A DNA stretch of 64,000 nt. Source: Gammaproteobacteria bacterium. GTDB lineage: Bacteria > Pseudomonadota > Gammaproteobacteria > HTCC5015. The notes beneath the pieces are model-generated. The model searched no databases, was not told the DNA's origin, and saw only the letters and a list, made by a program, of their open reading frames with translations. The stretch is from NCBI GenBank assembly GCA_013817245.1, contig JACDDA010000005.1, positions 62,001 through 126,000 of the forward strand. Reading direction: 5' to 3'. Position numbers and translations under genes: made by a program. This document shows, one piece after another, positions 1-64,000 of this stretch. The stretch's first letter is position 1. Every line of letters begins with the position of its first letter.

Positions 1-1
1 T

Positions 2-481
2 GAATATCCCGAATTGAGTGAATTATTAAAACGCGATAAACGTGCGCATGTGCATAATCGCGATGGTTATGAAGGTTTATTAGCATTATTACCACCTAAA
101 CAAGCGAAGCGTGGTTTGGTGTTGATCGACCCGAGTTATGAAGTAAAAAAAGAGTATCAACAAATCGTGCGTTTATTATTAGCCGCGCAACAATGTTGGG
201 CGGGTGGCACTTATGCTATTTGGTATCCCTTGTTACCTGATGAACAACATTTGCGTTTAAAAATGAAATTAAAGGCCAGTGGCTTGCGAAATATTTATTG
301 TCATGAGTTGCGCGATATCAATACTGAAAAAGCGCGCAGCATGCAAGGTTCGGGTATGTTGATTATCAATCCGCCGTGGTCAGTGCATGGTGCATGGTAT
401 CCATTAGCGCAATGTTTAGTCGAAATATTGCGCCAAAATGATCAAGCGACTGCGCACAGCGAATGGTTGGTGCCAGAATAA
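2..481 (+). CDS. rlmJ: 23S rRNA (adenine(2030)-N6)-methyltransferase RlmJ, C-terminal part
   Basis: The 5' end lies outside the window: the frame stays open to the left edge, and the first in-window start codon (TTG at 14) is inside the coding sequence. About 160 residues of the C-terminal half are visible. The segment RGLVLIDPSYE carries the DPPY-type motif IV of N6-adenine methyltransferases and is followed by the KKEYQQ and IWYPL segments usual in RlmJ. The enzyme methylates a single adenine of 23S rRNA before subunit assembly. It ends 25 bases before the convergent transporter gene. Family assignment is from the conserved motif and flanking residues; the SAM-binding N-terminus cannot be seen. 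Confidence 0.85.
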   Translation, partial: EYPELSELLKRDKRAHVHNRDGYEGLLALLPPKQAKRGLVLIDPSYEVKKEYQQIVRLLLAAQQCWAGGTYAIWYPLLPDEQHLRLKMKLKASGLRNIYCHELRDINTEKARSMQGSGMLIINPPWSVHGAWYPLAQCLVEILRQNDQATAHSEWLVPE

Positions 482-505
482 ACTTGGAATAAATTCAGAA
501 TAAAT

Positions 506-1696
506 TTAAGCCGTTATTTTCTTATACAAAGACATGCGATAAAACAGTAATGAACTAATACTAAGCGTAAACATAATTAACATGGTTGGTAAGGTCGTAT
601 GATCGTACAGCTGCCCAACTAACACGCCGGTTAATGCCGCAAAAGAAATTTGTAAAAACCCAAACACGGATGCTGCGCCACCGGCGCTACTACGAAATAA
701 ACCAAAAGCGCCGGCTTGACCATTTGCCACTGTTAAACCTGCAGCCATGAAATATAAAAATACCGGTAATAATACGCTGGCTAAGGTGTTGTAGTGCAAC
801 AGTGCGCTGAGTACACCTAACGTGCTAGCAATCACCGATAAATAAATACCCATGCCCATCACTGACACTATGCCTTTTTTTTGCACGAGACGACCGCTGA
901 CGACAGCACCTACAATATAACCAATCACTACAAACATAAACGTGTAACCAAAATAATGGACGGGCAGCTTTAATACATCAACGATAATAAAAGAGGTGCT
1001 GGAAATGTAGGCGAACATTCCGCCAAAGACTGCTGATGAGCATACGACATAAGCTACAAAAGTTTGATCAGATAAAAATTGTTTAAAACGATGAGTTACT
1101 AAGCGCAGTGTGGGCTTATCACCACCGCGTTGTTGATTAGTTTCTGGAATAAATAATGAAGTGCCAATAATGACCAGCACACAAAAGAGTAATAACGCAG
1201 CAAAATTAGAACGCCAATCAAACCACAATAATAAGGTACTGCCTATGACCGGCGCGATAGCGGGAATGAGTGCCATAGCAGAAGTGAGATAGGATAATAC
1301 TTTGGCGGCTTCGCGACCTTCGTATAAATCCGCAACAATCGCCCGTGCTAAAGCCGGCGCTGCGGATGCGCCGAGACCTTGAATTAAGCGTCCGAGCAAC
1401 AGCATGGGCATGCTGACAGCGAATAAACACGCGAACGATCCGACTAAATAAATATAAAGACCCAATAATAAAATCGGTTTGCGACCACGCCAATCAGATA
1501 AAGGCCCCATAGCCAATTGACCAAACGCAAAACCAAACATATAAATACTTAATGTTAATTGTCCCATCGCAGGCGTTGAATTAAACGCCTCAACAATTTG
1601 CGGAATAGTGGCTAAGTATAAATCAGTAGAGACCGCACCAAATGCTACCAAGCAAGTCAGAATGACATTAAATAACCAATTAGATGGACGCGGCAT
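506..1696 (-). CDS. MFS drug resistance transporter, Bcr/CflA type
   Basis: A 396-residue inner-membrane protein of about 12 hydrophobic segments, the standard size for a major facilitator. The MFS signature between TM2 and TM3 is visible as GPLSDWRGRKP (residues 64-74). The first segment holds DLYLATIPQI, the acidic TM1 motif of the Bcr/CflA (DHA1) branch, whose members export drugs or small metabolites by proton antiport. It is transcribed alone, divergently from the Gly-rich unknown gene, across a 170-base gap. The substrate cannot be told from sequence; bicyclomycin or sulfonamide export in E. coli Bcr is only a family precedent. Confidence 0.85.
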   Translation of the reverse strand: MPRPSNWLFNVILTCLVAFGAVSTDLYLATIPQIVEAFNSTPAMGQLTLSIYMFGFAFGQLAMGPLSDWRGRKPILLLGLYIYLVGSFACLFAVSMPMLLLGRLIQGLGASAAPALARAIVADLYEGREAAKVLSYLTSAMALIPAIAPVIGSTLLLWFDWRSNFAALLLFCVLVIIGTSLFIPETNQQRGGDKPTLRLVTHRFKQFLSDQTFVAYVVCSSAVFGGMFAYISSTSFIIVDVLKLPVHYFGYTFMFVVIGYIVGAVVSGRLVQKKGIVSVMGMGIYLSVIASTLGVLSALLHYNTLASVLLPVFLYFMAAGLTVANGQAGAFGLFRSSAGGAASVFGFLQISFAALTGVLVGQLYDHTTLPTMLIMFTLSISSLLFYRMSLYKKITA

Positions 1697-1818
1697 GGAA
1701 GCTCATGGTGCGAGTACAGGTTTGTAATGAGCGGCATTGTGCCAGAAAATATTTACTAGATATGAAAAATCCAATAGATCGATGCGATTGATAGTGTGAT
1801 AAGCATAATATTAATCGT

Positions 1819-1824
1819 TATAAT
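1819..1824 (+). promoter_or_regulatory. Candidate -10 element
   Basis: A perfect TATAAT lies about 45 bases upstream of the next start codon in the divergent intergenic gap. No convincing -35 hexamer sits 16-18 bases before it, so this is a half promoter at best. Confidence 0.35.
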
Positions 1825-1868
1825 CGCGACCATTAATAACCGTCGACTGACATGACCCAGGTGCTGAT

Positions 1869-2267
1869 ATGAGTGAATTACAAGGTTTTGATGATTTGAA
1901 ATTAGATGGCGATAATTTATATCGCGAAGAAGTGTATACCGATCGTAAGTTGGGTACTTTGCGTTGCATGATTCCCATTACTATTACCGGCGCGACTGAC
2001 GCAGCTCGCCAGTCACTTTACATTGGCCAAACACAATTAATGACGGCGATGGGTGCTTTACCTATTGCGGCAGAAATTGAAGCGGATTCATTAGCGCACG
2101 CGGTTGCACAATTTCCAGCTGCAATGAAAAAAGCCGTACAAGACACCATTGAAGAAATGAATGAAATGCGTCGTCAAGCTTCTTCACAAATTGTGGTGCC
2201 CGGTATGGAAGGTGGGCGAGGTGGATTTGGTGGTATGCCTGGCGGTGGGAAAATTCAGATACCATAA
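1869..2267 (+). CDS. Conserved protein of unknown function with Gly-rich C-terminus
   Basis: A 132-residue soluble protein without signal peptide or membrane segment. The start ATG is preceded by an AGGTG ribosome-binding sequence. Residues 1-105 look like a folded domain: acidic N-terminus, RCMIPITITGA strand-like stretch and an amphipathic helix with EEMNEMRRQ. The last 25 residues are a Gly/Met-rich flexible tail (GGRGGFGGMPGGG). Nothing enzymatic is recognisable. It stands alone between a divergent transporter and convergent hrpB, ending 11 bases before hrpB. The Gly/Arg-rich tail recalls RNA-associated proteins, but that is only a resemblance. Confidence 0.75.
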   Translation: MSELQGFDDLKLDGDNLYREEVYTDRKLGTLRCMIPITITGATDAARQSLYIGQTQLMTAMGALPIAAEIEADSLAHAVAQFPAAMKKAVQDTIEEMNEMRRQASSQIVVPGMEGGRGGFGGMPGGGKIQIP

Positions 2268-2278
2268 TTGCATTTTAA

Positions 2279-4834
2279 TTATTTGCCGCGCGGTTTCGCA
2301 CGTGCAGTGGCAGTGGCCAGCAAAGGATTGTCTGGCCATTCGTGTTTTGGGTAACGGCCTTTTAAATCTTTTTTTACTTCCGCATAAGTACTCTTCCAAA
2401 AATTCGCTAAGTCTTGAGTGATTTGTACTGGCCGTCTCGCAGGCGATAATAAATGTAACATCAGTGTGATGGTGTTGTTAGCAATACGCGGAGTGTCTTG
2501 TAAACCAAATAATTCTTGTAAGCGCACGGCTAACACGGGCGGTGTTTGACCATAATCAATTGCAATTCGCGACCCACTAGGGACGGTGATATGAGTTGGT
2601 GCTTGTTGATCTAACGCAGATGATTGTGGCCAGGTTAAATGTTGTTGTAATGCTTGCCATAAAATATCGCTAGTGATTTGATTAAGCCGAATAAAGCCAT
2701 TTGTAAACGGTGCTAACCAGTGCGTAATATGCCGTTGCAAATAATCATCGCTGACGTTTGGCCACGCATCAGGTTGCAGGTTATGCATAAGTTGCACACG
2801 CGCTTGCCATTGACGCATGCGTGCGTCCCAAGGTAAACAGCCAATCCCTTCGTTAGCAATGCCGGTGACATACGCAGCGTTCAATGCTGCGGTATCAATC
2901 GTTTTACTGGCGTTTTCTTTTAAGATGATATCACCCAAACGCCGCTGTTGTTTAGCGATTATCGATTGAGTATTTTTATCCCAATACAATAATGCTTGTT
3001 GAGTAATATTGGCGTTGAAGTGTGCGTCAATATCGCGTTCATCTAATTTAGCTGCAAGAAAAATTTTACCGTTAGCGGCGCCATCAATGTGTGCGCAGGC
3101 GAGATAAGGATGCTGATTTAAATTATCGTGCGCAGTGAGTTCTGCACCACGACCATTGCTTAATAAGTAACGAGCATTTTGACCTGGGCGTTGTTGTGCG
3201 ATGCGATCAGGATAAGCGCAAGCAATTAATACACCGATCAAATTATTAGCCGCATGCGAAGAGTTAGGTGCAATATTAAATTGCTGCATCCAGCGACGTG
3301 CTTGTTCTTGAATGCGGCGCAGTGTTTCATTGTGGATCGGTTGTGTATTGGCGCCCAATTCGTTAATGGCATCTAAGCGTAATTGAATATCCGCCGGTTT
3401 GTCGTTGGATTTATCGCTGCTATTAGCGATAAAAATATCACGTTCGCTGAGTAACGCAGCCAAGGTACAGGCTAATGCGCCCGCATTTAAATCAATGCCG
3501 CGCAATATCATATGCGCTAAACGAGGATGCGTGGCGAGCGTTAAGATTTTTTTGCCGTGTTCGGTAACACGCAATAAATCATTGAGCGCGCCTAAGTTAC
3601 GCAATAATGTTTGCGCTTGATTTAAATGCGCGGTCGGTGGTTCATCTAACCATTGCAGTTCTTTTATATTTTGCGTGCCCCATTGCGCTAACTCTAAGGC
3701 GAAGCTCGCTAAATCAGTTTGTAAAATTTCCGCCTCTGCATGTGCGTTTAAAATAGTGGGTTCAGCCCATAAACGATAACACACGCCAGGTTGGGTTCGA
3801 CCCGCACGTCCCGCACGTTGATCGGCGTTTGCTTGTGAAATAAAAATAGTTTCGAGTTGCGCCATGCCTTGGTTGGGATTAAAACGAGGTGCGCGTGCTA
3901 AACCACTGTCGATAACAATACACACATCTTCAATTGTTAAACTGGTTTCCGCAATATTGGTGGCTAAAACAATTTTGCGTTGACCGAGTGGCGCGGGTTG
4001 AATAGCACGTTGTTGTGCTGCGTAATCTAAATTGCCATACAAAGGCGTAATGGCAGTATCGTTATCTACGCGTGACGCTAATAATTGCGCAAGCTGTCGA
4101 ATATCCGCTTCGCCGGGCAGAAAAACTAATACAGATCCATTATTTTCTTGTATGGCTTTTAAAGTTGTTTGTGCGACTGCTTCTAAAAAAGCCCGCCGTT
4201 CGCGGCTATACCGCGCTGCAATAGGTCGATAATGCGTAACAATGGGATATTGACGACCGGGTGAAATGATTAAAGGAGCCTTAAACCATTGCGCTAGTGC
4301 TGCACCATCTAAAGTGGCGGACATTAATACTAAACGTAAATCTTCTCGAACCAGTGTTTGTGCGTCTAAACATAAAGCTAATGCGAGATCCGCATTTAAA
4401 TTACGCTCATGAAATTCGTCAAATATAACGGCCGCTACATTTTGCAATGCAGCATCGGTTTGTAATAAGCGCGTTAACACGCCTTCGGTTACTACTTCGA
4501 TACGCGTATGTTGACTAATTTTAGACTCTAGTCGCATGCGATAACCCACCGTATGGCCAACGGCTTCGCCCAGATTATGCGCCAATCGTTGCGCAATACT
4601 TTTGGCCGCCAATCGCCGTGGTTCTAAAACAATAATTTTTCGCTGAGCAACCCATGGCTCATTTAATAAAGCGAGAGGCACGCGGGTACTTTTGCCTGCA
4701 CCCGGAGGAGCATGCAAAATCAAACGTGTGTGCTCGCGCAATACGCTTTGGATATCGGGCAGTAAAGCATTAATCGGTAATGGGCTAGATGACATGAATA
4801 GTGGTAGTTGCTTTAAAAGAAGATTTGCACTCAT
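2279..4834 (-). CDS. hrpB: ATP-dependent helicase HrpB
   Basis: An 851-residue DEAH-box-type helicase with the domain order of HrpB. Walker A is PPGAGKST (43-50), followed by the Walker B motif DEFH (in DEFHERN), the SAT motif in LMSATLDG, and motif VI QRAGRAGRTQPG. Motif II being DEFH instead of DEAH is normal for HrpB. The C-terminal third is the HrpB-specific region. The start is uncertain: neither the first ATG nor the ATG at residue 14 (position 4795) has a clear ribosome-binding site, and known HrpB N-termini resemble the shorter version. It is a monocistronic gene convergent with the Gly-rich unknown. The cellular role of HrpB is not well defined. Confidence 0.93.
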   Translation of the reverse strand: MSANLLLKQLPLFMSSSPLPINALLPDIQSVLREHTRLILHAPPGAGKSTRVPLALLNEPWVAQRKIIVLEPRRLAAKSIAQRLAHNLGEAVGHTVGYRMRLESKISQHTRIEVVTEGVLTRLLQTDAALQNVAAVIFDEFHERNLNADLALALCLDAQTLVREDLRLVLMSATLDGAALAQWFKAPLIISPGRQYPIVTHYRPIAARYSRERRAFLEAVAQTTLKAIQENNGSVLVFLPGEADIRQLAQLLASRVDNDTAITPLYGNLDYAAQQRAIQPAPLGQRKIVLATNIAETSLTIEDVCIVIDSGLARAPRFNPNQGMAQLETIFISQANADQRAGRAGRTQPGVCYRLWAEPTILNAHAEAEILQTDLASFALELAQWGTQNIKELQWLDEPPTAHLNQAQTLLRNLGALNDLLRVTEHGKKILTLATHPRLAHMILRGIDLNAGALACTLAALLSERDIFIANSSDKSNDKPADIQLRLDAINELGANTQPIHNETLRRIQEQARRWMQQFNIAPNSSHAANNLIGVLIACAYPDRIAQQRPGQNARYLLSNGRGAELTAHDNLNQHPYLACAHIDGAANGKIFLAAKLDERDIDAHFNANITQQALLYWDKNTQSIIAKQQRRLGDIILKENASKTIDTAALNAAYVTGIANEGIGCLPWDARMRQWQARVQLMHNLQPDAWPNVSDDYLQRHITHWLAPFTNGFIRLNQITSDILWQALQQHLTWPQSSALDQQAPTHITVPSGSRIAIDYGQTPPVLAVRLQELFGLQDTPRIANNTITLMLHLLSPARRPVQITQDLANFWKSTYAEVKKDLKGRYPKHEWPDNPLLATATARAKPRGK

Positions 4835-4918
4835 TATATAGGACTGTGTGTAGATGCGCAGATTTCTAGCTGCGTTACGGATTGCTTGTAATTTGTCTAT
4901 CAGGCGCTTAATGAATTT

Positions 4919-6097
4919 ATGAAAACAGCTTTAAAAAATTTAAAACATATCAAAATCCTAAATCGTCTAGGGCAGGCCTTGGATGTAGGTTCTGGTAGTC
5001 GTTCCGGTTATCCAGCGGTGGTACAACAGTTTCGTAGTATCTTGGAATTGTCCGCAGTCAGCTTATGGGTGATTGATCGCAAGCATCAGCTATTAGTAAA
5101 AGAAGCGATGGACTTCGCACCCACCACGGAATTTTCCGAAGCGAAGTTGGCGCTTGATGAGAAACTGACTTATTGGCAATTAGAACATCGACAAAGAGTG
5201 TTAATTAAAAACGGCCAAGTAGTCGTGAGTAATTTTAATTTAGCGGAACAATATTCTGGCTCTGTTATCTCTTTGCCGCTGATATTTATGCAAGAGGTAT
5301 TTGGCGTATTAAATTTGCACGGCCTTGATGCGGCTCATTGGTTATTTAAACAAAGTAATGATGCCGATGAAAATGAATTTTTGCGTGCCATCAGTGGGCA
5401 GATGGCTGTTTTTGTACACAACAAATCATTAGAAGCGAACACCACTTTTTATAAAGAAATCCACCATCGCGTTAAAAACAATTTACAAACTGTTGCTAGT
5501 TTGCTGCGCATGCAGATTAGACGATTGGATAAAGTGCCGCCTAAACAAGTGCTAGAAGATAGTATTAATAGAATTTTAAGTATTGCCTTGGTGCATGAAA
5601 CTTTATCGCAAGGCGAAATCGGCATGGTCAATCTCGGCGATTTGATTACGCGGATAGTTAATTTGTTAATGGATAATTTGGCAGAAAAACCGCAGATCAT
5701 TATTAATTTATCGGGTGCGGTAATTATGCTAAATTCTAAACAAGCTACCTCTGTGGCATTAGTGTTAAATGAATTGCTGCACAACGCTTGTCAGCATGGT
5801 TTACGCAATAACGCAGCGGGTACGGTGATTGTGGAAGTAGCGCGTGACGCACAAAATATTAACATTGCTGTGATGGATGATGGTGTGGGCCTGGCGTCGG
5901 ATTTTAATGTAGATACCCATAGTCATTTAGGGTTGACGATTGTGGCGGCGTTGGTGGCTGATGATTTACATGGCCAATTAATTTTTTCCCAGAATACTCA
6001 AACCAAGAATATTCAAAAATCGCAACAGTCAGAATTAGGAACGCGTGTTGAGTTAATATTTCCATTACGCATTGATAGTGAGTTTATATATAAATGA
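4919..6097 (+). CDS. Soluble GAF-HisKA_2 sensor histidine kinase
   Basis: A 392-residue cytoplasmic histidine kinase with no membrane segment. Residues about 20-165 form a GAF-like sensor domain. Then comes the HisKA_2 dimerisation and phosphoacceptor helix with the H-box EIHHRVKNNLQ (around 180-190). The HATPase_c domain follows, with N-box ELLHNACQHG and G1 box MDDGVG. This is the class (as in EutW or PdtaS) that typically phosphorylates ANTAR response regulators, and the next gene, 8 bases downstream, encodes exactly that. The pair is therefore very likely one two-component system sensing a soluble ligand or redox signal through GAF. The signal is unknown. Confidence 0.9.
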   Translation: MKTALKNLKHIKILNRLGQALDVGSGSRSGYPAVVQQFRSILELSAVSLWVIDRKHQLLVKEAMDFAPTTEFSEAKLALDEKLTYWQLEHRQRVLIKNGQVVVSNFNLAEQYSGSVISLPLIFMQEVFGVLNLHGLDAAHWLFKQSNDADENEFLRAISGQMAVFVHNKSLEANTTFYKEIHHRVKNNLQTVASLLRMQIRRLDKVPPKQVLEDSINRILSIALVHETLSQGEIGMVNLGDLITRIVNLLMDNLAEKPQIIINLSGAVIMLNSKQATSVALVLNELLHNACQHGLRNNAAGTVIVEVARDAQNINIAVMDDGVGLASDFNVDTHSHLGLTIVAALVADDLHGQLIFSQNTQTKNIQKSQQSELGTRVELIFPLRIDSEFIYK

Positions 6098-6104
6098 GTT
6101 GCTT

Positions 6105-6671
6105 ATGAGTTTTCGGGTGTTAATTGCGGATGATGAAGCTTTAAATCGTCAAGATTTAAAAGAGTTGTTGGTAGAGCTGGGTTATAGCGTCACCGCTGAA
6201 GCGCGTGATGGTCGTCAAGCCCTGGCGTTGGTTGAGGCGCATAAACCAGATGTCGTCATCCTCGATATCATGATGCCGTATATAAATGGCATTGAAGTGG
6301 CAAAACAAATCAGCCATGAATACCCCGTCATTATGTTAACCGCGCATTCGAGCCCGGATTTTATTCACGATGCGCGTGATGCGGGCGTGATGGCGTATTT
6401 AACTAAACCTTATCGTGAAAAAGATATTGGTCCTGCTATTGAGCTAGCGGTGACGCATTTTATGCGTGAAGCGCATTTAAGCGAACGCGTAAACACCTTA
6501 GCTCAACAATTAGAAGCGCGCAAAATTATTGAGCGTGGCAAGTCTTTATTAATGCAGCATCAACAGTTAAGTGAAATGGATGCTTATCGACAAATGCAAA
6601 AACTCAGCATGGAAAAGAATATTTCCATGAAACAAGTCGCGGAAATGGTGATCGCCTTGTTAAATAAATGA
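6105..6671 (+). CDS. ANTAR-domain response regulator (RNA-binding antiterminator)
   Basis: A 188-residue response regulator. Start chosen at ATG 6105, where the protein begins MSFRVLIADDEA; an upstream TTG at 6072 would overlap the kinase and add an implausible leader. The receiver domain (about 1-120) keeps the acidic pair DDE, the phosphoacceptor Asp in ILDIMMP and the Lys in YLTKPY. Residues about 130-188 match the ANTAR helix bundle: LEARKIIERGKSLLM, then SEMDAYRQMQKLSMEKN and a final MKQVAEMVIALL. ANTAR proteins bind paired RNA hairpins with A1/G4 hexaloops and prevent termination. Several such hairpins lie in the leaders immediately downstream, so the targets are probably local. Confidence 0.92.
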   Translation: MSFRVLIADDEALNRQDLKELLVELGYSVTAEARDGRQALALVEAHKPDVVILDIMMPYINGIEVAKQISHEYPVIMLTAHSSPDFIHDARDAGVMAYLTKPYREKDIGPAIELAVTHFMREAHLSERVNTLAQQLEARKIIERGKSLLMQHQQLSEMDAYRQMQKLSMEKNISMKQVAEMVIALLNK

Positions 6672-6731
6672 GATATTTAATCGCAGGTGGAGTTGACTTT
6701 TGCTGATTCATTGACCATGCTTGATCCTAAT

Positions 6732-6749
6732 GAAGGTAACGAAGCCTTC
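6732..6749 (+). promoter_or_regulatory. ANTAR-type hexaloop hairpin (leader of acyl-CoA dehydrogenase)
   Basis: A hairpin of six pairs, GAAGGU with GCCUUC (closing pair U-G), carries the loop AACGAA with A at loop position 1 and G at 4, the pattern of ANTAR RNA targets. Its 3' arm (6744-6749) is also part of the 5' arm of the terminator at 6742-6782, so the two structures exclude each other. A second copy of the core, UAAUGAAG, starts 9 bases earlier, with a poor stem. Confidence 0.65.
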
Positions 6750-6787
6750 TTTGTTGCGCTAGCGCGTTGACAAAGAGGGCTTTTTTT
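6742..6787 (+). terminator. Intrinsic terminator / attenuator before acyl-CoA dehydrogenase
   Basis: A 13-pair stem (6742-6754 with 6770-6782, one G-U pair) with a GCGC-containing loop is followed by seven T at 6781-6787. It lies 49 bases before the acyl-CoA dehydrogenase start. It could simply terminate the two-component operon, but its overlap with the hexaloop hairpin suggests a regulated attenuator. Confidence 0.85.
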
Positions 6788-6835
6788 ATGTCTACGATAA
6801 AGTGGGCATTAACACATAACAGATGAGACACGCTG

Positions 6836-8098
6836 ATGGTGGATTTTAATCTTTCGGATGAACAACGCATGTATCAAAACACCGCGCGCGAATTTGCGTT
6901 GCGTGAAATTAAACCGGTTGCGGAAGCCATTCGACAACGTGATCCAGAAAAACAAAGTCCTTGGGATTTGATGCAAAGCGTTTACAAGAAAGCGTCAGCG
7001 TTGGGATTTACGAAATTATTAATTCCGGAACAATACGGCGGTTTAGGCGGCAGTTGTTTAGATAATGTTATTGTTATGGAAGAGTTTGGTGCGGCAGATT
7101 TAGGTATTGCTGCATCTTACTTTAATGTCAGCATGACTTCTCCGATTGTCATTATCAAAGGTGGCAATGAAGCGCAGCGACAACATTGGTTAACTCGCTT
7201 AGTAGAAGAAGATGATTTTGTACTTGCAAGCGCCAGCAGCGAAGCCAATGTCGCGGGTGCAGATTCGTTCTGTCCTTATCCAGATCCAAAAATTGGTTTG
7301 CGCAGTACTGCAAAATTAGATGGCGATAGTTACATTATCAATGGCAGCAAAGCGGGTTTTTCAACGAATGCAGGCGCGGCTAAAGCCTATTTTGTGATGG
7401 CGCGTACGGATTTAAATCAGCCGGCGTTTGCTAGCACCTCTATGTTTATAGTTGATGCGAACACGCCTGGCGTTACAGTTGGCAAAAAAACTAAATTAAT
7501 GGGCTGGAAAACCGCGATGCATGCGGAAGTTTATTTTGATGACGTGCGCATTCCAGTGGCTAATCGCATTGGTGCAGAAGGCGCGAATGCTGGAATATTT
7601 TTTATGCAAACCATTCCTTATTTAGCATCGGGCTTAGCTGCGGCGTATGTGGGCATGGCGCGTGCCGCGTATGAATATGCTTTTGAATATGCGCATCAAC
7701 GTGTTAGTTGGGGACAGCCTATTGTGAATCATCAAGCAGTAGCGTTGAAATTAGCGGATATGGTCGCCGATGTAGAAGCGGCGCGATTAATGGTGTGGCG
7801 TTTAGCGTGCGCTGCCGACGCAAATGATCCTTATGCGGCGGGTGTGTTATCGCCGGCTGCAAAAACGTTTGCAGTGGATGTTGCGATTCGTAATGCCGAA
7901 CGTGCACTGAAAATTTTAGGTGGTTATGGTTTGGCAGATGAATACGAAACCGGTAAATTTTTGAATGATGCGTGGATTGGTGATGCTTGTGATGGCACAC
8001 GCGATATGTTGCGATTAAGCATGGTAAATTTTTTACGGATGCAAGCGGGAAAAATGCCGATGCCGTCCATGGGTGGTGAGCAAGCACCTGGTCATTGA
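6836..8098 (+). CDS. Acyl-CoA dehydrogenase family protein
   Basis: A 420-residue FAD-dependent acyl-CoA dehydrogenase of normal length. The N-terminal helical domain starts with NLSDEQRMYQ. The middle beta domain includes LASASSEANVAGAD and the dehydrogenase signature region, and the C-terminal helical domain has AFEYAHQRVSWGQPI and LKILGGYGLADEY. The usual catalytic position near the C-terminus, E-G-T in most members, reads CDGT here, with Asp386 in place of Glu. No Glu is evident at the alternative site used by isovaleryl-CoA dehydrogenase, so substrate and even activity are open. The leader holds a hexaloop hairpin and terminator, and no beta-oxidation genes are adjacent. Start at ATG 6836. 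Confidence 0.88.
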   Translation: MVDFNLSDEQRMYQNTAREFALREIKPVAEAIRQRDPEKQSPWDLMQSVYKKASALGFTKLLIPEQYGGLGGSCLDNVIVMEEFGAADLGIAASYFNVSMTSPIVIIKGGNEAQRQHWLTRLVEEDDFVLASASSEANVAGADSFCPYPDPKIGLRSTAKLDGDSYIINGSKAGFSTNAGAAKAYFVMARTDLNQPAFASTSMFIVDANTPGVTVGKKTKLMGWKTAMHAEVYFDDVRIPVANRIGAEGANAGIFFMQTIPYLASGLAAAYVGMARAAYEYAFEYAHQRVSWGQPIVNHQAVALKLADMVADVEAARLMVWRLACAADANDPYAAGVLSPAAKTFAVDVAIRNAERALKILGGYGLADEYETGKFLNDAWIGDACDGTRDMLRLSMVNFLRMQAGKMPMPSMGGEQAPGH

Positions 8099-8194
8099 AT
8101 AATTGAATAGCGGCGGCATACTAAATGCTGGCTATTTGTTATTAAGTTATGTTTCTAGAGTTTGTAATGGTATGACTGCGTTCTAAACTGCTCG

Positions 8195-8218
8195 CACGAG
8201 GTAATGAAGCCTCCTGTG
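8195..8218 (+). promoter_or_regulatory. ANTAR-type hexaloop hairpin (leader of NmrA-like gene)
   Basis: Stem GAGGU/GCCUC closes the hexaloop AAUGAA (8203-8208; A at loop position 1, G at 4). After a two-base bulge it is extended by CAC/GUG. The 3' arm overlaps the 5' arm of the terminator starting at 8207. A weaker upstream hairpin with loop AAUGGU near 8166-8171 could be the first hairpin of a pair. Confidence 0.68.
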
Positions 8219-8257
8219 TTTTATCAAGCATGCTTGATAAATCTAGGGGGCTTTTTT
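8207..8257 (+). terminator. Intrinsic terminator / attenuator before NmrA-like gene
   Basis: Outer arms AAGCCTCC (8207-8214) and GGGGGCTT (8246-8253) pair, around an inner perfect 22-base palindrome at 8220-8241. Six T follow the G-rich arm (8252-8257). It lies 47 bases before the next start codon. Confidence 0.85.
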
Positions 8258-8303
8258 ATGGCTGTGTTGTACAGCTTGAGTGTAAATTTATTAGGAGTGA
8301 AAG

Positions 8304-9227
8304 ATGCTGTTGATTACTGGACCTAATGGCAATATCGGTACTGAGTTGGTGCGCAAAGTGAAGCAATTAGGCGATATTGAATATCGTATTGCCGCGCATA
8401 CGCCTGCCAAAATTAAACATCTCTATGGTAACGACACTCCTTGCGTAAAATTTGATTACGCCGATCGTACAACGTGGCCCGCTGCGTTGCAGGGTGTGAC
8501 CACGCTGTTTTTATTATTTCCTTTGCCGCATCCACGCACAGCAAAAACGTGGATGGTGCCTTTTGTTGAGGCTGCCGCGCAATCGGGTATCAAGCATATT
8601 ATTTATTGCTCTGTGCCTGGTGCTGAAAAATATTCTTTTATTCCACATAATGCCGTTGAAAATGCTGTTAGAAATTCGGGTGTGTCTTACACCATTTTAC
8701 AAGCATCCTATTTTGCTCAGAATTTATGCCGTGATATCACCACACATTCCTACGATATTGCGACACGGGATGAGATTTTTTTACCGGCTAAAAAAGGGTT
8801 AACATCGTTTATTGATTCGCGTGATATGGCCGAAGTGGTGGTGAGTATTATCAAAAATCCAGCGCCGCATGTCGGTAAAACCCACGTATTAACAGGGCCT
8901 GAAAAACTTAATTTATATCAAGTGGCGAATATTTTTACGGATGTTACCGGCCGAAAAATTTGCTACAGCAATCCTTCTATGCCGCGTTTTTTATGGCGCT
9001 TATGGCATCGCGGTATGAGTTGGGATGTATTAGCTTTTATGATGATCGTTTATTTCTTAACGCGTCATGGCAAAAATGCGCCGATGACCAATACTTTGGG
9101 TGAGTTATTAGGCCGCTCCCCTACGACGATGCGCGAATTTGTCCGCGATTATGCGCAGCACTGGCAACCACGTCAGGAAGTACTAGTACCGCAAACTGAG
9201 AATAGTCATGCAAGAGCCGTCGGTTAA
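8304..9227 (+). CDS. NmrA-like NAD(P)-binding oxidoreductase
   Basis: A 307-residue atypical short-chain dehydrogenase. It starts directly with the Rossmann motif LLITGPNGNIGTEL (GxxGxxG form) after an AGGAG ribosome-binding site. Other family marks are LFLLFPLP after the fourth strand, IKHIIYCSVPGA, and YTILQASYFAQN. These match NmrA/HSCARG-type proteins, which act as NAD(P)H-dependent quinone or redox sensors or reductases. The catalytic YxxxK of classical SDRs is absent, as expected for this group. It is monocistronic behind its own attenuator-like leader, suggesting co-regulation with the acyl-CoA dehydrogenase. Substrate unknown. Confidence 0.82.
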   Translation: MLLITGPNGNIGTELVRKVKQLGDIEYRIAAHTPAKIKHLYGNDTPCVKFDYADRTTWPAALQGVTTLFLLFPLPHPRTAKTWMVPFVEAAAQSGIKHIIYCSVPGAEKYSFIPHNAVENAVRNSGVSYTILQASYFAQNLCRDITTHSYDIATRDEIFLPAKKGLTSFIDSRDMAEVVVSIIKNPAPHVGKTHVLTGPEKLNLYQVANIFTDVTGRKICYSNPSMPRFLWRLWHRGMSWDVLAFMMIVYFLTRHGKNAPMTNTLGELLGRSPTTMREFVRDYAQHWQPRQEVLVPQTENSHARAVG

Positions 9228-9265
9228 TTGACTATCTGAATATTGACTCAGCAATTGCATCTGCT

Positions 9266-9277
9266 CACTAATTAGTG
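9266..9277. promoter_or_regulatory. Perfect 12-base palindrome, possible operator
   Basis: CACTAATTAGTG is a perfect inverted repeat lying just upstream of the TTGACA element before the TonB-dependent receptor. Position and symmetry suit a dimeric regulator site; the regulator is unknown. Confidence 0.35.
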
Positions 9278-9290
9278 CGCTTGCAAATGG

Positions 9291-9319
9291 TTGACAAATT
9301 TTGTAACTCGGCACAGGAT
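9291..9319 (+). promoter_or_regulatory. Candidate sigma-70 promoter of the TonB-dependent receptor
   Basis: TTGACA (9291-9296) is a perfect -35 element. Seventeen bases later is CAGGAT, a weak -10 that matches TATAAT at three positions. A transcript from here would include the hexaloop hairpin at 9338-9351. Confidence 0.5.
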
Positions 9320-9337
9320 TGGTTCTAGCTATACACG

Positions 9338-9351
9338 AGGCAAGGCCGCCT
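9338..9351 (+). promoter_or_regulatory. Candidate ANTAR-type hexaloop hairpin (leader of TonB-dependent receptor)
   Basis: Stem AGGC/GCCU closes the hexaloop AAGGCC, with A at loop position 1 and G at 4. Only four pairs. A possible competing stem joins CCGC (9346-9349) with GCGG (9377-9380), which is followed by TTTT; this is weaker than in the two upstream leaders. Confidence 0.42.
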
Positions 9352-9439
9352 AGTCAGTATTTTCCGTTCTATAGATGCGGTTTTGCTAGATAAAATATTG
9401 CAGGATCATCCGATCTCTGCGACTGTTGAGGGAATAAAC

Positions 9440-11701
9440 ATGGTGTGTAAGAAACTATTTAAACCTAAAGTGCTATTTGCCAGTTTGTTGGTGAGTGGTC
9501 TAGTCACTAGTAATGCTCTTTCCGCTGCTGAACTAACAGAAATTGTTGTTACTTCGCAAAAGCGTGCGCAAAATTTACAAGAAGTCCCTGTTTCGGTAAC
9601 TGCCTTTACTGGCGATACCTTAGAAGAAATGGGTGTAGACAGTGTGGGTGGCGTTACTAATTTTGCTCCTAACGTGAGTAGCTCTTCAGGTCCTGCTGGT
9701 GGCAGCGATGGTTTCTTTTTTATTCGTGGCGTAGGCCAAGCTGATAACAGTGTCTCGGTAGATCCAGGCGTGGGTACGTATGTTGATGAAGTTTATTTAG
9801 GTCGCGTACAAGGTGCTTCGTTTGATTTATTAGACATTGAACGCGTAGAAGTATTACGTGGTCCACAAGGTACTATCTTTGGTCGTAATACAATTGGTGG
9901 TGCTATTAGCGTAATAACGGCTGATCCTAAAGACGAATTTACTATTGGTGGTAAGGTTAAAGTAGGCCAAGCATCGCGTCGAGATGTGTCGCTTACCTCA
10001 GATATACCCTTTGCAGATACAGTTGGTATGAAAGTGTCACTGCATTCTCTGAATCAAGAAGGTTGGGCAGAGAATAAAGCTCCTGGCAGTCATTACGATG
10101 ATACCTATGGTGATGTTGATACCTTGGGTGGTCGAGCTAAATTAGTGTGGGATGCTACTGATGACTTAACGATCAAATTCGCGGCTGATGCTTCGAAAGG
10201 CAGGGGTACTCAGGCTCCGATGATATTAACGAATTATGATCCTGCTAATAATGCACTTCCGGGGTTATCACCTGTCGGCGTTCCGTTACCTCCTTCCGCA
10301 GCAATGGCATCACAGCTCTCCACCGATCGTGAAGAAATTTTTGCTTCTACTCCTGCGCAATTAGATACCGATGCCTCTGGCGTATCAGCAACAATAGCGT
10401 GGGAAGGTCCAATTACTATTAAGTCTATTACGTCGGCACGTCAATTAGAGCAAACGACATGGTTTGATTTAGATGGTTCTGCATACACTATTTACGATAG
10501 TTTTAGTTACATTGATCAAGATCAACAAAGTCAAGAGTTCCAATTTTCCGGCGCTGCATTAGATGATCGTTTAAGTTGGTTGGCTGGGTTATATTTTTTC
10601 AAAGAAGATATCAAGAACACGGTTGATATTTGTGTAGGCGGTAATATAGCGTTTAACGATCCAAGTTGTTTATTAAGCCACAACAATATTGAACTAGAAA
10701 CTACTTCAAATGCAGTATTTACGCATATGGAATATGAGTTTATTGATCAATGGACGGGGATATTAGGTGTGCGTTATACGAAAGAAGAAAAAGAACAGTT
10801 GTCAGCATCTGTTTTAGATAATACAGATGGTGTATTTACTGTTTTCCCTCCTTTTATTATTCCGGCTCCTGGCACTACTATAGATTTAGGCAGTGTTCCG
10901 GGTAAAGACTCTTGGAGTGAGACTACACCTAAGATAGGTCTTCGTTATGAATTAACTGAAGATTTAATGTTCTACGGGACCTATTCTGAAGGCTTCAAAA
11001 GTGGTGGCTTCAGTGGTCGTCCCAGTTCTTTAATTACTGCATTGACCACTTATGACCCAGAAACCGTACAAACAATAGAGGCGGGAGTAAAGTCCGAATT
11101 TGGTCCTATTCGATTGAATGCCGCAGTATTTAAATCTGATTATCAAAATATACAGTTATTGGTAATTAATAATACTAATGGTGTTTTTGATACTCGGAAT
11201 GTTGGGGATGCGGATTTCACCGGCGTAGAAGTAGAAGCTCAAGCTTTTCTGTCAGAAGCTTTGCAGTTAATGTTCGGTTTAGGTTGGTTGGATAATGAAT
11301 ACACCTCACTACGTCAACCTACTGCGCCCCAAACTTTAACCGTTGAACTGAGTGATAAATTACCTAATACGCCGGAATGGACTGCGAGCCTAGGTGCTCA
11401 GTACGCGATATTTTTCGGGGATAATAAGTTAGCGATCCGAGGTGATTATAACTGGCGGGATGAATTTTATTTTCAAGTAGAAAATGATGCCGGTGAATTA
11501 CAAGAAGCCTATGGTGTGTTAAATCTCCGTGCTGCTTATAGTTGGGCAGCTGAGACTCAGACGCTGGCCTTATACGGTGAGAACGTGACTGATGAAGAAT
11601 ATAATTTGAATATGCAGGACTCAAGAGGCACATTTGCGACCAATATCGTGACGCCGGCTAGACCTGCTGAATGGGGCGTTGAATACGCTTTTGCATTCTA
11701 A
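9440..11701 (+). CDS. TonB-dependent outer-membrane receptor
   Basis: A 753-residue outer-membrane transporter. Start chosen at ATG 9440 because of the GAGGGA ribosome-binding sequence and because the protein then begins with a clean signal peptide (positively charged KKLFKPK, hydrophobic core, cleavage after NALSA). The TonB box region EIVVTSQKR follows at once. The plug domain contains SVTAFTGDTLEEMGV and VEVLRGPQGTIFGRNTIGG. The barrel occupies the rest and ends in the aromatic VEYAFAF typical of beta-barrel export. It resembles the broad environmental iron-complex/outer-membrane receptor group; the ligand cannot be assigned. Its leader carries a possible hexaloop hairpin. Confidence 0.93.
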   Translation: MVCKKLFKPKVLFASLLVSGLVTSNALSAAELTEIVVTSQKRAQNLQEVPVSVTAFTGDTLEEMGVDSVGGVTNFAPNVSSSSGPAGGSDGFFFIRGVGQADNSVSVDPGVGTYVDEVYLGRVQGASFDLLDIERVEVLRGPQGTIFGRNTIGGAISVITADPKDEFTIGGKVKVGQASRRDVSLTSDIPFADTVGMKVSLHSLNQEGWAENKAPGSHYDDTYGDVDTLGGRAKLVWDATDDLTIKFAADASKGRGTQAPMILTNYDPANNALPGLSPVGVPLPPSAAMASQLSTDREEIFASTPAQLDTDASGVSATIAWEGPITIKSITSARQLEQTTWFDLDGSAYTIYDSFSYIDQDQQSQEFQFSGAALDDRLSWLAGLYFFKEDIKNTVDICVGGNIAFNDPSCLLSHNNIELETTSNAVFTHMEYEFIDQWTGILGVRYTKEEKEQLSASVLDNTDGVFTVFPPFIIPAPGTTIDLGSVPGKDSWSETTPKIGLRYELTEDLMFYGTYSEGFKSGGFSGRPSSLITALTTYDPETVQTIEAGVKSEFGPIRLNAAVFKSDYQNIQLLVINNTNGVFDTRNVGDADFTGVEVEAQAFLSEALQLMFGLGWLDNEYTSLRQPTAPQTLTVELSDKLPNTPEWTASLGAQYAIFFGDNKLAIRGDYNWRDEFYFQVENDAGELQEAYGVLNLRAAYSWAAETQTLALYGENVTDEEYNLNMQDSRGTFATNIVTPARPAEWGVEYAFAF

Positions 11702-11724
11702 ATTTAAATTAATGCCTTAAGACG

Positions 11725-11775
11725 CTCGCGTCATTTATACCTGGTTGATTAGGTGTAAGTGACGCGAGTTTTTTT
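11725..11775 (+). terminator. Intrinsic terminator after the TonB-dependent receptor
   Basis: A long hairpin: CTCGCGTCA (11725-11733) pairs with TGACGCGAG (11760-11768), with further pairing inside, followed by seven T. It ends 27 bases before the cytochrome b561 start, so it may limit readthrough into that gene. No A1/G4 hexaloop is seen here. Confidence 0.85.
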
Positions 11776-11802
11776 ATAAATATTTGAACAGGAAAGACAG
11801 CA

Positions 11803-12336
11803 ATGGTGACACGTTATAGTCCGTTTTTAGTTGCGATACATTGGATGGTCGCGTTTTTAGTGATTTTAGGTTTAGTGATAGGTAACGTGGTTTTAGAGCA
11901 TATGCCTAATGACGATCCTCAAAAAATCTTAGCCTTAAAAGGCCACATGGCTGCGGGCATTTTCGTATTGGTATTAATGCTGATCCGTATTTTTGTGAAA
12001 TTATTTAGTGAAAAACCGCCGCATGCTAATACCGGCAAATTATTTTTTGATAAATTACGCACGGTTGTACATGTGTTGTTTTATATCTGCGTGATCGCAT
12101 TGACGGTGAGTGGTATAGGTTTAGCGGTTACTGCCGGCTTATTTGATATTGTATTTGGAAATTCTGGCCAACCATTACCTGCATCGTTTGATGCTTTTCC
12201 ACCGCTTAAAGGACATCAATTATTTGGTAGTATTTTGATGGTCTTAGTAGTGCTGCATGTAGTGGCGGTGATTTATCATCAGTTTGTTTTAAAAGATAAA
12301 TTAATATCGCGCATGTGGTTTGGCCGTCGCTCGTGA
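11803..12336 (+). CDS. Cytochrome b561 family protein
   Basis: A 177-residue four-helix membrane protein of the di-haem cytochrome b561 / Ni-Fe-hydrogenase b-type fold. Likely haem-ligand histidines lie in IHWMVAF (TM1), KGHMAAGI (TM2), the third helix start VVHVLFY, and GHQLFG with LHVVAVIYHQF at the end. Such proteins pass electrons from quinol to periplasmic acceptors, or oxidise superoxide in E. coli CybB. It is a single gene after the receptor terminator, with an AGGAAAG ribosome-binding sequence. The electron partner is unknown. Confidence 0.88.
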   Translation: MVTRYSPFLVAIHWMVAFLVILGLVIGNVVLEHMPNDDPQKILALKGHMAAGIFVLVLMLIRIFVKLFSEKPPHANTGKLFFDKLRTVVHVLFYICVIALTVSGIGLAVTAGLFDIVFGNSGQPLPASFDAFPPLKGHQLFGSILMVLVVLHVVAVIYHQFVLKDKLISRMWFGRRS

Positions 12337-12358
12337 TTATATTGTAAGTTTCATACAT

Positions 12359-12392
12359 CGTAACGCTTAGGTAATGACGCCTGAGCGTTACG
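12359..12392 (+). promoter_or_regulatory. Strong hairpin with ANTAR-type hexaloop
   Basis: A 14-pair stem (12359-12372 with 12379-12392, two U-G pairs) closes the hexaloop AAUGAC, with A at loop position 1 and G at 4 and the core GGU-AAUGAC-GCC. The loop strand AATGACG (12373-12379) can instead pair with CGTCATT (12391-12397), which is followed by a T-rich stretch. It lies 54 bases before the next gene. It could also be a plain terminator of the b561 gene, but the T tract is poor. Confidence 0.55.
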
Positions 12393-12445
12393 TCATTTCT
12401 TGTTAGTTCATTAATATCAATAATTTCTTACTGCCGGAGGTATCT

Positions 12446-13087
12446 ATGCAGCAGCGTGCGCGTATTCGATTGGGTATATTCTGTTTGTTGGCTTCAGGAA
12501 TATTGACTGTCATTGGTTTGTATTTGCGCGGGCCTATTATTGATCAAGTAACACACACGGATGCGTATGTGGCTGGAGCATTAGCCAGTACTCATGTGTA
12601 TGCTTGGAGTTTGTTAATTCCTAGTTTAGTCATTCAATGTTTTGGTTGGATCGCTTTATGGGCGTATGTTAAAGATACTCCGCAAGAAGGTTTAGCGTTC
12701 TGGGGTATGGTGTTAAGCATTATCGGCAATGGTTTGTTTTTGCCGTTTACCGGCGTTATCGCTTTTGTTTCGCCGGCGGTGGCGCAGCTTTATATAGAAG
12801 GTTTGCCAGCGGCTATTGGTATTGTTAACAGTGGGTTAGCAGGGAGTTTTGCATTACCCTTTTTAATTCTTTCTGCTTTAACACTTTTGATAGGCGCAAT
12901 TTTGCATAGTATTGTGTTGTGGAAATCATCATTGTTACCTACATGGACGGCATTGCCTTATTTGTGGCATGCCTTAGCGCTGACATTTATTGCCCCGTTA
13001 TCGTATGCAGCAGAGTTTTCCGGCGGCGTATGTTTGTTATTAACAACGGCTGCAATTACTCTAAATGTGTGGCGGCAGACTAAATAG
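12446..13087 (+). CDS. Multi-pass membrane protein of unknown function
   Basis: A 213-residue hydrophobic protein with about six predicted membrane segments: near residues 8-27, 52-75, 84-108, 125-150, 165-185 and 190-207. It has no recognised catalytic motif. The start follows a good CCGGAGG ribosome-binding site. It ends 6 bases from the convergent metallopeptidase gene. Its leader has the strong hexaloop hairpin, linking it by inference to the ANTAR group of genes. I do not recognise the family. Confidence 0.72.
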   Translation: MQQRARIRLGIFCLLASGILTVIGLYLRGPIIDQVTHTDAYVAGALASTHVYAWSLLIPSLVIQCFGWIALWAYVKDTPQEGLAFWGMVLSIIGNGLFLPFTGVIAFVSPAVAQLYIEGLPAAIGIVNSGLAGSFALPFLILSALTLLIGAILHSIVLWKSSLLPTWTALPYLWHALALTFIAPLSYAAEFSGGVCLLLTTAAITLNVWRQTK

Positions 13088-13093
13088 ATTATT

Positions 13094-13771
13094 TTATAAA
13101 GTATGGCCAAATTGCTTAAACCACGCGGTTGCTTTTTTATAGTCGGGGCAAACGCTTTGTACCGCAGCCCAAAATGCGGGGCTGTGGTTCATGATATGGG
13201 TATGCACGAGCTCATGGAGCATGACGTAGTCTGAGGCAAACAAAGGTGTTTTAATTAAACGCCAATTTAACGAAATATTTCGATCTTCTGTGCAACTACC
13301 CCAGCGGGTTTTTTGATTGCGGATGCTGAGTTGACTGTAATCCAGATTATGCGTATCCGCTAATACGCGTAATCTGTCATGCAAATAATGACTCGCGAAT
13401 TGACGATACCAGCGTTCTTGTTCTTTTTTGCTATGTAAATCCCAACAACTCGTAATACTGCGTAACGTGGTATCAACGACGGCCCATTGTTTCGTGCTGG
13501 TATCATGCTGAACGCGGTACACATCGCCAAACAATAATAATTCGCCCTTGTTTAAGCGCGGCATAGTGAGCTGACGTGCCTGCATGCGAGTGAGTGTTTT
13601 CTCAATCCAAGCAGATTTTTGCGCGAGTAAATCTTCAATATGGCGTTGTTGATATAAATAAGGTGTGATCAGCGTAATGCGAGGTAAACCCTCTTCCATT
13701 TTGATTTGCACACGCGCCTGTTTTACTTTGCGTTGAATAATGGTCACATTTTCGGCTGAAAAATCATTCAT
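13094..13771 (-). CDS. YgjP-like zinc metallopeptidase domain protein
   Basis: A 225-residue protein of the YgjP/WLM-like (former DUF45) family. The C-terminal half has the conserved RKTRWGSC-like segment (here NQKTRWGSC), then LNWRLIKTP, and the zinc motif HELVHTHIMNHSPAFW, in which the two His and the Glu of HExxH are intact and a third His follows. Such proteins are predicted metal-dependent hydrolases, often beside restriction systems, but no such system is here. It is transcribed alone, divergent from the GST gene. Physiological substrate unknown. Confidence 0.85.
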   Translation of the reverse strand: MNDFSAENVTIIQRKVKQARVQIKMEEGLPRITLITPYLYQQRHIEDLLAQKSAWIEKTLTRMQARQLTMPRLNKGELLLFGDVYRVQHDTSTKQWAVVDTTLRSITSCWDLHSKKEQERWYRQFASHYLHDRLRVLADTHNLDYSQLSIRNQKTRWGSCTEDRNISLNWRLIKTPLFASDYVMLHELVHTHIMNHSPAFWAAVQSVCPDYKKATAWFKQFGHTL

Positions 13772-13882
13772 AGCTAAAGTGTACGATTATTCGAGTAGAA
13801 GAGGATAGAGCGTATTTATAAGCGGCTTTAGTGGGGCTGGTCAAGTAACTCATCTTGAGCTAGTGTATGCTCTAGTCATTAC

Positions 13883-13918
13883 GCAGCATAGGTTTGCCTC
13901 AGTGCTGCGGCTTTGTTT
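13883..13918 (+). terminator. Terminator-like leader before the GST gene
   Basis: GCAGCA (13883-13888) pairs with TGCTGC (13903-13908), and an overlapping alternative stem GCC/GGC (13896-13898 with 13909-13911) is followed by TTTGTTT. The two stems exclude each other, as in an attenuator. No A1/G4 hexaloop is present, so a link to the ANTAR protein is not supported by motif. Confidence 0.45.
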
Positions 13919-13942
13919 AGATGAGATTTAAAGGATCAAGTC

Positions 13943-14539
13943 ATGTTGACACTGTACGGCGCCCCCCAATCTAATGCTGATCGTTCTGCCTGGTTATTAT
14001 ATGAAGCGAATGTGGCTTTTGATTATCAAAAATTAGATTTACGTTCTGCGGAAGGACGTGCCGCGTTTGCAAAAATAAATCCAGCGCTCAAAATGCCTTA
14101 TTTAGTGGATGGCGATGTACAGATAGGCGAATCAATTGCGATTAATTTTTATATCGCTGAAAAATATGCGCCGACTTTGTGGGGCGATACTCCTGAGCAA
14201 CGCGCGCAAATTTATTATTGGTCATTATTTGCAATAACTAATCTTTTAAAAGATGTCTTAGAAGTATTAGGGCATACCCGCGTCTTGGCGGAAGAGTTGC
14301 GCAGTCCGAAATTAGCGGAACGTTCCAAAGATTTAGCAATTCGTTATTTGGCTGTCATAGAAGAAGCATTAAAAGACGAATATTTGTTAGGTTCACGTTT
14401 TACGGTTGCCGATGTGAATGTGGGATCGGTAGTGCATTTAGCGGATCGCATTAAAATTACCACACTAGGCCCGCGCACCAGCGCGTGGTTAGCTCGCTTA
14501 CGTGCAAGACCTGCTTATCAAAAAGCCTACGGGGCTTAA
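13943..14539 (+). CDS. Glutathione S-transferase family protein
   Basis: A 198-residue GST of usual length. The N-terminal thioredoxin-like domain begins LTLYGAPQSNADRSAW and has the cis-Pro region ALKMPYLVDGD and the glutathione-binding ESIAI. The all-helical C-terminal domain contains FTVADVNVGSV, the conserved structural motif of helix 6. It likely conjugates or reduces electrophilic substrates with glutathione. Downstream are two YeeE/YedE genes and a GloC-type hydrolase, all acting on thiol or sulfur compounds in known relatives, so a sulfur-related role is plausible. Confidence 0.88.
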   Translation: MLTLYGAPQSNADRSAWLLYEANVAFDYQKLDLRSAEGRAAFAKINPALKMPYLVDGDVQIGESIAINFYIAEKYAPTLWGDTPEQRAQIYYWSLFAITNLLKDVLEVLGHTRVLAEELRSPKLAERSKDLAIRYLAVIEEALKDEYLLGSRFTVADVNVGSVVHLADRIKITTLGPRTSAWLARLRARPAYQKAYGA

Positions 14540-14571
14540 TTAAACGAGTGCACATATGAGATGGATAGCGT

Positions 14572-15000
14572 ATGCATAATCTAACCCTGTTGAATTCATT
14601 ATTGGGTGGCATGCTGATTGGTTTAGCCGCCGCTGTGTTGTGGATTTTTAATGGTCGCATTGCCGGTGTTAGTACTATTGTTAGTGATGCGATTGATACA
14701 TCTCAAGATAATCGTGCATGGCGTTGGTGGTTTTTGATAGGGCTCACCGTCGGCGCTACCATTTATAGTTTATGTGATCCGCGCGCTTTGACGTGGCATC
14801 CGGTGATGAGCGAAATGTGGTTAGTAGTTGCGGGCTTATTAGTAGGTGTTGGCGCGCGCATGTCAAATGGTTGCACTAGTGGTCATGGTGTCTGCGGCAT
14901 TGCGCAGTTATCGCGCCGCTCTGTGTTAGCAACGATCACGTTTATTTTATGCGGCATGCTAACGGTTTGGGTACTGCGACATGGAGTAACGTTGTTATGA
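14572..15000 (+). CDS. YeeE/YedE family membrane protein, first half-transporter
   Basis: A 142-residue protein with about four membrane segments. The conserved SNGCTSGHGVCGI segment carries the Cys residues of the YeeE/YedE (DUF395) family. YeeE/TsuA proteins take up thiosulfate through a path lined by conserved Cys; in many proteobacteria the two halves are separate adjacent genes, as here. Its stop overlaps the next start (ATGA), showing translational coupling. Function as a sulfur-compound channel is inferred from the family. Confidence 0.85.
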   Translation: MHNLTLLNSLLGGMLIGLAAAVLWIFNGRIAGVSTIVSDAIDTSQDNRAWRWWFLIGLTVGATIYSLCDPRALTWHPVMSEMWLVVAGLLVGVGARMSNGCTSGHGVCGIAQLSRRSVLATITFILCGMLTVWVLRHGVTLL

Positions 15001-15428
15001 AACAACATTGGCTGGCGCTATTGAGTGGAGCATTATTTGGTTTGGGTTTAGCGTTGTCGGGTTTAATGAATCCGATGAAAGTATTAGCATTTTTAGATGT
15101 ATTTGGTGCATGGGATGCCAGTTTATTATTCGCTATGGCGGGCGCATGGGTAGTGATATTCCCAGTATTTTATTTTGTGCGTCGCGCCAAACCCATCTTA
15201 GCAGAGAGTTTTTCTGCGCCTGCGCATTCCCAGATTGATCGAGATCTATTATTAGGTGCGGCTTTATTCGGCATTGGTTGGGGTATTGCGGGTTATTGTC
15301 CGGGCCCTGCGATAGCCTCTATTTTCCTGTTGGATATTCGTTTATGGCTGTTTGTGTCAGCCATGTTATTAGGCAGCGTGCTTTATGACACTTGGAAAAA
15401 ATCACGTTCGCCTGAAATTGACGCGTAA
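14997..15428 (+). CDS. YeeE/YedE family membrane protein, second half-transporter
   Basis: A 143-residue partner of the preceding gene. Start chosen at ATG 14997, which overlaps the upstream stop by four bases; it gives a protein starting MKQHWLALLSGALFG, typical of this half (DUF6691-like). It has about four membrane segments and a conserved GYCPGPAIAS segment with the family Cys. The two halves would together form the full pseudo-symmetric channel. Ends 83 bases before the GloC-type gene. Confidence 0.85.
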   Translation: MKQHWLALLSGALFGLGLALSGLMNPMKVLAFLDVFGAWDASLLFAMAGAWVVIFPVFYFVRRAKPILAESFSAPAHSQIDRDLLLGAALFGIGWGIAGYCPGPAIASIFLLDIRLWLFVSAMLLGSVLYDTWKKSRSPEIDA

Positions 15429-15511
15429 TATCCCTATCTAATGAGAAACCCCACTCGTTTTTGAGTAAAATGCCGGCCTGTTCTGTTTACTGCCTCTGAG
15501 AGTGGGCTTGC

Positions 15512-16162
15512 ATGCAATATCGAATTGTCCCCGTCACGCTGTTTCAGCAGAACTGCACCATCTTATGGGACGAGCACACGCTACGGGGTGCAGTAATTGA
15601 TCCAGGTGGTGAAATCGAAGAAATTCTTGCATTGGTTCATGCGGAAGGCATTACCTTAGAAAAAATTTTAGTCACCCATGCGCATGTCGATCATGCTGGG
15701 CAAGTGTGGAAATTAGCCAAAGAACAACAATTACCCATTGAAGGACCGCATCGCGACGAACAATTTTGGATTGATCGTTTAGCCAAAGACGCGGCGAAAT
15801 ACGCAATGCCCGATGTTGCCTCTTTTGAACCGGATCGTTGGTTAAATGACGGTGATACGGTTGACGTGGCAGGTCATACATTACAGGTGTTTCATTGTCC
15901 CGGTCATACACCGGGACATGTCGTTTTTTATGTACCGGAAGATAAAGTTGCTATTGTGGGTGATGTTATATTTCAAGGCTCAATTGGCCGCACCGATTTT
16001 CCACGCGGTAATCATGCCGATTTAATTCACTCTATTCGTGAAAAATTATGGCCGTTGGGTAACGACGTACAATTTATTTCCGGGCATGGACCCATATCCA
16101 CATTTGGTTTTGAGCGACAACATAATCCTTATGTTGCTGATAGCGTTTTGCAAAACGCGTAA
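15512..16162 (+). CDS. gloC: Metallo-beta-lactamase fold hydrolase, GloC (YcbL) type
   Basis: A 216-residue metallo-beta-lactamase fold enzyme. The start MQYRIVPVTLFQQNC and the ending GFERQHNPYV follow E. coli YcbL/GloC closely. Metal ligands are seen in THAHVDHAGQ (HxHxDH), FHCPGHTPGHV, VGDVIFQ and FISGHGP. GloC is a type II glyoxalase that hydrolyses S-lactoylglutathione. The short length without the long C-terminal helical domain of GloB fits. It sits between the YeeE/YedE pair and rimO, with 21 bases to rimO. Confidence 0.85.
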   Translation: MQYRIVPVTLFQQNCTILWDEHTLRGAVIDPGGEIEEILALVHAEGITLEKILVTHAHVDHAGQVWKLAKEQQLPIEGPHRDEQFWIDRLAKDAAKYAMPDVASFEPDRWLNDGDTVDVAGHTLQVFHCPGHTPGHVVFYVPEDKVAIVGDVIFQGSIGRTDFPRGNHADLIHSIREKLWPLGNDVQFISGHGPISTFGFERQHNPYVADSVLQNA

Positions 16163-16183
16163 CAAATAGTTAACGAGCACACT

Positions 16184-17494
16184 ATGTCAAAAATTGGTTT
16201 TGTTAGTTTAGGTTGTCCAAAAGCGCTAGTAGATTCTGAGCGCATTCTGTCGCAGTTACGTGCGGAAGGTTATGACATGTCGGCATCATATGATGGTGCT
16301 GATTTAGTCATTGTGAATACCTGTGGTTTTATTGATGAAGCGAAAGCCGAATCATTGGATGCGATTGGCGAAGCTTTAGCCGCAAATGGCAAAGTGATTG
16401 TGACCGGTTGCTTGGGCGCTAAAGAAAGTGAGATTCGTGAAGTACATCCGAATGTGTTAAGTGTGACGGGCCCGCATGCTTACGAAGCGGTGGTGGCGGA
16501 AGTGCATAAACATTTACCACCTAAACACGATGCGCGTTTTGATTTAATCCCACCGCAAGGGATTAAATTAACGCCTAGACATTATGCTTATTTAAAAATT
16601 TCTGAAGGTTGTAATCATCGGTGTTCATTTTGCATTATCCCTTCCATGCGTGGCGATTTAGTGAGTCGACCTATCGGTGATGTGTTAGATGAAGCCGAAC
16701 GTTTAGTGAAGGCTGGCGTACAAGAGTTATTAGTTATTTCGCAAGATACCAGTGCGTATGGCGTTGATACCAAATATAGAACGGGTTTTTGGCAAGGTCG
16801 GCCGGTGAAAACGCGCATGACGGAAATGTGTGAAGCCTTAGGTTCTTTAGGCGCGTGGGTGCGCCTGCATTATGTCTATCCTTATCCGCATGTGGATGAG
16901 GTTATTCCATTAATGGCGGCGGGAAAAATATTACCTTATTTAGATATTCCGTTTCAGCATGCGAGTCCGCGCATATTAAAAGCTATGAAGCGTCCTGCAC
17001 ATGCAGAAAATACGTTGGCGCGTATTCAAAAATGGCGTGCAGTATGTCCAGAGTTGGTCATCCGGAGTACGTTTATTGTTGGTTTTCCTGGTGAAACCGA
17101 AGATGAATTTCAAGAATTATTGACATGGTTGCAAGCAGCGCAATTAGATCGCGTGGGTTGTTTTAAATATTCGCCGGTTGAGGGCGCTACTGCCAATGAT
17201 TTAGCCGATCATGTACCCGATGATATTAAAGAAGAACGCTGGCAGCGTTTTATGGCGTTACAACAAACGATTAGTGCGCAGCGCTTACAGTTGCGTGTCG
17301 GTCAAGTGATGGACGTGTTGATTGATGAAATTGATGCAGAAGAAGGTGTAGCAATAGGGCGCAGTTATGCTGATGCTCCAGAAATTGATGGGCAAGTGAT
17401 CGTTACTTTAAATGCCAAAATAAAAGTCGGTGAAAAAATTAAAGTGTTGATTGAAGAAGCCTCGGAATACGATTTGTTCGGTAGTGTTGTTTAA
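16184..17494 (+). CDS. rimO: Ribosomal protein S12 methylthiotransferase RimO
   Basis: A 436-residue radical SAM methylthiotransferase. The N-terminal UPF0004 domain holds the first cluster cysteines in [19 protein letters not shown] and VTGCLG. The radical SAM domain has the CxxxCxxC motif in [17 protein letters not shown], and the C-terminal TRAM domain ends at [11 protein letters not shown]. RimO adds a methylthio group to the conserved Asp of ribosomal protein S12. Length and motif spacing are those of the family. Confidence 0.97.
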
Positions 17495-17518
17495 TTTTTA
17501 TTTTATAAGGGAGCTAGT

Positions 17519-17962
17519 ATGTTTAAAGTGTTGTCGAGTTTGTTATTAATGGCGTTGTTGACGGGTTGTGCTACTACTTCAACGTATATGCGTTTGCCTG
17601 AAAATGCGGTAGTGCGTTTAGGTGCGGACAGTTCGAAAACGTATTCTGGAATTCGGATTGATAAGCGTCCGTTTGGCTGGGGTCAGATTTCGGGTATTCC
17701 TTATCAAGTTGAACAAAATAATGTGGTTATTAGTGAAGGTAAATTAAAAGCTCGTTTTCGTAAGAAAGCAGTGATTTGGCCGCCGGTTGCTTTTACTTAT
17801 TGGCCGGTGAGTTTCGGCTGGGATTGTTATGATTTAACCAATGCAACGGTTGAAGCGTGTACATCTGAAGATAAAAAAGAAATTAAGCGCGTTATTCGTG
17901 AGCAACGTGCTGCTAAGAAAAATAAAAGCGACCCTGTTAAAGAAGAGCCTAAAGACAATTAA
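17519..17962 (+). CDS. Small lipoprotein of unknown function
   Basis: A 147-residue protein with a bacterial lipoprotein signal: short charged N-terminus, hydrophobic stretch and lipobox LLTGC with Cys17 as lipidation site. The mature part has Trp-rich segments (KAVIWPPVAFTYWPVSFGWDC) and a highly charged Lys/Glu-rich C-terminus. No domain is recognised. A good AAGGGAG ribosome-binding site precedes the start. It lies between rimO and the SRP RNA gene. Confidence 0.78.
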   Translation: MFKVLSSLLLMALLTGCATTSTYMRLPENAVVRLGADSSKTYSGIRIDKRPFGWGQISGIPYQVEQNNVVISEGKLKARFRKKAVIWPPVAFTYWPVSFGWDCYDLTNATVEACTSEDKKEIKRVIREQRAAKKNKSDPVKEEPKDN

Positions 17963-18002
17963 GCTAGTGCGCTGAAGGCTGTGAGTTGTTGCAGCCCTCG
18001 CG

Positions 18003-18008
18003 TATAAT
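18003..18008 (+). promoter_or_regulatory. -10 element of the SRP RNA gene
   Basis: A perfect TATAAT sits about 15 bases before the 5' end of the SRP RNA, the expected distance. A matching -35 hexamer is not obvious. Confidence 0.6.
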
Positions 18009-18022
18009 CCCGCGTTCGTTAT

Positions 18023-18127
18023 GGTTCAAACCGGTTCCTTCGCGACGTGAATCTGTGAACTCCGCCAGGCCCGGAAGGGAGCAACGGTAGCAGGCTAGCG
18101 GGCGCCGAAGTGCGGCTGGTTTGGGCC
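18023..18127 (+). ncRNA. ffs: Bacterial small signal recognition particle RNA (4.5S RNA)
   Basis: The conserved apical domain is visible: CAGGCCCGGAAGGGAGCA, with the GGAA tetraloop and the asymmetric internal loop that binds Ffh. The ends pair: GGTTCAAACC at 18023-18032 with GGTTTGGGCC at 18118-18127, giving a hairpin of about 105 nt, the size of small bacterial SRP RNA. The exact ends are estimated from the pairing. With Ffh it targets nascent inner-membrane proteins to FtsY. Confidence 0.93.
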
Positions 18128-18147
18128 ACCCCAATTTGGAGTGAAGT

Positions 18148-18534
18148 ATGTCGCGTCAAAATTTTAGTTCGGGTTCTGCCTGGGAGCCGATTATTGGTTA
18201 TTCACGCGCTGTTAAAGCCGGTGATTATTTGCATGTGTCGGGTACCACCGCAACCGGCCCTGACGGTAAATTAGTTGGCATTGGTGATCTGGGTGCGCAA
18301 ACACGTCAATGTTTATTGAATATTCAAACAGCGATGGAAAAAGCGGGCGTAAGCTTGTCTCAAGTCGTACGAACGCGCATTTATTTGACTGATATTAGTC
18401 AATGGGAAGCGGCCGGTCGTGCACATGGTGAATTTTTCGGCGAGATTCGTCCCGCAACGGCCATGGTTGAGGTTAGTCGCTTGATTGATGCTGATATGTT
18501 GGTGGAAATTGAGTTAGACGCCTATTTAGGTTGA
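18148..18534 (+). CDS. RidA (YjgF/YER057c/UK114) family protein
   Basis: A 128-residue member of the RidA superfamily, with the strand pattern [17 protein letters not shown], the conserved [24 protein letters not shown], and the C-terminal [12 protein letters not shown]. The Arg near the active cleft of true enamine deaminases is present in the RPA segment. This sequence resembles the broader Rid subfamilies more than E. coli RidA, so deamination of 2-aminoacrylate is possible but not assured. Starts 20 bases after the SRP RNA with a TTGGAG ribosome-binding sequence. Confidence 0.87.
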
Positions 18535-18576
18535 GCATAGATATAATGACCTTCTTTAGGACGCATTGAGTCACCC

Positions 18577-20226
18577 ATGTCATATCAGGTATTAGCTCGC
18601 AAGTGGCGACCCAAAATCTTTGCCGATATGGTAGGGCAGGAGCACGTCTTACGGGCATTGATTAATGCCTTAGATCAGCAACGTTTGCATCAAGCTTATT
18701 TATTTACGGGTACACGAGGTGTTGGTAAAACCACCATTGCGCGTATTTTAGCCAAAGCACTGAATTGCGAAGCAGGCGTTAGTTCCGTACCTTGTGGTGT
18801 TTGCTCCGCATGTCGTGAAATTGATGAAGGTCGGTTTATTGATTTAATTGAAATTGATGCTGCCTCGCGCACCAAAGTCGAAGACACACGCGAAATTTTG
18901 GATAACGTCCAATATTCTCCTACACGCGGTCGTTATAAAGTTTATTTGATCGACGAAGTTCACATGTTATCTACGCACAGCTTTAATGCTTTGTTGAAAA
19001 CATTAGAAGAACCACCGCCACATGTAAAATTTTTATTAGCGACAACCGATCCGCAAAATTTGCCAGCCACTATTTTGTCGCGTTGTTTACAATTTAGTTT
19101 GAAGCGCATGCCGATTGAGCAAATTGTGCAACAGTTAAATAAAATTCTCGGCCACGAAAATATTCAGTGTGAAACAGCGGCTGCACACTATATTGCTAAA
19201 GCCGCCGATGGCTCAATGCGTGATGCCTTGAGTTTGTTGGATCAAGCGATTGCCTATGGTCAAGGTGCAGTAACCGCAGACGATGTCATCGCGATGTTAG
19301 GTTTGGTTGCACGTGATCATGTCTATGGTTTGTTAGATAGTTTAGTGGCCGCAAATGCCTCTGACCTGTTGGCACGAGTGGCGAAGTTAAATGAAAATGC
19401 GCCTGACTATGCGGTGGTGTTAGATGAATTGGCATTAGTGCTACAACAAGTTGCGATTGCGCAATTTGCTCCGGATGCGATTGATCCGGAAATGGTTGAT
19501 GAAACGCGCGTGCGCGCCCTAGCCGCTAATTTGTCGAAAGAAGATGTGCAACTGTATTATCAAATTGCTTTGATGGGTAAGCGCGATTTAAATCTCTCGG
19601 CCGATTTTCGGCGTGGTTTTGAAATGACGTTGTTACGGATGCTGGCGTTTCGTCCCGCCGATGCTGAGCTTGTCGTAAAAAAAAAGTTAACTGAAACAAC
19701 TGTTCGCGAAATACCCAAACCTTTGCCACTGGCGGCGACACCCACATCAACGCCGGTTATAGCTGTACCCATCGCGCCTCCTATTATTAATGCTGCTCCT
19801 GTTATTAATCCTATTGCGATGAGTGAACCAGAACCACCATTACCGGCGATTGAGTGGACACAGCTAGCGCCATTGTTGGGTTTGCGCGGATTTTTGTCTG
19901 AGCTGGCTTTGAATAGTCAATTGCAAGAACAAAAAAATGATATCTGGTTGTTGGCGTTGTCACCCGCGTATGCGCAATTAAATACCAAAGAAAATATTGA
20001 AAAACTCGCTCATTCAGTGAGTCAATATTTAGCACGCGCTATTAAATTAAATGTAGTACTGGCAAAACCCACTGAAGAAACGCCCGCGATGGCAGCGCAA
20101 CGCAGTATTGATGCGCGTCAACAGCAAGCCGTTGAGCAGTTGTCAAACGATCCAGTAGTGCAAGGTTTGCAAGAAAAATTTGGTGCGCGTTTACAAGTCG
20201 ATAGCGTTAAACCCTTAGATAGTTAA
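18577..20226 (+). CDS. dnaX: DNA polymerase III subunits gamma and tau
   Basis: A 549-residue clamp-loader subunit. Walker A is GTRGVGKTT (45-53), the zinc-binding Cys are at 64, 73, 76 and 79, Walker B is DEVHMLS, and sensor 1 lies around LLATTDPQNLP. Domain III ends near residue 365. A run of nine A then encodes three Lys, and a Pro-rich linker and tau-type C-terminal domain follow. The run is followed by stops in both other frames, so slippage would yield a gamma-like product of about 370 residues. The gene is shorter than E. coli dnaX (643). It leads the dnaX-ybaB-recR cluster. Confidence 0.96.
   Translation: MSYQVLARKWRPKIFADMVGQEHVLRALINALDQQRLHQAYLFTGTRGVGKTTIARILAKALNCEAGVSSVPCGVCSACREIDEGRFIDLIEIDAASRTKVEDTREILDNVQYSPTRGRYKVYLIDEVHMLSTHSFNALLKTLEEPPPHVKFLLATTDPQNLPATILSRCLQFSLKRMPIEQIVQQLNKILGHENIQCETAAAHYIAKAADGSMRDALSLLDQAIAYGQGAVTADDVIAMLGLVARDHVYGLLDSLVAANASDLLARVAKLNENAPDYAVVLDELALVLQQVAIAQFAPDAIDPEMVDETRVRALAANLSKEDVQLYYQIALMGKRDLNLSADFRRGFEMTLLRMLAFRPADAELVVKKKLTETTVREIPKPLPLAATPTSTPVIAVPIAPPIINAAPVINPIAMSEPEPPLPAIEWTQLAPLLGLRGFLSELALNSQLQEQKNDIWLLALSPAYAQLNTKENIEKLAHSVSQYLARAIKLNVVLAKPTEETPAMAAQRSIDARQQQAVEQLSNDPVVQGLQEKFGARLQVDSVKPLDS
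19677..19694 (+). other. Putative slippage site producing the gamma form of DnaX
   Basis: Nine consecutive A (19677-19685) followed by G. In the -1 frame the next codons are GTT, AAC, TGA; in the +1 frame AGT, TAA. Either slip ends translation at once, right after the ATPase and collar domains. Thermus dnaX uses an A9 run for transcriptional slippage, while E. coli uses an A6G ribosomal frameshift. Confidence 0.65.
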
Positions 20227-20247
20227 CAGTTTAATAAAGGAGTCATT

Positions 20248-20580
20248 ATGAAAGGTGGTATTGGTAATTTGATGCAAGCTGCACAAAAAATGCAGGAACA
20301 AATGAAAAAAACCCAAGCGGAATTGGCGAATGTAGAAGTAGAAGGCCAAGCGGGTGGTGGTTTAGTTAAAGTAGTTGTGACCTGCGCTAACGAAGTACGT
20401 CGTGTGGTGTTGGATGCTAGCGCTATCACGAGTGCGGCGGATGATAAAGAGTTGTTAGAAGATTTAATTGCGGCTGCTGTTAATGATGCACTTAGTAAAG
20501 CACAAGCGACATCGCAGCAAAAAATGTCAGGCTTGACAGCAGGTTTGAACTTGCCTGCTGGCATGAAACTGCCATTTTAA
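20248..20580 (+). CDS. ybaB: YbaB/EbfC nucleoid-associated protein
   Basis: A 110-residue DNA-binding protein of the YbaB/EbfC family. The helical N-terminus [20 protein letters not shown] and the central [21 protein letters not shown] are characteristic. It binds DNA as a dimer and lies between dnaX and recR in nearly all gammaproteobacteria, as here: 21 bases after dnaX and 14 before recR. A strong AAAGGAG ribosome-binding site precedes the start. Confidence 0.96.
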
Positions 20581-20594
20581 ATTTGTAGCTGTTG

Positions 20595-21191
20595 ATGAAT
20601 TATTCACCCTTACTAGAAAAACTGATTCAAGCTTTGCGGGTCCTGCCTGGCGTAGGACAAAAATCAGCGCAGCGTATGGCGTTCCATTTGTTGGAGCGCG
20701 ATCGTGACGGCGCACGTCAATTAGCGAATGCTTTGCAGGAAGCTATGGATGGCATTGGTCACTGTGAAATTTGTCGAACCTTCAGTGAAGTTGCGACGTG
20801 TAGTATTTGTGCTGATCGGCGGCGTGATCATTCAGTTTTATGTGTAGTAGAAACGCCGGCGGATGTGTTGGCCTTGGAACAAGTGGCAGGTTATAACGGT
20901 TTGTATTTTGTTTTGATGGGACGTTTGTCGCCTTTAGACGGCGTCGGGCCGAGTGCACTAGGCTTAGATAAATTACAAATGCGTTTGGCGCAAGGCGAAG
21001 TGCGTGAAGTTATTTTAGCAACCGGTGCTACTGTAGAAGGTGAAGCGACTGCGCATTATGTTGCAGATGTGTGCCGCGAAAATAAAGTGCGCGTGACGCG
21101 GATTGCGCACGGCGTGCCGTTAGGTGGTGAATTAGAATTTGTCGATGGTGGTACCTTGTCGCATGCATTTAAGGCGCGAACCTTATTGTAA
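20595..21191 (+). CDS. recR: Recombination mediator RecR
   Basis: A 198-residue RecR. The start was set at ATG 20595; the adjacent TTG one codon earlier is less likely. It has the helix-hairpin-helix [20 protein letters not shown], the zinc finger [16 protein letters not shown], and the Toprim domain with [13 protein letters not shown] and the final [18 protein letters not shown]. RecR works with RecF and RecO (recO is at 36.1 kb here) to load RecA on SSB-coated gaps. Confidence 0.97.
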
Positions 21192-21262
21192 TGCTAAAAA
21201 CGCATGCCATTCTGCTGCGAGTTTTATATTCATTACCGTATCGTTGGCTTAGGAGATTTTTT

Positions 21263-21616
21263 ATGAATACTGAACAAGACACTATTTTTGATAAAATTAT
21301 TCGCCGTGAAATTCCCGCCGATATTGTTTATGAAGATGTTGATGTATTAGCGTTTAAAGATGTAGCACCTAAAGCGCCGATACATATTCTCATAATTCCC
21401 AAAAAACGAATTCCGACAATTAATGATATTAAAGTGGAAGATGCTACTTTGTTGGGTAAATTATTTCTGACGGCCCAAAAAATTGCCGCAGAACAAGGTA
21501 TAAGTGAAAGTGGTTATAGAGTAGTCATGAATTGTAATGCCGATGCAGGTCAAACCGTGTTCCATATTCATTTGCATCTATTAGGTGGGCGTCAGTTAGC
21601 ATGGCCGCCGGGTTAA
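21263..21616 (+). CDS. hinT: HIT family purine nucleotide phosphoramidase HinT
   Basis: A 117-residue histidine-triad protein. Start chosen at ATG 21263, after the TAGGAGA ribosome-binding sequence; in-frame codons before it give no family similarity. The protein begins with TIFDKIIRREIPADIVYED and ends with the triad HIHLHLLGGRQLAWPPG. HinT hydrolyses AMP-lysine and related phosphoramidates. It is separated from recR by 71 bases. Confidence 0.94.
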   Translation: MNTEQDTIFDKIIRREIPADIVYEDVDVLAFKDVAPKAPIHILIIPKKRIPTINDIKVEDATLLGKLFLTAQKIAAEQGISESGYRVVMNCNADAGQTVFHIHLHLLGGRQLAWPPG

Positions 21617-21632
21617 GTATCTCGATTAAATA

Positions 21633-22520
21633 TCAGGGGTTTTGATTTTCTTTGATTAAAGCGCAGTAGTGCTCCCAACGCGTCATTGAAATATTTCCTT
21701 GCTTGACAGCAGTTTGTACGCCGCAGCCGGGTTCATTAATATGTCGACAATTATTAAACCGGCACGGTTCTGTCACATTATTAAATTCAATAAATGCTTG
21801 GCGTATTTGTTCAGCCGTAAGATGTCCGACAGAAAACTCACGAACACCAGGCGAATCAATAATTTCGCCATTGCAGTCAGGGCTGGCGGCCACATGATAA
21901 AGCGTAGTAGTGGTGGTTGTGTGATTGCCAAGACCTGCGGTTGAAATGGCTTTGGTTTGTATATCGCGATCGGGCAATAAATAATTAATGAGTGATGACT
22001 TTCCAACGCCCGATTGTCCTACTAAAATACTGGTGTTGTTATTTAAGTGCTGTAGTAAATCGTTTACGCCGTTCGGTTTTTTAGTATTCGTGTAAATAAC
22101 AGGATAACCCAGCTCGGTATATTCTTTTGTTAGCAGCGCAATATTTTCAGGTCTTGCTAAATCATCTTTGTTAAATACCAAAATCGATTTCATCTGATGC
22201 GTATGCGCATAAATAAGATAGGTGTTAATGAGTAAATGACTAGGTGCAGGTTGGCTGGCCGCGACAATAATAAGTTGATCTATGTTAGCGGCGATAGGTT
22301 TGAGTTGATGTCGGCGATCTAGTCTTGCCAGTTCGCCGCGCCTTGCTAAACGCGCAGTGATAACGTGAGTGCCGTCGTGTTGTTGCTCGAATTCTACCCA
22401 GTCGCCGCAGATAATGAGTCCAAAGCTGCGTTTAGTTTTGCACATTATTAATTGTGCTTCGTGCGTTTCTATCAGCAGATTATTGCCATGACTAGTTATG
22501 ACGCGTGCGCGCGTGGTCAT
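21633..22520 (-). CDS. rsgA: Ribosome small-subunit-dependent GTPase RsgA
   Basis: A 295-residue circularly permuted GTPase. The start is taken at ATG 22520 (MTTRARV), giving the usual OB-fold onset; a longer reading from 22583 would overlap the upstream gene. The order G4 (FNKDDL), then G1 (GQSGVGKSSL), then G3 (DSPG) shows the permutation. The C-terminal zinc knuckle has Cys, Cys, His and Cys in CRFNNCRHINEPGCGV. RsgA checks 30S subunit maturation. It lies 22 bases downstream of the pterin dehydratase fusion gene. Its ribosome-binding site is weak. Confidence 0.95.
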   Translation of the reverse strand: MTTRARVITSHGNNLLIETHEAQLIMCKTKRSFGLIICGDWVEFEQQHDGTHVITARLARRGELARLDRRHQLKPIAANIDQLIIVAASQPAPSHLLINTYLIYAHTHQMKSILVFNKDDLARPENIALLTKEYTELGYPVIYTNTKKPNGVNDLLQHLNNNTSILVGQSGVGKSSLINYLLPDRDIQTKAISTAGLGNHTTTTTTLYHVAASPDCNGEIIDSPGVREFSVGHLTAEQIRQAFIEFNNVTEPCRFNNCRHINEPGCGVQTAVKQGNISMTRWEHYCALIKENQNP

Positions 22521-22542
22521 CGATGACTGGTGCAACAAAGGA

Positions 22543-24906
22543 TTAATGAGAAGAGGGATTTCTGGAGGAATCACGAAAATCATTCACTAACATGACGAGC
22601 GTGTCATCTGCTTCAATTTCTGGATCAGCATTTACACTCGCGTCGTCTACAAGCGTGCGAATGGGTGTGTTGAATTCCGCTTTTAAAATGGCAATACGTT
22701 CTTCGGGTGGAATAATTAATGTGTCCATTAATCCAGGATTTTCGGATTCTGCTGGCGCAGTAGATACAGGCATTAAATCTGCAGCTGATAAAATCATTGT
22801 GCGATTTAATAATGCATCTAGCTCATCGTTTAATTCTTCGTTTAAGGTGTCGTCATTGTTCAAGGTCTCATCATTGTCATCGGTTTCCATGATGGGTTCT
22901 ATTTCGGATGGCGCAGCGGGTACGACTACGGGTGCAGCAGCCGGCGTATTTTTTTTCGTTTTAGCTGCAGGTGTTATAGGCAGTGGCGCTGGGGTGGGCG
23001 CAGGCGGCGACGCTAAAGAAGCTTCGCGTGATTCATTCGGTGGAATAACCAGCGTTTTTATAAAGTCATCGACCGCATTAGTCGTTGCGGGCGAGGGTTT
23101 TTTAGGCGTTTGTGCATCTAAAATTACCGGCGCCATCACTAAGGTTGGTTCAGCTTTAGAATCTTCGGCAGTGTTGTCTAGCGTATTTTCCAATACATCT
23201 TGCGGCGCAGTCACTTTAGCTGTCGGATGCGTCGGTTCATTTGCCGGTGATTGATGGCGTGGAATTAAACTTTGCTGATCTTCCCAACGATTGTTGTTAA
23301 TACGTCCGACAATATTGGATGACGCATTCTTGTTTTCCGTGTTGTTGCGGGTTTGTTCTAATAAATTGGTTTCTGATGTGAGTAGTTTCTTATGCAGTGA
23401 CGTCACATTGCTGACGAGATTTGCCATATTGTTTTTAGCATTAATAGCGCTACTTAAATCAGGAAATGCGCTCGCTTGAATAATAGGCTCAGCGTGTTTT
23501 ATAGGCGCGACGGGTTTAGCGGTAACCGCTGCTTTAGTCGGCGCCGCGATGGTTGGTTTGTTGTTTATGGACGGCGATTTCTTTTCAATGCGCGCAATGC
23601 TTTCAGCTGCTTTGGATAATTCATCAATCGCATGCAATAACTTGTCGGGAATGATTTTAGGTGCAGCAGCAGTGAGCGGCTTATTATCTTCGTCTGGCGC
23701 TAAAATAGCGCGGGTGATGTCTTCAACAGGTTTCGCTGAAACCGACATTAATTCTGCTGCTGGCAATGTTACCGTCGTTTCTGCAGTCATCGCCGTGTCC
23801 ACCGCAGGCATGATGATGGTATGCGGAATAGTTTTGGCAGTAGGTTCTTCTATTGCTAAAGGTGGCGGCGCAATTTCAATTTCTTCTGTTTCGAGTTCTT
23901 CTGCTTCTACTACCGAGTTATGTAAATCTGTGGGTAAGGCATAGGTTTCAGATTCTTGATACGGGGCTGCCGCTTCTAGCGTGATGGATTCTGCTACTTC
24001 ACCAAAATAGGGTGGTGGGTTTATATAAGTGCTGGGTGGCGTAATTAAATTGGAATCTTCAAACGGCCAATTTAATTCTAGAGATGTCGTGTTATCTAAT
24101 TTCGGCAAGGTGCGTTCATTCGCGTCCACGCGATCAGCGCGTAATGCATCCATATTTTCGAACTGTACATAACCACTAGACGTGACGATGGGTGCGGGAG
24201 CCCAGTTAGATGTAATGTCGTCTAACAAACTAGGATCTAATAATGGCGATGAGTCATGGGATTTCGTTGTTGAATGTGCCCGCGAATTGTTGTTGACAGT
24301 GAATGCGCCGCTAATATTATTTAGGAAATCGCTATTTAAATCAGTGTAAGGTTTTGCGCCCCATAATTCACCGCCACGAGGTTTTTCGCGCGGCAAAGGT
24401 TCATCTTCATAAATAGGACGAGCAAACAATGGATGTGTTGCACGCGTGACCTGATCGTCTTCATTGTCTGTGTTTGATTGTTGACGAGTAGCGGCTGCAT
24501 TTTGGGCGAAGCTCGAGGTGCTTAAGTCGGGCGTATCTAAGACGAGATTACCGTGTGCTTCACCGTAATGTTGGCTGGCGGTAACGTCAACTTTTGCGGC
24601 GCAAATAAAATCATTTAAGCTCAAGCCATTAATATCGTGCGTGCTAAAACGAATCGTGCAGCGATCGAATTGGGTGCTAATGTCGGGATGATGATCTTCG
24701 CGATTAGCGATCCAGGCGACGGCATTTACGAATTCGATAGTTTCGTGAAAACTTTTAAAATGAAAAGTGCGCTGAATGTGGGTGTGTTCGTTATCAACTT
24801 CCCAATCAGTGTGGAGTTTTTGCATGAGACTGCGCGCAACGGCCGCGCTTAAAGGTCGCGTGCCTTTACGAATGGGTTCGCAGTGATGGGCTGTCAACTT
24901 ACTCAT
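22543..24906 (-). CDS. Pterin-4a-carbinolamine dehydratase domain with very long disordered repeat tail
   Basis: A 787-residue protein. Start chosen at ATG 24906, after a GGAG sequence and just before the dehydratase similarity; an ATG at 24981 would add 25 residues. Residues about 1-110 match pterin-4a-carbinolamine dehydratase, including the catalytic DHHPD (71-75), the following Phe and THD, and LNDFICAAKVD. Normal family proteins stop there, near 110-120 residues. The remaining 670 residues are rich in Ala, Pro, Thr, Ser, Glu and Asp with no domain I recognise. They carry repeated short motifs such as LPAAELMSVS / LSAADLMPVS and TLVIPPNE / TLIIPPEE. It is in one open frame without stops and probably shares a transcript with rsgA. 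Confidence 0.8.
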   Translation of the reverse strand: MSKLTAHHCEPIRKGTRPLSAAVARSLMQKLHTDWEVDNEHTHIQRTFHFKSFHETIEFVNAVAWIANREDHHPDISTQFDRCTIRFSTHDINGLSLNDFICAAKVDVTASQHYGEAHGNLVLDTPDLSTSSFAQNAAATRQQSNTDNEDDQVTRATHPLFARPIYEDEPLPREKPRGGELWGAKPYTDLNSDFLNNISGAFTVNNNSRAHSTTKSHDSSPLLDPSLLDDITSNWAPAPIVTSSGYVQFENMDALRADRVDANERTLPKLDNTTSLELNWPFEDSNLITPPSTYINPPPYFGEVAESITLEAAAPYQESETYALPTDLHNSVVEAEELETEEIEIAPPPLAIEEPTAKTIPHTIIMPAVDTAMTAETTVTLPAAELMSVSAKPVEDITRAILAPDEDNKPLTAAAPKIIPDKLLHAIDELSKAAESIARIEKKSPSINNKPTIAAPTKAAVTAKPVAPIKHAEPIIQASAFPDLSSAINAKNNMANLVSNVTSLHKKLLTSETNLLEQTRNNTENKNASSNIVGRINNNRWEDQQSLIPRHQSPANEPTHPTAKVTAPQDVLENTLDNTAEDSKAEPTLVMAPVILDAQTPKKPSPATTNAVDDFIKTLVIPPNESREASLASPPAPTPAPLPITPAAKTKKNTPAAAPVVVPAAPSEIEPIMETDDNDETLNNDDTLNEELNDELDALLNRTMILSAADLMPVSTAPAESENPGLMDTLIIPPEERIAILKAEFNTPIRTLVDDASVNADPEIEADDTLVMLVNDFRDSSRNPSSH

Positions 24907-25150
24907 TACCGACAATCTCCAGAAATTCCGTTTGTTTGGTTCGGTTGTGGTGGAGCTCCTGTTGAGATACTCCTTTTTCATCGAGTCAGCTGCTAAGATG
25001 CCTTGGCAAGAGAAAATCAGTTTTGCCTAAAAGGGTGCTGCTGAGCGCTTTAACACCGTTAGCAAAAAAGCATGAGTTTCAATAAAATCCTAGACTTAGC
25101 TAAACCTTTTAAAGTTTAGTCCACGTTTTGTCAAAAGGCACGCGTTAATT

Positions 25151-25696
25151 ATGAGCAAAAACCCCGAGAATTTAATCTGGATTGATTTGGAAATGACGGG
25201 GTTAGATACGCAACTCGATTTCATCATTGAGATTGCGACTATCGTGACGGATAAAGAATTGAATATTTTGGCGGAAGGCCCGATGTTGGCGATTCATCAA
25301 AGCGATGCGGTATTAGCCGGCATGGATGCGTGGAATACTCGTCAACATAATCAGTCGGGTTTGGTGACGCGGATAGTCAGTAGTCACATTAATGAGGCAC
25401 TGGCCGAACAACAAACGCTAGCTTTTTTGGCGGATTATGTGGGTAAAGGTTTGTCGCCTATGTGTGGCAACAGCATTTGCCAAGATCGGCGTTTCTTGGC
25501 GCGCGTGATGCCGAGTTTGGAAAGTTATTTTAGTTATCGCAACTTAGATGTGAGCACCATCAAAGAGTTAACGAAACGCTGGGCACCGACGGTGTCTGCG
25601 GGTTTTGAGAAAAAAGGCAGTCATTTGGCGCTGGATGATATTCGAGAATCTATTGAAGAATTGCGTTATTACCGTCAGCAGGTCTTCAAGATTTAG
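25151..25696 (+). CDS. orn: Oligoribonuclease
   Basis: A 181-residue DEDDh 3'-5' exoribonuclease. ExoI is [12 protein letters not shown], Exo II has [12 protein letters not shown], and Exo III has [18 protein letters not shown] with the conserved His. Orn degrades dinucleotides and very short RNAs and is essential in many gammaproteobacteria. It overlaps the convergent rhodanese gene by 11 bases at the 3' end. It is divergent from the pterin dehydratase fusion gene across 244 bases. Confidence 0.97.
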
Positions 25697-26504
25697 TTTC
25701 AATCGGCAGGTCGTCACGGTTGCCCCAATCTGACCATGCGCCGGGATAGCCTTTCACTTGCGGATATCCCATCGCTTCTAATAAAACACACAGCAAAGCC
25801 GAGCGTTGATGGCTTTGACAATAACTCACAATCGTTTGCTGAGGATTAATTCCGGTCGCTTCAAATAAACGATGTAACAATTCTGGCGATTTAAAACGTC
25901 CGCTGTTATCAGGATCTTTGGTCAGCAGCCAATTGAGATTTAAGGCGTTGGGAATATGACCGCCGTGTGCGCTGCGCACATCTTCACCGCGATATTCGGC
26001 GGGTGTGCGTGCATCAATAATACAAAGCGCGGGATTGGCAGAATTCGCCTGTATCCATGTTGCATCGACCATGGACTCACTCTTTAACGCCGTTTTAAAA
26101 GTAACCGCTGCTCGTGAGATCGCGAGCTGAGTGTTGATAGGCAGGCGCAGATGATGCCAAGCATTAAATCCACCGTCTAACATCGCGACGTGTTGTGCTC
26201 CGATAGCGCGTGTGGTCCAAACAAAACGTCCAGCAGCGGGTCCACCTTGATCGTCATACACCACCACCGAGCTGCTTTCGCTAATGCCAATATTACCTAA
26301 GTGCAGGGCGAGCTCATTGGGTGCGGGTAACAAACCAACACGTGGAGCATCATTGCGATTGAGCAGGCTGGCATCAAACCAAATAGCGTTGGGTAAATGA
26401 TTTTCTATATACGCGCGACGTTCGCGGATGTCGATGATGATGAAATCGCTTAAGTGCGTATGTAAAACTTCAGGGCTGATGATAAAAGCGGGATTAAAGG
26501 TCAC
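25686..26504 (-). CDS. Sulfurtransferase (tandem rhodanese domains)
   Basis: A 272-residue protein of two rhodanese domains. The inactive N-terminal domain starts [13 protein letters not shown] and has [17 protein letters not shown]. The C-terminal domain carries the active loop [11 protein letters not shown] with Cys as the sulfur carrier. The loop CQSHQR resembles Azotobacter RhdA (CQTHHR) rather than the CGSGVT of mercaptopyruvate sulfurtransferase, so thiosulfate or a protein persulfide is a likely donor. Its start overlaps the stop of nadB by four bases, so they are co-transcribed; delivery of sulfur to the NAD/Fe-S pathway is possible but unproven. Confidence 0.9.
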
Positions 26505-28159
26505 GAATCAATATCCAATGGATCGATGCTGTGCTTCAAGCGAACTTCCGTGAGCGTCGTTTTGATCGCGGGCGTAAGAATAGTCGGCGTTGCTTGTGCC
26601 AACGTCTCAGGATAGTCCAACGTGGTATGTAAACCGCGACTTTCTTTGCGTTGCAATGCGCAACGTACAATTAAATCGGCGACCGTAGCCAGGTTACGTA
26701 ATTCTAGAAAATCGTTACTGACCCGGAAATTCCAGTAGTAATCATTAATTTCGCGCATTAATAATTTAATTCGATTAGCTGCACGTTGTAAGCGTTTATC
26801 CGTGCGGACGATGCCAACATAATTCCACATGGTTTGGCGTAACTCATGCCAATTGTGGAGCACCACGACTTCTTCATCCGAATCAGCGACTTGTGATTCA
26901 TCCCATGCGGGTAAAGACATGGGAGCCGGCGTATGCGGTAGTTGTAATTGAATATCTTGCGCAGCAGCGTGTGCAAACACCATGCATTCGAGTAAGGAAT
27001 TGCTCGCTAAACGATTCGCGCCATGCAAGCCCGTGCACGCAGTTTCGCCTAAGGCATACAAACCTGGAATATCGGTGCGACCATTGTGATCCACGACCAC
27101 GCCGCCGCAGGTGTAATGCGCAGCGGGAACTACTGGAATAGGTTCGCGCGTCATGTCGTAACCGTATTCTAAAATACGTTCATAAATATTCGGGAAATGA
27201 CTACGAATAAAAGCCGCAGGTTTGTGGCTGATGTCGAGGTATACGCACTCTAAACCCTGACGTTTCATTTCGTGATCGATGGCGCGCGCGACGATATCAC
27301 GTGGCGCTAATTCCCCGCGTTCATCGAATTTCGTCATGAAGCGCGTGCCATCGGGTAATAACAAGCGACCACCTTCACCACGTACCGCTTCGGAAATTAA
27401 AAACGATTTGGCATTCGGATGAAACAGACAGGTGGGATGAAATTGCATGAATTCCATATTGGCCACACGGCAGCCCGCGCGCCACGCCATCGCAATGCCA
27501 TCACCCGTAGCGCCATCTGGATTTGAGGTGTAGAGATACACTTTACTGGCGCCACCGGTCGCTAATATTACAAATTGACTGGCTAAACATTCGACGCGGC
27601 CTGTATCTAAATTGAGCACATAGGCACCTAAACAACGCGGTGTGCTTAAACCTAGCTTGTGGCCGGTGATGATATCGATAGCGATTCGGCGTTCTAAAAT
27701 CGTGATATTGGGATGCGCGCGCGCATGATTTTCTAAGGTGCTATGCAGGGCTTTACCGGTTGCATCATCGGCGTGAATAACGCGTCGATAATTATGGCCG
27801 CCTTCGCGTGTCAGATGGAAACCGGCGGTACCGTCTTCGTATGATTCACGGGTGAAAGGCATGCCGAGACTTTCTAGCCAGCGCACCATGTTAGGCGCAT
27901 TTTCTACGACGAAGCGCACCGTTGCCGGATCGCATAAACCTGCGCCTGCCTCTAAAGTGTCGGTAATATGATCGGTAAAATGATCTTCGGGATCGAGTAC
28001 GGCTGAAATACCGCCTTGCGCATAATAAGTGCTACTGCTGTGCCGATCGCCTTTTGCAATAATGGTCACTTGAGCGCGCTCAGCCAGTTGCAACGCCAAG
28101 GTAAGACCCGCAGCGCCGGCGCCAATAATAAGAATTTGTTGGGAATGTTGATCAGTCAT
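26501..28159 (-). CDS. nadB: L-aspartate oxidase
   Basis: A 552-residue flavoprotein that oxidises aspartate to iminoaspartate in NAD synthesis. It has the FAD-binding [18 protein letters not shown] at the N-terminus and the conserved [14 protein letters not shown]. The active region includes [22 protein letters not shown] and [14 protein letters not shown], then [23 protein letters not shown] near the end of the FAD domain and a helical C-terminus. nadB facing rpoE divergently is the classic gammaproteobacterial arrangement. Length slightly exceeds E. coli NadB (540). Confidence 0.96.
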
Positions 28160-28218
28160 TACTTACACTCAACACGATAGATGTATATTGTGGCACAAGA
28201 AACTAGCGGGAGCTAAAA

Positions 28219-28246
28219 GGAACTAATAAGTCAGCTAGCAGTCTTT
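28219..28246 (+). promoter_or_regulatory. Candidate sigma-E promoter of the rpoE operon
   Basis: GGAACTA (28219-28225), close to the sigma-E -35 consensus GGAACTT, is followed after 16 bases by TCTTT, a partial match to the -10 TCTGA-type element. Autoregulation of rpoE by such a promoter is common in the group. Confidence 0.4.
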
Positions 28247-28294
28247 ACGCTACAAGGTCTTGAATGCTCCGGGGCCGCTTTTAAAGGAAGTGTT

Positions 28295-29083
28295 ATGGCT
28301 ACAAAGTCGCTTTCTACTGCACAGGTCGTTACAATCCGACCTACTATCAAACTTGATATGCCACCTCAATCAGAATTTTTCCTGCATGACACATCGGCAC
28401 GACCACCTTCTAGATTTACTGCTGCTAAACAATTGTTGGCATTCCATATGCCAGCACCCAGCACGGCAGTTGTAATGAAAGATACCGCAGTAAGCGCATC
28501 GGCGGATGTTGATTTAGAATTAGTTAAGCGCGTGCAACGCGGTGATAAAAATGCATTTAATTTATTGATGCAAAAATATCAACATAAAATTGCAAAATTA
28601 ATAGGTCGTTATATTCGTGATCCGCATGAAGCTCAAGATGTTACTCAAGAAGCATTTATCAAAGCGTATCGAGGCTTAAAAAATTTCCGTGGTGAAAGTG
28701 CTTTTTATACGTGGATGTATCGCATCGCAATTAACACCGCAAAAAATTATTTAATTTCTTTGGGGCGCAAGACTCCGCATTACGGTGTGGATGCTGAAGA
28801 TGCAGAACAATTTGAGGGTGTTTCGGCGTTGAAAAATTATGATACACCCGAGCATTTATTGTTAACTGAAGAAATCAAAACGACGGTAGAGCAAACTATT
28901 AATAGTTTGCCGGCTGAATTAAAAACGGCCATTATCTTGCGTGAATTAGAAGGTATGAGTTACGAAGAAATTGCCGAAGCAATGGATTGTCCTATTGGCA
29001 CAGTGCGTTCGCGTATTTTCCGAGCCCGTGAAGCGATTGATGTAAATTTAAAACCGCTGATCATGTCAGGTACTCGAGGTTAA
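28295..29083 (+). CDS. rpoE: RNA polymerase sigma factor RpoE (AlgU), N-terminally extended
   Basis: A 262-residue ECF sigma factor. From residue 71 it is typical RpoE: DVDLELVKRVQRGDKNAF (region 2 start), AQDVTQEAFIKAYR, FYTWMYRIAINTAKNYL, and the region 4 helix-turn-helix MSYEEIAEAMDCPIGTVRSRIFRARE. Usual members start there and have about 190-200 residues. Start 28295 was kept because it has the strong AAAGGAAG ribosome-binding sequence; the internal ATG at 28475 would give the normal length but has only a weak GGCAG. It directs the envelope stress response and is followed by its regulators rseA and rseB. Confidence 0.93.
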   Translation: MATKSLSTAQVVTIRPTIKLDMPPQSEFFLHDTSARPPSRFTAAKQLLAFHMPAPSTAVVMKDTAVSASADVDLELVKRVQRGDKNAFNLLMQKYQHKIAKLIGRYIRDPHEAQDVTQEAFIKAYRGLKNFRGESAFYTWMYRIAINTAKNYLISLGRKTPHYGVDAEDAEQFEGVSALKNYDTPEHLLLTEEIKTTVEQTINSLPAELKTAIILRELEGMSYEEIAEAMDCPIGTVRSRIFRAREAIDVNLKPLIMSGTRG

Positions 29084-29129
29084 TAATGATAGTGAATGTG
29101 ATGATAAACTTAAGTAGCGAGAATTTTTT

Positions 29130-29714
29130 ATGATAGATGACAAATATGAATCGATATCTTGTTTGATGGATGGTCATACACCTGAAGCGTCGGAGCACGC
29201 GGAGTTTGATACTCAAACAACCTTGTCTTTGTTAAAAAATGATGCTGAAAGTCGCGCGCGTTGGTCACGATATCATTTAATTGGCGCGTGCTTGCGTGAT
29301 GAAGTGTCCGTAGGGGCGAATATTAATATTGCTGATCGCGTGATGGCCGCATTAGAAAATGAACCGACAGTGATTGCGCCGCATGCAATGTCATTGCCCA
29401 AAAAAATTACTCGAAAATTATTCAAGCCCTTAGTAGGCGCTGCTATTGCAGCTTCAGCGGCTTTTGTTACGTTGGTGAGCGTGCAATTAATGCAACAACA
29501 AAATCTCAGCGATTCTAATGCCACGTGGTATGCGGATGCGGCATCAGCTACTGATATTAAAACTTTATTATCAGTAAATAAAAACATAACGACACCACCT
29601 GTGTTAAGTACGGTTGAAGATGAATATCTAATGGATCATATGGCACATTCGGCAGCAGGTCGGATGCAAGGTGTTTCGCCGTACGTTCGTTTGGCGGGTT
29701 ATGAAAGTCAATAA
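29130..29714 (+). CDS. rseA: Anti-sigma-E factor RseA (MucA)
   Basis: A 194-residue single-pass inner-membrane protein. The N-terminal cytoplasmic domain (ESISCLMDGHTPEA, then ARWSRYHLIGACLRDEV) is the sigma-E-binding fold. A hydrophobic span lies around residues 100-120 and the periplasmic domain follows, ending GVSPYVRLAGYESQ. On envelope stress it is cleaved by DegS and RseP-type proteases, freeing sigma-E. Its 3' end overlaps rseB by 14 bases, showing coupling. Confidence 0.92.
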   Translation: MIDDKYESISCLMDGHTPEASEHAEFDTQTTLSLLKNDAESRARWSRYHLIGACLRDEVSVGANINIADRVMAALENEPTVIAPHAMSLPKKITRKLFKPLVGAAIAASAAFVTLVSVQLMQQQNLSDSNATWYADAASATDIKTLLSVNKNITTPPVLSTVEDEYLMDHMAHSAAGRMQGVSPYVRLAGYESQ

Positions 29715-30702
29715 ATTTTATATGGCACATTTTGTTTTATGGTTGTCGTTGTTATGTATGCCGCTTGCGTGGTCGGCAGAGCCTCCCGCTGAAGCTAATT
29801 CATCTTATGGCTTAGTGAAAAGCATGACAGAAGCAATGCGGGATAAAAATTATTCTGGGACGTTTATTTATCGGCACGCTGATAAATTAGAAACGCTTAA
29901 AATTACGCATCGCAGAACCTCGCAAGGCGTCAATGAAAAATTGGTGGCTTTAAGTGGCGAGCCGCGCGAAATTTTGCGCGATGAAAAAGGTGTGATTTGT
30001 GTTTGGCCAAAAAATCGAGTGGTGGTTGTAGATAAAAATCAATCAAAAAGTCAGTTTCCTGGCTTGGTGCCTGACAATATCGATCGAGTGAGAGAGTATT
30101 ATCGTTTTGAGTTAGGTGGCGCTGATCGCATCGCTGATCGGAATTGTAAAATCGTCAATATTGTTTCTAAAGATCAGTTTCGGTTTAGTTATCGTTTGTG
30201 GATCGATGCGAATGAACATTTATTAGTGAAGTCGCAACTTTTAGATGACGATAAAGTAATTGAAGAAGTTATTTTCACGCAATTAGATCGACACGATAAA
30301 TTGCCGGATAGCATTTTTGAATCGCAGTATGCGAGTGAAGATTTTAAGCGCCATGAATTAAAAGGCGCAGACAGCAGTCCAGTGTTGGGCGAAAGTCTTT
30401 GGCAGTTTAAACAACTACCTGCAGGTTTTGCTATTTCAGTGCATCAGCAGCGCGTGCGTAAACAAGATAATGCACTTATTGAGCACATGGTCTTGTCTGA
30501 CGGGCTTGCGGCGGTATCCGTTTTTGTTAGTCCAGCGGGCATGCGACAACATTTGCCAGCGGGCAGTGGTAAACGCGGCGCGATTAATAGCTACAGCACG
30601 GAAGTAGATAAACATACGGTCACTGTTATGGGTGAAGTACCCGCAGTGACAGTACGGTATATCGCGGAAGGCGTTAAAATGAATGAGCAGCATCGACCTT
30701 GA
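29701..30702 (+). CDS. rseB: Periplasmic sigma-E regulator RseB (MucB)
   Basis: A 333-residue secreted protein. Start taken at ATG 29701 within the end of rseA, preceded by GGCGGG; it gives a signal peptide with a hydrophobic core (FVLWLSLLCMPLAWSAE, cleavage after WSA). The mature protein shows the two-domain RseB pattern: NYSGTFIYRHADKLETLKITHR (LolA-like lobe), then FRLS-type and SLWQFKQLPAGF segments of the C-terminal lobe. RseB protects RseA from cleavage and senses lipopolysaccharide or lipoproteins. No rseC or degP-type gene follows. Confidence 0.93.
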   Translation: MKVNKFYMAHFVLWLSLLCMPLAWSAEPPAEANSSYGLVKSMTEAMRDKNYSGTFIYRHADKLETLKITHRRTSQGVNEKLVALSGEPREILRDEKGVICVWPKNRVVVVDKNQSKSQFPGLVPDNIDRVREYYRFELGGADRIADRNCKIVNIVSKDQFRFSYRLWIDANEHLLVKSQLLDDDKVIEEVIFTQLDRHDKLPDSIFESQYASEDFKRHELKGADSSPVLGESLWQFKQLPAGFAISVHQQRVRKQDNALIEHMVLSDGLAAVSVFVSPAGMRQHLPAGSGKRGAINSYSTEVDKHTVTVMGEVPAVTVRYIAEGVKMNEQHRP

Positions 30703-30858
30703 TATGTACCCGCTTCACTATTGATGAATTCGTGATTTAGACTTTACTGTTGTTAATACGCGATTTTTCGTAGATTAACTGCCCTCGCCGATACATATCG
30801 CTATAATTCGCCGTGCGGCCCCTGCGTTGCCTCGTTATTTTCCAAGGATTTTTAGTCG

Positions 30859-31113
30859 ATGACCGTTCCGGTATTACGTCTTTATACTCGTCATGAATGC
30901 CCTCCTTGTGAGGAGATGAAACAACAGTTACGTGCGATAGAAAGCGAATTTGGCTTTAAATTAGAAGTACATGATGTTGATGGGCAGCCACGTATGGCGG
31001 AACAATATGGCCGTTATGTGCCGGTATTGTTATGGGGCCAAACGGTTATTTGTTACCACCGTCTTGATATTGATGCATTAGCGCGTGCGTTGACCCCTTT
31101 GCAAGACGACTAA
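30859..31113 (+). CDS. Glutaredoxin-like (DUF836) small thiol protein
   Basis: An 84-residue protein of thioredoxin-like fold. The N-terminal strand LRLYTRHECPPCEEM has a CPPC redox motif (Cys14, Cys17), and the cis-Pro is in YVPVLLW. This matches the glutaredoxin-like DUF836/YbbN-unrelated family often placed before lepA or after mucB in gammaproteobacteria. It probably acts as a small thiol-disulfide protein; partner unknown. It is separated from rseB by 156 bases and from lepA by 84. Confidence 0.85.
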   Translation: MTVPVLRLYTRHECPPCEEMKQQLRAIESEFGFKLEVHDVDGQPRMAEQYGRYVPVLLWGQTVICYHRLDIDALARALTPLQDD

Positions 31114-31197
31114 TTGTCACGAGCTCTCGCTCGGATTCCAGTATAATGTCGTCCTTTCGCCACTCCCTTTATGGATGGCGTGTGATGTCGGATCGTT

Positions 31198-33000
31198 ATG
31201 CAGCAGAAACAAATACGTAATTTCTCCATTATTGCCCATATTGACCATGGCAAATCCACCTTGGCTGATCGCTTTATTCAAACCTGCGGCGGTTTGAGTG
31301 AACGTGAAATGAGCAGTCAAGTTTTAGACTCTATGGATCTTGAACGTGAACGCGGTATTACGATTAAAGCGCAAAGCGTATCGTTGGAATATACCGCGCG
31401 CGATGGCCAAATTTATTTATTAAATTTCATTGATACACCGGGTCATGTCGATTTTTCGTATGAAGTTTCGCGCTCGCTGGCCGCTTGCGAAGGCGCGTTA
31501 TTGGTGGTTGATGCGTCACAAGGCGTAGAAGCACAATCGGTTGCGAATTGTTACACGGCGATTGAACAAGGCTTAGAAGTTGTACCGGTGCTCAATAAAA
31601 TTGATTTGCCCGCCGCAGATCCGGAACGTGTTAGCCAGCAAATTGAAGATATTATCGGTGTAGAAGCGCGCGATGCAGTTCGTATCAGCGCTAAAACGGG
31701 TGTTGGTATTCCCGATTTATTAGAAGTCTTAGTGCAAAAAATTCCGGCGCCAACAGGTAATCCTGATGCGCCTTTAAAAGCGCTCATTATTGATTCGTGG
31801 TTTGATAATTATGTGGGCGTGGTGTCACTCGTGCGTGTGGTTGATGGTGAACTCCGCGTTAAACAAAAAATGCGCATCATGTCGACCGGCCGACAATTTC
31901 CTATCGAAGAAGTAGGTATTTTCACGCCGAAGAAAACTAAACGCGATTGTTTAGGTGCAGGCGAAGTAGGTTATTTAATTGCCGGCATTAAAGAAATTGA
32001 AGCAGCACCTGTTGGCGATACTATTACAAGCATTGATAACCCTTCGCAAGAACCTTTGCCTGGTTTTAAACAAGTTCAACCGCGTGTGTTCGCCGGCTTA
32101 TTTCCAATCAACGCGGATAATTATGAAGACCTGCGCGAAGCTTTGCAGAAATTACGTTTGAACGATGCCGCTTTGTATTTTGAACCTGAAACTTCGCAAG
32201 CCTTGGGTTTTGGTTTTCGTTGCGGTTTCTTGGGCATGTTGCACATGGAAATTGTGCAAGAACGCTTAGAACGAGAATACGATTTGGATTTAATTACCAC
32301 GGCTCCTACCGTAATTTATCAAGTGCTGACCACCAAAGGTGAAGTTTTAACTATTCAGAACCCATCTGAATTGCCCGAAGTTAATTACATAGAAGAAATT
32401 CGTGAGCCTATTATTACGGCTAACATTTTATTGCCGCAGGATTATGTGGGTGCAGTCATCACCTTGTGCGAAGAAAAACGCGGCGTACAAAAAAATCTGC
32501 AATACCTTGGCACGCAAGTTTCAATTGTTTATGAATTACCTTTAGCCGAAGTAGTTTTAGATTTCTTTGACCGTTTAAAATCGTGTAGTCGAGGATATGC
32601 CTCATTTGATTATAAATTTGAACGTTTTCAGGCTGCTGATTTGGTGAAAGTAGATATTATGATCAACGGCGAAAGAGTAGATTCTTTAGCCGTTGTCTTA
32701 CATCGTGCACAATCTCAATCACGCGGGCGTGATATTGCTGAACGTATGCGCGAGCTTATTCCTCGCCAAATGTATGAAGTGGCTATTCAAGCGTCTATTG
32801 GCGCGCATATTATCGCGCGCACCACTGTCAAAGCGTTGCGAAAGAATGTATTGGCGAAATGTTACGGCGGCGACATATCGCGCAAACGTAAATTATTAGA
32901 AAAGCAAAAAGCCGGTAAACGCCGCATGAAACAAGTTGGCAAAATAGAAGTGCCACAAGAGGCCTTTTTAGCAGTATTGCAAGTCAACAAACAAACCTAA
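31198..33000 (+). CDS. lepA: Elongation factor 4 (LepA)
   Basis: A 600-residue translational GTPase. G1 is [10 protein letters not shown]2/switch [13 protein letters not shown]3 DTPGHVDF, G4 NKIDLP, and G5 in ISAKTG. The LepA-specific C-terminal domain ends with [25 protein letters not shown]. It affects ribosome back-translocation or initiation and assembly. It begins the lepA-lepB-DUF4845-rnc-era-recO group. A TATAAT element sits 51 bases before the start, without a good -35. Confidence 0.98.
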
Positions 33001-33038
33001 TTAAGCAGCGAAGCTGCGTATGAATAAAAGGAAATAAG

Positions 33039-34046
33039 ATGTTGGATTTTTTTATTGTGTTGCTGGCTTTATTGGTGGGCATTGTTTGGGTGATTGATTA
33101 TGTCGTTGGTTGGTTTTTGAAAGCCAAGCCATCAATAAATACGGATAGTACAGAAGCGACAACATTTCCGTCTGCGCCTTGGGTACGGTGGGTGTTTATT
33201 GGCTTGCTCATATTATTGGCGTTGCATTTATTCTATAAGCGCATGAATGACGGCATGTTAAATTTTTCATTGGTGTTAGTAGTCGCGACTTTGTTAACCG
33301 GTATCACTTGGTTTGTTGATCGTTATTTTATTGCACATCGGCGAGTAGCGGCACAAGAAAAAAGAATTAATGAGCCGTTTGTTGTAGATATTTCGCGTTC
33401 TTTTTTTCCGGTTTTATTGATTGTGTTAGTGCTGCGTTCTTTTATTGTTGAGCCTTTTCAAATTCCGTCTGGCTCTATGTTACCTACCTTAGAAGTAGGC
33501 GATTTTATCTTAGTGAATAAATTCAGCTATGGCATACGCTTGCCCGTAGTAAATACTAAATTGATAGCAGTGAATGCACCCGCGCGTGGCGATATTGTGG
33601 TTTTTAAATATCCCGAAAATCCGAATATTGATTATATTAAACGGATTGTCGGTTTACCCGGCGATCATATTGAATATCGCAATAAAGTGCTTTATATCAA
33701 TGGTCAAGAAGCGCAACAGCGTTACGATGCTCCTTATGTCAGAACTGATCGTGCGTCGGCCTATATGCCGATTGTGACCGCCAGCGAACTTCGTGAAAAT
33801 TTAATCGGTGTCGAGCATCATCTATTAATCCATCCGCAGCGTCCCGATCAAGATTATGTTATCGATGTTCCTGCCGATTCTTATTTTGTGATGGGGGATA
33901 ATCGTGATGATAGTCGCGATAGTCGTTTCTGGGGTTTTTTACCCGAGCAAAACTTAGTAGGCCGTGCGTTTTTTATCTGGATGCACTGGGATAGAAGTCG
34001 TGGTTTAGATGGTTTTAGCTGGGATCGCTTAGGTAAAAAACTTTAA
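33039..34046 (+). CDS. lepB: Signal peptidase I with extra N-terminal membrane segments
   Basis: A 335-residue signal peptidase. Catalytic Ser146 is in PSGSMLPTLEVGDF and Lys201 in DYIKRIVGLPGD; box E is GDNRDDSRDSR. The usual protein would start near residue 73 (MLNFSLVL, position 33255), followed by the TM helix and the SFFPVLLIVLVLRSF helix. Here about 72 residues precede it, with two more membrane spans, and the first of these (MLDFFIVLLALL) resembles the later one (MLNFSLVLVVAT). Start 33039 has a strong AAAGGAAA ribosome-binding site. It cleaves signal peptides at the periplasmic face. Confidence 0.94.
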   Translation: MLDFFIVLLALLVGIVWVIDYVVGWFLKAKPSINTDSTEATTFPSAPWVRWVFIGLLILLALHLFYKRMNDGMLNFSLVLVVATLLTGITWFVDRYFIAHRRVAAQEKRINEPFVVDISRSFFPVLLIVLVLRSFIVEPFQIPSGSMLPTLEVGDFILVNKFSYGIRLPVVNTKLIAVNAPARGDIVVFKYPENPNIDYIKRIVGLPGDHIEYRNKVLYINGQEAQQRYDAPYVRTDRASAYMPIVTASELRENLIGVEHHLLIHPQRPDQDYVIDVPADSYFVMGDNRDDSRDSRFWGFLPEQNLVGRAFFIWMHWDRSRGLDGFSWDRLGKKL

Positions 34047-34125
34047 TGTATAGCAAGAGCGGTGCGCGATCACAAAAGCACGTGCTAAGCTTGATAAAAT
34101 CTATTTTCTCAAAGTGGAGATGATT

Positions 34126-34509
34126 ATGTATAACATGAAAAAACAAGCAGGCGTTTCCATGTGGGGCTGGCTAATCATTTTGGCGATGACCGGCGTGATG
34201 GCAGTATCTGCACTTAAGTTGATGCCAGTTTATTTAGAGTTTTATACTGTGAAATCTATTTTGGAAGATATGCAAAAAGACCCCGCCTTGAAAAATCCCA
34301 CTCAAGAAATAGTGTCTGCGACTTTTCGTAAGTATCTTGATATTAATAATGTCAATGATTTAAAGAGAAGCAATTACACTATTGAAAAGCAACAAGGCAA
34401 AAAAGCATTTACCGTTCATGTCATGTATGAAGCACGTAAACCTTTATTTGCTAATTTAGAAATCGTTGCTGTATTTGATCATTCAGCTGATATTGGTGGC
34501 GCGCAATAG
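34126..34509 (+). CDS. DUF4845 family protein
   Basis: A 127-residue membrane-anchored protein with an N-terminal hydrophobic span (WGWLIILAMTGVMAVSALKL) and a soluble C-terminal part. Start at ATG 34126 gives good spacing from GGAG; nearby in-frame ATG and GTG codons are alternatives. DUF4845 genes sit between lepB and rnc in many gammaproteobacteria, as here, and overlap the rnc start by one base. The span looks pilin-like (MKKQAGVSMWGW), but there is no processed type IV prepilin site that I can defend. Function unknown. Confidence 0.88.
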   Translation: MYNMKKQAGVSMWGWLIILAMTGVMAVSALKLMPVYLEFYTVKSILEDMQKDPALKNPTQEIVSATFRKYLDINNVNDLKRSNYTIEKQQGKKAFTVHVMYEARKPLFANLEIVAVFDHSADIGGAQ

Positions 34510-35195
34510 TGACGCAAGCAGGGTCTTTGGGTGGATTAAGTATTAAATTGAATTATCAATTTAATAAAGCTGATTTGTTTGAACAAGCGCTAACCCATAG
34601 AAGTGCTGCTAGTCAAAATTACGAACGTTTAGAGTTTATTGGTGACAGCATACTTAGTTGTGTTATCGCACATGCTATTTATCAGCAAAAACCGTTAGCT
34701 GCGGAAGGCGAATTAAGTCGTTTGCGCGCAAGCTTAGTGAATGAGCAGGCACTAGCAGACATTGCCAAAGATTTAAATCTGGGTGAGTGTTTGCGTTTAG
34801 GTCCTGGTGAATTAAAAAGCGGCGGTTTTAGGCGTGAATCTATTTTGGCCGATGCGGTAGAAGCCATTATCGGTGCTGTATTTCTCGACGGTGGCTTTGC
34901 CGCAGCCCAAGCCCTGATCTTGAATTTATACGGTCAGCGTTTAACTCAGTTGCCTGATATACAAGCCCAAAAAGATCCTAAAACACAATTACAAGAATGG
35001 CTGCAAGGCCGCGGTTCGTTATTGCCAGAATATGAGTTAGTGTGGGCACGCGGCAAACCGCATGAGCAGTTATTTTGTGTTCGCTGTTTTTTATCTGAGC
35101 AGCAGCTGACAGCGGAGGGCGAAGGTCGTAGTCGTCGCATTGCTGAACAAGTTGCCGCTGAAAAAATTCTTCAACAATTGCAGGATCTTAAGTGA
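34509..35195 (+). CDS. rnc: Ribonuclease III
   Basis: A 228-residue double-strand-specific RNase starting at GTG within the previous stop. The signature YERLEFIGDSIL has the catalytic Glu and Asp, and ADAVEAIIGAVFLDGG supplies the second metal cluster. A C-terminal double-stranded RNA-binding domain follows (DPKTQLQEWLQGRG to RIAEQVAAEKIL). It matures rRNA and mRNAs. The stop overlaps the era start (GTGA), so the two are coupled. Confidence 0.97.
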   Translation: MTQAGSLGGLSIKLNYQFNKADLFEQALTHRSAASQNYERLEFIGDSILSCVIAHAIYQQKPLAAEGELSRLRASLVNEQALADIAKDLNLGECLRLGPGELKSGGFRRESILADAVEAIIGAVFLDGGFAAAQALILNLYGQRLTQLPDIQAQKDPKTQLQEWLQGRGSLLPEYELVWARGKPHEQLFCVRCFLSEQQLTAEGEGRSRRIAEQVAAEKILQQLQDLK

Positions 35196-36097
35196 CAGAT
35201 AATTTTCGTAGTGGTTTAGTAACATTAATTGGCCGTCCTAATACCGGCAAGTCGACTTTACTTAATGTTATTATTGGTCAGCCTATAAGTATTGCTTCAC
35301 CGAAACCACAAACTACCCGGCATCGTTTGTTAGGTATTCATACCACAGAACATGCGCAGTTGGTGTTTGTTGATACTCCGGGTTTTCATATCGGTGAAAA
35401 AAAAGCCATTAATCATTATATGAACAAAGCGGCGTTGAGCAGTTTGCATGATGTCGATGCAGTGGTGTGGTTGATTCAAGCTGGTCGCTGGACGGAAGAA
35501 GAAGATGCATTGTTGACGCATATTAAAGCGATTAATTGTCCGGTGATCGCTGCGGTAAATAAAATTGATTTATTAAATGACAAATTAGAATTGCTGCCAT
35601 TTATAGAAAAATTAAACGCGTTTTATTCTTTTGTTGCAATTGTACCGTTGTCAGCTAAGAAAGGTGATGGCGTCGAACAATTAGTCGCGGCTATTACGCA
35701 ACAATTAGCGATTGGTGAATTATTGTATGACGCAGATCAAATAACGGATAAAAGCATGCGTTTTTTGGCAGCTGAACGCGTGCGCGAACAAATATTTCAT
35801 CGTATGCAAGAAGAGTTGCCGTATTCCATTGCGGTGGAGATTGAACAGTTTGTTGAAGACGGTGCGTTATATCGGATTGCTGCGGTTATTTGGGTAGAAA
35901 AGGATAGTCATAAAGGTATGGTGATAGGTAAACAAGGGCAGCAATTAAAAGATATTGGACGTGCAGCACGTTTGGCAATGGAAAAATTATTTGAACGCAA
36001 AGTGTTTTTAGAGTTATGGGTTCGCGTTAAAGAAGGTTGGTCAGACGACGTGCGTGCTTTACGAAGTTTAGGTTACGACGATAACGAATTAAAATAA
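35192..36097 (+). CDS. era: GTPase Era
   Basis: A 301-residue GTPase. G1 is GRPNTGKST, G3 DTPGFH, G4 NKIDLL, with G5 in PLSAKKGDG. The C-terminal KH domain has GMVIGKQGQQLKDIG. Era binds the 3' end of 16S rRNA during 30S maturation. It starts at GTG overlapping the rnc stop by four bases and is followed by recO after 5 bases. Confidence 0.97.
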   Translation: MTDNFRSGLVTLIGRPNTGKSTLLNVIIGQPISIASPKPQTTRHRLLGIHTTEHAQLVFVDTPGFHIGEKKAINHYMNKAALSSLHDVDAVVWLIQAGRWTEEEDALLTHIKAINCPVIAAVNKIDLLNDKLELLPFIEKLNAFYSFVAIVPLSAKKGDGVEQLVAAITQQLAIGELLYDADQITDKSMRFLAAERVREQIFHRMQEELPYSIAVEIEQFVEDGALYRIAAVIWVEKDSHKGMVIGKQGQQLKDIGRAARLAMEKLFERKVFLELWVRVKEGWSDDVRALRSLGYDDNELK

Positions 36098-36102
36098 TCT
36101 CT

Positions 36103-36834
36103 ATGCGTAGTCTCTTGCAGTCCGCTTATATTCTGCACGCTCGACCTTTTCGCGATACCAGTTTAATTCTTGATATTTTTGCGCGCCAACATGGCCGTTT
36201 AAGTATTCTTGCAAAAGGCGCGCGCCAAGCTAAGCGCCGCGCTGTCGTTTTTGAACCTTTTCAATGTCTCGAATTAAGTTGGGCAGGGCGCGGTGAGTTA
36301 CCGGTTTTGGCGCAAGTGGAAACTACTTATAGCTGTCGTTTAATCGGCAAAGTATCTATGTATAGCGGCTTGTACTTAAATGAACTGTTAGTGCATTTAT
36401 TACATAAACATGACCCGCATGAAGCTTTGTTTGATGACTACGATCAATGTGTGCGACATCTTGAATCCCCGAGTATTGTTTTAGAAGGTCGTTTGCGTTT
36501 TTTTGAAAAACGCTTATTAGAAGAATTGGGTTACGGTTTGGCGTTGTTGACGACCACGGATGATACTGGGCGTGAACAGTTGATCGCGGAGCATACTTAT
36601 TATTATGATTGCGAACGCGGTTTGATAGATATGTCTTTTAGCGGTGACACAAAACTTTCAATGCTCCCGCAAATTAGTGGTCGTAGTGTTAAAGCATTAT
36701 TAGAAGATGATTACAATGATATTAATTGCCTGCAAGAAATGAAGCGCTTAATGCGCTACGTTTTAAATTATCATTTGGCCGGCAAAGTATTGCAAACAAG
36801 GACTTTATTTCGTCGTAGCGATGTTGATGTATGA
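36103..36834 (+). CDS. recO: DNA repair protein RecO
   Basis: A 243-residue RecO: an N-terminal OB fold (AYILHARPFRDTSLILDIFAR and HGRLSILAKGARQAKRR) and a helical C-terminal domain beginning about residue 85 with the YLNELLVHLLHKHDP segment. RecO anneals SSB-coated DNA and helps RecR load RecA. Its stop overlaps the DUF455 start by four bases. pdxJ, the usual next gene in many relatives, is absent. Confidence 0.94.
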   Translation: MRSLLQSAYILHARPFRDTSLILDIFARQHGRLSILAKGARQAKRRAVVFEPFQCLELSWAGRGELPVLAQVETTYSCRLIGKVSMYSGLYLNELLVHLLHKHDPHEALFDDYDQCVRHLESPSIVLEGRLRFFEKRLLEELGYGLALLTTTDDTGREQLIAEHTYYYDCERGLIDMSFSGDTKLSMLPQISGRSVKALLEDDYNDINCLQEMKRLMRYVLNYHLAGKVLQTRTLFRRSDVDV

Positions 36835-37631
36835 ATAATGTTTTATATGATCAATTAGAAAATGCTTTATTGTGCACGGATCCGTTTAAAAAGTGTCAGA
36901 TGACGGATGAAATTGTTTTAGCGTGGCACGCTGGTTTATTGTCGCGGGCTGCGAATAGCCATCCACAACGTTTAGAAAAAGTGGGGCGTCCTTTAAAGCC
37001 TTCATTAGTGCATCCGCGCGAATTAACTAAACGCTCTATTTTTACGGAGCAAGGTCGTATCGTGTTTATGCATGCGATTGCGCATATAGAATTTAATGCG
37101 ATTAATTTGGCATTAGATGCGGCCTATAGATTTCGTGACATGCCCGATGATTATTATGGTGATTGGTTAAGCGTTGCATCAGAAGAAGTAAAACATTTTC
37201 GTGCGGTGTGTGTTTATTTGGAAAAATATTCTGCACAGTATGGTGATTTTCCTGGGCATGATGGCTTGTGGGATATGACTCTCAGAACGGATCACGATGT
37301 GTTAGTACGCATGGCATTGGTGCCGCGAGTAATGGAAGCGCGGGGTTTAGATGTGACGCCTAAAATGATTGCTGACTGTGAACGTGCGGGTGACCCCCAG
37401 GCTGCGGCAGTATTAAGTTTGATTTATACAGAAGAAATTCGTCATGTGGAAATTGGCAGTCGTTGGTTTGTTTATTGTTGCGAGCAGCGCAATTTAAATC
37501 CGGAAACGGTATTTTTTGATTTGATTCAAGAGTATATGCGCGGTTCTTTACGTGGTCCTTTTAATGACCGTGCGCGGCGTTTAGCCGGTTTTAGTGAACA
37601 AGAAATTCAAAGGCTTAATGCCTTGTCTTGA
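36831..37631 (+). CDS. DUF455 ferritin-like protein
   Basis: A 266-residue protein of the DUF455 family, with a ferritin-like helical bundle. Potential di-metal ligands are visible in MHAIAHIEFNAINLALD, VASEEVKHFRAV and YTEEIRHVEIGSRWF, i.e. paired Glu and His on successive helices. Family members are probably metal-binding and possibly RNA-modifying or oxidative, but no activity is established to my knowledge. It is translationally coupled to recO and convergent with lpxH, one base apart. Confidence 0.87.
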   Translation: MNNVLYDQLENALLCTDPFKKCQMTDEIVLAWHAGLLSRAANSHPQRLEKVGRPLKPSLVHPRELTKRSIFTEQGRIVFMHAIAHIEFNAINLALDAAYRFRDMPDDYYGDWLSVASEEVKHFRAVCVYLEKYSAQYGDFPGHDGLWDMTLRTDHDVLVRMALVPRVMEARGLDVTPKMIADCERAGDPQAAAVLSLIYTEEIRHVEIGSRWFVYCCEQRNLNPETVFFDLIQEYMRGSLRGPFNDRARRLAGFSEQEIQRLNALS

Positions 37632-37632
37632 T

Positions 37633-38352
37633 TTATAGGCTATGCAGCACAGCGCCATTGCTGGCATCAACGCGCAAATAACCACCGCTAGTATACCAAT
37701 CAGGCAATACAATCCGCGTCGCCGTCATATTAGGCAAATTCATGTTATGTATTTTGGCGCGGTGCGTGTGACCATGAATAAGTTGCGCTGTGTTATGTTG
37801 GATTAGCGCGTTTGTAACGGCTGCATTATTCACGTCCATAATGTCTTCAGCTTTTCCGCTAGTTTCTTTTTTGCTGATGGCGCGTAATTGTTCAACTAGC
37901 GCACGTCGCTCGGCTAAGCTTTTATTGAGAACTTCAGTTTGCCAATTGGGGTTGCGCACCATTTTTCGAAATTCTTGGTATTTGATATCGTCGGTGCATA
38001 AAAGATCGCCGTGCATCAATAAAGTATTTTGTCCGTATAAATTAATGATAGTGGGATCAGGCAATAAAGTAAGTTGATAGCGTGTGACAAAATCTTGGCC
38101 TATCAGAAAATCTCGGTTGCCATGCATTAAATAAGTTGGAACCTTGCCGGCAAATTGTTTTAATTCTTCGAAGCTAACATCTAAACCATGTTCAGTGTCA
38201 TCATCGCCAATCCAATATTCGACAAAATCGCCAAGAATATATAAACCGTTTGCATCGTGACGAATGTTGTTCAGGAATTGCCCAAAACGCGCCAAGATGT
38301 CTGGGCGCGTTGGGTCTAAATGTAAATCAGAAATAAAATAAGTGGCGGTCAT
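37633..38352 (-). CDS. lpxH: UDP-2,3-diacylglucosamine diphosphatase LpxH
   Basis: A 239-residue calcineurin-like phosphoesterase. Metal ligands are seen in SDLHLDPTRP, LGDFVEYWIGDD, LMHGNRDFL, LLMHGD and IHGHTHR. It forms lipid X from UDP-2,3-diacylglucosamine in lipid A synthesis at the inner-membrane face. It follows ppiB by 21 bases on the same strand, an arrangement common in gammaproteobacteria (ppiB-lpxH). Confidence 0.96.
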   Translation of the reverse strand: MTATYFISDLHLDPTRPDILARFGQFLNNIRHDANGLYILGDFVEYWIGDDDTEHGLDVSFEELKQFAGKVPTYLMHGNRDFLIGQDFVTRYQLTLLPDPTIINLYGQNTLLMHGDLLCTDDIKYQEFRKMVRNPNWQTEVLNKSLAERRALVEQLRAISKKETSGKAEDIMDVNNAAVTNALIQHNTAQLIHGHTHRAKIHNMNLPNMTATRIVLPDWYTSGGYLRVDASNGAVLHSL

Positions 38353-38373
38353 TAAGAAAGGGTATTTGCTAAC

Positions 38374-38871
38374 TTATGCTTCCGAGTATTCAACGCGTTC
38401 GATAATAACGTCGTCAACAGGTACGTCGCCATGCCCATTTTTTTGGGCCGTAGGAACTTTGACTATTTTGTTGACTACATCCATGCCTTCAATCACTTTG
38501 GCGAAGACGCAATAACCCCAGCCTTGTGGTGTTGATGCTTTGTAATTTAAGAAGTCATTGCTTTTAACATTAATAAAAAATTGTGCAGTGGCCGAATGCG
38601 GATCGGAAGTGCGCGCCATTGCTAAGGTGCCTATTTCATTTTCGATGCCATTATCAGCTTCGTTGCGCACGGACGTCTGCGTGGGTTTTTGTTTCATGCC
38701 TGGCGCAAAACCGCCGCCTTGAATCATGAAATTGGGAATGACGCGATGAAATAATGTATTTTCATAAAAGCCATTGCGCACGTAATTAATAAAATTAGCG
38801 CAAGTTTCAGGTGCTTGTTCGGTAAATAATTCAATTTTGATTGCGCCATGATTGGTATGAAAAGTAACCAT
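38374..38871 (-). CDS. ppiB: Cytoplasmic peptidyl-prolyl isomerase B (cyclophilin)
   Basis: A 165-residue cyclophilin without signal peptide. The active segment reads [14 protein letters not shown], with the catalytic Arg in FHRV, and the substrate groove residues are in [11 protein letters not shown] and [12 protein letters not shown]. It is the usual length of PpiB. It lies directly downstream of a secreted paralogue on the same strand (28 bases apart) and upstream of lpxH. cysS is divergent further upstream, matching the common cysS/ppiB arrangement. Confidence 0.95.
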
Positions 38872-38899
38872 TGTTTATTTTCTCTCTAATAATGATGGA

Positions 38900-39562
38900 T
38901 TATGGAATTTGCGTGGGAATGTTTTTTTCGACCGGAGCTGTTGTAGTGGGCGCGGCTTTAGTGTTTTTCTTTTTAGTGGTATCGCTTACGCGCTCTGCAT
39001 GCGTTACAACAATCGCTTCGCTGGGCACATCGCGCATCATTGCGTTGATATTTGTAGTCGGTATTGCAGCAATAGCATCAACAACCTCTAAGCCGCTGAC
39101 TACTCGGCCAAATACCGCATAACCCCAGCCTTGAGAGTTTTTCGCGGTGTAATCGAGTGCAGCATTGTCTTGTAAGCTAATAAAAAATTGCGAAGTAGCA
39201 GAATGCGGATTGCCTGATCGCGCCATTGATAAAGTGCCGCGATTATTTTTCAGGCCATTATCCGCTTCATTGACAATAGGGGCGCGCGTGGGTTTTTGTT
39301 GATACTGGGTATTAAACCCGCCGCCTTGAATAACAAATCCAGGAATCACACGATGAAAAACGGTGTCTTTATAAAAGCCATCGTCAACGTATTGTAAAAA
39401 GTTTTTAACACTAACAGGCGCTTGTTCCGCGAATAATTCAATTCGAATATCACCTTTGTTGGTATGGAAAACCACTTGTGGCAAATTGCTTGATGGCTCC
39501 GCTGCTTGCGCATAAGCGCAATTTAAGCAAACGTAAGCAATAATCATTAATAATTTACGCAT
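38900..39562 (-). CDS. ppiA: Periplasmic peptidyl-prolyl isomerase A-like cyclophilin
   Basis: A 220-residue secreted cyclophilin. The start was set at ATG 39562, after a GAGGT sequence, because the protein then begins with a signal peptide (MRKLLMIIAYVCLN, cleavage near AQA-AEP); the longer frame would bury it. The catalytic core FHRVIPGFVIQGGG and HSATSQFFISL is intact and closely similar to the neighbouring ppiB. The last 30 residues are a Lys/Thr/Pro-rich tail outside the domain. It probably folds periplasmic or outer-membrane proteins. Confidence 0.9.
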   Translation of the reverse strand: MRKLLMIIAYVCLNCAYAQAAEPSSNLPQVVFHTNKGDIRIELFAEQAPVSVKNFLQYVDDGFYKDTVFHRVIPGFVIQGGGFNTQYQQKPTRAPIVNEADNGLKNNRGTLSMARSGNPHSATSQFFISLQDNAALDYTAKNSQGWGYAVFGRVVSGLEVVDAIAAIPTTNINAMMRDVPSEAIVVTHAERVSDTTKKKNTKAAPTTTAPVEKNIPTQIP

Positions 39563-39749
39563 ACTGACCTCAGCAAAATAATGAAAAGATGTGTTGTTGC
39601 GCATTGCGCAAAGTTCACGAGATTGGGGCGTAATTATACCGGAAGCGTGGGGCCGGCTCTAGGCCATACTGGCTTTTTCAGTTATTATCGCGGCCCGCCA
39701 TGAATTCTTATGCCTATTATTTCAGCTTTGCTAGCTCTAGGTACTCATT

Positions 39750-41141
39750 ATGCTGACCGTTCACAACAGTCTCACGAAACGCAAAGAAGTTTTTATCCCC
39801 ATTGAGCCGGGTAAAATTCGGATGTATGTCTGTGGAATGACCGTATACGACTACTGTCATATTGGCCATGCACGGGTAATGGTAGTGTTTGATGCGATTT
39901 ATCGTTATCTGCAAGCGCAGGGTTATGATGTTACGTATGTGCGTAATATTACTGACATTGATGACAAAATTATTAAGCGTGCACAAGAAAATAACGAAAC
40001 CATGCAAACGCTAACCACGCGCTTTATTGATGCCATGTATGAAGACGCAGATGCTTTAGGTGTATTACGGCCTAATCATGAGCCGAAAGCGACCGAACAT
40101 TTGTCGGGCATTGTCGATATGGTACAAACCCTCATTGCAAAAGGACATGCTTATCCAGCGCAGAATGGTGATGTTTATTATGCAGTTAATTCATTCGCGG
40201 GTTATGGCAAGTTATCCGGTAAAAAATTAGATGAATTACAAGCGGGCGCGCGCGTCGAAATTGAAGAACAAAAACGGAATCCTTTAGATTTCGTTTTATG
40301 GAAAAGCGCTAAACCTGGCGAGCCTTCTTGGCCATCGCCGTGGGGAGCTGGACGGCCTGGTTGGCATATAGAATGCTCAGCGATGTCGCGGGAAATATTA
40401 GGCGGACATTTTGACATTCATGGCGGCGGGCAAGATTTGCAATTTCCACATCATGAAAATGAAATCGCGCAAAGTGAAGCATGTAATGGCCATAAATATG
40501 TGAATTATTGGCTGCATAACGGTTTTGTGCGCGTCAATGAAGAAAAGATGTCGAAGTCATTAAATAATTTTTTTACAATTCGCGAAGTATTAAAACACTA
40601 TCAAGGTGAAGAAGTACGCTTTTTTATTTTGAATAGCCATTATCGCAGCGCGCTGAATTACGGTGAAGAACAATTAGATAATGCACGTGCGGCATTAACC
40701 CGTTTGTACACGGCTTTGCGCGATGTGGTCGCAGAACCCGCCAATAATTTCGGCGTTGAATATCGACAACGTTTTATTGAAGCGATGGATGATGACTTTA
40801 ATACGCCTCTAGCGATCGCCGTATTGTTTGATGTTGCGCGTGAAATTAATAAATTGCGCGAAATGAATGATGCACGGGTTGGGCAAGCAGCGGGTTTGTT
40901 AATTGAATTGGCAAAATATTTAGGTATTGCACAACAAATGCCCGATGATTATTTGCGGGTGGGCTCTGTTAATGCGATCCATTCTTTAAGTGATGAGCTT
41001 ATAAATGATTTAATTGCACAGCGTAATGCTGCGCGCGTTGCTAAAAACTGGGCAGAAGCAGATCGATTGAGAGGTCAATTAGTGGCAGCAGGCATTATTT
41101 TAGAAGATGACGCACAGCTGACGCGTTGGCGACGCGGTTAG
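39750..41141 (+). CDS. cysS: Cysteinyl-tRNA synthetase
   Basis: A 463-residue class I synthetase. The zinc and ATP site starts at [18 protein letters not shown] (HIGH), another zinc ligand is in WHIECSAMS with the [10 protein letters not shown] region following, and the KMSKS loop is [10 protein letters not shown]. Length fits E. coli CysS (461). It is divergent from the cyclophilin pair and convergent with folD, three bases apart. Confidence 0.98.
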
Positions 41142-41144
41142 CTA

Positions 41145-42017
41145 TTATTTGTTTTTTTGATTTTGTTCATACGCTTGCAAAGTGTTTTTTAATAAACAGG
41201 TTACTGTCATCGGACCCACACCGCCGGGTACGGGCGTGATCCAAGCCGCGCGTTGAATGGCGCGCGCATATTCCACATCACCCACTAAACGCCCATCTGC
41301 TAAACGATTAACGCCCACATCAATCACAATCGCGCCTGGTTTTATCCAATCGCCTTTCACTAAGTCGGGTTTACCAACAGCGGCCACTACAATATCGGCG
41401 CGTGCGACTTTAGTCGCGAGATCTTCAGTAAAGCGATGAGCGATGGTGACGGTTACACCCGCCAGTAATAATTCTAATGCCATGGGTCTACCCACAATAT
41501 TCGATGCACCCACGACTAATGCTTCTTTGCCGGCGAGTTTAACGCCGGTTTTTTCTAGCAATAACATAATGCCGTAAGGTGTGCAGGGGCGTAAGGCAGG
41601 AATGCGTTGGACTAAACGACCTATATTATAAGGATGAAAACCATCTACATCTTTGCTGGGCAAAATGCGTTCGGTCACGAGATGGGCGTTAATATGCGCA
41701 GGCAAAGGCAGCTGCACCAAAATACCATCGATGTGCGTATCGTTATTCAATTCATCAATTAACGCGAGCAACGTTTGCTCGCTAGTATCGCTAGGTAAAT
41801 CAAAGCTTTTGGAAACCACGCCGACTTCTTCGCAGGCGCGTTTTTTGTGGCTGACATAGACTTGCGAAGCCGCATCATTACCTAACAATACCACCGCTAA
41901 ACCGGGACGCCGCCGACCTAGTTGTATATGCGTTTCTACGGCACTGCGAATGTCTTGTCGTATTTCAGTAGCGACTTTTTTACCATCAATAATATTCGCA
42001 AGTACGTGAGTAGACAT
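41145..42017 (-). CDS. folD: Bifunctional methylenetetrahydrofolate dehydrogenase / cyclohydrolase FolD
   Basis: A 290-residue FolD. The catalytic Lys lies in [14 protein letters not shown], the substrate motif in [10 protein letters not shown], and the NADP-binding segment in [19 protein letters not shown]; the family ending [15 protein letters not shown] is present. It interconverts methylene-, methenyl- and formyl-tetrahydrofolate in the cytoplasm. cysS and folD as neighbours are frequent in gammaproteobacteria. Confidence 0.97.
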
Positions 42018-42136
42018 GTGCTTTCCAAAAGGTCAATGATCGCGAGCGGGCGCGATTGTCGCATGGGGCTTTGGCTAGCGACAACCTATGGACTTATGAA
42101 AGTATAAATTTGACGATGAATTAATGTAGATACGGT

Positions 42137-42165
42137 TTGACCTGTTCGCGACTGCTGCGTATGAT
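42137..42165 (+). promoter_or_regulatory. Sigma-70 promoter of the tRNA-Pro gene (tRNA cluster)
   Basis: TTGACC (42137-42142) and TATGAT (42160-42165) are separated by exactly 17 bases. The tRNA-Pro 5' end is about 42 bases after the expected transcript start, which suits a short 5' leader removed by RNase P. Confidence 0.75.
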
Positions 42166-42213
42166 CGCCGCCGCTGGCGTCACTACTGTAATTCGGTATA
42201 GACGGTATCTTGT

Positions 42214-42290
42214 CGGGGTATAGCGCAGCCTGGTAGCGCATCTGCTTTGGGAGCAGAGGGTCGTGGGTTCGAATCCCTCTGCCCCGACCA
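42214..42290 (+). tRNA. tRNA-Pro (TGG)
   Basis: A 77-nt cloverleaf with acceptor stem CGGGGTA/TGCCCCG, anticodon loop TTTGGGA (anticodon TGG), TTCGAAT T-loop and encoded CCA. First gene of a five-tRNA cluster with its own promoter. Confidence 0.97.
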
Positions 42291-42361
42291 CTTTTCTTCA
42301 TCATCAATATTCATTCGTCGAATCATTACGTATCAGCGCAATCTGGGTACAATTCCTGTGC

Positions 42362-42438
42362 GCGCCCGTAGCTCATCTGGATAGAGCATCGGCCTTCTAA
42401 GCCGAGGGTAGCAGGTTCGAGTCCTGCCGGGCGCACCA
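42362..42438 (+). tRNA. tRNA-Arg (TCT)
   Basis: A 77-nt cloverleaf with acceptor GCGCCCG/CGGGCGC, anticodon loop CTTCTAA (anticodon TCT), T-loop GTTCGAGTC and encoded CCA. It lies 71 bases after tRNA-Pro. The following 184 bases to tRNA-His are A/T-rich with a TATAAT near 42535 that may be a promoter. Confidence 0.97.
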
Positions 42439-42623
42439 TCTTGGTTGCCCAATATTCAAATAGTGTGTCGCAAAATCTATCAATATTAGGTTTAGAAGAG
42501 AGCGCTTTAAAAATAGTCCGAATACTTGGTTCTTATATAATTGCGCTACCAGATTTTAATTACGTTTGTACAAGACTCGCCAGCAACCCAAAGAGACGTT
42601 AGAATGCGCGCCTATCTGCAGTG

Positions 42624-42699
42624 GTGAGCGTAGCTCAGTTGGTAGAGCCCCGGATTGTGATTCCGGTGGTCGTGGGTTCGAGCCCCATCGTTCACCCCA
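42624..42699 (+). tRNA. tRNA-His (GTG)
   Basis: A 76-nt cloverleaf with acceptor GTGAGCG/CGTTCAC, anticodon loop TTGTGAT (anticodon GTG) and encoded CCA. The G at 42623 would be the extra G-1, pairing with the C discriminator, as usual for tRNA-His. Confidence 0.97.
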
Positions 42700-42706
42700 T
42701 TTTTCC

Positions 42707-42782
<76 letters not shown>

Positions 42783-42966
42783 AATTCTCATTCCTTGTAA
42801 TGAATATCAGGCGTCGCAGCAGCTGCGGCGTCTGGCTATCTTTGTTTTACATACCCGCTATTTTGATAAGGATTTATTCATGAATGGATATTTTTCTTAT
42901 CTGTATTTCTATATGTACGTCGTTACGTTTAAAGCCGCAGAATGTTGTAAAATGCGCCCCGGTGTC

Positions 42967-43051
<85 letters not shown>

Positions 43052-43062
43052 TGGTGTATTTT

Positions 43063-43088
43063 ATCCGTCTGTAGGGGCGGATTTTTTT
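43063..43088 (+). terminator. Intrinsic terminator after tRNA-Leu
   Basis: ATCCG pairs with CGGAT across a ten-base loop that can add two pairs, followed by seven T. It ends the tRNA transcript before tig. Confidence 0.75.
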
Positions 43089-43162
43089 AGTTAAATTAAA
43101 GAGATGGCGTCGGCCGTCTCAGTTCAGACCGATGGGTAATCGGTTCATTGTTGAGGTGTTAG

Positions 43163-44470
43163 ATGCAAACTCGGGTGGAAACTAGTAAAGGTTTAGAACG
43201 TAAATTGACGGTGCAATTGCCGGCGCAGCAATATCAACAAGCCTACGATGCGAAATTACAATCCGCCGCTAAAAGTGCGCGGGTGGATGGTTTTCGGGCT
43301 GGCAAAGTGCCTTTGAAAGTGGTGCAACAACGTTACGGCGCTGGCATTCAACAAGAAGTATTGTCGGACATGATTGAGCGTAGTTACGGCCAAGCGGTTG
43401 CTAGCGAGAAATTGCGGCCTGCAGGTAGACCGCAAATTCAACCAGAGCCCTTAATACCCGGCCAAGATGTTAAATATACAGCCGTGTTTGAAATTTACCC
43501 CGACGTAAAATTGGGCGATTTCAAAAAACTTAAAGTTGAAAAACCGCTTGTAGATATTCAAGCCGTTGATATTGATAAATTACTCGATAATTTGCGTAAA
43601 CAGCGCGCCACGTTTGAAGTAGTGACACGCGCTTCACAACAAGACGATCAAGTTTTAATTGATTTTGAAGGCAGCATTGATGGTGAATTATTTGATGGCG
43701 GTAAAGGCGAAAAAGTGCCAATGCAAATTGGTAGTGGTCGTTTAATCGAAGGCTTTGAAGAACAATTAAAAGGCTTAAAAGCCGGCGATGAGCGCGAAGT
43801 GAAAGTTACTTTCCCGAAAGATTATGCGAATGTTGAGCTACAAGGTAAAAAAGCTGTTTTCAAAGTAAAAGTTTATGAAGTAAGCGAGCAGCGCTTGCCT
43901 GAAGTGAATGCAGAATTTGTGAAATCATTCGGTATTGAAGAAGGTGGTGTAGAAAAACTACAACAAGATTTGCGCGAACATATGGAGCGTGAGCTTAAAC
44001 AAAATCGGGAAGCCTTCATTAAAAAACAAGTCATGAATGGCTTAGCCGAAATTCATACGTTTGATGTCCCGGCAGTCATGGTTGATCAAGAGATCCAATA
44101 TTTGCAAGAACAATCACTTTCGCGCATGGGCATTAAAGACTTACAAGCAAATCAGTTGCCCCGCGAGCCTTATCAAGAAGAAGCAACGCGTCGGGTGTTA
44201 TTGGGCTTGATTATTGCTGAAGTAGTAAAGCAGCATGATTTAAAGTCTGACCCTGCTAAAGTACGCGCAGAAGTTGAATTATTAGCCGCGAATTATGGTC
44301 AACCGGAACAAATAGTGCAGTATTACTATAACAATCCGCGTTTACTGCAAAGTATCGAGGCCGGTGTTTTAGAGGCCACTGTAGTGGAATGGATTTTGGC
44401 GCAAGCGAAAGTCAGTGAAAAAGCGATGGACTTTGATGCCCTTACGAAAGCCAACCAAGCTAGCAAATAA
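43163..44470 (+). CDS. tig: Trigger factor
   Basis: A 435-residue ribosome-associated chaperone. The ribosome-binding signature appears as VDGFRAGKVPLKVVQQRYG (near 40-58). The FKBP-type isomerase domain (about 150-245) starts with DDQVLIDFEGSIDGELFDGGK and ends near KVKVYEVSEQRLPE, followed by the helical C-terminal arms. It meets nascent chains at the exit tunnel. It heads the tig-clpP-clpX-lon-hupB cluster typical of gammaproteobacteria. Confidence 0.97.
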   Translation: MQTRVETSKGLERKLTVQLPAQQYQQAYDAKLQSAAKSARVDGFRAGKVPLKVVQQRYGAGIQQEVLSDMIERSYGQAVASEKLRPAGRPQIQPEPLIPGQDVKYTAVFEIYPDVKLGDFKKLKVEKPLVDIQAVDIDKLLDNLRKQRATFEVVTRASQQDDQVLIDFEGSIDGELFDGGKGEKVPMQIGSGRLIEGFEEQLKGLKAGDEREVKVTFPKDYANVELQGKKAVFKVKVYEVSEQRLPEVNAEFVKSFGIEEGGVEKLQQDLREHMERELKQNREAFIKKQVMNGLAEIHTFDVPAVMVDQEIQYLQEQSLSRMGIKDLQANQLPREPYQEEATRRVLLGLIIAEVVKQHDLKSDPAKVRAEVELLAANYGQPEQIVQYYYNNPRLLQSIEAGVLEATVVEWILAQAKVSEKAMDFDALTKANQASK

Positions 44471-44497
44471 TAGCGCCTGCGGGCCTAACGGAGTTTA

Positions 44498-45142
44498 ATG
44501 CTTATGAGCAAAGTGTGGATGCCAGAACAGAACGTTGGTTTAGTACCGATGGTGGTAGAACAAAGCGCACGCGGTGAACGGGCTTACGATATTTATTCGC
44601 GATTGCTCAAAGAACGCGTGATTTTTTTAGTTGGTCCAGTGGAAGACTATATGGCCAATCTGGTAGTTGCTCAGATGTTGTTTTTAGAATCTGAAAATCC
44701 AGACAAAGACATTGCCTTGTATATTAATTCACCTGGGGGCTCAGTCAGCGCTGGTATGTCTATTTACGACACTATGCAATTTATTAAACCGGATATTAGT
44801 ACTTTATGTATTGGTATGGCGGCCAGTATGGGCGCATTTTTGCTAACCGGTGGCGCTAAAGGTAAACGTTTTGCATTGCCTAATTCCCGCATGATGATTC
44901 ATCAACCTTTGGGTGGTTATCAAGGTCAAGCGACCGATATCGATATTCATGCGCGTGAAATCCTCAAAACTCGCGAACGTTTAAATCAAATTATGGCTAA
45001 TCATACAGGTCAACCGGTCGATAAGATTAGACATGACACTGAGCGCGATAACTTCATGAACACCGAAGAAGCCGTGAGTTATGGTTTGATTGATAAAATG
45101 CTAACGCATCGCGAATCATTGCTTACGGAAAAGACCGCATAA
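44498..45142 (+). CDS. clpP: ATP-dependent Clp protease proteolytic subunit
   Basis: A 214-residue serine protease. Catalytic Ser is in [11 protein letters not shown], His in [14 protein letters not shown] and Asp in the following DIHAREIL to [10 protein letters not shown] region. A short propeptide is expected before [19 protein letters not shown]. Start ATG 44498 is five bases after GGAG; an ATG two codons later (44504) is also possible. ClpP forms the tetradecamer used by ClpX, encoded 110 bases downstream. Confidence 0.97.
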
Positions 45143-45252
45143 GTTGGCTGGTTAATTTCTGCTCAATTTATAGTTTTCTAGCGTGTTTTGTTGACAGTGC
45201 AGGCTGTTAGCTCAACAATCGGAACAGACTTTACTGCGTACGAGAATGCAAA

Positions 45253-46533
45253 ATGACCGATGACACACGCAATACCCACGATAATAGCAAATTGTTGTAT
45301 TGCTCTTTCTGCGGCAAAAGCCAACACGAAGTCCGCAAATTAATTGCGGGGCCGTCGGTCTTTATTTGTGATGAATGTGTAGATCTGTGCAACGATATTG
45401 TTCGCGAAGAATTACAAGAACAAGGTACTTTAAGTGGCGCTAGTTTGCCCAAACCTGTCGAAATTCGTGAAATTCTTGATGAATACGTCATTGGCCAAGA
45501 GCGTGCAAAAAAAGTTTTGGCCGTTGCGGTATATAACCATTACAAACGTTTAGAAACACGTAATCAGCGTGACACTATTGAGCTAGCCAAAAGCAATATT
45601 TTGCTTATTGGACCTACTGGTTCCGGCAAAACGTTGTTAGCTGAAACCTTAGCGCGTTTATTAAACGTGCCATTTACAATCGCGGATGCCACCACATTAA
45701 CTGAAGCGGGTTATGTGGGCGAAGACGTTGAAAATATTATTCAAAAATTATTACAAAAATGCGATTACGATGTAGAAAAAGCCCAGACCGGTATTGTTTA
45801 CATCGATGAAATCGACAAGATTTCACGTAAGTCTGACAATCCCTCAATCACGCGGGATGTTTCTGGCGAAGGCGTCCAACAAGCTTTGCTGAAATTAATC
45901 GAAGGCACTGTTGCATCGGTACCACCGCAAGGCGGACGTAAGCATCCGCAACAAGAATTTTTACAAGTAGACACGTCGAATATTTTATTTATTTGTGGTG
46001 GAGCTTTTGCGGGATTAGATAAAGTTATTTTAGATCGCTCCGAAAAGGGCGGTATTGGTTTTTCTGCGGAAGTAAAAAGCAAAGACAATAAACGGAATGT
46101 GGGCGATATTTTGCACACGGTGGAACCAGAAGATTTAATTAAATATGGTTTGATTCCTGAATTTGTCGGACGTTTACCCGTAGTTGCGACTTTGACTGAG
46201 TTGAGTGAAGAAGCGCTAGTGCAAATTTTGTTAGAACCTAAAAATGCTATCGTTAAACAATATCAAAAACTCTTTGATATGGAAGATTGCAGTCTAGAAT
46301 TTCGTGAAGAAGCTTTATATGCCGTGGCGCGTAAGGCCATGGATCGTAAAACCGGCGCACGTGGTCTGCGTACAATTTTAGAAAATGTATTGCTCGATAT
46401 TATGTATGAACTCCCTTCTTTAGAAAATGTCTCTAAAGTGGTAATTGATGAGGCCGTTATTAAGGGCGACGCTAAACCTTATATCTTGTATGAAGGCGGC
46501 GTTGAATATAAGAAAGCCGCTTCCGCCGAATAA
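45253..46533 (+). CDS. clpX: ATP-dependent Clp protease ATP-binding subunit ClpX
   Basis: A 426-residue AAA+ unfoldase. The N-terminal zinc domain has [14 protein letters not shown] and [10 protein letters not shown]. Walker A is GPTGSGKT, Walker [11 protein letters not shown], the pore loop GYVGEDV, and the sensor 2 segment GARGLR. It recognises tagged or specific substrates and feeds them to ClpP. It ends 86 bases before lon. Confidence 0.98.
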
Positions 46534-46537
46534 TGCG

Positions 46538-46560
46538 CTGCGTGCTTGAAAAGCACGCAG
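46538..46560. repeat. Perfect inverted repeat between clpX and lon
   Basis: CTGCGTGCTT and AAGCACGCAG form a perfect ten-base-pair hairpin with a GAA loop, starting four bases after the clpX stop. There is no T tract, so it is a poor intrinsic terminator; it may be an mRNA-stabilising or processing hairpin. Confidence 0.7.
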
Positions 46561-46619
46561 TCGTCCCCCATATCACATCTAATCACGTCGTTGGCGTGAT
46601 GGATTGAACAGAGGCATTT

Positions 46620-49028
46620 ATGACAACACGACGCGATAATTACATTCCTTTGCTGCCCTTGCGTGATGTGGTCGTGTATCCGCACATGGTTATTCCTTTA
46701 TTAGTGGGTCGCGAGAAATCCATTGAAGCGTTGGATGTGGCGATGGCCGCTAATAAGAAAATTTTATTAGTCGCACAAAAGAGTGCGGATGTTGATGATC
46801 CCGGTAAAGATGATGTTTATCGCGTAGGTACTTTAGCAACAATTTTGCAATTGCTTAAATTACCTGGAGGCACCACTAAAGTATTAGTGGAAGGTACTGA
46901 GCGTGCTGAAATTACCGATCTTGTGGAAGAGGGCCAGTTTTTTGCGGCTAAAGTAGAAGCTTTACCTGAAAGCGATACTCTAGATGAACGTGAATTAGAA
47001 GTGCTCACGCGTTCGATTATGAGTTTATTTGAGCAATACGTGAAATTGAATAAAAATGTTCCGCCCGAAATTTTAACGTCGCTTGCGGGTATTGATGAAG
47101 CTTCGCGGTTGGCGGATACCATCGCTGCGCATATGGCGCTCAAGATCGAAGAAAAACAACACATTTTGGAAATTGCGGATCCGCGCGCACGTATTGAGCA
47201 TTTAATGAGCTTGATCGAAGGCGAGTTAGATATCTTGCAAATTGAAAAACGTATTCGTGGCCGTGTTAAGCAGCAAATGGAAAAAAGCCAGCGCGAGTAT
47301 TATCTTAATGAACAATTAAAAGCGATTCAAAAAGAGTTAGGCGATCTTAATGAAGAAGTAAATGAGATTGAAGATTTAACGCAAAAAATTGAAAGCGCGG
47401 GCATGCCGAAAGAAGCCAAAGCCAAAGCACAAACTGAATTAAACAAACTTAAAATGATGTCGCCTATGTCTGCCGAAGCGACGGTGGTGCGTAATTATAT
47501 TGATTGGATGTTAAGCATTCCTTGGCGTAAACGCAGCAAAATTCGACTTGAAATTAATGCCGCTAATGATGTGTTAGAAGAAGATCATTTTGGTTTGGAA
47601 AAAGTTAAAGAACGTATTTTGGAATATCTCGCAGTCACTCAACGTGTGCGCAAATTAAAAGGCCCTATCTTATGTTTAGTAGGTCCGCCTGGCGTAGGTA
47701 AAACTTCTTTAGGGCGATCTATTGCGCGCGCAACTAATCGCAAGTTTGTGCGTATGTCTTTAGGTGGTGTGCGTGATGAAGCTGAAATTCGTGGTCATCG
47801 CCGTACATATATTGGTTCTATGCCCGGCAAGATTGTGCAAAATTTAGCAAAAATTGGCACGCGTAATCCTTTGTTCTTGTTGGATGAGATCGACAAGATG
47901 GCGATGGATTTTCGCGGTGATCCATCTTCTGCTTTATTAGAAGTGTTAGATCCCGAACAAAACAATACTTTCAGCGATCATTACATGGAAGTCGATATCG
48001 ATTTATCCGATGTTATGTTTGTGGCAACGTCTAATAGCATGAATATCCCCGGTCCTTTATTGGATCGCATGGAAGTTATTCGCATTCCGGGTTATACCGA
48101 AGATGAAAAGCTTAATATCGCTAAAAAATATCTGGTGCCTAAGCAGATAAAAAATAATGGTGTTAAAGCGAATGAGCTTACTATTTCCGATGCGGCTTTG
48201 CTGGATGTGATTCGTTATTACACACGTGAAGCAGGTGTGCGCAATCTGGAACGCGAAATTTCTAAAATCTGTCGCAAAGTCATTAAGCAATTGTTACAAA
48301 AACAAAAAGAAACCGCAGTTAATATAACGCCAGCTTCGTTAGAAAAATATTTAGGCGTACAACGTTTTCGTTATGGTAAGGCTGAAGAAGAAGATCGTAT
48401 TGGCCAAGTTACCGGTTTAGCGTGGACCGAAGTGGGTGGTGAATTATTAACTATTGAAGCCGCAGTTGTTCCAGGTAAAGGTAAAACTACTTATACAGGA
48501 CAGTTGGGCGAAGTCATGCAGGAATCGATTACTGCGGCTATGACCGTTGTACGTTCACGCGCTGCGAGTTTAGGTATTAGTGCAGACTTTTATGAAAAGC
48601 GCGATATTCACGTGCACGTTCCCGAAGGCGCAACACCTAAAGATGGTCCGAGTGCAGGTATCGGCATGTGTACCACCATTGTGTCAGCGTTAACCGGTAT
48701 TCCGGTGCGCGCTGATGTAGCTATGACCGGCGAAATTACCTTACGTGGTGAAGTATTGCCGATCGGTGGATTGAAAGAAAAATTATTGGCTGCTTTGCGT
48801 GGTGGCATACAAACCGTTTTAATTCCGGAAGAAAATAAAAAAGATTTAAGCGAGATTCCTAAAAACATAACTTCTAAATTAGAAATTCGTCCGGTGCGTT
48901 GGATTGACGAAGTGTTAGAACTTGCACTTATTCGTAAACCAATGCCTTTAGACGAAGGGCAGAAAAATGTTGAAAGTGTTAAACCAGACACAGATCAAAC
49001 AAAAGAGCAAATAGTATTGCCTCATTAA
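46620..49028 (+). CDS. lon: ATP-dependent protease Lon
   Basis: An 802-residue LonA protease. The N-terminal substrate domain starts [20 protein letters not shown]. The AAA+ module has Walker [12 protein letters not shown] and Walker [10 protein letters not shown]. The protease domain has catalytic Ser in DGPSAGIGM and Lys in the [14 protein letters not shown] region. It removes misfolded and regulatory proteins. Length is close to E. coli Lon (784). It lies between clpX and hupB. Confidence 0.98.
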
Positions 49029-49036
49029 ACGTAAAA

Positions 49037-49062
49037 AGAGTCCCGCCAAATAGCGAGACTCT
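49037..49062 (+). terminator. Hairpin after lon, weak terminator
   Basis: AGAGTC pairs with GACTCT and an inner CGC with GCG. It is placed right after the lon stop codon but lacks a T tract. The rest of the gap to hupB (about 245 bases) shows no gene; it is A/T-rich before hupB, where a promoter is expected. Confidence 0.5.
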
Positions 49063-49307
49063 GTTGACGTTTAGCCTGTTACATAGTGTAAACTTCCCAC
49101 GTATTTATAATTCGCAAGGAATGCGACAGTTACGAAACTGAACACAGGGCTTTGGTAGTTTTGGAGCTGCGAACGCATCTGAACTAAATGTAGATACTGT
49201 TAGAAAATTTTTTTATAAGAAATTTCTTTGTATCGTGCGCAATAATTTTGTGAGATGTGAATAACAGCAGTTGGTTAACATTAACACCCGATAAGGATTA
49301 TATCGTA

Positions 49308-49580
49308 ATGAAAAAGACCGAATTTATTGATGCAGTTGCAGAAGCTGCGAGCATCTCAAAAACTGATGCAAGCAAAGCGGTTGAAGCAATGTTGACCGTA
49401 GTAACCAATGCTTTAAAAGCAGGCGATCAAGTTGCCATCACTGGCTTTGGTACATTCTTGATGCGTACACGCGAAGCACGTACTGGTCGTAATCCGCGTA
49501 CTGGTGAAGCCTTGAATATTGCCGCTGCAAATATTCCAAGTTTCAAAGCTGGCAAAGGCTTGAAGGATGCCGTAAACTAG
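49308..49580 (+). CDS. hupB: DNA-binding protein HU-beta
   Basis: A 90-residue HU protein. Start chosen at ATG 49308 after TAAGGAT; an upstream in-frame codon would add an unrelated leader. It begins MKKTEFIDAVAEAASISKTDA, has the FGTFLMRTREARTGRNPRTGE beta-arm with the conserved NP, and ends with PSFKAGKGLKDAV. It binds and bends DNA as a dimer. Its place after lon is the normal gammaproteobacterial order. Confidence 0.98.
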   Translation: MKKTEFIDAVAEAASISKTDASKAVEAMLTVVTNALKAGDQVAITGFGTFLMRTREARTGRNPRTGEALNIAAANIPSFKAGKGLKDAVN

Positions 49581-49641
49581 CGCGCCTTCGCTGGGCGGGT
49601 TTAAAGTTTAAATTTGTTCAGTGATGGCTTGAAAGTGGGTA

Positions 49642-49717
49642 GGGTGCTTAGCTCAGCTGGTAGAGCATCGCCCTTACAAGGCGAGGGTCGTAGGTTCGAG
49701 CCCTACAGCACCCACCA
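49642..49717 (+). tRNA. tRNA-Val (TAC)
   Basis: A 76-nt cloverleaf with acceptor GGGTGCT/AGCACCC, anticodon loop CTTACAA (anticodon TAC), T-loop GTTCGAGCC and encoded CCA. Confidence 0.97.
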
Positions 49718-49723
49718 AATTGC

Positions 49724-49800
49724 GGAGTGGTAGTTCAGCTGGTTAGAATACCGGCCTGTCACGCCGGGGGTCGCGGGTTCAAGTCCCGTCCACTCCGCCA
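49724..49800 (+). tRNA. tRNA-Asp (GTC)
   Basis: A 77-nt cloverleaf with acceptor GGAGTGG/CCACTCC, anticodon GTC in loop CTGTCAC, T-loop GTTCAAGTC and encoded CCA. Six bases after tRNA-Val, so co-transcribed. Confidence 0.97.
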
Positions 49801-49813
49801 CCTATTGATAGAT

Positions 49814-49838
49814 AAGCGCCTCGCAAGGGCGCTTTTTT
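49814..49838 (+). terminator. Intrinsic terminator after tRNA-Asp
   Basis: AAGCGCC pairs with GGCGCTT over a seven-base loop and is followed by a run of T. It closes the Val-Asp tRNA unit ahead of ppiD. Confidence 0.88.
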
Positions 49839-49990
49839 ATTGCACATTCAATTTCAGCTTACGTTAAAATGCGCTGCCGTTTCAGTTGGGTGCTTTATAT
49901 ACCCCGCCTTAACGTTGGTGAACATTCATATTAATTTTGTCTTGTCATGATACAAATGTTTCATGGGATGACATATAAGCGAGAAAAATT

Positions 49991-51925
49991 ATGTTGTTGG
50001 CAATTCATGATCGAGTGAAGGGGTTGTTTGCATGGGTAATCGTGATTTTGATCGCGATTCCTTTTACGCTCTGGGGCGTTTCTGAGTATTTAGGTAATTC
50101 GCCTGAAGATGTTGCTGTACAAGTAGCAGATAAAAAAATCAGCCAAGCCGTTTTTGAGCAAACATTAAACAGTGAGCGTTCGCGTTTGATGCAAATGTTG
50201 AACGATCAATTGCCCGAAGGCATTGAACCTAAATTGCGTGAAAGTGTAATTGATCAATTCGTTAATCGTGCTGTTTTAGAAGATGTGGTAACGCGCGCTG
50301 GTTTTCGAGTAGGTGCAACGGAATTAGCGCAAAGCATTGTTAATGATCCTCAGTTTAGAATGGAGAATGCGTTTAGTCGTGCACTCTTCGAATCGTTTGC
50401 AGTTAGCCAAGGTTTAACAGTTAAACAATTTGAAGAAAGCGTTGCTAATAACATTCGCATGAATCAACTCAGCCGCGGCATTGTTGACACCAGTTTTGTT
50501 GCGGAAGCGAAATTGAAAGAGATAGTACGTTTGCAATATCAGACGCGCGATTTTTCTTATCTCCATTTTCCAGTAGAACGTTTTTTAACGGGCATTAATC
50601 CCAGTGAAAACGATGTACAAAGTTATTACGAAAAAAATAAAAATAAATTCATAACTACCGAAACAGCAAGTGTGCAATATATTGAATTGGATAAAGCCAG
50701 TTTTGCGCAAACAGCGGCGGTCACTGAGCAAGAAGTGCGAGCAACGTATGATGCAGCCGTTGCGGCAGGTAATTATGTTAGCGAAAGCGAACGTCAAGCG
50801 AGCCATATTCTTATCCAAGTACCTGCTGATGCAGATGAAGTTGCAGTAGCGGCAAAACGCGCTGAAATTGATGCGCTGGCGGCTTCTTTAAAATCGGGCG
50901 CTGATTTTGCTGCATTAGCCAAAGAAAAATCCATGGATCCAGGTTCAGCGGTTAATGGCGGTGCTTTAGGCATAGTACGCAAAGGCGCAATGGTTAAACC
51001 TTTTGAAGACGCTGTGTATGGCTTAGCAAAAGCCGGCGATATTAGCGACGTCATCCGCACTCAATTTGGTTTTCATATCGTGCGGTTGGATGCAGTTAGT
51101 GGTGGAGAAAAAACTCCTTACGAATCAGTACGTGATGAATTAGCCGCGCAATTACGCCAACAACAAGCAGAAACACTGTTTTACGATCGTTTGAATATTT
51201 TGCGCACGGTAAGTTATGAAACTCCTGATTCGTTGGCGCCAGTCGCCGAAGCATTAGACGCACCTTTGCAAGAAGTTTCTGATGTTACTCGCGATATGGG
51301 TGCTGCTGTTGCTCAGTATCCAGTAGTACGTGCGAGCATTTTTACAGACCGTGTATTAACGGGCGGCGAAAATTCGGAAGTTATAGAATTACCCGATGGC
51401 CGTGTGTTGGTTTTACGCGTTAAGCAATACAACCCTAGTCGAGTTGAAAGTTTGCAAGAAGCAAAATCAAAAGTGTTTGCTCAGCTTAAACAAGACTTAG
51501 CGTGGGCAAAAGCTAAGCAGGTAGCGGCAACGGCCGTTAAAGAGTTACAAGCTGGCAATGCGCTTGCTGTGGTTGCGAAAAACAATGCGGCAAAACTGGA
51601 AACGCGTAATGCAGTACGGCGGGAAACGACTGATGTACCTGCAGCGGTAAAACAAGTAGCCTTTCATAGCGCTGCACAACTCGCGAATAAAGAACCTACT
51701 GTTAATAATGTGTTGCGCGCGGGTGAGCATGGCGAATATGTATTAGTGCTACACGCTGTTAATTATGCTGATTTAGCGACGATGAATGTGGGCGAAGCTA
51801 AGCAATTACGCGAGCGTTTAGCGCAGGCCGAAGGTGAGTTAGCATTTAAAGCATTACTAGATGCATTAAAAGCGGATGCTGATGTGACAATTTCTGAGCG
51901 TGCACGAGGCGAGCCTACCAGTTAA
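49991..51925 (+). CDS. ppiD: Periplasmic folding chaperone PpiD
   Basis: A 644-residue inner-membrane-anchored protein. A single N-terminal span (LFAWVIVILIAIPFTLWGV) is followed by a SurA-like N-terminal chaperone region (VIDQFVNRAVLEDV). A parvulin domain lies around residues 265-365 (QASHILIQVPAD, then QFGFHIVRLDAV), and a long C-terminal region follows. PpiD assists proteins leaving the Sec translocon. Length matches the family (about 620). Convergent with fabI. Confidence 0.95.
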   Translation: MLLAIHDRVKGLFAWVIVILIAIPFTLWGVSEYLGNSPEDVAVQVADKKISQAVFEQTLNSERSRLMQMLNDQLPEGIEPKLRESVIDQFVNRAVLEDVVTRAGFRVGATELAQSIVNDPQFRMENAFSRALFESFAVSQGLTVKQFEESVANNIRMNQLSRGIVDTSFVAEAKLKEIVRLQYQTRDFSYLHFPVERFLTGINPSENDVQSYYEKNKNKFITTETASVQYIELDKASFAQTAAVTEQEVRATYDAAVAAGNYVSESERQASHILIQVPADADEVAVAAKRAEIDALAASLKSGADFAALAKEKSMDPGSAVNGGALGIVRKGAMVKPFEDAVYGLAKAGDISDVIRTQFGFHIVRLDAVSGGEKTPYESVRDELAAQLRQQQAETLFYDRLNILRTVSYETPDSLAPVAEALDAPLQEVSDVTRDMGAAVAQYPVVRASIFTDRVLTGGENSEVIELPDGRVLVLRVKQYNPSRVESLQEAKSKVFAQLKQDLAWAKAKQVAATAVKELQAGNALAVVAKNNAAKLETRNAVRRETTDVPAAVKQVAFHSAAQLANKEPTVNNVLRAGEHGEYVLVLHAVNYADLATMNVGEAKQLRERLAQAEGELAFKALLDALKADADVTISERARGEPTS

Positions 51926-51953
51926 TATTTTTTAAATAATATCAATGAAGCAT

Positions 51954-51986
51954 AAAAAAAGCGCTGTATTACCAGCGCTTTTTTTT
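51954..51986. terminator. Bidirectional terminator between ppiD and fabI
   Basis: Seven A, then GCGCTG, loop TATTAC, CAGCGC and eight T. The symmetric A and T tracts allow it to end transcripts from both convergent genes. Confidence 0.92.
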
Positions 51987-52004
51987 GGACGTAATTAAAT
52001 AGGC

Positions 52005-52820
52005 TTATGCTTCTTTGCTGTCTTTACTGGGCGCTTCCGGTAAATTCATGCCGGTAATGTTGTAACCACCATCGACATAAATAACTTGCCCGGTGACACC
52101 CGCCGCTAAATCCGAACATAAAAAAGCGCCGACATTGCCAACATCTTCTTGCGTCACGTTACGGCCTAAGGGGCTAGTGTCTGCAACATGATCTAAAATC
52201 TTCCGAAACCCACCAATCCCAGAAGCCGCCAATGTTTTAATGGGTCCTGCAGAAATAGCGTTAACGCGGCCACCAAATTTACCTAAGGAAGGTGCCATAT
52301 AACGCATTGTTGCTTCCAACGCCGCTTTAGCAACACCCATGGTATTGTAATTTGGAATGGCGCGTTCCGCGCCTAAATAGGTCAGAGTTAATACTGCGGG
52401 TGCGGCGCTTTTTTCCAGCAAGGGTTTTGCTGCTTTAGCGAGTGCTGCCAAGCTATACACGCTGATGTCATGAGAAATACGGAAGCCTTCACGAGTAATA
52501 GAATCCAAAAAATCACCACGGACTTGATCTTGTGGAGCGAAGGCAACAGAGTGCACAAGGATATCCAAAGCGTCCCAATGTTTGCCTAAGTATTCAAATA
52601 CGCCGGCAATTTCCTCATCGCTTTCAACATTGCAAGGAGCGACTAACGTTGAGCCCACTTCTTCGGCAAATTTGTAAACGCGATCTTTAAGACGATCACC
52701 TTGGTAAGTAAAGGCCAGCTCAGCACCTTCGCGGTGCATCGCTTGAGCAAGACCCCAGGCAATGGACTTATCACTTGCCACGCCAACAATCAGGGCGCGT
52801 TTGCCGGACAGAAAACCCAT
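52005..52820 (-). CDS. fabI: Enoyl-[acyl-carrier-protein] reductase [NADH] FabI
   Basis: A 271-residue enoyl-ACP reductase. The cofactor segment is [19 protein letters not shown], the catalytic pair is Tyr and Lys in [12 protein letters not shown] preceded by LTYLGAERA, and the substrate loop is [13 protein letters not shown]. It completes each cycle of fatty-acid elongation and is the triclosan target. The ppiD-fabI-ABC transporter order is also seen in Pseudomonas. Confidence 0.97.
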
Positions 52821-52914
52821 GGTAACTCCTTAATAATGCATTGTGATTTAGAAAGATAAAGTGGGCATAATGATAAGCTTGTTCGCTTACGGATACAAAC
52901 CAGAAGAGGTTCTT

Positions 52915-55119
52915 GTGCAAGGCTATCGCCCTCTACATAACATGTTGGATCGCGTCCCGTTGCTGCTAGCGCTGAGCTTATTGTTATGTGTGGTTGCCTG
53001 TGATCAAGCTAATGAAAATAATAAATTGGTTTGGAATAATCCTTATCCTATTGAACAAAGCCAACAGTCTATTTTATATAGTGCTTTTTCTGAACAACCT
53101 AAGCATTTGGATCCTGCGCGTTCTTACTCTGCTGATGAATACACCTTTATCGCACAAATTTATGAACCGCCTTTACAGTATCATTATTTATTGCGGCCTT
53201 ATCGTTTAACCACGTTAACCGCGACTAATTTGCCCGAGATTCGTTATTATAATTCACGTAATCTTGAAGTGCCGATGACGAGTACTGACATCGCTTATAG
53301 CGAGTATGTAATTCACATCCAGCCCAATATTTATTATCAGCCGCATCCCGCATTTGCGCGTGATGCGCAAGGCAATTTTTTATATCACGCATTAGATGCA
53401 GCAACCATTAAGAATATTTATACCTTAGATGACTTTGCGCAACACGGAACCCGCGAATTAACGGCTGAAGATTATGTTTACCAAATTAAACGTTTAGCCG
53501 ATCCTGCTTTGCAATCGCCGATTGCGGGTCTAATGAGTGAATACATTGTTGGCTTTGATGAATATGCAAAACATGCTCTGCAAATTAACGATACGGTTGA
53601 ACGTCATCAATTGGCGATGGCGGGGGTGGAGATCTTAGATAAGTATCGTTATCGGATTCGAATAAAAGGAGTCTACGCGCAATTTAAATATTGGTTGGCG
53701 ATGAGCTTTTTTGCGCCTATGCCGTGGGAAGCGGAAAAGTTATACGCGCAAGCCGGCATGAATGAGCGCAATATTAATTTGGACTGGTATCCAGTAGGAA
53801 CGGGCGCATTTATGTTGGCGGAAAATAATCCCAATAAACGGATGCGTTTGGTTAAAAATCCGCACTTTCATGCAGAGATTTATCCAGCGGCAGGTGAAGC
53901 ACAAGATCTAGCGTTGGGTTTGTTAGCCGATGCGGGTAAACCTATGCCTTTTATTGAACAAGCTATTTTTACCTTGGAAAAAGAAAATATTCCGTACTGG
54001 AGTAAATTTTTACAAGGGTACTTTGATTCTTCGGGAATCAAGTCCGATAGTTTTGATCAAGCCATTAGTTTTCAAAATGGTGAAGCAGGCTTGTCGGATG
54101 AAATGCGTGCTCAAGATATTCAATTATCAACTTCAGTTGAAAGCAGTATTATTTATTTTGGATTTAATATGTTAGATCCAGTTGTCGGCGGTTACAGCGA
54201 ACGCGCACGTTTATTACGCCAAGCTATTTCAATTGCGATTGATGTGGAAGAATATATTTCCATTTTTCGTAATGGCCGAGGCGTCGCCGCCCAAAGCCCA
54301 CTTCCTCCCGGTGTGTTTGGTTATCAGGAAGGCATCGCGGGGATTAATCCGTATGTTTATGATGCGCCTAGTGATAACGCATCTTTCGAAAAAACTGAGC
54401 TAGTGCCGCAACGAAAATCCATTGAGTATGCAAAAACATTAATGAAAAAAGCGGGATATGCGCAAGGCGTAGATCCAAAAACAGGACAAGCTTTATTGTT
54501 GTATTTTGATACGCTGCAATCTGGGCCTGACGCAAAAGCTTTTCTGGGTTGGCTACGTAAACAATATGCAAAAATTGGTATTGATTTGGTTATTCGTAAT
54601 ACCGATTACAATCGCTTCCAAGATAAAATGCACAAAGGCAGCGCGCAGTTTTTTATGTGGGGTTGGAATGCAGATTATCCTGACCCAGAGAATTTTTTCT
54701 TTTTATTATACGGGCCGCACTCAAAAGTCTTACACAAAGGTGAAAATGCCGCGAATTATCAAAACCCACAGTTTGATCGTTTGTTTGAACAGATGAAATC
54801 TATGCCGGACAATACGGCAAGAGCCGTCGTTATTTCGCAGATGAATTCATTAGTGCAGCGCGACGCGCCCTGGGTTTTTGGTTTATATCCTAAAAGTTTT
54901 GTGCTTTATCATGATTGGTTATCTAATGTGAAACCCAATCTCATGGCAAATAACACACTCAAATATAAACGTATTGATGCAGCTCGGAGACTAGAGAAAA
55001 GAACGCAATGGAACGGCGCACGAATTTGGCCTTTAAGTTTATTGTTAGCAGCGTTGATTTTATTTATATTACCAGTAGTGTGGTTATATAAACGTCAGCA
55101 ACGGAGCGCGATTTTATGA
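52915..55119 (+). CDS. Peptide-type ABC transporter substrate-binding lipoprotein
   Basis: A 734-residue extracytoplasmic binding protein (SBP family 5). GTG 52915 was preferred as start because GAGG lies five bases before it; ATG at 52861 or 52942 are alternatives. A lipoprotein signal is visible (LLLALSLLLCVVACDQ, lipidated Cys in the VVAC lipobox). The family core includes the repeated domain pattern with WYPVGTGAFMLAENNPN and MWGWNADYPDPENFFFLLYG. It is longer than OppA (about 540) or YejA (about 600). It is coupled to two permeases and a double ATPase, resembling YejABEF and the Pseudomonas Npp system next to fabI. A hydrophobic C-terminal span plus basic end (WPLSLLLAALILFILP) is unusual for a binding protein. 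Confidence 0.87.
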   Translation: MQGYRPLHNMLDRVPLLLALSLLLCVVACDQANENNKLVWNNPYPIEQSQQSILYSAFSEQPKHLDPARSYSADEYTFIAQIYEPPLQYHYLLRPYRLTTLTATNLPEIRYYNSRNLEVPMTSTDIAYSEYVIHIQPNIYYQPHPAFARDAQGNFLYHALDAATIKNIYTLDDFAQHGTRELTAEDYVYQIKRLADPALQSPIAGLMSEYIVGFDEYAKHALQINDTVERHQLAMAGVEILDKYRYRIRIKGVYAQFKYWLAMSFFAPMPWEAEKLYAQAGMNERNINLDWYPVGTGAFMLAENNPNKRMRLVKNPHFHAEIYPAAGEAQDLALGLLADAGKPMPFIEQAIFTLEKENIPYWSKFLQGYFDSSGIKSDSFDQAISFQNGEAGLSDEMRAQDIQLSTSVESSIIYFGFNMLDPVVGGYSERARLLRQAISIAIDVEEYISIFRNGRGVAAQSPLPPGVFGYQEGIAGINPYVYDAPSDNASFEKTELVPQRKSIEYAKTLMKKAGYAQGVDPKTGQALLLYFDTLQSGPDAKAFLGWLRKQYAKIGIDLVIRNTDYNRFQDKMHKGSAQFFMWGWNADYPDPENFFFLLYGPHSKVLHKGENAANYQNPQFDRLFEQMKSMPDNTARAVVISQMNSLVQRDAPWVFGLYPKSFVLYHDWLSNVKPNLMANNTLKYKRIDAARRLEKRTQWNGARIWPLSLLLAALILFILPVVWLYKRQQRSAIL

Positions 55120-56093
55120 TGACTTACATTTTGCGTCGTTTACTTTACGCTATTCCTATTTTGATTACAGTGAATTTACTGACGTTTTTATTGTTTTTTG
55201 TAGTTAACACGCCGGATGATATGGCGCGTGTGTTTTTAGGCGATAAGCGCATTACTGCCGAACAAATCAGTAATTGGAAACACGAACGGGGTTATGATTT
55301 GCCATTGTTTTTAAATACTGAAGCGATTGGTTTTAATAAAATAAGCCAAACGATTTTCGCGCAAAAAGCCTTGCCTTTATTCGTATTTGATTTTGGTCGA
55401 TCGGATAGTGGTCGTGATATCGCTTATGATATTCGACAGCGCATGTGGCCTAGTTTAGCAATCGCACTCCCGACTTTATTGTTAGGTTTGGCAGTAACCA
55501 TAACCTTGGCATTGTTGTTTGTGTTTTTTAGACAAAGTTATGTAGATTATTGGGGCATGGTTATTTGTGTGTTGCTGATGTCTATTTCGAGTTTGTTTTA
55601 TATTATTGCCGGTCAGTTTATATTCGCTAAAGTATTGCATCTAGTGCCAGTCTCGGGTTTTGGTGACGGTTTGCAAGCGTGGAATTTTGTTATTTTGCCG
55701 GTGGTAGTGGGTGTGATTGGCGGCATTGGCGGCGGCGTGCGGTGGTACCGAACTTTATTTATTGAAGAAATGGACAAAGATTATGTGCGCACTGCGTTTG
55801 CAAAAGGTTTGCCTGCGTGGCGAGTCATGTTTTCGCATATTTTGCCCAATGGCATGATTCCTATATTGACAGGCGTAGTCGTAATTTTGCCAACATTGTT
55901 TATGGGTAGTTTATTAATCGAATCATTTTTTGGTATTCCAGGTTTAGGCAGTTATACGATCGACGCTATTCAAATGCAGGATTTTGCGATTGTTCGTTCC
56001 ATGGTATTTCTAGGCGCTGTTTTATATGTCATGGGCTTATTGTTAACCGATATTTCTTACACCTTGGTTGATCCTCGTGTGCGTTTGCAGTAA
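55116..56093 (+). CDS. ABC transporter permease, OppB/YejB type
   Basis: A 325-residue inner-membrane permease with about six spans. It starts YILRRLLYAIPILITVNLLTF, the typical OppB N-terminus. The binding-protein-dependent permease (EAA) loop is seen in DYVRTAFAKGLPAWRVMFSHILPNG, and the end ISYTLVDPRVRLQ is the family ending. Its start overlaps the binding-protein stop by four bases. It pairs with the next permease to form the membrane channel. Confidence 0.92.
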   Translation: MMTYILRRLLYAIPILITVNLLTFLLFFVVNTPDDMARVFLGDKRITAEQISNWKHERGYDLPLFLNTEAIGFNKISQTIFAQKALPLFVFDFGRSDSGRDIAYDIRQRMWPSLAIALPTLLLGLAVTITLALLFVFFRQSYVDYWGMVICVLLMSISSLFYIIAGQFIFAKVLHLVPVSGFGDGLQAWNFVILPVVVGVIGGIGGGVRWYRTLFIEEMDKDYVRTAFAKGLPAWRVMFSHILPNGMIPILTGVVVILPTLFMGSLLIESFFGIPGLGSYTIDAIQMQDFAIVRSMVFLGAVLYVMGLLLTDISYTLVDPRVRLQ

Positions 56094-56105
56094 ACGAGTG
56101 TAAAC

Positions 56106-57485
56106 ATGGTTATTTTAATAACAGATGCGTTAGTGTTTTTCTTATTAAGCGTAACGGCGGTGCTGGCTGTCTACGTCAGCGGTAAACGTCATTTACGTGA
56201 ATCGTTTCGCCGTGTATTACAAAGTAAAACCGCGTTAGCCAGCGGTACTTTGTTGTTAGCCTATTTATTAATTGGTACCTTGGATTGTATTCATTTCCGT
56301 GCGACCCAAAGCGACACTCAGTCATCGGCAGATATTGTCAGTGTCTTAGATGTGGTGTTGTCGCCGCTGCGTCATAGTGATGAAAAAACCTTTTCAGCAC
56401 CTTTGTCTATTTATAGTTTTGCGAAAGAAAGTCTGTCAAATGACAAGGGTCAAGTTATCCGTGATTACCCGCGTTTATTGAACGCAGGTAAACATCTTGC
56501 TGATCCCGCGCGCTATAAAAATGATATAACGCAGCGGGCGGTATTGGGTGTGTTGTGGGGATTGTTATGTTGGAGTGTTTTATTGGCTGCGATCTTGAGT
56601 ATTAATAAATTATGTGGCTGGCAATATAATAACATCAAAAAAATATTAAATAGCCAGAGCGATATTCCTTGGCATGTAATTTTATATGTAGTGTTAATTT
56701 TGTTTTTAGTGATTGCGGTCGTCGTTAATTTCGTTCCGCAATATCATGTGTTCGGCACTGATCAAGTAGGGGAAGATGTATTATACCAATGCCTTAAAAG
56801 TATTCGTACGGGTTTGGTAATCGGCACCGTGACTACATTGATTATGCTGCCTATCTCTTTGCTGTTCGGAATCGCGGCGGGTTATTTTGGCGGATGGATA
56901 GATGATCTTGTGCAGTTTATTTATACCACATTGAATTCTATTCCTGGCGTGCTGTTGATTGCTTCAATGGTATTAGTCATGCAAACCTATATGGCTAACC
57001 ATGCAGAGAGTTTTGATAATTTATTAATACGCGCTGATGTGCGCTTAGTGGCGTTGTGTTTCATTTTAGGTATAACCAGCTGGACGGGCTTGTGTCGATT
57101 GTTGCGCGCTGAAACCTTGAAAGTGCGCGAAATGGATTATGTGATTGCCGCACGTGTTAGCGGTGTTGCTCATTTTAAAATTCTATTGAAACATATTTTA
57201 CCGAACGTCATGCATATCGTATTAATCGCGGTAGTTTTAGATTTTAGTGGCTTAGTGCTGGCAGAAGCGGTGTTGTCTTATATTCAAATTGGCGTTGAGC
57301 CTAGTACTTACAGTTGGGGCAATATGATTAATAGTGCGCGCTTGGAAATGGCGCGTGAGCCGGTTGTCTGGTGGTCATTAACTGCGGCTTTTGTTTCAAT
57401 ACTGGGATTAGTGCTCAGCGCGAATTTATTTGCTGATGTAGTACGCGACGCTTTAGATCCGCGTACGCGTCGTGGACGAGTGTAA
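56106..57485 (+). CDS. ABC transporter permease, OppC/YejE type, with long N-terminal insert
   Basis: A 459-residue permease. From about residue 215 it follows OppC: HVFGTDQVGEDVLYQCLKS, then the EAA loop MDYVIAARVSGVAHFKILLKHILPNV, and the end FADVVRDALDPRTR. OppC proteins normally have about 300 residues with this FGTD motif near residue 80, so some 130 extra residues with extra membrane spans and a periplasmic segment (DTQSSADIVSVLD to YKNDITQR) lie upstream. Start at ATG 56106, 12 bases after the first permease. Confidence 0.9.
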   Translation: MVILITDALVFFLLSVTAVLAVYVSGKRHLRESFRRVLQSKTALASGTLLLAYLLIGTLDCIHFRATQSDTQSSADIVSVLDVVLSPLRHSDEKTFSAPLSIYSFAKESLSNDKGQVIRDYPRLLNAGKHLADPARYKNDITQRAVLGVLWGLLCWSVLLAAILSINKLCGWQYNNIKKILNSQSDIPWHVILYVVLILFLVIAVVVNFVPQYHVFGTDQVGEDVLYQCLKSIRTGLVIGTVTTLIMLPISLLFGIAAGYFGGWIDDLVQFIYTTLNSIPGVLLIASMVLVMQTYMANHAESFDNLLIRADVRLVALCFILGITSWTGLCRLLRAETLKVREMDYVIAARVSGVAHFKILLKHILPNVMHIVLIAVVLDFSGLVLAEAVLSYIQIGVEPSTYSWGNMINSARLEMAREPVVWWSLTAAFVSILGLVLSANLFADVVRDALDPRTRRGRV

Positions 57486-57486
57486 T

Positions 57487-59160
57487 ATGCCGCAGTCGAT
57501 ATTAAGTATTGAAGCGTTAAGCGTACATTTTTCTAACAGCGTCGTTGTTGATGAAGTCAGTTTAAATATTAATCCAGGTGAAACCTTAGCCTTAGTGGGC
57601 GAATCTGGTAGTGGAAAATCCGTGACTGCCCTGGCTATTTTGCAATTGCTGCCACGCACTGCAACGATTTCGCAAGGCCGCATTTTATTGTCAGGTAATG
57701 ATTTGTTACGCACACCCGCGCGAGATGTGCAAAAAATTCGTGGCCGTAAAATCGGTATGATCTTTCAAGAGCCCATGACAGCTTTGAATCCGATCATGAC
57801 GGTTGCGCAGCAATTCAATGAAGTATTAAGTTTGTCGGCGCACCCCAAAAAATCAATTCGTGCTACCGGTTTAGCAATTTTAGCGTCGGTTGAATTAGCG
57901 GATCCTGCCCGTGTGTGGGAAAGTTATCCGCATCAATTATCCGGTGGTATGCGGCAGCGCGTTATGATTGCTTTAGTGTTAGCCGCTAAGCCTGCTCTGA
58001 TTATTGCCGATGAGCCTACTACCGCGTTAGATGTGACTGTGCAAGCACAAATTTTAGCGTTGTTGAAAAATTTGCAAAGCCAAACCGGCACCGCCATGTT
58101 GTTTGTTACGCATGATTTAGGTTTGGTTGGCGAAATGGCGGATCATGTTGCCGTAATGAAAGCAGGGCGCATCGTTGAGCAAGCGGATTGCAAAACATTT
58201 TTTGCACAGCCGCAGCATGAATATTCTCGGCGATTATTTGAAGTTTTGCCTGCGGCTAATAAACGAGGCTATTCTTTAGTTGATCATTCCTTGTTGCCAC
58301 TTAATCAAAATAGCCACAAAAATAATTCTGATAAATCATCAGAATTATTGCGACTGCAAGATATAAAAGTGCATTTCCCGATTCGACGAGGTTTATTTAA
58401 AAAAGTTGTTGATGTAGTCAAAGCGGTCGATGGTGTCGATTTGGTGTTACACAAACAAGAAACCTTGGCCCTAGTGGGTGAGTCAGGCAGTGGTAAAACT
58501 ACATTAGCGAAAGCGCTATTGCAGTTATATCCGATTAGTAGCGGTGAGATATTTTTAAAGGGTCAAAATTTACAGACTATGTCGCGGGCACAGCGTCAAC
58601 AGTCTCGGCATGTGATGCAAATAGTATTTCAAGATCCTTATTCAGCGATGAATCCGCGTTTGCAAGTAGAAGATATTGTAGCTGAAACGCTGTTGGCGAA
58701 ATGTGCCGCTTTACGCATTAAGCGTCCGGCGCAATGGCAACAGCAAGTACGCGCAGTCTTAGATCAAGTAGGATTACCACAAGATGCGGCTTATCGTTAC
58801 CCTCATGAGTTCTCAGGCGGACAGCGTCAACGTATTGCCATTGCGCGTGCATTAATTGTAAAGCCGGAGCTATTGATTTTAGATGAGCCTACCAGCGCCC
58901 TAGATGTTTCAGTGCAAGCGCAAATCTTGGTGTTATTGCAACAATTACAAGTCGAGTATGGTTTAAGTTATTTATTAATTACGCACAATATGTCGGTAGT
59001 GTCGTATATGGCGCATCGAGTGGTTGTTATGCGTCAAGGTAAATTGATTGAGCAGGGTGAAGTAAAACAAGTGCTGGAACAGCCTCGTAGCGGATATACG
59101 CAAGCATTATTAAAAGCCGTGCCCGCTTTGTATCGTCAGTCGAATGTTGATTCTAAATAA
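57487..59160 (+). CDS. Peptide-type ABC transporter ATPase with two nucleotide-binding domains
   Basis: A 557-residue fused ATPase. Start at ATG 57487, directly after the previous stop. The first domain has GESGSGKS, LSGGMRQRV and ADEPTTALD; the second has GESGSGKT, FSGGQRQRI and LDEPTSALD. This is the DppD-DppF fusion seen in YejF. Both domains end with the oligopeptide-family tail (for example HEYSRRLFEVLP). It powers the binding-protein and permease genes just upstream. Substrate probably a peptide or peptidyl compound. Confidence 0.94.
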   Translation: MPQSILSIEALSVHFSNSVVVDEVSLNINPGETLALVGESGSGKSVTALAILQLLPRTATISQGRILLSGNDLLRTPARDVQKIRGRKIGMIFQEPMTALNPIMTVAQQFNEVLSLSAHPKKSIRATGLAILASVELADPARVWESYPHQLSGGMRQRVMIALVLAAKPALIIADEPTTALDVTVQAQILALLKNLQSQTGTAMLFVTHDLGLVGEMADHVAVMKAGRIVEQADCKTFFAQPQHEYSRRLFEVLPAANKRGYSLVDHSLLPLNQNSHKNNSDKSSELLRLQDIKVHFPIRRGLFKKVVDVVKAVDGVDLVLHKQETLALVGESGSGKTTLAKALLQLYPISSGEIFLKGQNLQTMSRAQRQQSRHVMQIVFQDPYSAMNPRLQVEDIVAETLLAKCAALRIKRPAQWQQQVRAVLDQVGLPQDAAYRYPHEFSGGQRQRIAIARALIVKPELLILDEPTSALDVSVQAQILVLLQQLQVEYGLSYLLITHNMSVVSYMAHRVVVMRQGKLIEQGEVKQVLEQPRSGYTQALLKAVPALYRQSNVDSK

Positions 59161-59163
59161 ATA

Positions 59164-60291
59164 TTAGCTTAATAAGCGCTGCAAAATATTTTGATAAATC
59201 AGCGTTAATTGTTCGAGTTCAGCAATTGAAGTGCGTTCATCAATTTTATGAATGGTATCGTTGACTGGACCTAATTCAATAACTTGTGCGCCCGTGGGTG
59301 CAATGAAGCGACCATCTGAGGTGCCGCCAGATGTTGATAATAATGTGTCGATGCCGAGGATATCTTGAATCGCAGCACGCGTAGCGGCCACTAATTCTTT
59401 TTCAGGCGTTAAAAAAGGGTGGCCAGACAAATGCCACTGCAAATTATATTGCAAACCTTGTTCAGTTAATAAATCCACAACGGTTTGTTTTAATTTTTCT
59501 GCGGTGGTCTCGGTAGAAAAACGAAAATTAAATAATAGCGTTAATTCCCCGGGTATTACATTGTTAGCGCCAGTACCTGCATTGATATTAGAAATCTGAA
59601 AACTGGTGGCTGGAAAATATTGATTACCTTTGTCCCATTCTTGAACGCAAATGACGCGTAAAAACTCACTCGCGCGATGAATAGGATTGTCCGCTAATTG
59701 TGGATATGCAATATGACCTTGTTGACCAATGATGCGCAACGTGCCAGATAATGAACCGCGTCTGCCATTTTTAATGGTGTCGCCTAATTGTTGACTGCTA
59801 GAAGGTTCGCCTACTAAGCACCAATCAATTTTTTCGCCGCGCTGACTTAATGTTTCAATTACTTTGACAGTGCCATTAGTGGCGTCACCTTCTTCATCGC
59901 CAGTGATTAAAAAACCAATCGAGCCTTTAAGAAGCGGTTTTGTTTTTAAAAATTGTTCGGTTGCAACAATCATGGCGGCTAAACTACCTTTCATATCAGC
60001 AGCGCCACGACCATATAAATAGCCATCACGGACTTCAGGTTTAAAAGGTGCAGATTGCCATGCTTGTTCAGGCCCGGTGGGCACCACATCAGTATGTCCA
60101 GCAAATGCAAACAGTGGCCCGCTGTTACCTAAACGCGCCCAAAAATTTTCTACATTGCCAAAGCGCAGTGACTCAATGTTAAAACCGAGTGCGCGTAAAC
60201 GCTGGATCATAATGTTTTGACAGCCGTGATCCATAGGCGTCACAGAAGCAATTTCCATAAGGGTTTGAGTTAATTTTAAAACGTCGCTCAT
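59164..60291 (-). CDS. dapE: Succinyl-diaminopimelate desuccinylase
   Basis: A 375-residue M20-type metallohydrolase. Metal ligands are in FAGHTDVVPTG (His, Asp), GAADMKGSLA (bridging Asp), and TGDEEGDATNGT (catalytic Glu and next Glu); a later His is in SGGTSDGRFIAPTGAQVIELGPVNDTIH split over two segments. It forms LL-diaminopimelate for lysine and peptidoglycan. Its start overlaps the glnD stop by four bases, so both are co-transcribed. Confidence 0.96.
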   Translation of the reverse strand: MSDVLKLTQTLMEIASVTPMDHGCQNIMIQRLRALGFNIESLRFGNVENFWARLGNSGPLFAFAGHTDVVPTGPEQAWQSAPFKPEVRDGYLYGRGAADMKGSLAAMIVATEQFLKTKPLLKGSIGFLITGDEEGDATNGTVKVIETLSQRGEKIDWCLVGEPSSSQQLGDTIKNGRRGSLSGTLRIIGQQGHIAYPQLADNPIHRASEFLRVICVQEWDKGNQYFPATSFQISNINAGTGANNVIPGELTLLFNFRFSTETTAEKLKQTVVDLLTEQGLQYNLQWHLSGHPFLTPEKELVAATRAAIQDILGIDTLLSTSGGTSDGRFIAPTGAQVIELGPVNDTIHKIDERTSIAELEQLTLIYQNILQRLLS

Positions 60292-62894
60292 GCGGTACCT
60301 GTTTTTGGAATATCGTCAATATGATGATGGAGTGTTTGAATCAGTTGAGCTGATACCGGTGTGTCATGGATAGCGCGATTGGTGGCATCGCTCAAAATAA
60401 AAATATTTTCTGCGCGTTCACCGACGGTACTGATTTTGGCATTATGCACGCGAATATTACAATCCAAAAATGCTTGACCGATTAATGCCAATAAACCAGG
60501 GCGATCTAAGGTAATAATTTCCAACAAGCTATACGCTAATTCTGGCGCGGGTTCTGTTGTTATGCGTGTGGGGGTATTAAACTGACGTAATTGGCGCGAT
60601 AAGGGTTTGCGAATGGCTTTAGGTGTTTGGCGCGGATCTTTAATTGATGCACTTAATGCTTTTTGTATTTCTTGAATGCGATGTTGATCTCTGACCGGTT
60701 GGTTATCATTATCGAGAACCATATAAGTGTCTAAGGTGTAACCATTACGCGAGCTAATAATGCGGGCATCAACAATATTTAAACCTAAGCGACTCAACAC
60801 TAAAGTGCTGATAGCAAAAAAACCATCATTTTCTTGTGCGTAAATAAAGATAGGCGTAGTGCCACGGGTCGCGTGAGGATTGATGAGTACTAAAGGTAAT
60901 TGATCGTGGTTGGCTTCTAAAATAGCCCGTGTATGCCAAGCAATTTCTTCGGCATTGTGACGTAGAAAATAATCATCGCCAAATTCTTTCCACACACGTA
61001 AGCAGGCTGAGCGGGGTATTTCTATTGCTTCGAGTAGCTCAGCTGCGCCATCTTGGCGTTCAGTCACACGTTCGGCGATATCAATGGGTTTGGCTTGGCC
61101 GTGTCGGAATACATACTTTGAGCGTAAATAGAGTTCCATTAATAAACGATCACGCCAGCTAGTCCAAAGTTCTGGGTTGGTTGCGGTGATGTCGGCAACG
61201 GTAAGTAAATACAGATAATTCAAGGTACGTTGATCGCCCACTTTTTCGGCAAATTCTAAAATGATATCAGGGTCGCTAATGTCTTTGCGTTGCGCGGTCA
61301 TCGACATTAATAAATGATTGCGAACTAACCACTGCACAATTCGTGAATTGTCTTTGCTAATGCCATGTCTTAAGCAAAATTCTTTGGCGTCATCTGCGCC
61401 TAATTCAGAATGATCACCGCCACGACCTTTAGCAATATCATGAAAGAGTGCGGCTACATATAAAACTTCAGGAGCATCCAAGGTTTTGAAAATAGTTTGT
61501 AATTGTGGATGATGTTCTGGCGAAGGCGGTATTGCAAAGCTGCGAGCATTTTTTAATACATTGAGCGTATGTTCATCGACGGTGTAAATGTGAAACAAAT
61601 CGAATTGCATGCGGCCTGTGATATGTGAGAAGGCCGGCAGATACGCAGCCAGCACGCCGTAACGATTCATTCGACTTAATTCGTGGCTGACGCCATGCGG
61701 CTCTTTTAAAATGGCCATGAATAATGCGCAATGTTCCGCTTGTTCGCGAAAAGCATCGTCGATTAAATATAAATGTTCTCGCACCAAACGAATACTGGCG
61801 GCACGGACACCTTTTAGTTGCCGGTTTTGTTCCATCAATAAAAATAATTCGAGCAAAGCTGACGGTGTTTCGCGAAACACGGCGGCGCTACTGACTTCTA
61901 AGTAGCCGTTGACTGTTTGAAAACGTTCGTTAATAGGAATTACGCTGTTATTTTTATCAGTAAATTCAATTTTTTCTTGCAAGAGCTGCAGTAACATTTC
62001 ATTGAGACGCGCTAATTCGGTGACGGTTCGAAAGTAGTGCTGCATGAATTGTTCAACAGCCAGATTATTATTGTTGTCGCTATAGCCTAATTGATTGGCA
62101 AGCTGACGTTGCATATCCATTAATAAACGATCTTCACGACGTTTGCTAAGACGGTGCAACAAAAAACGAATACGCCATAATAATTCACGACCTTGTAATA
62201 GCGAATTCAGTTCTGTTTGAGTTAAAAAGCCTAAAGCAGTTAATGCTTGTAAAGAGTTGGCGTCAAAATAGCGTTTAGCTACCCACGCAATGGTTTGAAT
62301 GTCGCGCAGACCACCCGGGCCTTCTTTGATATTGGGTTCGAGTTTGTAAGCGGTATCGCCGAATTTTTGATGGCGCTGTTGCTGTTCATTTAATTTAGCG
62401 AAAAAAAATTCTTCTTTCGACCAAATATGACTTTCGCTCGTGGCCTGTTGCATGTTTTGGTAGAGCGTTTGATTGCCAATTAATAAACGCGACTCTAATA
62501 AATTAGTTAACACCGTCACATCGCGTGAGGCTTCTTCGCTGCACTGTTGGGGCGTGCGCACACTGTGGCCAATGTCTAAACCTAAATTCCATAATTGAGT
62601 AACATATTGTTCGATCGCGGTTTGCCAATTTATTAATTCATCGGGTTCTACCAAAATCGCAATATCAATATCAGAATGCGGATGTAATTCGCTGCGGCCG
62701 TAACCACCGACTGCAATCAGTGCCAGTTTGTCGGTGTTGCCGATAATGCTGTGCCAGAGCGCAATTAATACCTCATCGAGCTGTTGTGCGCGCAGGTGGA
62801 CTAATGCTTCGATAGGTTCGCCATTGCTGAGCGCCGTCGTTAATTGTTCGAGTTGCGCGTTTAATAGCGGTTGATATTCTTTGGCGGTCTTCAT
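60288..62894 (-). CDS. glnD: Bifunctional uridylyltransferase / uridylyl-removing enzyme GlnD
   Basis: An 868-residue nitrogen sensor. The nucleotidyltransferase site is GGYGRSELHPHSDIDIAIL with the Asp pair, the HD hydrolase domain has FHDIAKGRGGDHSELG, and two ACT domains lie at the C-terminus (IFIYAQENDGFFAIST and LLEIITLDRPGLLALIGQ). It uridylylates or de-uridylylates PII protein according to glutamine. Coupled by four-base overlaps to map upstream and dapE downstream. Confidence 0.97.
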   Translation of the reverse strand: MKTAKEYQPLLNAQLEQLTTALSNGEPIEALVHLRAQQLDEVLIALWHSIIGNTDKLALIAVGGYGRSELHPHSDIDIAILVEPDELINWQTAIEQYVTQLWNLGLDIGHSVRTPQQCSEEASRDVTVLTNLLESRLLIGNQTLYQNMQQATSESHIWSKEEFFFAKLNEQQQRHQKFGDTAYKLEPNIKEGPGGLRDIQTIAWVAKRYFDANSLQALTALGFLTQTELNSLLQGRELLWRIRFLLHRLSKRREDRLLMDMQRQLANQLGYSDNNNNLAVEQFMQHYFRTVTELARLNEMLLQLLQEKIEFTDKNNSVIPINERFQTVNGYLEVSSAAVFRETPSALLELFLLMEQNRQLKGVRAASIRLVREHLYLIDDAFREQAEHCALFMAILKEPHGVSHELSRMNRYGVLAAYLPAFSHITGRMQFDLFHIYTVDEHTLNVLKNARSFAIPPSPEHHPQLQTIFKTLDAPEVLYVAALFHDIAKGRGGDHSELGADDAKEFCLRHGISKDNSRIVQWLVRNHLLMSMTAQRKDISDPDIILEFAEKVGDQRTLNYLYLLTVADITATNPELWTSWRDRLLMELYLRSKYVFRHGQAKPIDIAERVTERQDGAAELLEAIEIPRSACLRVWKEFGDDYFLRHNAEEIAWHTRAILEANHDQLPLVLINPHATRGTTPIFIYAQENDGFFAISTLVLSRLGLNIVDARIISSRNGYTLDTYMVLDNDNQPVRDQHRIQEIQKALSASIKDPRQTPKAIRKPLSRQLRQFNTPTRITTEPAPELAYSLLEIITLDRPGLLALIGQAFLDCNIRVHNAKISTVGERAENIFILSDATNRAIHDTPVSAQLIQTLHHHIDDIPKTGTA

Positions 62895-63682
62895 TGCAGA
62901 TCGGTTTCTTCGCTGCGGCGAGTGAGGATTTCTGCGCCAGTTTCAGTCACTAAAATAGTATGTTCCCATTGCGCGGAAAGGCTGTGATCTTTAGTGACCA
63001 CCGTCCATTCATCTGCGAGCAATTTGATATGGCGTTTACCGGCATTCACCATCGGTTCAATGGTGAAGGTCATGCCAGCTTGCAAGGCGAGTCCCGTACC
63101 GGGTTTGCCGTAATGTAAAACCTGAGGCTCTTCGTGGAATATGCGGCCAATGCCGTGACCACAAAATTCTCGAACGATGGAAAAATGTTGCTGTTCTGCG
63201 TGCGTTTGAATGGCAAAACCAATATCACCTAAGGTTGCCCCCGGTTTGACTTGAGCAATTCCCAATAACAATGCTTCGCGCGTCACGCGAGCTAAACGTT
63301 CCGCTTGCACAGACGGTTTACCCACAAAAAACATTTTACTGGTGTCGCCATGAAAACCGTCTTTGATGACGGTGATGTCGATATTAATAATATCGCCGTT
63401 TTTCAACTGCTTAGGCCCGGGAATACCGTGACAAATTTGATGATTGACCGACGTGCAAATGGATTTTGGAAACGCTGGGCCGCCGCTAGCGTGGCGATAG
63501 TTTAAAGGTGCGGGAATAGCGTTTTGCACCTCCACTATATATTGGTGACAAATCCTATCCAATTCTTCCGTGCTAGTCCCGGCCTGCACATAGGGGCCGA
63601 TCATTTCTAAGACTTCACCCGCCAGACGGCCAGCAACCCGCATTTTTTCTATATCGTCGGCATTTTTGATGGTAATGGTCAT
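62891..63682 (-). CDS. map: Methionine aminopeptidase, type I
   Basis: A 263-residue metallopeptidase. Start taken at ATG 63682 (MTITIKNADDIEKM), which aligns with E. coli Map (MAISIKTPEDIEKM); the ribosome-binding site is weak. Metal ligands: two Asp in NIDITVIKDGFHGDTS, His in CGHGIGRIFHEEP, and Glu in TIEPM and WEHTI. It removes the initiator Met. map divergent from the probable rpsB leader is the common gammaproteobacterial layout. Confidence 0.96.
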   Translation of the reverse strand: MTITIKNADDIEKMRVAGRLAGEVLEMIGPYVQAGTSTEELDRICHQYIVEVQNAIPAPLNYRHASGGPAFPKSICTSVNHQICHGIPGPKQLKNGDIINIDITVIKDGFHGDTSKMFFVGKPSVQAERLARVTREALLLGIAQVKPGATLGDIGFAIQTHAEQQHFSIVREFCGHGIGRIFHEEPQVLHYGKPGTGLALQAGMTFTIEPMVNAGKRHIKLLADEWTVVTKDHSLSAQWEHTILVTETGAEILTRRSEETDLQ

Positions 63683-63831
63683 AAGCAGGGTCGTCATTTC
63701 AGGAAGGGGCAAAAAAACAGGCAGGCACTATACCAGAAATGTTTTTAATCCGACTCTCTGCCGATTCGGCCGACAAAGACAGGTTGACCTAGCGTCTGCA
63801 TGGCGGTGCGGTGGCGGAGGTTGGGCAGATG

Positions 63832-63840
63832 TGATATAAA
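63832..63840 (+). promoter_or_regulatory. Extended -10 promoter of the rpsB-leader-like transcript
   Basis: TGATATAAA has the TGn extension directly before TATAAA. No -35 consensus is needed for this class and none is clear. Confidence 0.5.
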
Positions 63841-64000
63841 GCGCGCCGCTAAGACCGGTTTTACGCTGTTGAGCAGGCCACTTAGCAAATTCGCACGCGC
63901 ATCGACACAGTTAATCGGGTGCTTGTTGGCCGTAAAGCCAGTGAGTGATTAGTTGGGATGTGCGGAGGCCTAACCCATGGGACATTACACATTAATATGT
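63841..64000 (+). promoter_or_regulatory. Probable rpsB mRNA leader (t44/S2-type), cut by window edge
   Basis: The region follows a promoter and lies divergent from map, where rpsB is expected in gammaproteobacteria. It contains a TGGC/GCCA hairpin (near 63928-63941), then GGAGG with ATG eight bases later (63977) opening a short reading frame that runs off the window. I recall the AACCCATGGGACA segment as typical of the conserved rpsB leader RNA (t44), but cannot confirm by alignment. No rpsB coding sequence is inside the window. Confidence 0.45.

Follow-up and report, generated by a model that had tools for sequence, protein, structure and literature searches.

A putative local ANTAR antitermination regulon with one hexaloop per leader in two distant gammaproteobacteria

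We analyzed a 64,000-nucleotide stretch of gammaproteobacterial DNA (here called the window; all its features given below lie on the + strand) and found genes for a soluble histidine kinase and an ANTAR response regulator followed by four hairpins with six-base loops (hexaloops) in the leaders of metabolic and membrane genes. This arrangement very probably represents a local ANTAR antitermination regulon whose targets function in uptake and oxidation, not in nitrogen metabolism, and which has one hexaloop per leader. A local ANTAR regulon had been proposed in a preliminary description of this DNA, and that reading is now supported by conservation in a distant gammaproteobacterium of another order (G122; 5.0 Mb) and by covariance models applied across the two genomes.

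The first gene of the locus (4919 to 6097) encodes a sensor histidine kinase of the PdtaS/EutW type, with GAF, HisKA_2, and HATPase_c domains (Pfam), and the regulator gene (6105 to 6671), which begins 7 nt behind it, encodes a response regulator with a Response_reg domain and a C-terminal ANTAR RNA-binding domain. Pfam thus agrees with the preliminary assignment of a soluble GAF-HisKA_2 kinase and an ANTAR regulator, and a search for membrane segments in the kinase found none. The receiver and ANTAR domains both score above the curated cutoffs (E value of 4e-17 for ANTAR). The kinase has the HisKA_2 phospho-acceptor histidine (EIHHRVKNNLQT), and the receiver aspartate of the regulator is present (VVILDIMMP). 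Over its full length, the regulator has as its closest solved relatives PdtaR (E value, 4e-49) and EutV (E value, 4e-35). The EutV residues that hold G4 of the loop, R142, K149, E160, Y164, and M172 (PMC8934654), correspond to R, K, E, Y, and M in the window regulator, and the stem-backbone contacts N173/R175/R177 are replaced by E/N/S; the G122 regulator has a Phe at the position of Tyr164.

No ANTAR gene other than that of the regulator occurs in the 2.27-Mb genome, and the G122 regulator is likewise the sole ANTAR gene of its genome. Two family mates of the window genome, G001 and G003, possess other ANTAR genes (L076, L077, and L078), the neighbors of which resemble the context of nitrate/nitrite or transporter regulators; these genes are missing from the window genome, and the family mates showed no cluster of hairpins. 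GTDB contigs scanned with the regulator yielded receiver-domain relatives only, and plasmids searched for the kinase yielded kinase-core relatives only, such as EutW and PdtaS.

We found the sequences and positions of the hairpins to bear out the preliminary description of four same-strand hexaloop hairpins, all with A1 and G4 in the loop. Leaders 1 and 2 carry gaaggt-AACGAA-gccttc (6732 to 6749) and gaggt-AATGAA-gcctc (8198 to 8213), both proposed antiterminators, and leader 3 carries aggc-AAGGCC-gcct (9338 to 9351). In leader 4, the hexaloop AATGAC caps a 14-bp stem (12359 to 12392), and a weak alternative hairpin can form (AATGACG/CGTCATT). When the G122 leaders are included, A1 and G4 occur in a hexanucleotide loop on a paired stem in 8/8 leaders, and the stem covaries: in two of six pairs both partners are changed, and 96% of the cells are paired. 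The exact pattern AGGYAANGNNGCCT has five matches in the 2.27-Mb genome, four of which are the window leaders, on one strand and within 5.7 kb; the fifth is located on another contig, inside a 727-codon open frame of an unrelated gene. Base counting expects ∼2 matches per genome and gives a chance of ∼1e-12 for four in the window cluster, and in eight other genomes, a reversed control pattern matched 0 to 4 times each. The one-mismatch matches that we inspected in the same genome fall in long open frames. The window hairpins are therefore real, beyond chance. Rfam at its gathering thresholds reported no ANTAR family in the window.

G122 was the sole genome among 369 of the class with a full-length homologue of the kinase. 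Identities to the window proteins are 48 to 50% for the kinase, 65% for the regulator, 72% for the dehydrogenase, 45% for the TonB-dependent receptor, 51% for cytochrome b561, and 56% for the membrane protein; a counterpart of the NmrA-like protein was missing from the G122 cluster. In G122, the kinase and regulator genes are followed by two leader hairpins and then the acyl-CoA dehydrogenase gene, and ∼10 kb farther on come a cytochrome c gene and a block of TonB receptor, b561, and membrane protein genes; the cytochrome c gene and the block each have a separate hairpin. Between the dehydrogenase and the receptor, this cluster also contains a cytochrome c and a pair of adjacent molybdoenzymes, relatives of the type II DMSO reductase family (L075:1944-6732). 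Matches to the AGGT form of the hairpin in G122 were all four in the homologous cluster, and two matches to the AGGC form were on other contigs. The hairpin of window leader 4 is absent from G122.

A covariance search of the genome and its relatives had been set beforehand, and in it G122 turned out to keep the kinase-regulator pair, the hairpins, and the main targets. A model built from the four G122 hairpins placed hairpins 1, 2, and 4 of the window in the top three ranks over the 64 kb and missed hairpin 3, which scored at chance level; conversely, a model built from the four window hairpins put all four hairpins of G122 at the top of the ranking over 50 kb. With a joint model, each genome yielded four strong matches, followed by chance-level ones (the training sequences match by construction). 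Among the 369 sampled gammaproteobacteria, more than one hairpin match was found only in the window genome and G122. Single matches elsewhere could be placed in 18/21 cases, all but one in long open frames. In another gammaproteobacterium (G095), a lone hexaloop, GGAGGCAAGGAAGCCTCC, was observed outside any long open frame (L139, near position 1504). No further full-length kinase was found in a phylum sample of 398 genomes or in a second class sample, and no further genome was found in the order of G122, which leaves G122 as the one relative in the samples with both the kinase-regulator pair and the hairpin cluster.

The hexaloop overlaps a mutually exclusive stem-loop in 6/8 leaders, and five of these stem-loops are clear intrinsic terminators. 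For leaders 1 and 2 of the window and leaders 2 to 4 of G122, the 3' arm of the hexaloop opens the terminator stem, which is followed by 6 to 10 U; the terminators of leaders 1 (6741 to 6787) and 2 (8206 to 8256) have U-tracts of 7 and 6 bases, respectively. In leader 1 of G122, the stem is strong but the U-run is poor. When the leader 1 RNA of the window was folded at growing lengths, the hexaloop appeared before the terminator, and in six leaders (window leaders 1 and 2 and G122 leaders 1 to 4), the terminator fold was favored by 8 to 13 kcal/mol over the forced hexaloop. Throughout the window, hexaloops with an overlapping terminator numbered two for A1/G4 loops and 0 to 2 for other loop types, a count that is weak evidence alone. 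We propose that the cytosolic GAF-HisKA_2 kinase would phosphorylate the REC-ANTAR regulator upon a cytosolic signal and that the acyl-CoA dehydrogenase, NmrA, and TonB receptor transcripts would form the small A1/G4 hexaloop on leaving RNA polymerase. Without the regulator, the more stable terminator would take the 3' arm of the hexaloop and transcription would stop; phosphorylated regulator bound to the loop would block the terminator, and the genes would be read.

This antitermination reading, already put forward in the preliminary description, has a clear anatomical basis in leaders 1 and 2 of the window, but leaders 3 and 4 have no convincing terminator. In these two leaders, and perhaps in others, it is possible, if rather unlikely, that the bound regulator controls translation or RNA stability, or that the RNA titrates the regulator, instead of antitermination. 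Leader 3 has an alternative stem excluding the hexaloop (9339 to 9387), which lacks a U-run and is not convincing as a terminator, and the hexaloop of leader 4 caps a stem that is too stable for displacement, with no overlapping terminator seen; moreover, mycobacterial ANTAR targets were reported to act on translation (PMC8164766). Against this, the hairpins are clear of the likely ribosome-binding sites, and the TonB receptor leader of G122 retains a strong terminator, so that antitermination may be the older state.

The 2012 definition of ANTAR RNAs calls for two hexaloops per leader, and the leaders described here depart from it, a point that the preliminary description missed. Candidates for a second, upstream hexaloop (P1) were found in 2/8 leaders against 15% expected for each, which is about the chance rate, and in none of the four G122 leaders. 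TTGAC is present 40 to 47 nt before the hairpin in 5/8 leaders (shuffling P value of ∼2e-8, for a test chosen after seeing the sequences). The predicted promoters of leader 1 (TTGACT, 17 nt, CATGCT; 6693 to 6721) and leader 3 (TTGACA, 17 nt, CAGGAT; 9291 to 9319) have weak -10 boxes, and the TTGAC promoters were not listed by a promoter scan with its thresholds. With a spacer of 17 to 18 nt, transcripts are predicted to start ∼2 to 12 nt before the hairpin stem, near 6728 for leader 1. Each leader would have one hexaloop, which in most cases directly begins the predicted RNA or follows closely behind its 5' end, and would lack the upstream partner hairpin that EutV, NasR, and AmiR targets possess.

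A lone hexaloop might nevertheless not suffice, because antitermination by EutV requires both hexaloops, closely spaced (PMC3369931, PMC8934654). The leaders could thus belong to an ordinary dual-hexaloop ANTAR system, with a cryptic, short or imperfect P1 upstream and a transcript start farther away than predicted. All characterized antiterminating ANTAR targets do have two hexaloops (PMC3369931), and leaders 2 and 3 contain weak upstream candidates (ttgtAATGGTatga and aggATTGGTtct, respectively). We nevertheless consider this improbable, given the chance-level frequency of such candidates and their absence from G122, the distance of 22 nt in leader 2 compared to linkers of 5 to 12 nt in EutV targets, and the predicted transcript starts, which in five leaders are so near the hairpin that no room is left for a second one. 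The balance tips slightly toward the view that one hexaloop, situated right at the transcript's 5' end, is sufficient for ANTAR antitermination and controls the uptake and oxidation of a substrate instead of nitrogen genes; the regulator would then have to catch the RNA as it leaves the polymerase. Finally, the hairpins could be mere 5' parts of repeated terminators that were duplicated in the cluster and are unrelated to the ANTAR protein, and some similarity does follow from the hexaloop 3' arm belonging to the terminator, but this is very improbable, as the 5' arm and loop AGGTAAYG are conserved outside the terminator whereas the loops of the terminators differ, the hexaloop persists in leaders 3 and 4 although a terminator is lacking there, and hairpin clusters are confined to the two genomes that have the kinase-regulator pair.

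For the local ANTAR regulon that we favor, the downstream genes were assigned by Pfam as an acyl-CoA dehydrogenase-like putative target (6836 to 8098), an NmrA-like NAD(P)-binding protein (8304 to 9227), a TonB-dependent receptor, also a putative target (9440 to 11701, starting at an ATG behind AGGG), and cytochrome b561 (11803 to 12336), in agreement with the preliminary description; the membrane protein that it had placed last (12446 to 13087; L100:8571-9260 in G122) has no Pfam match. In both genomes, the dehydrogenase (6836 to 8098 and L075:9560-10780) reads CDGT at the YEGT site of solved relatives, which puts Asp in the place of the usual catalytic Glu, and it may catalyze a reaction other than ordinary acyl-CoA dehydrogenation; no NCBIfam equivalog fits this protein. 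Between the TonB receptor and cytochrome b561, we observed a 20-bp terminator with seven T and without a hexaloop (11724 to 11775); b561 and the membrane protein may therefore need another promoter. The conserved set consists of the acyl-CoA dehydrogenase, the TonB receptor, cytochrome b561, and the membrane protein, and contains no nitrogen-metabolism targets. Together, the receptor, b561, and dehydrogenase, joined in G122 by cytochromes c and two molybdoenzymes, suggest the uptake and oxidation of an organic substrate. Among the papers retrieved in searches on ANTAR domains with TonB receptors or acyl-CoA dehydrogenases, none describes such a regulon by title and abstract.

Published ANTAR regulons follow a pattern of nitrogen metabolism (PMC3369931). 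The nitrate and amide use named in the preliminary description is part of it, but the known regulons also include denitrification and nitrogenase in proteobacteria and, as suggested, lipid and redox metabolism in mycobacteria (PMC3369931, PMC6759348, PMC8164766). The target genes found here would take proteobacterial ANTAR antitermination outside nitrogen metabolism. The authors of the EutV-RNA crystal structure redefined the minimal binding motif as one hexaloop, with two still needed for antitermination, and asked how widely single hexaloops are used (PMC8934654); the eight leaders of two distant bacteria are natural candidates for such use. To judge from the sequences, the new element is that a P1 beyond chance is seen in 0/8 leaders, and the type of ANTAR RNA switch is itself known.

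Indeed, the antiterminator/terminator anatomy is that described for EutV, NasR, and AmiR (PMC3369931). The mycobacterial PdtaS-PdtaR system (Rv1626; PDB 1s8n) also combines a cytosolic HisKA_2 kinase with a REC-ANTAR regulator, and its targets were suggested to function in lipid and redox metabolism (PMC8164766); PdtaR, however, recognizes two-stem motifs and is often thought to act on translation, whereas in the leaders reported here a terminator overlaps a lone hexaloop, and the target genes are neighbors of the regulator genes. With EutW-EutV from Enterococcus (PDB 6wsh and 6ww6), the locus shares the HisKA_2 kinase, the REC-ANTAR regulator with its G4-contact residues, and several terminators in one locus with A1/G4 hexaloops, but EutV targets have P1 and P2 separated by a linker of 5 to 12 nt and concern ethanolamine genes, whereas we found no P1 here, and the target genes are of unrelated kinds. 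The proteobacterial targets of NasR, NasS-NasT, and AmiR resemble ours in that the hexaloop overlaps the leader terminator in Gram-negative bacteria; those systems differ in their other sensory partners, in their nitrogen-gene targets, and in the two hexaloops of the nasF and amiE leaders (PMC3369931).
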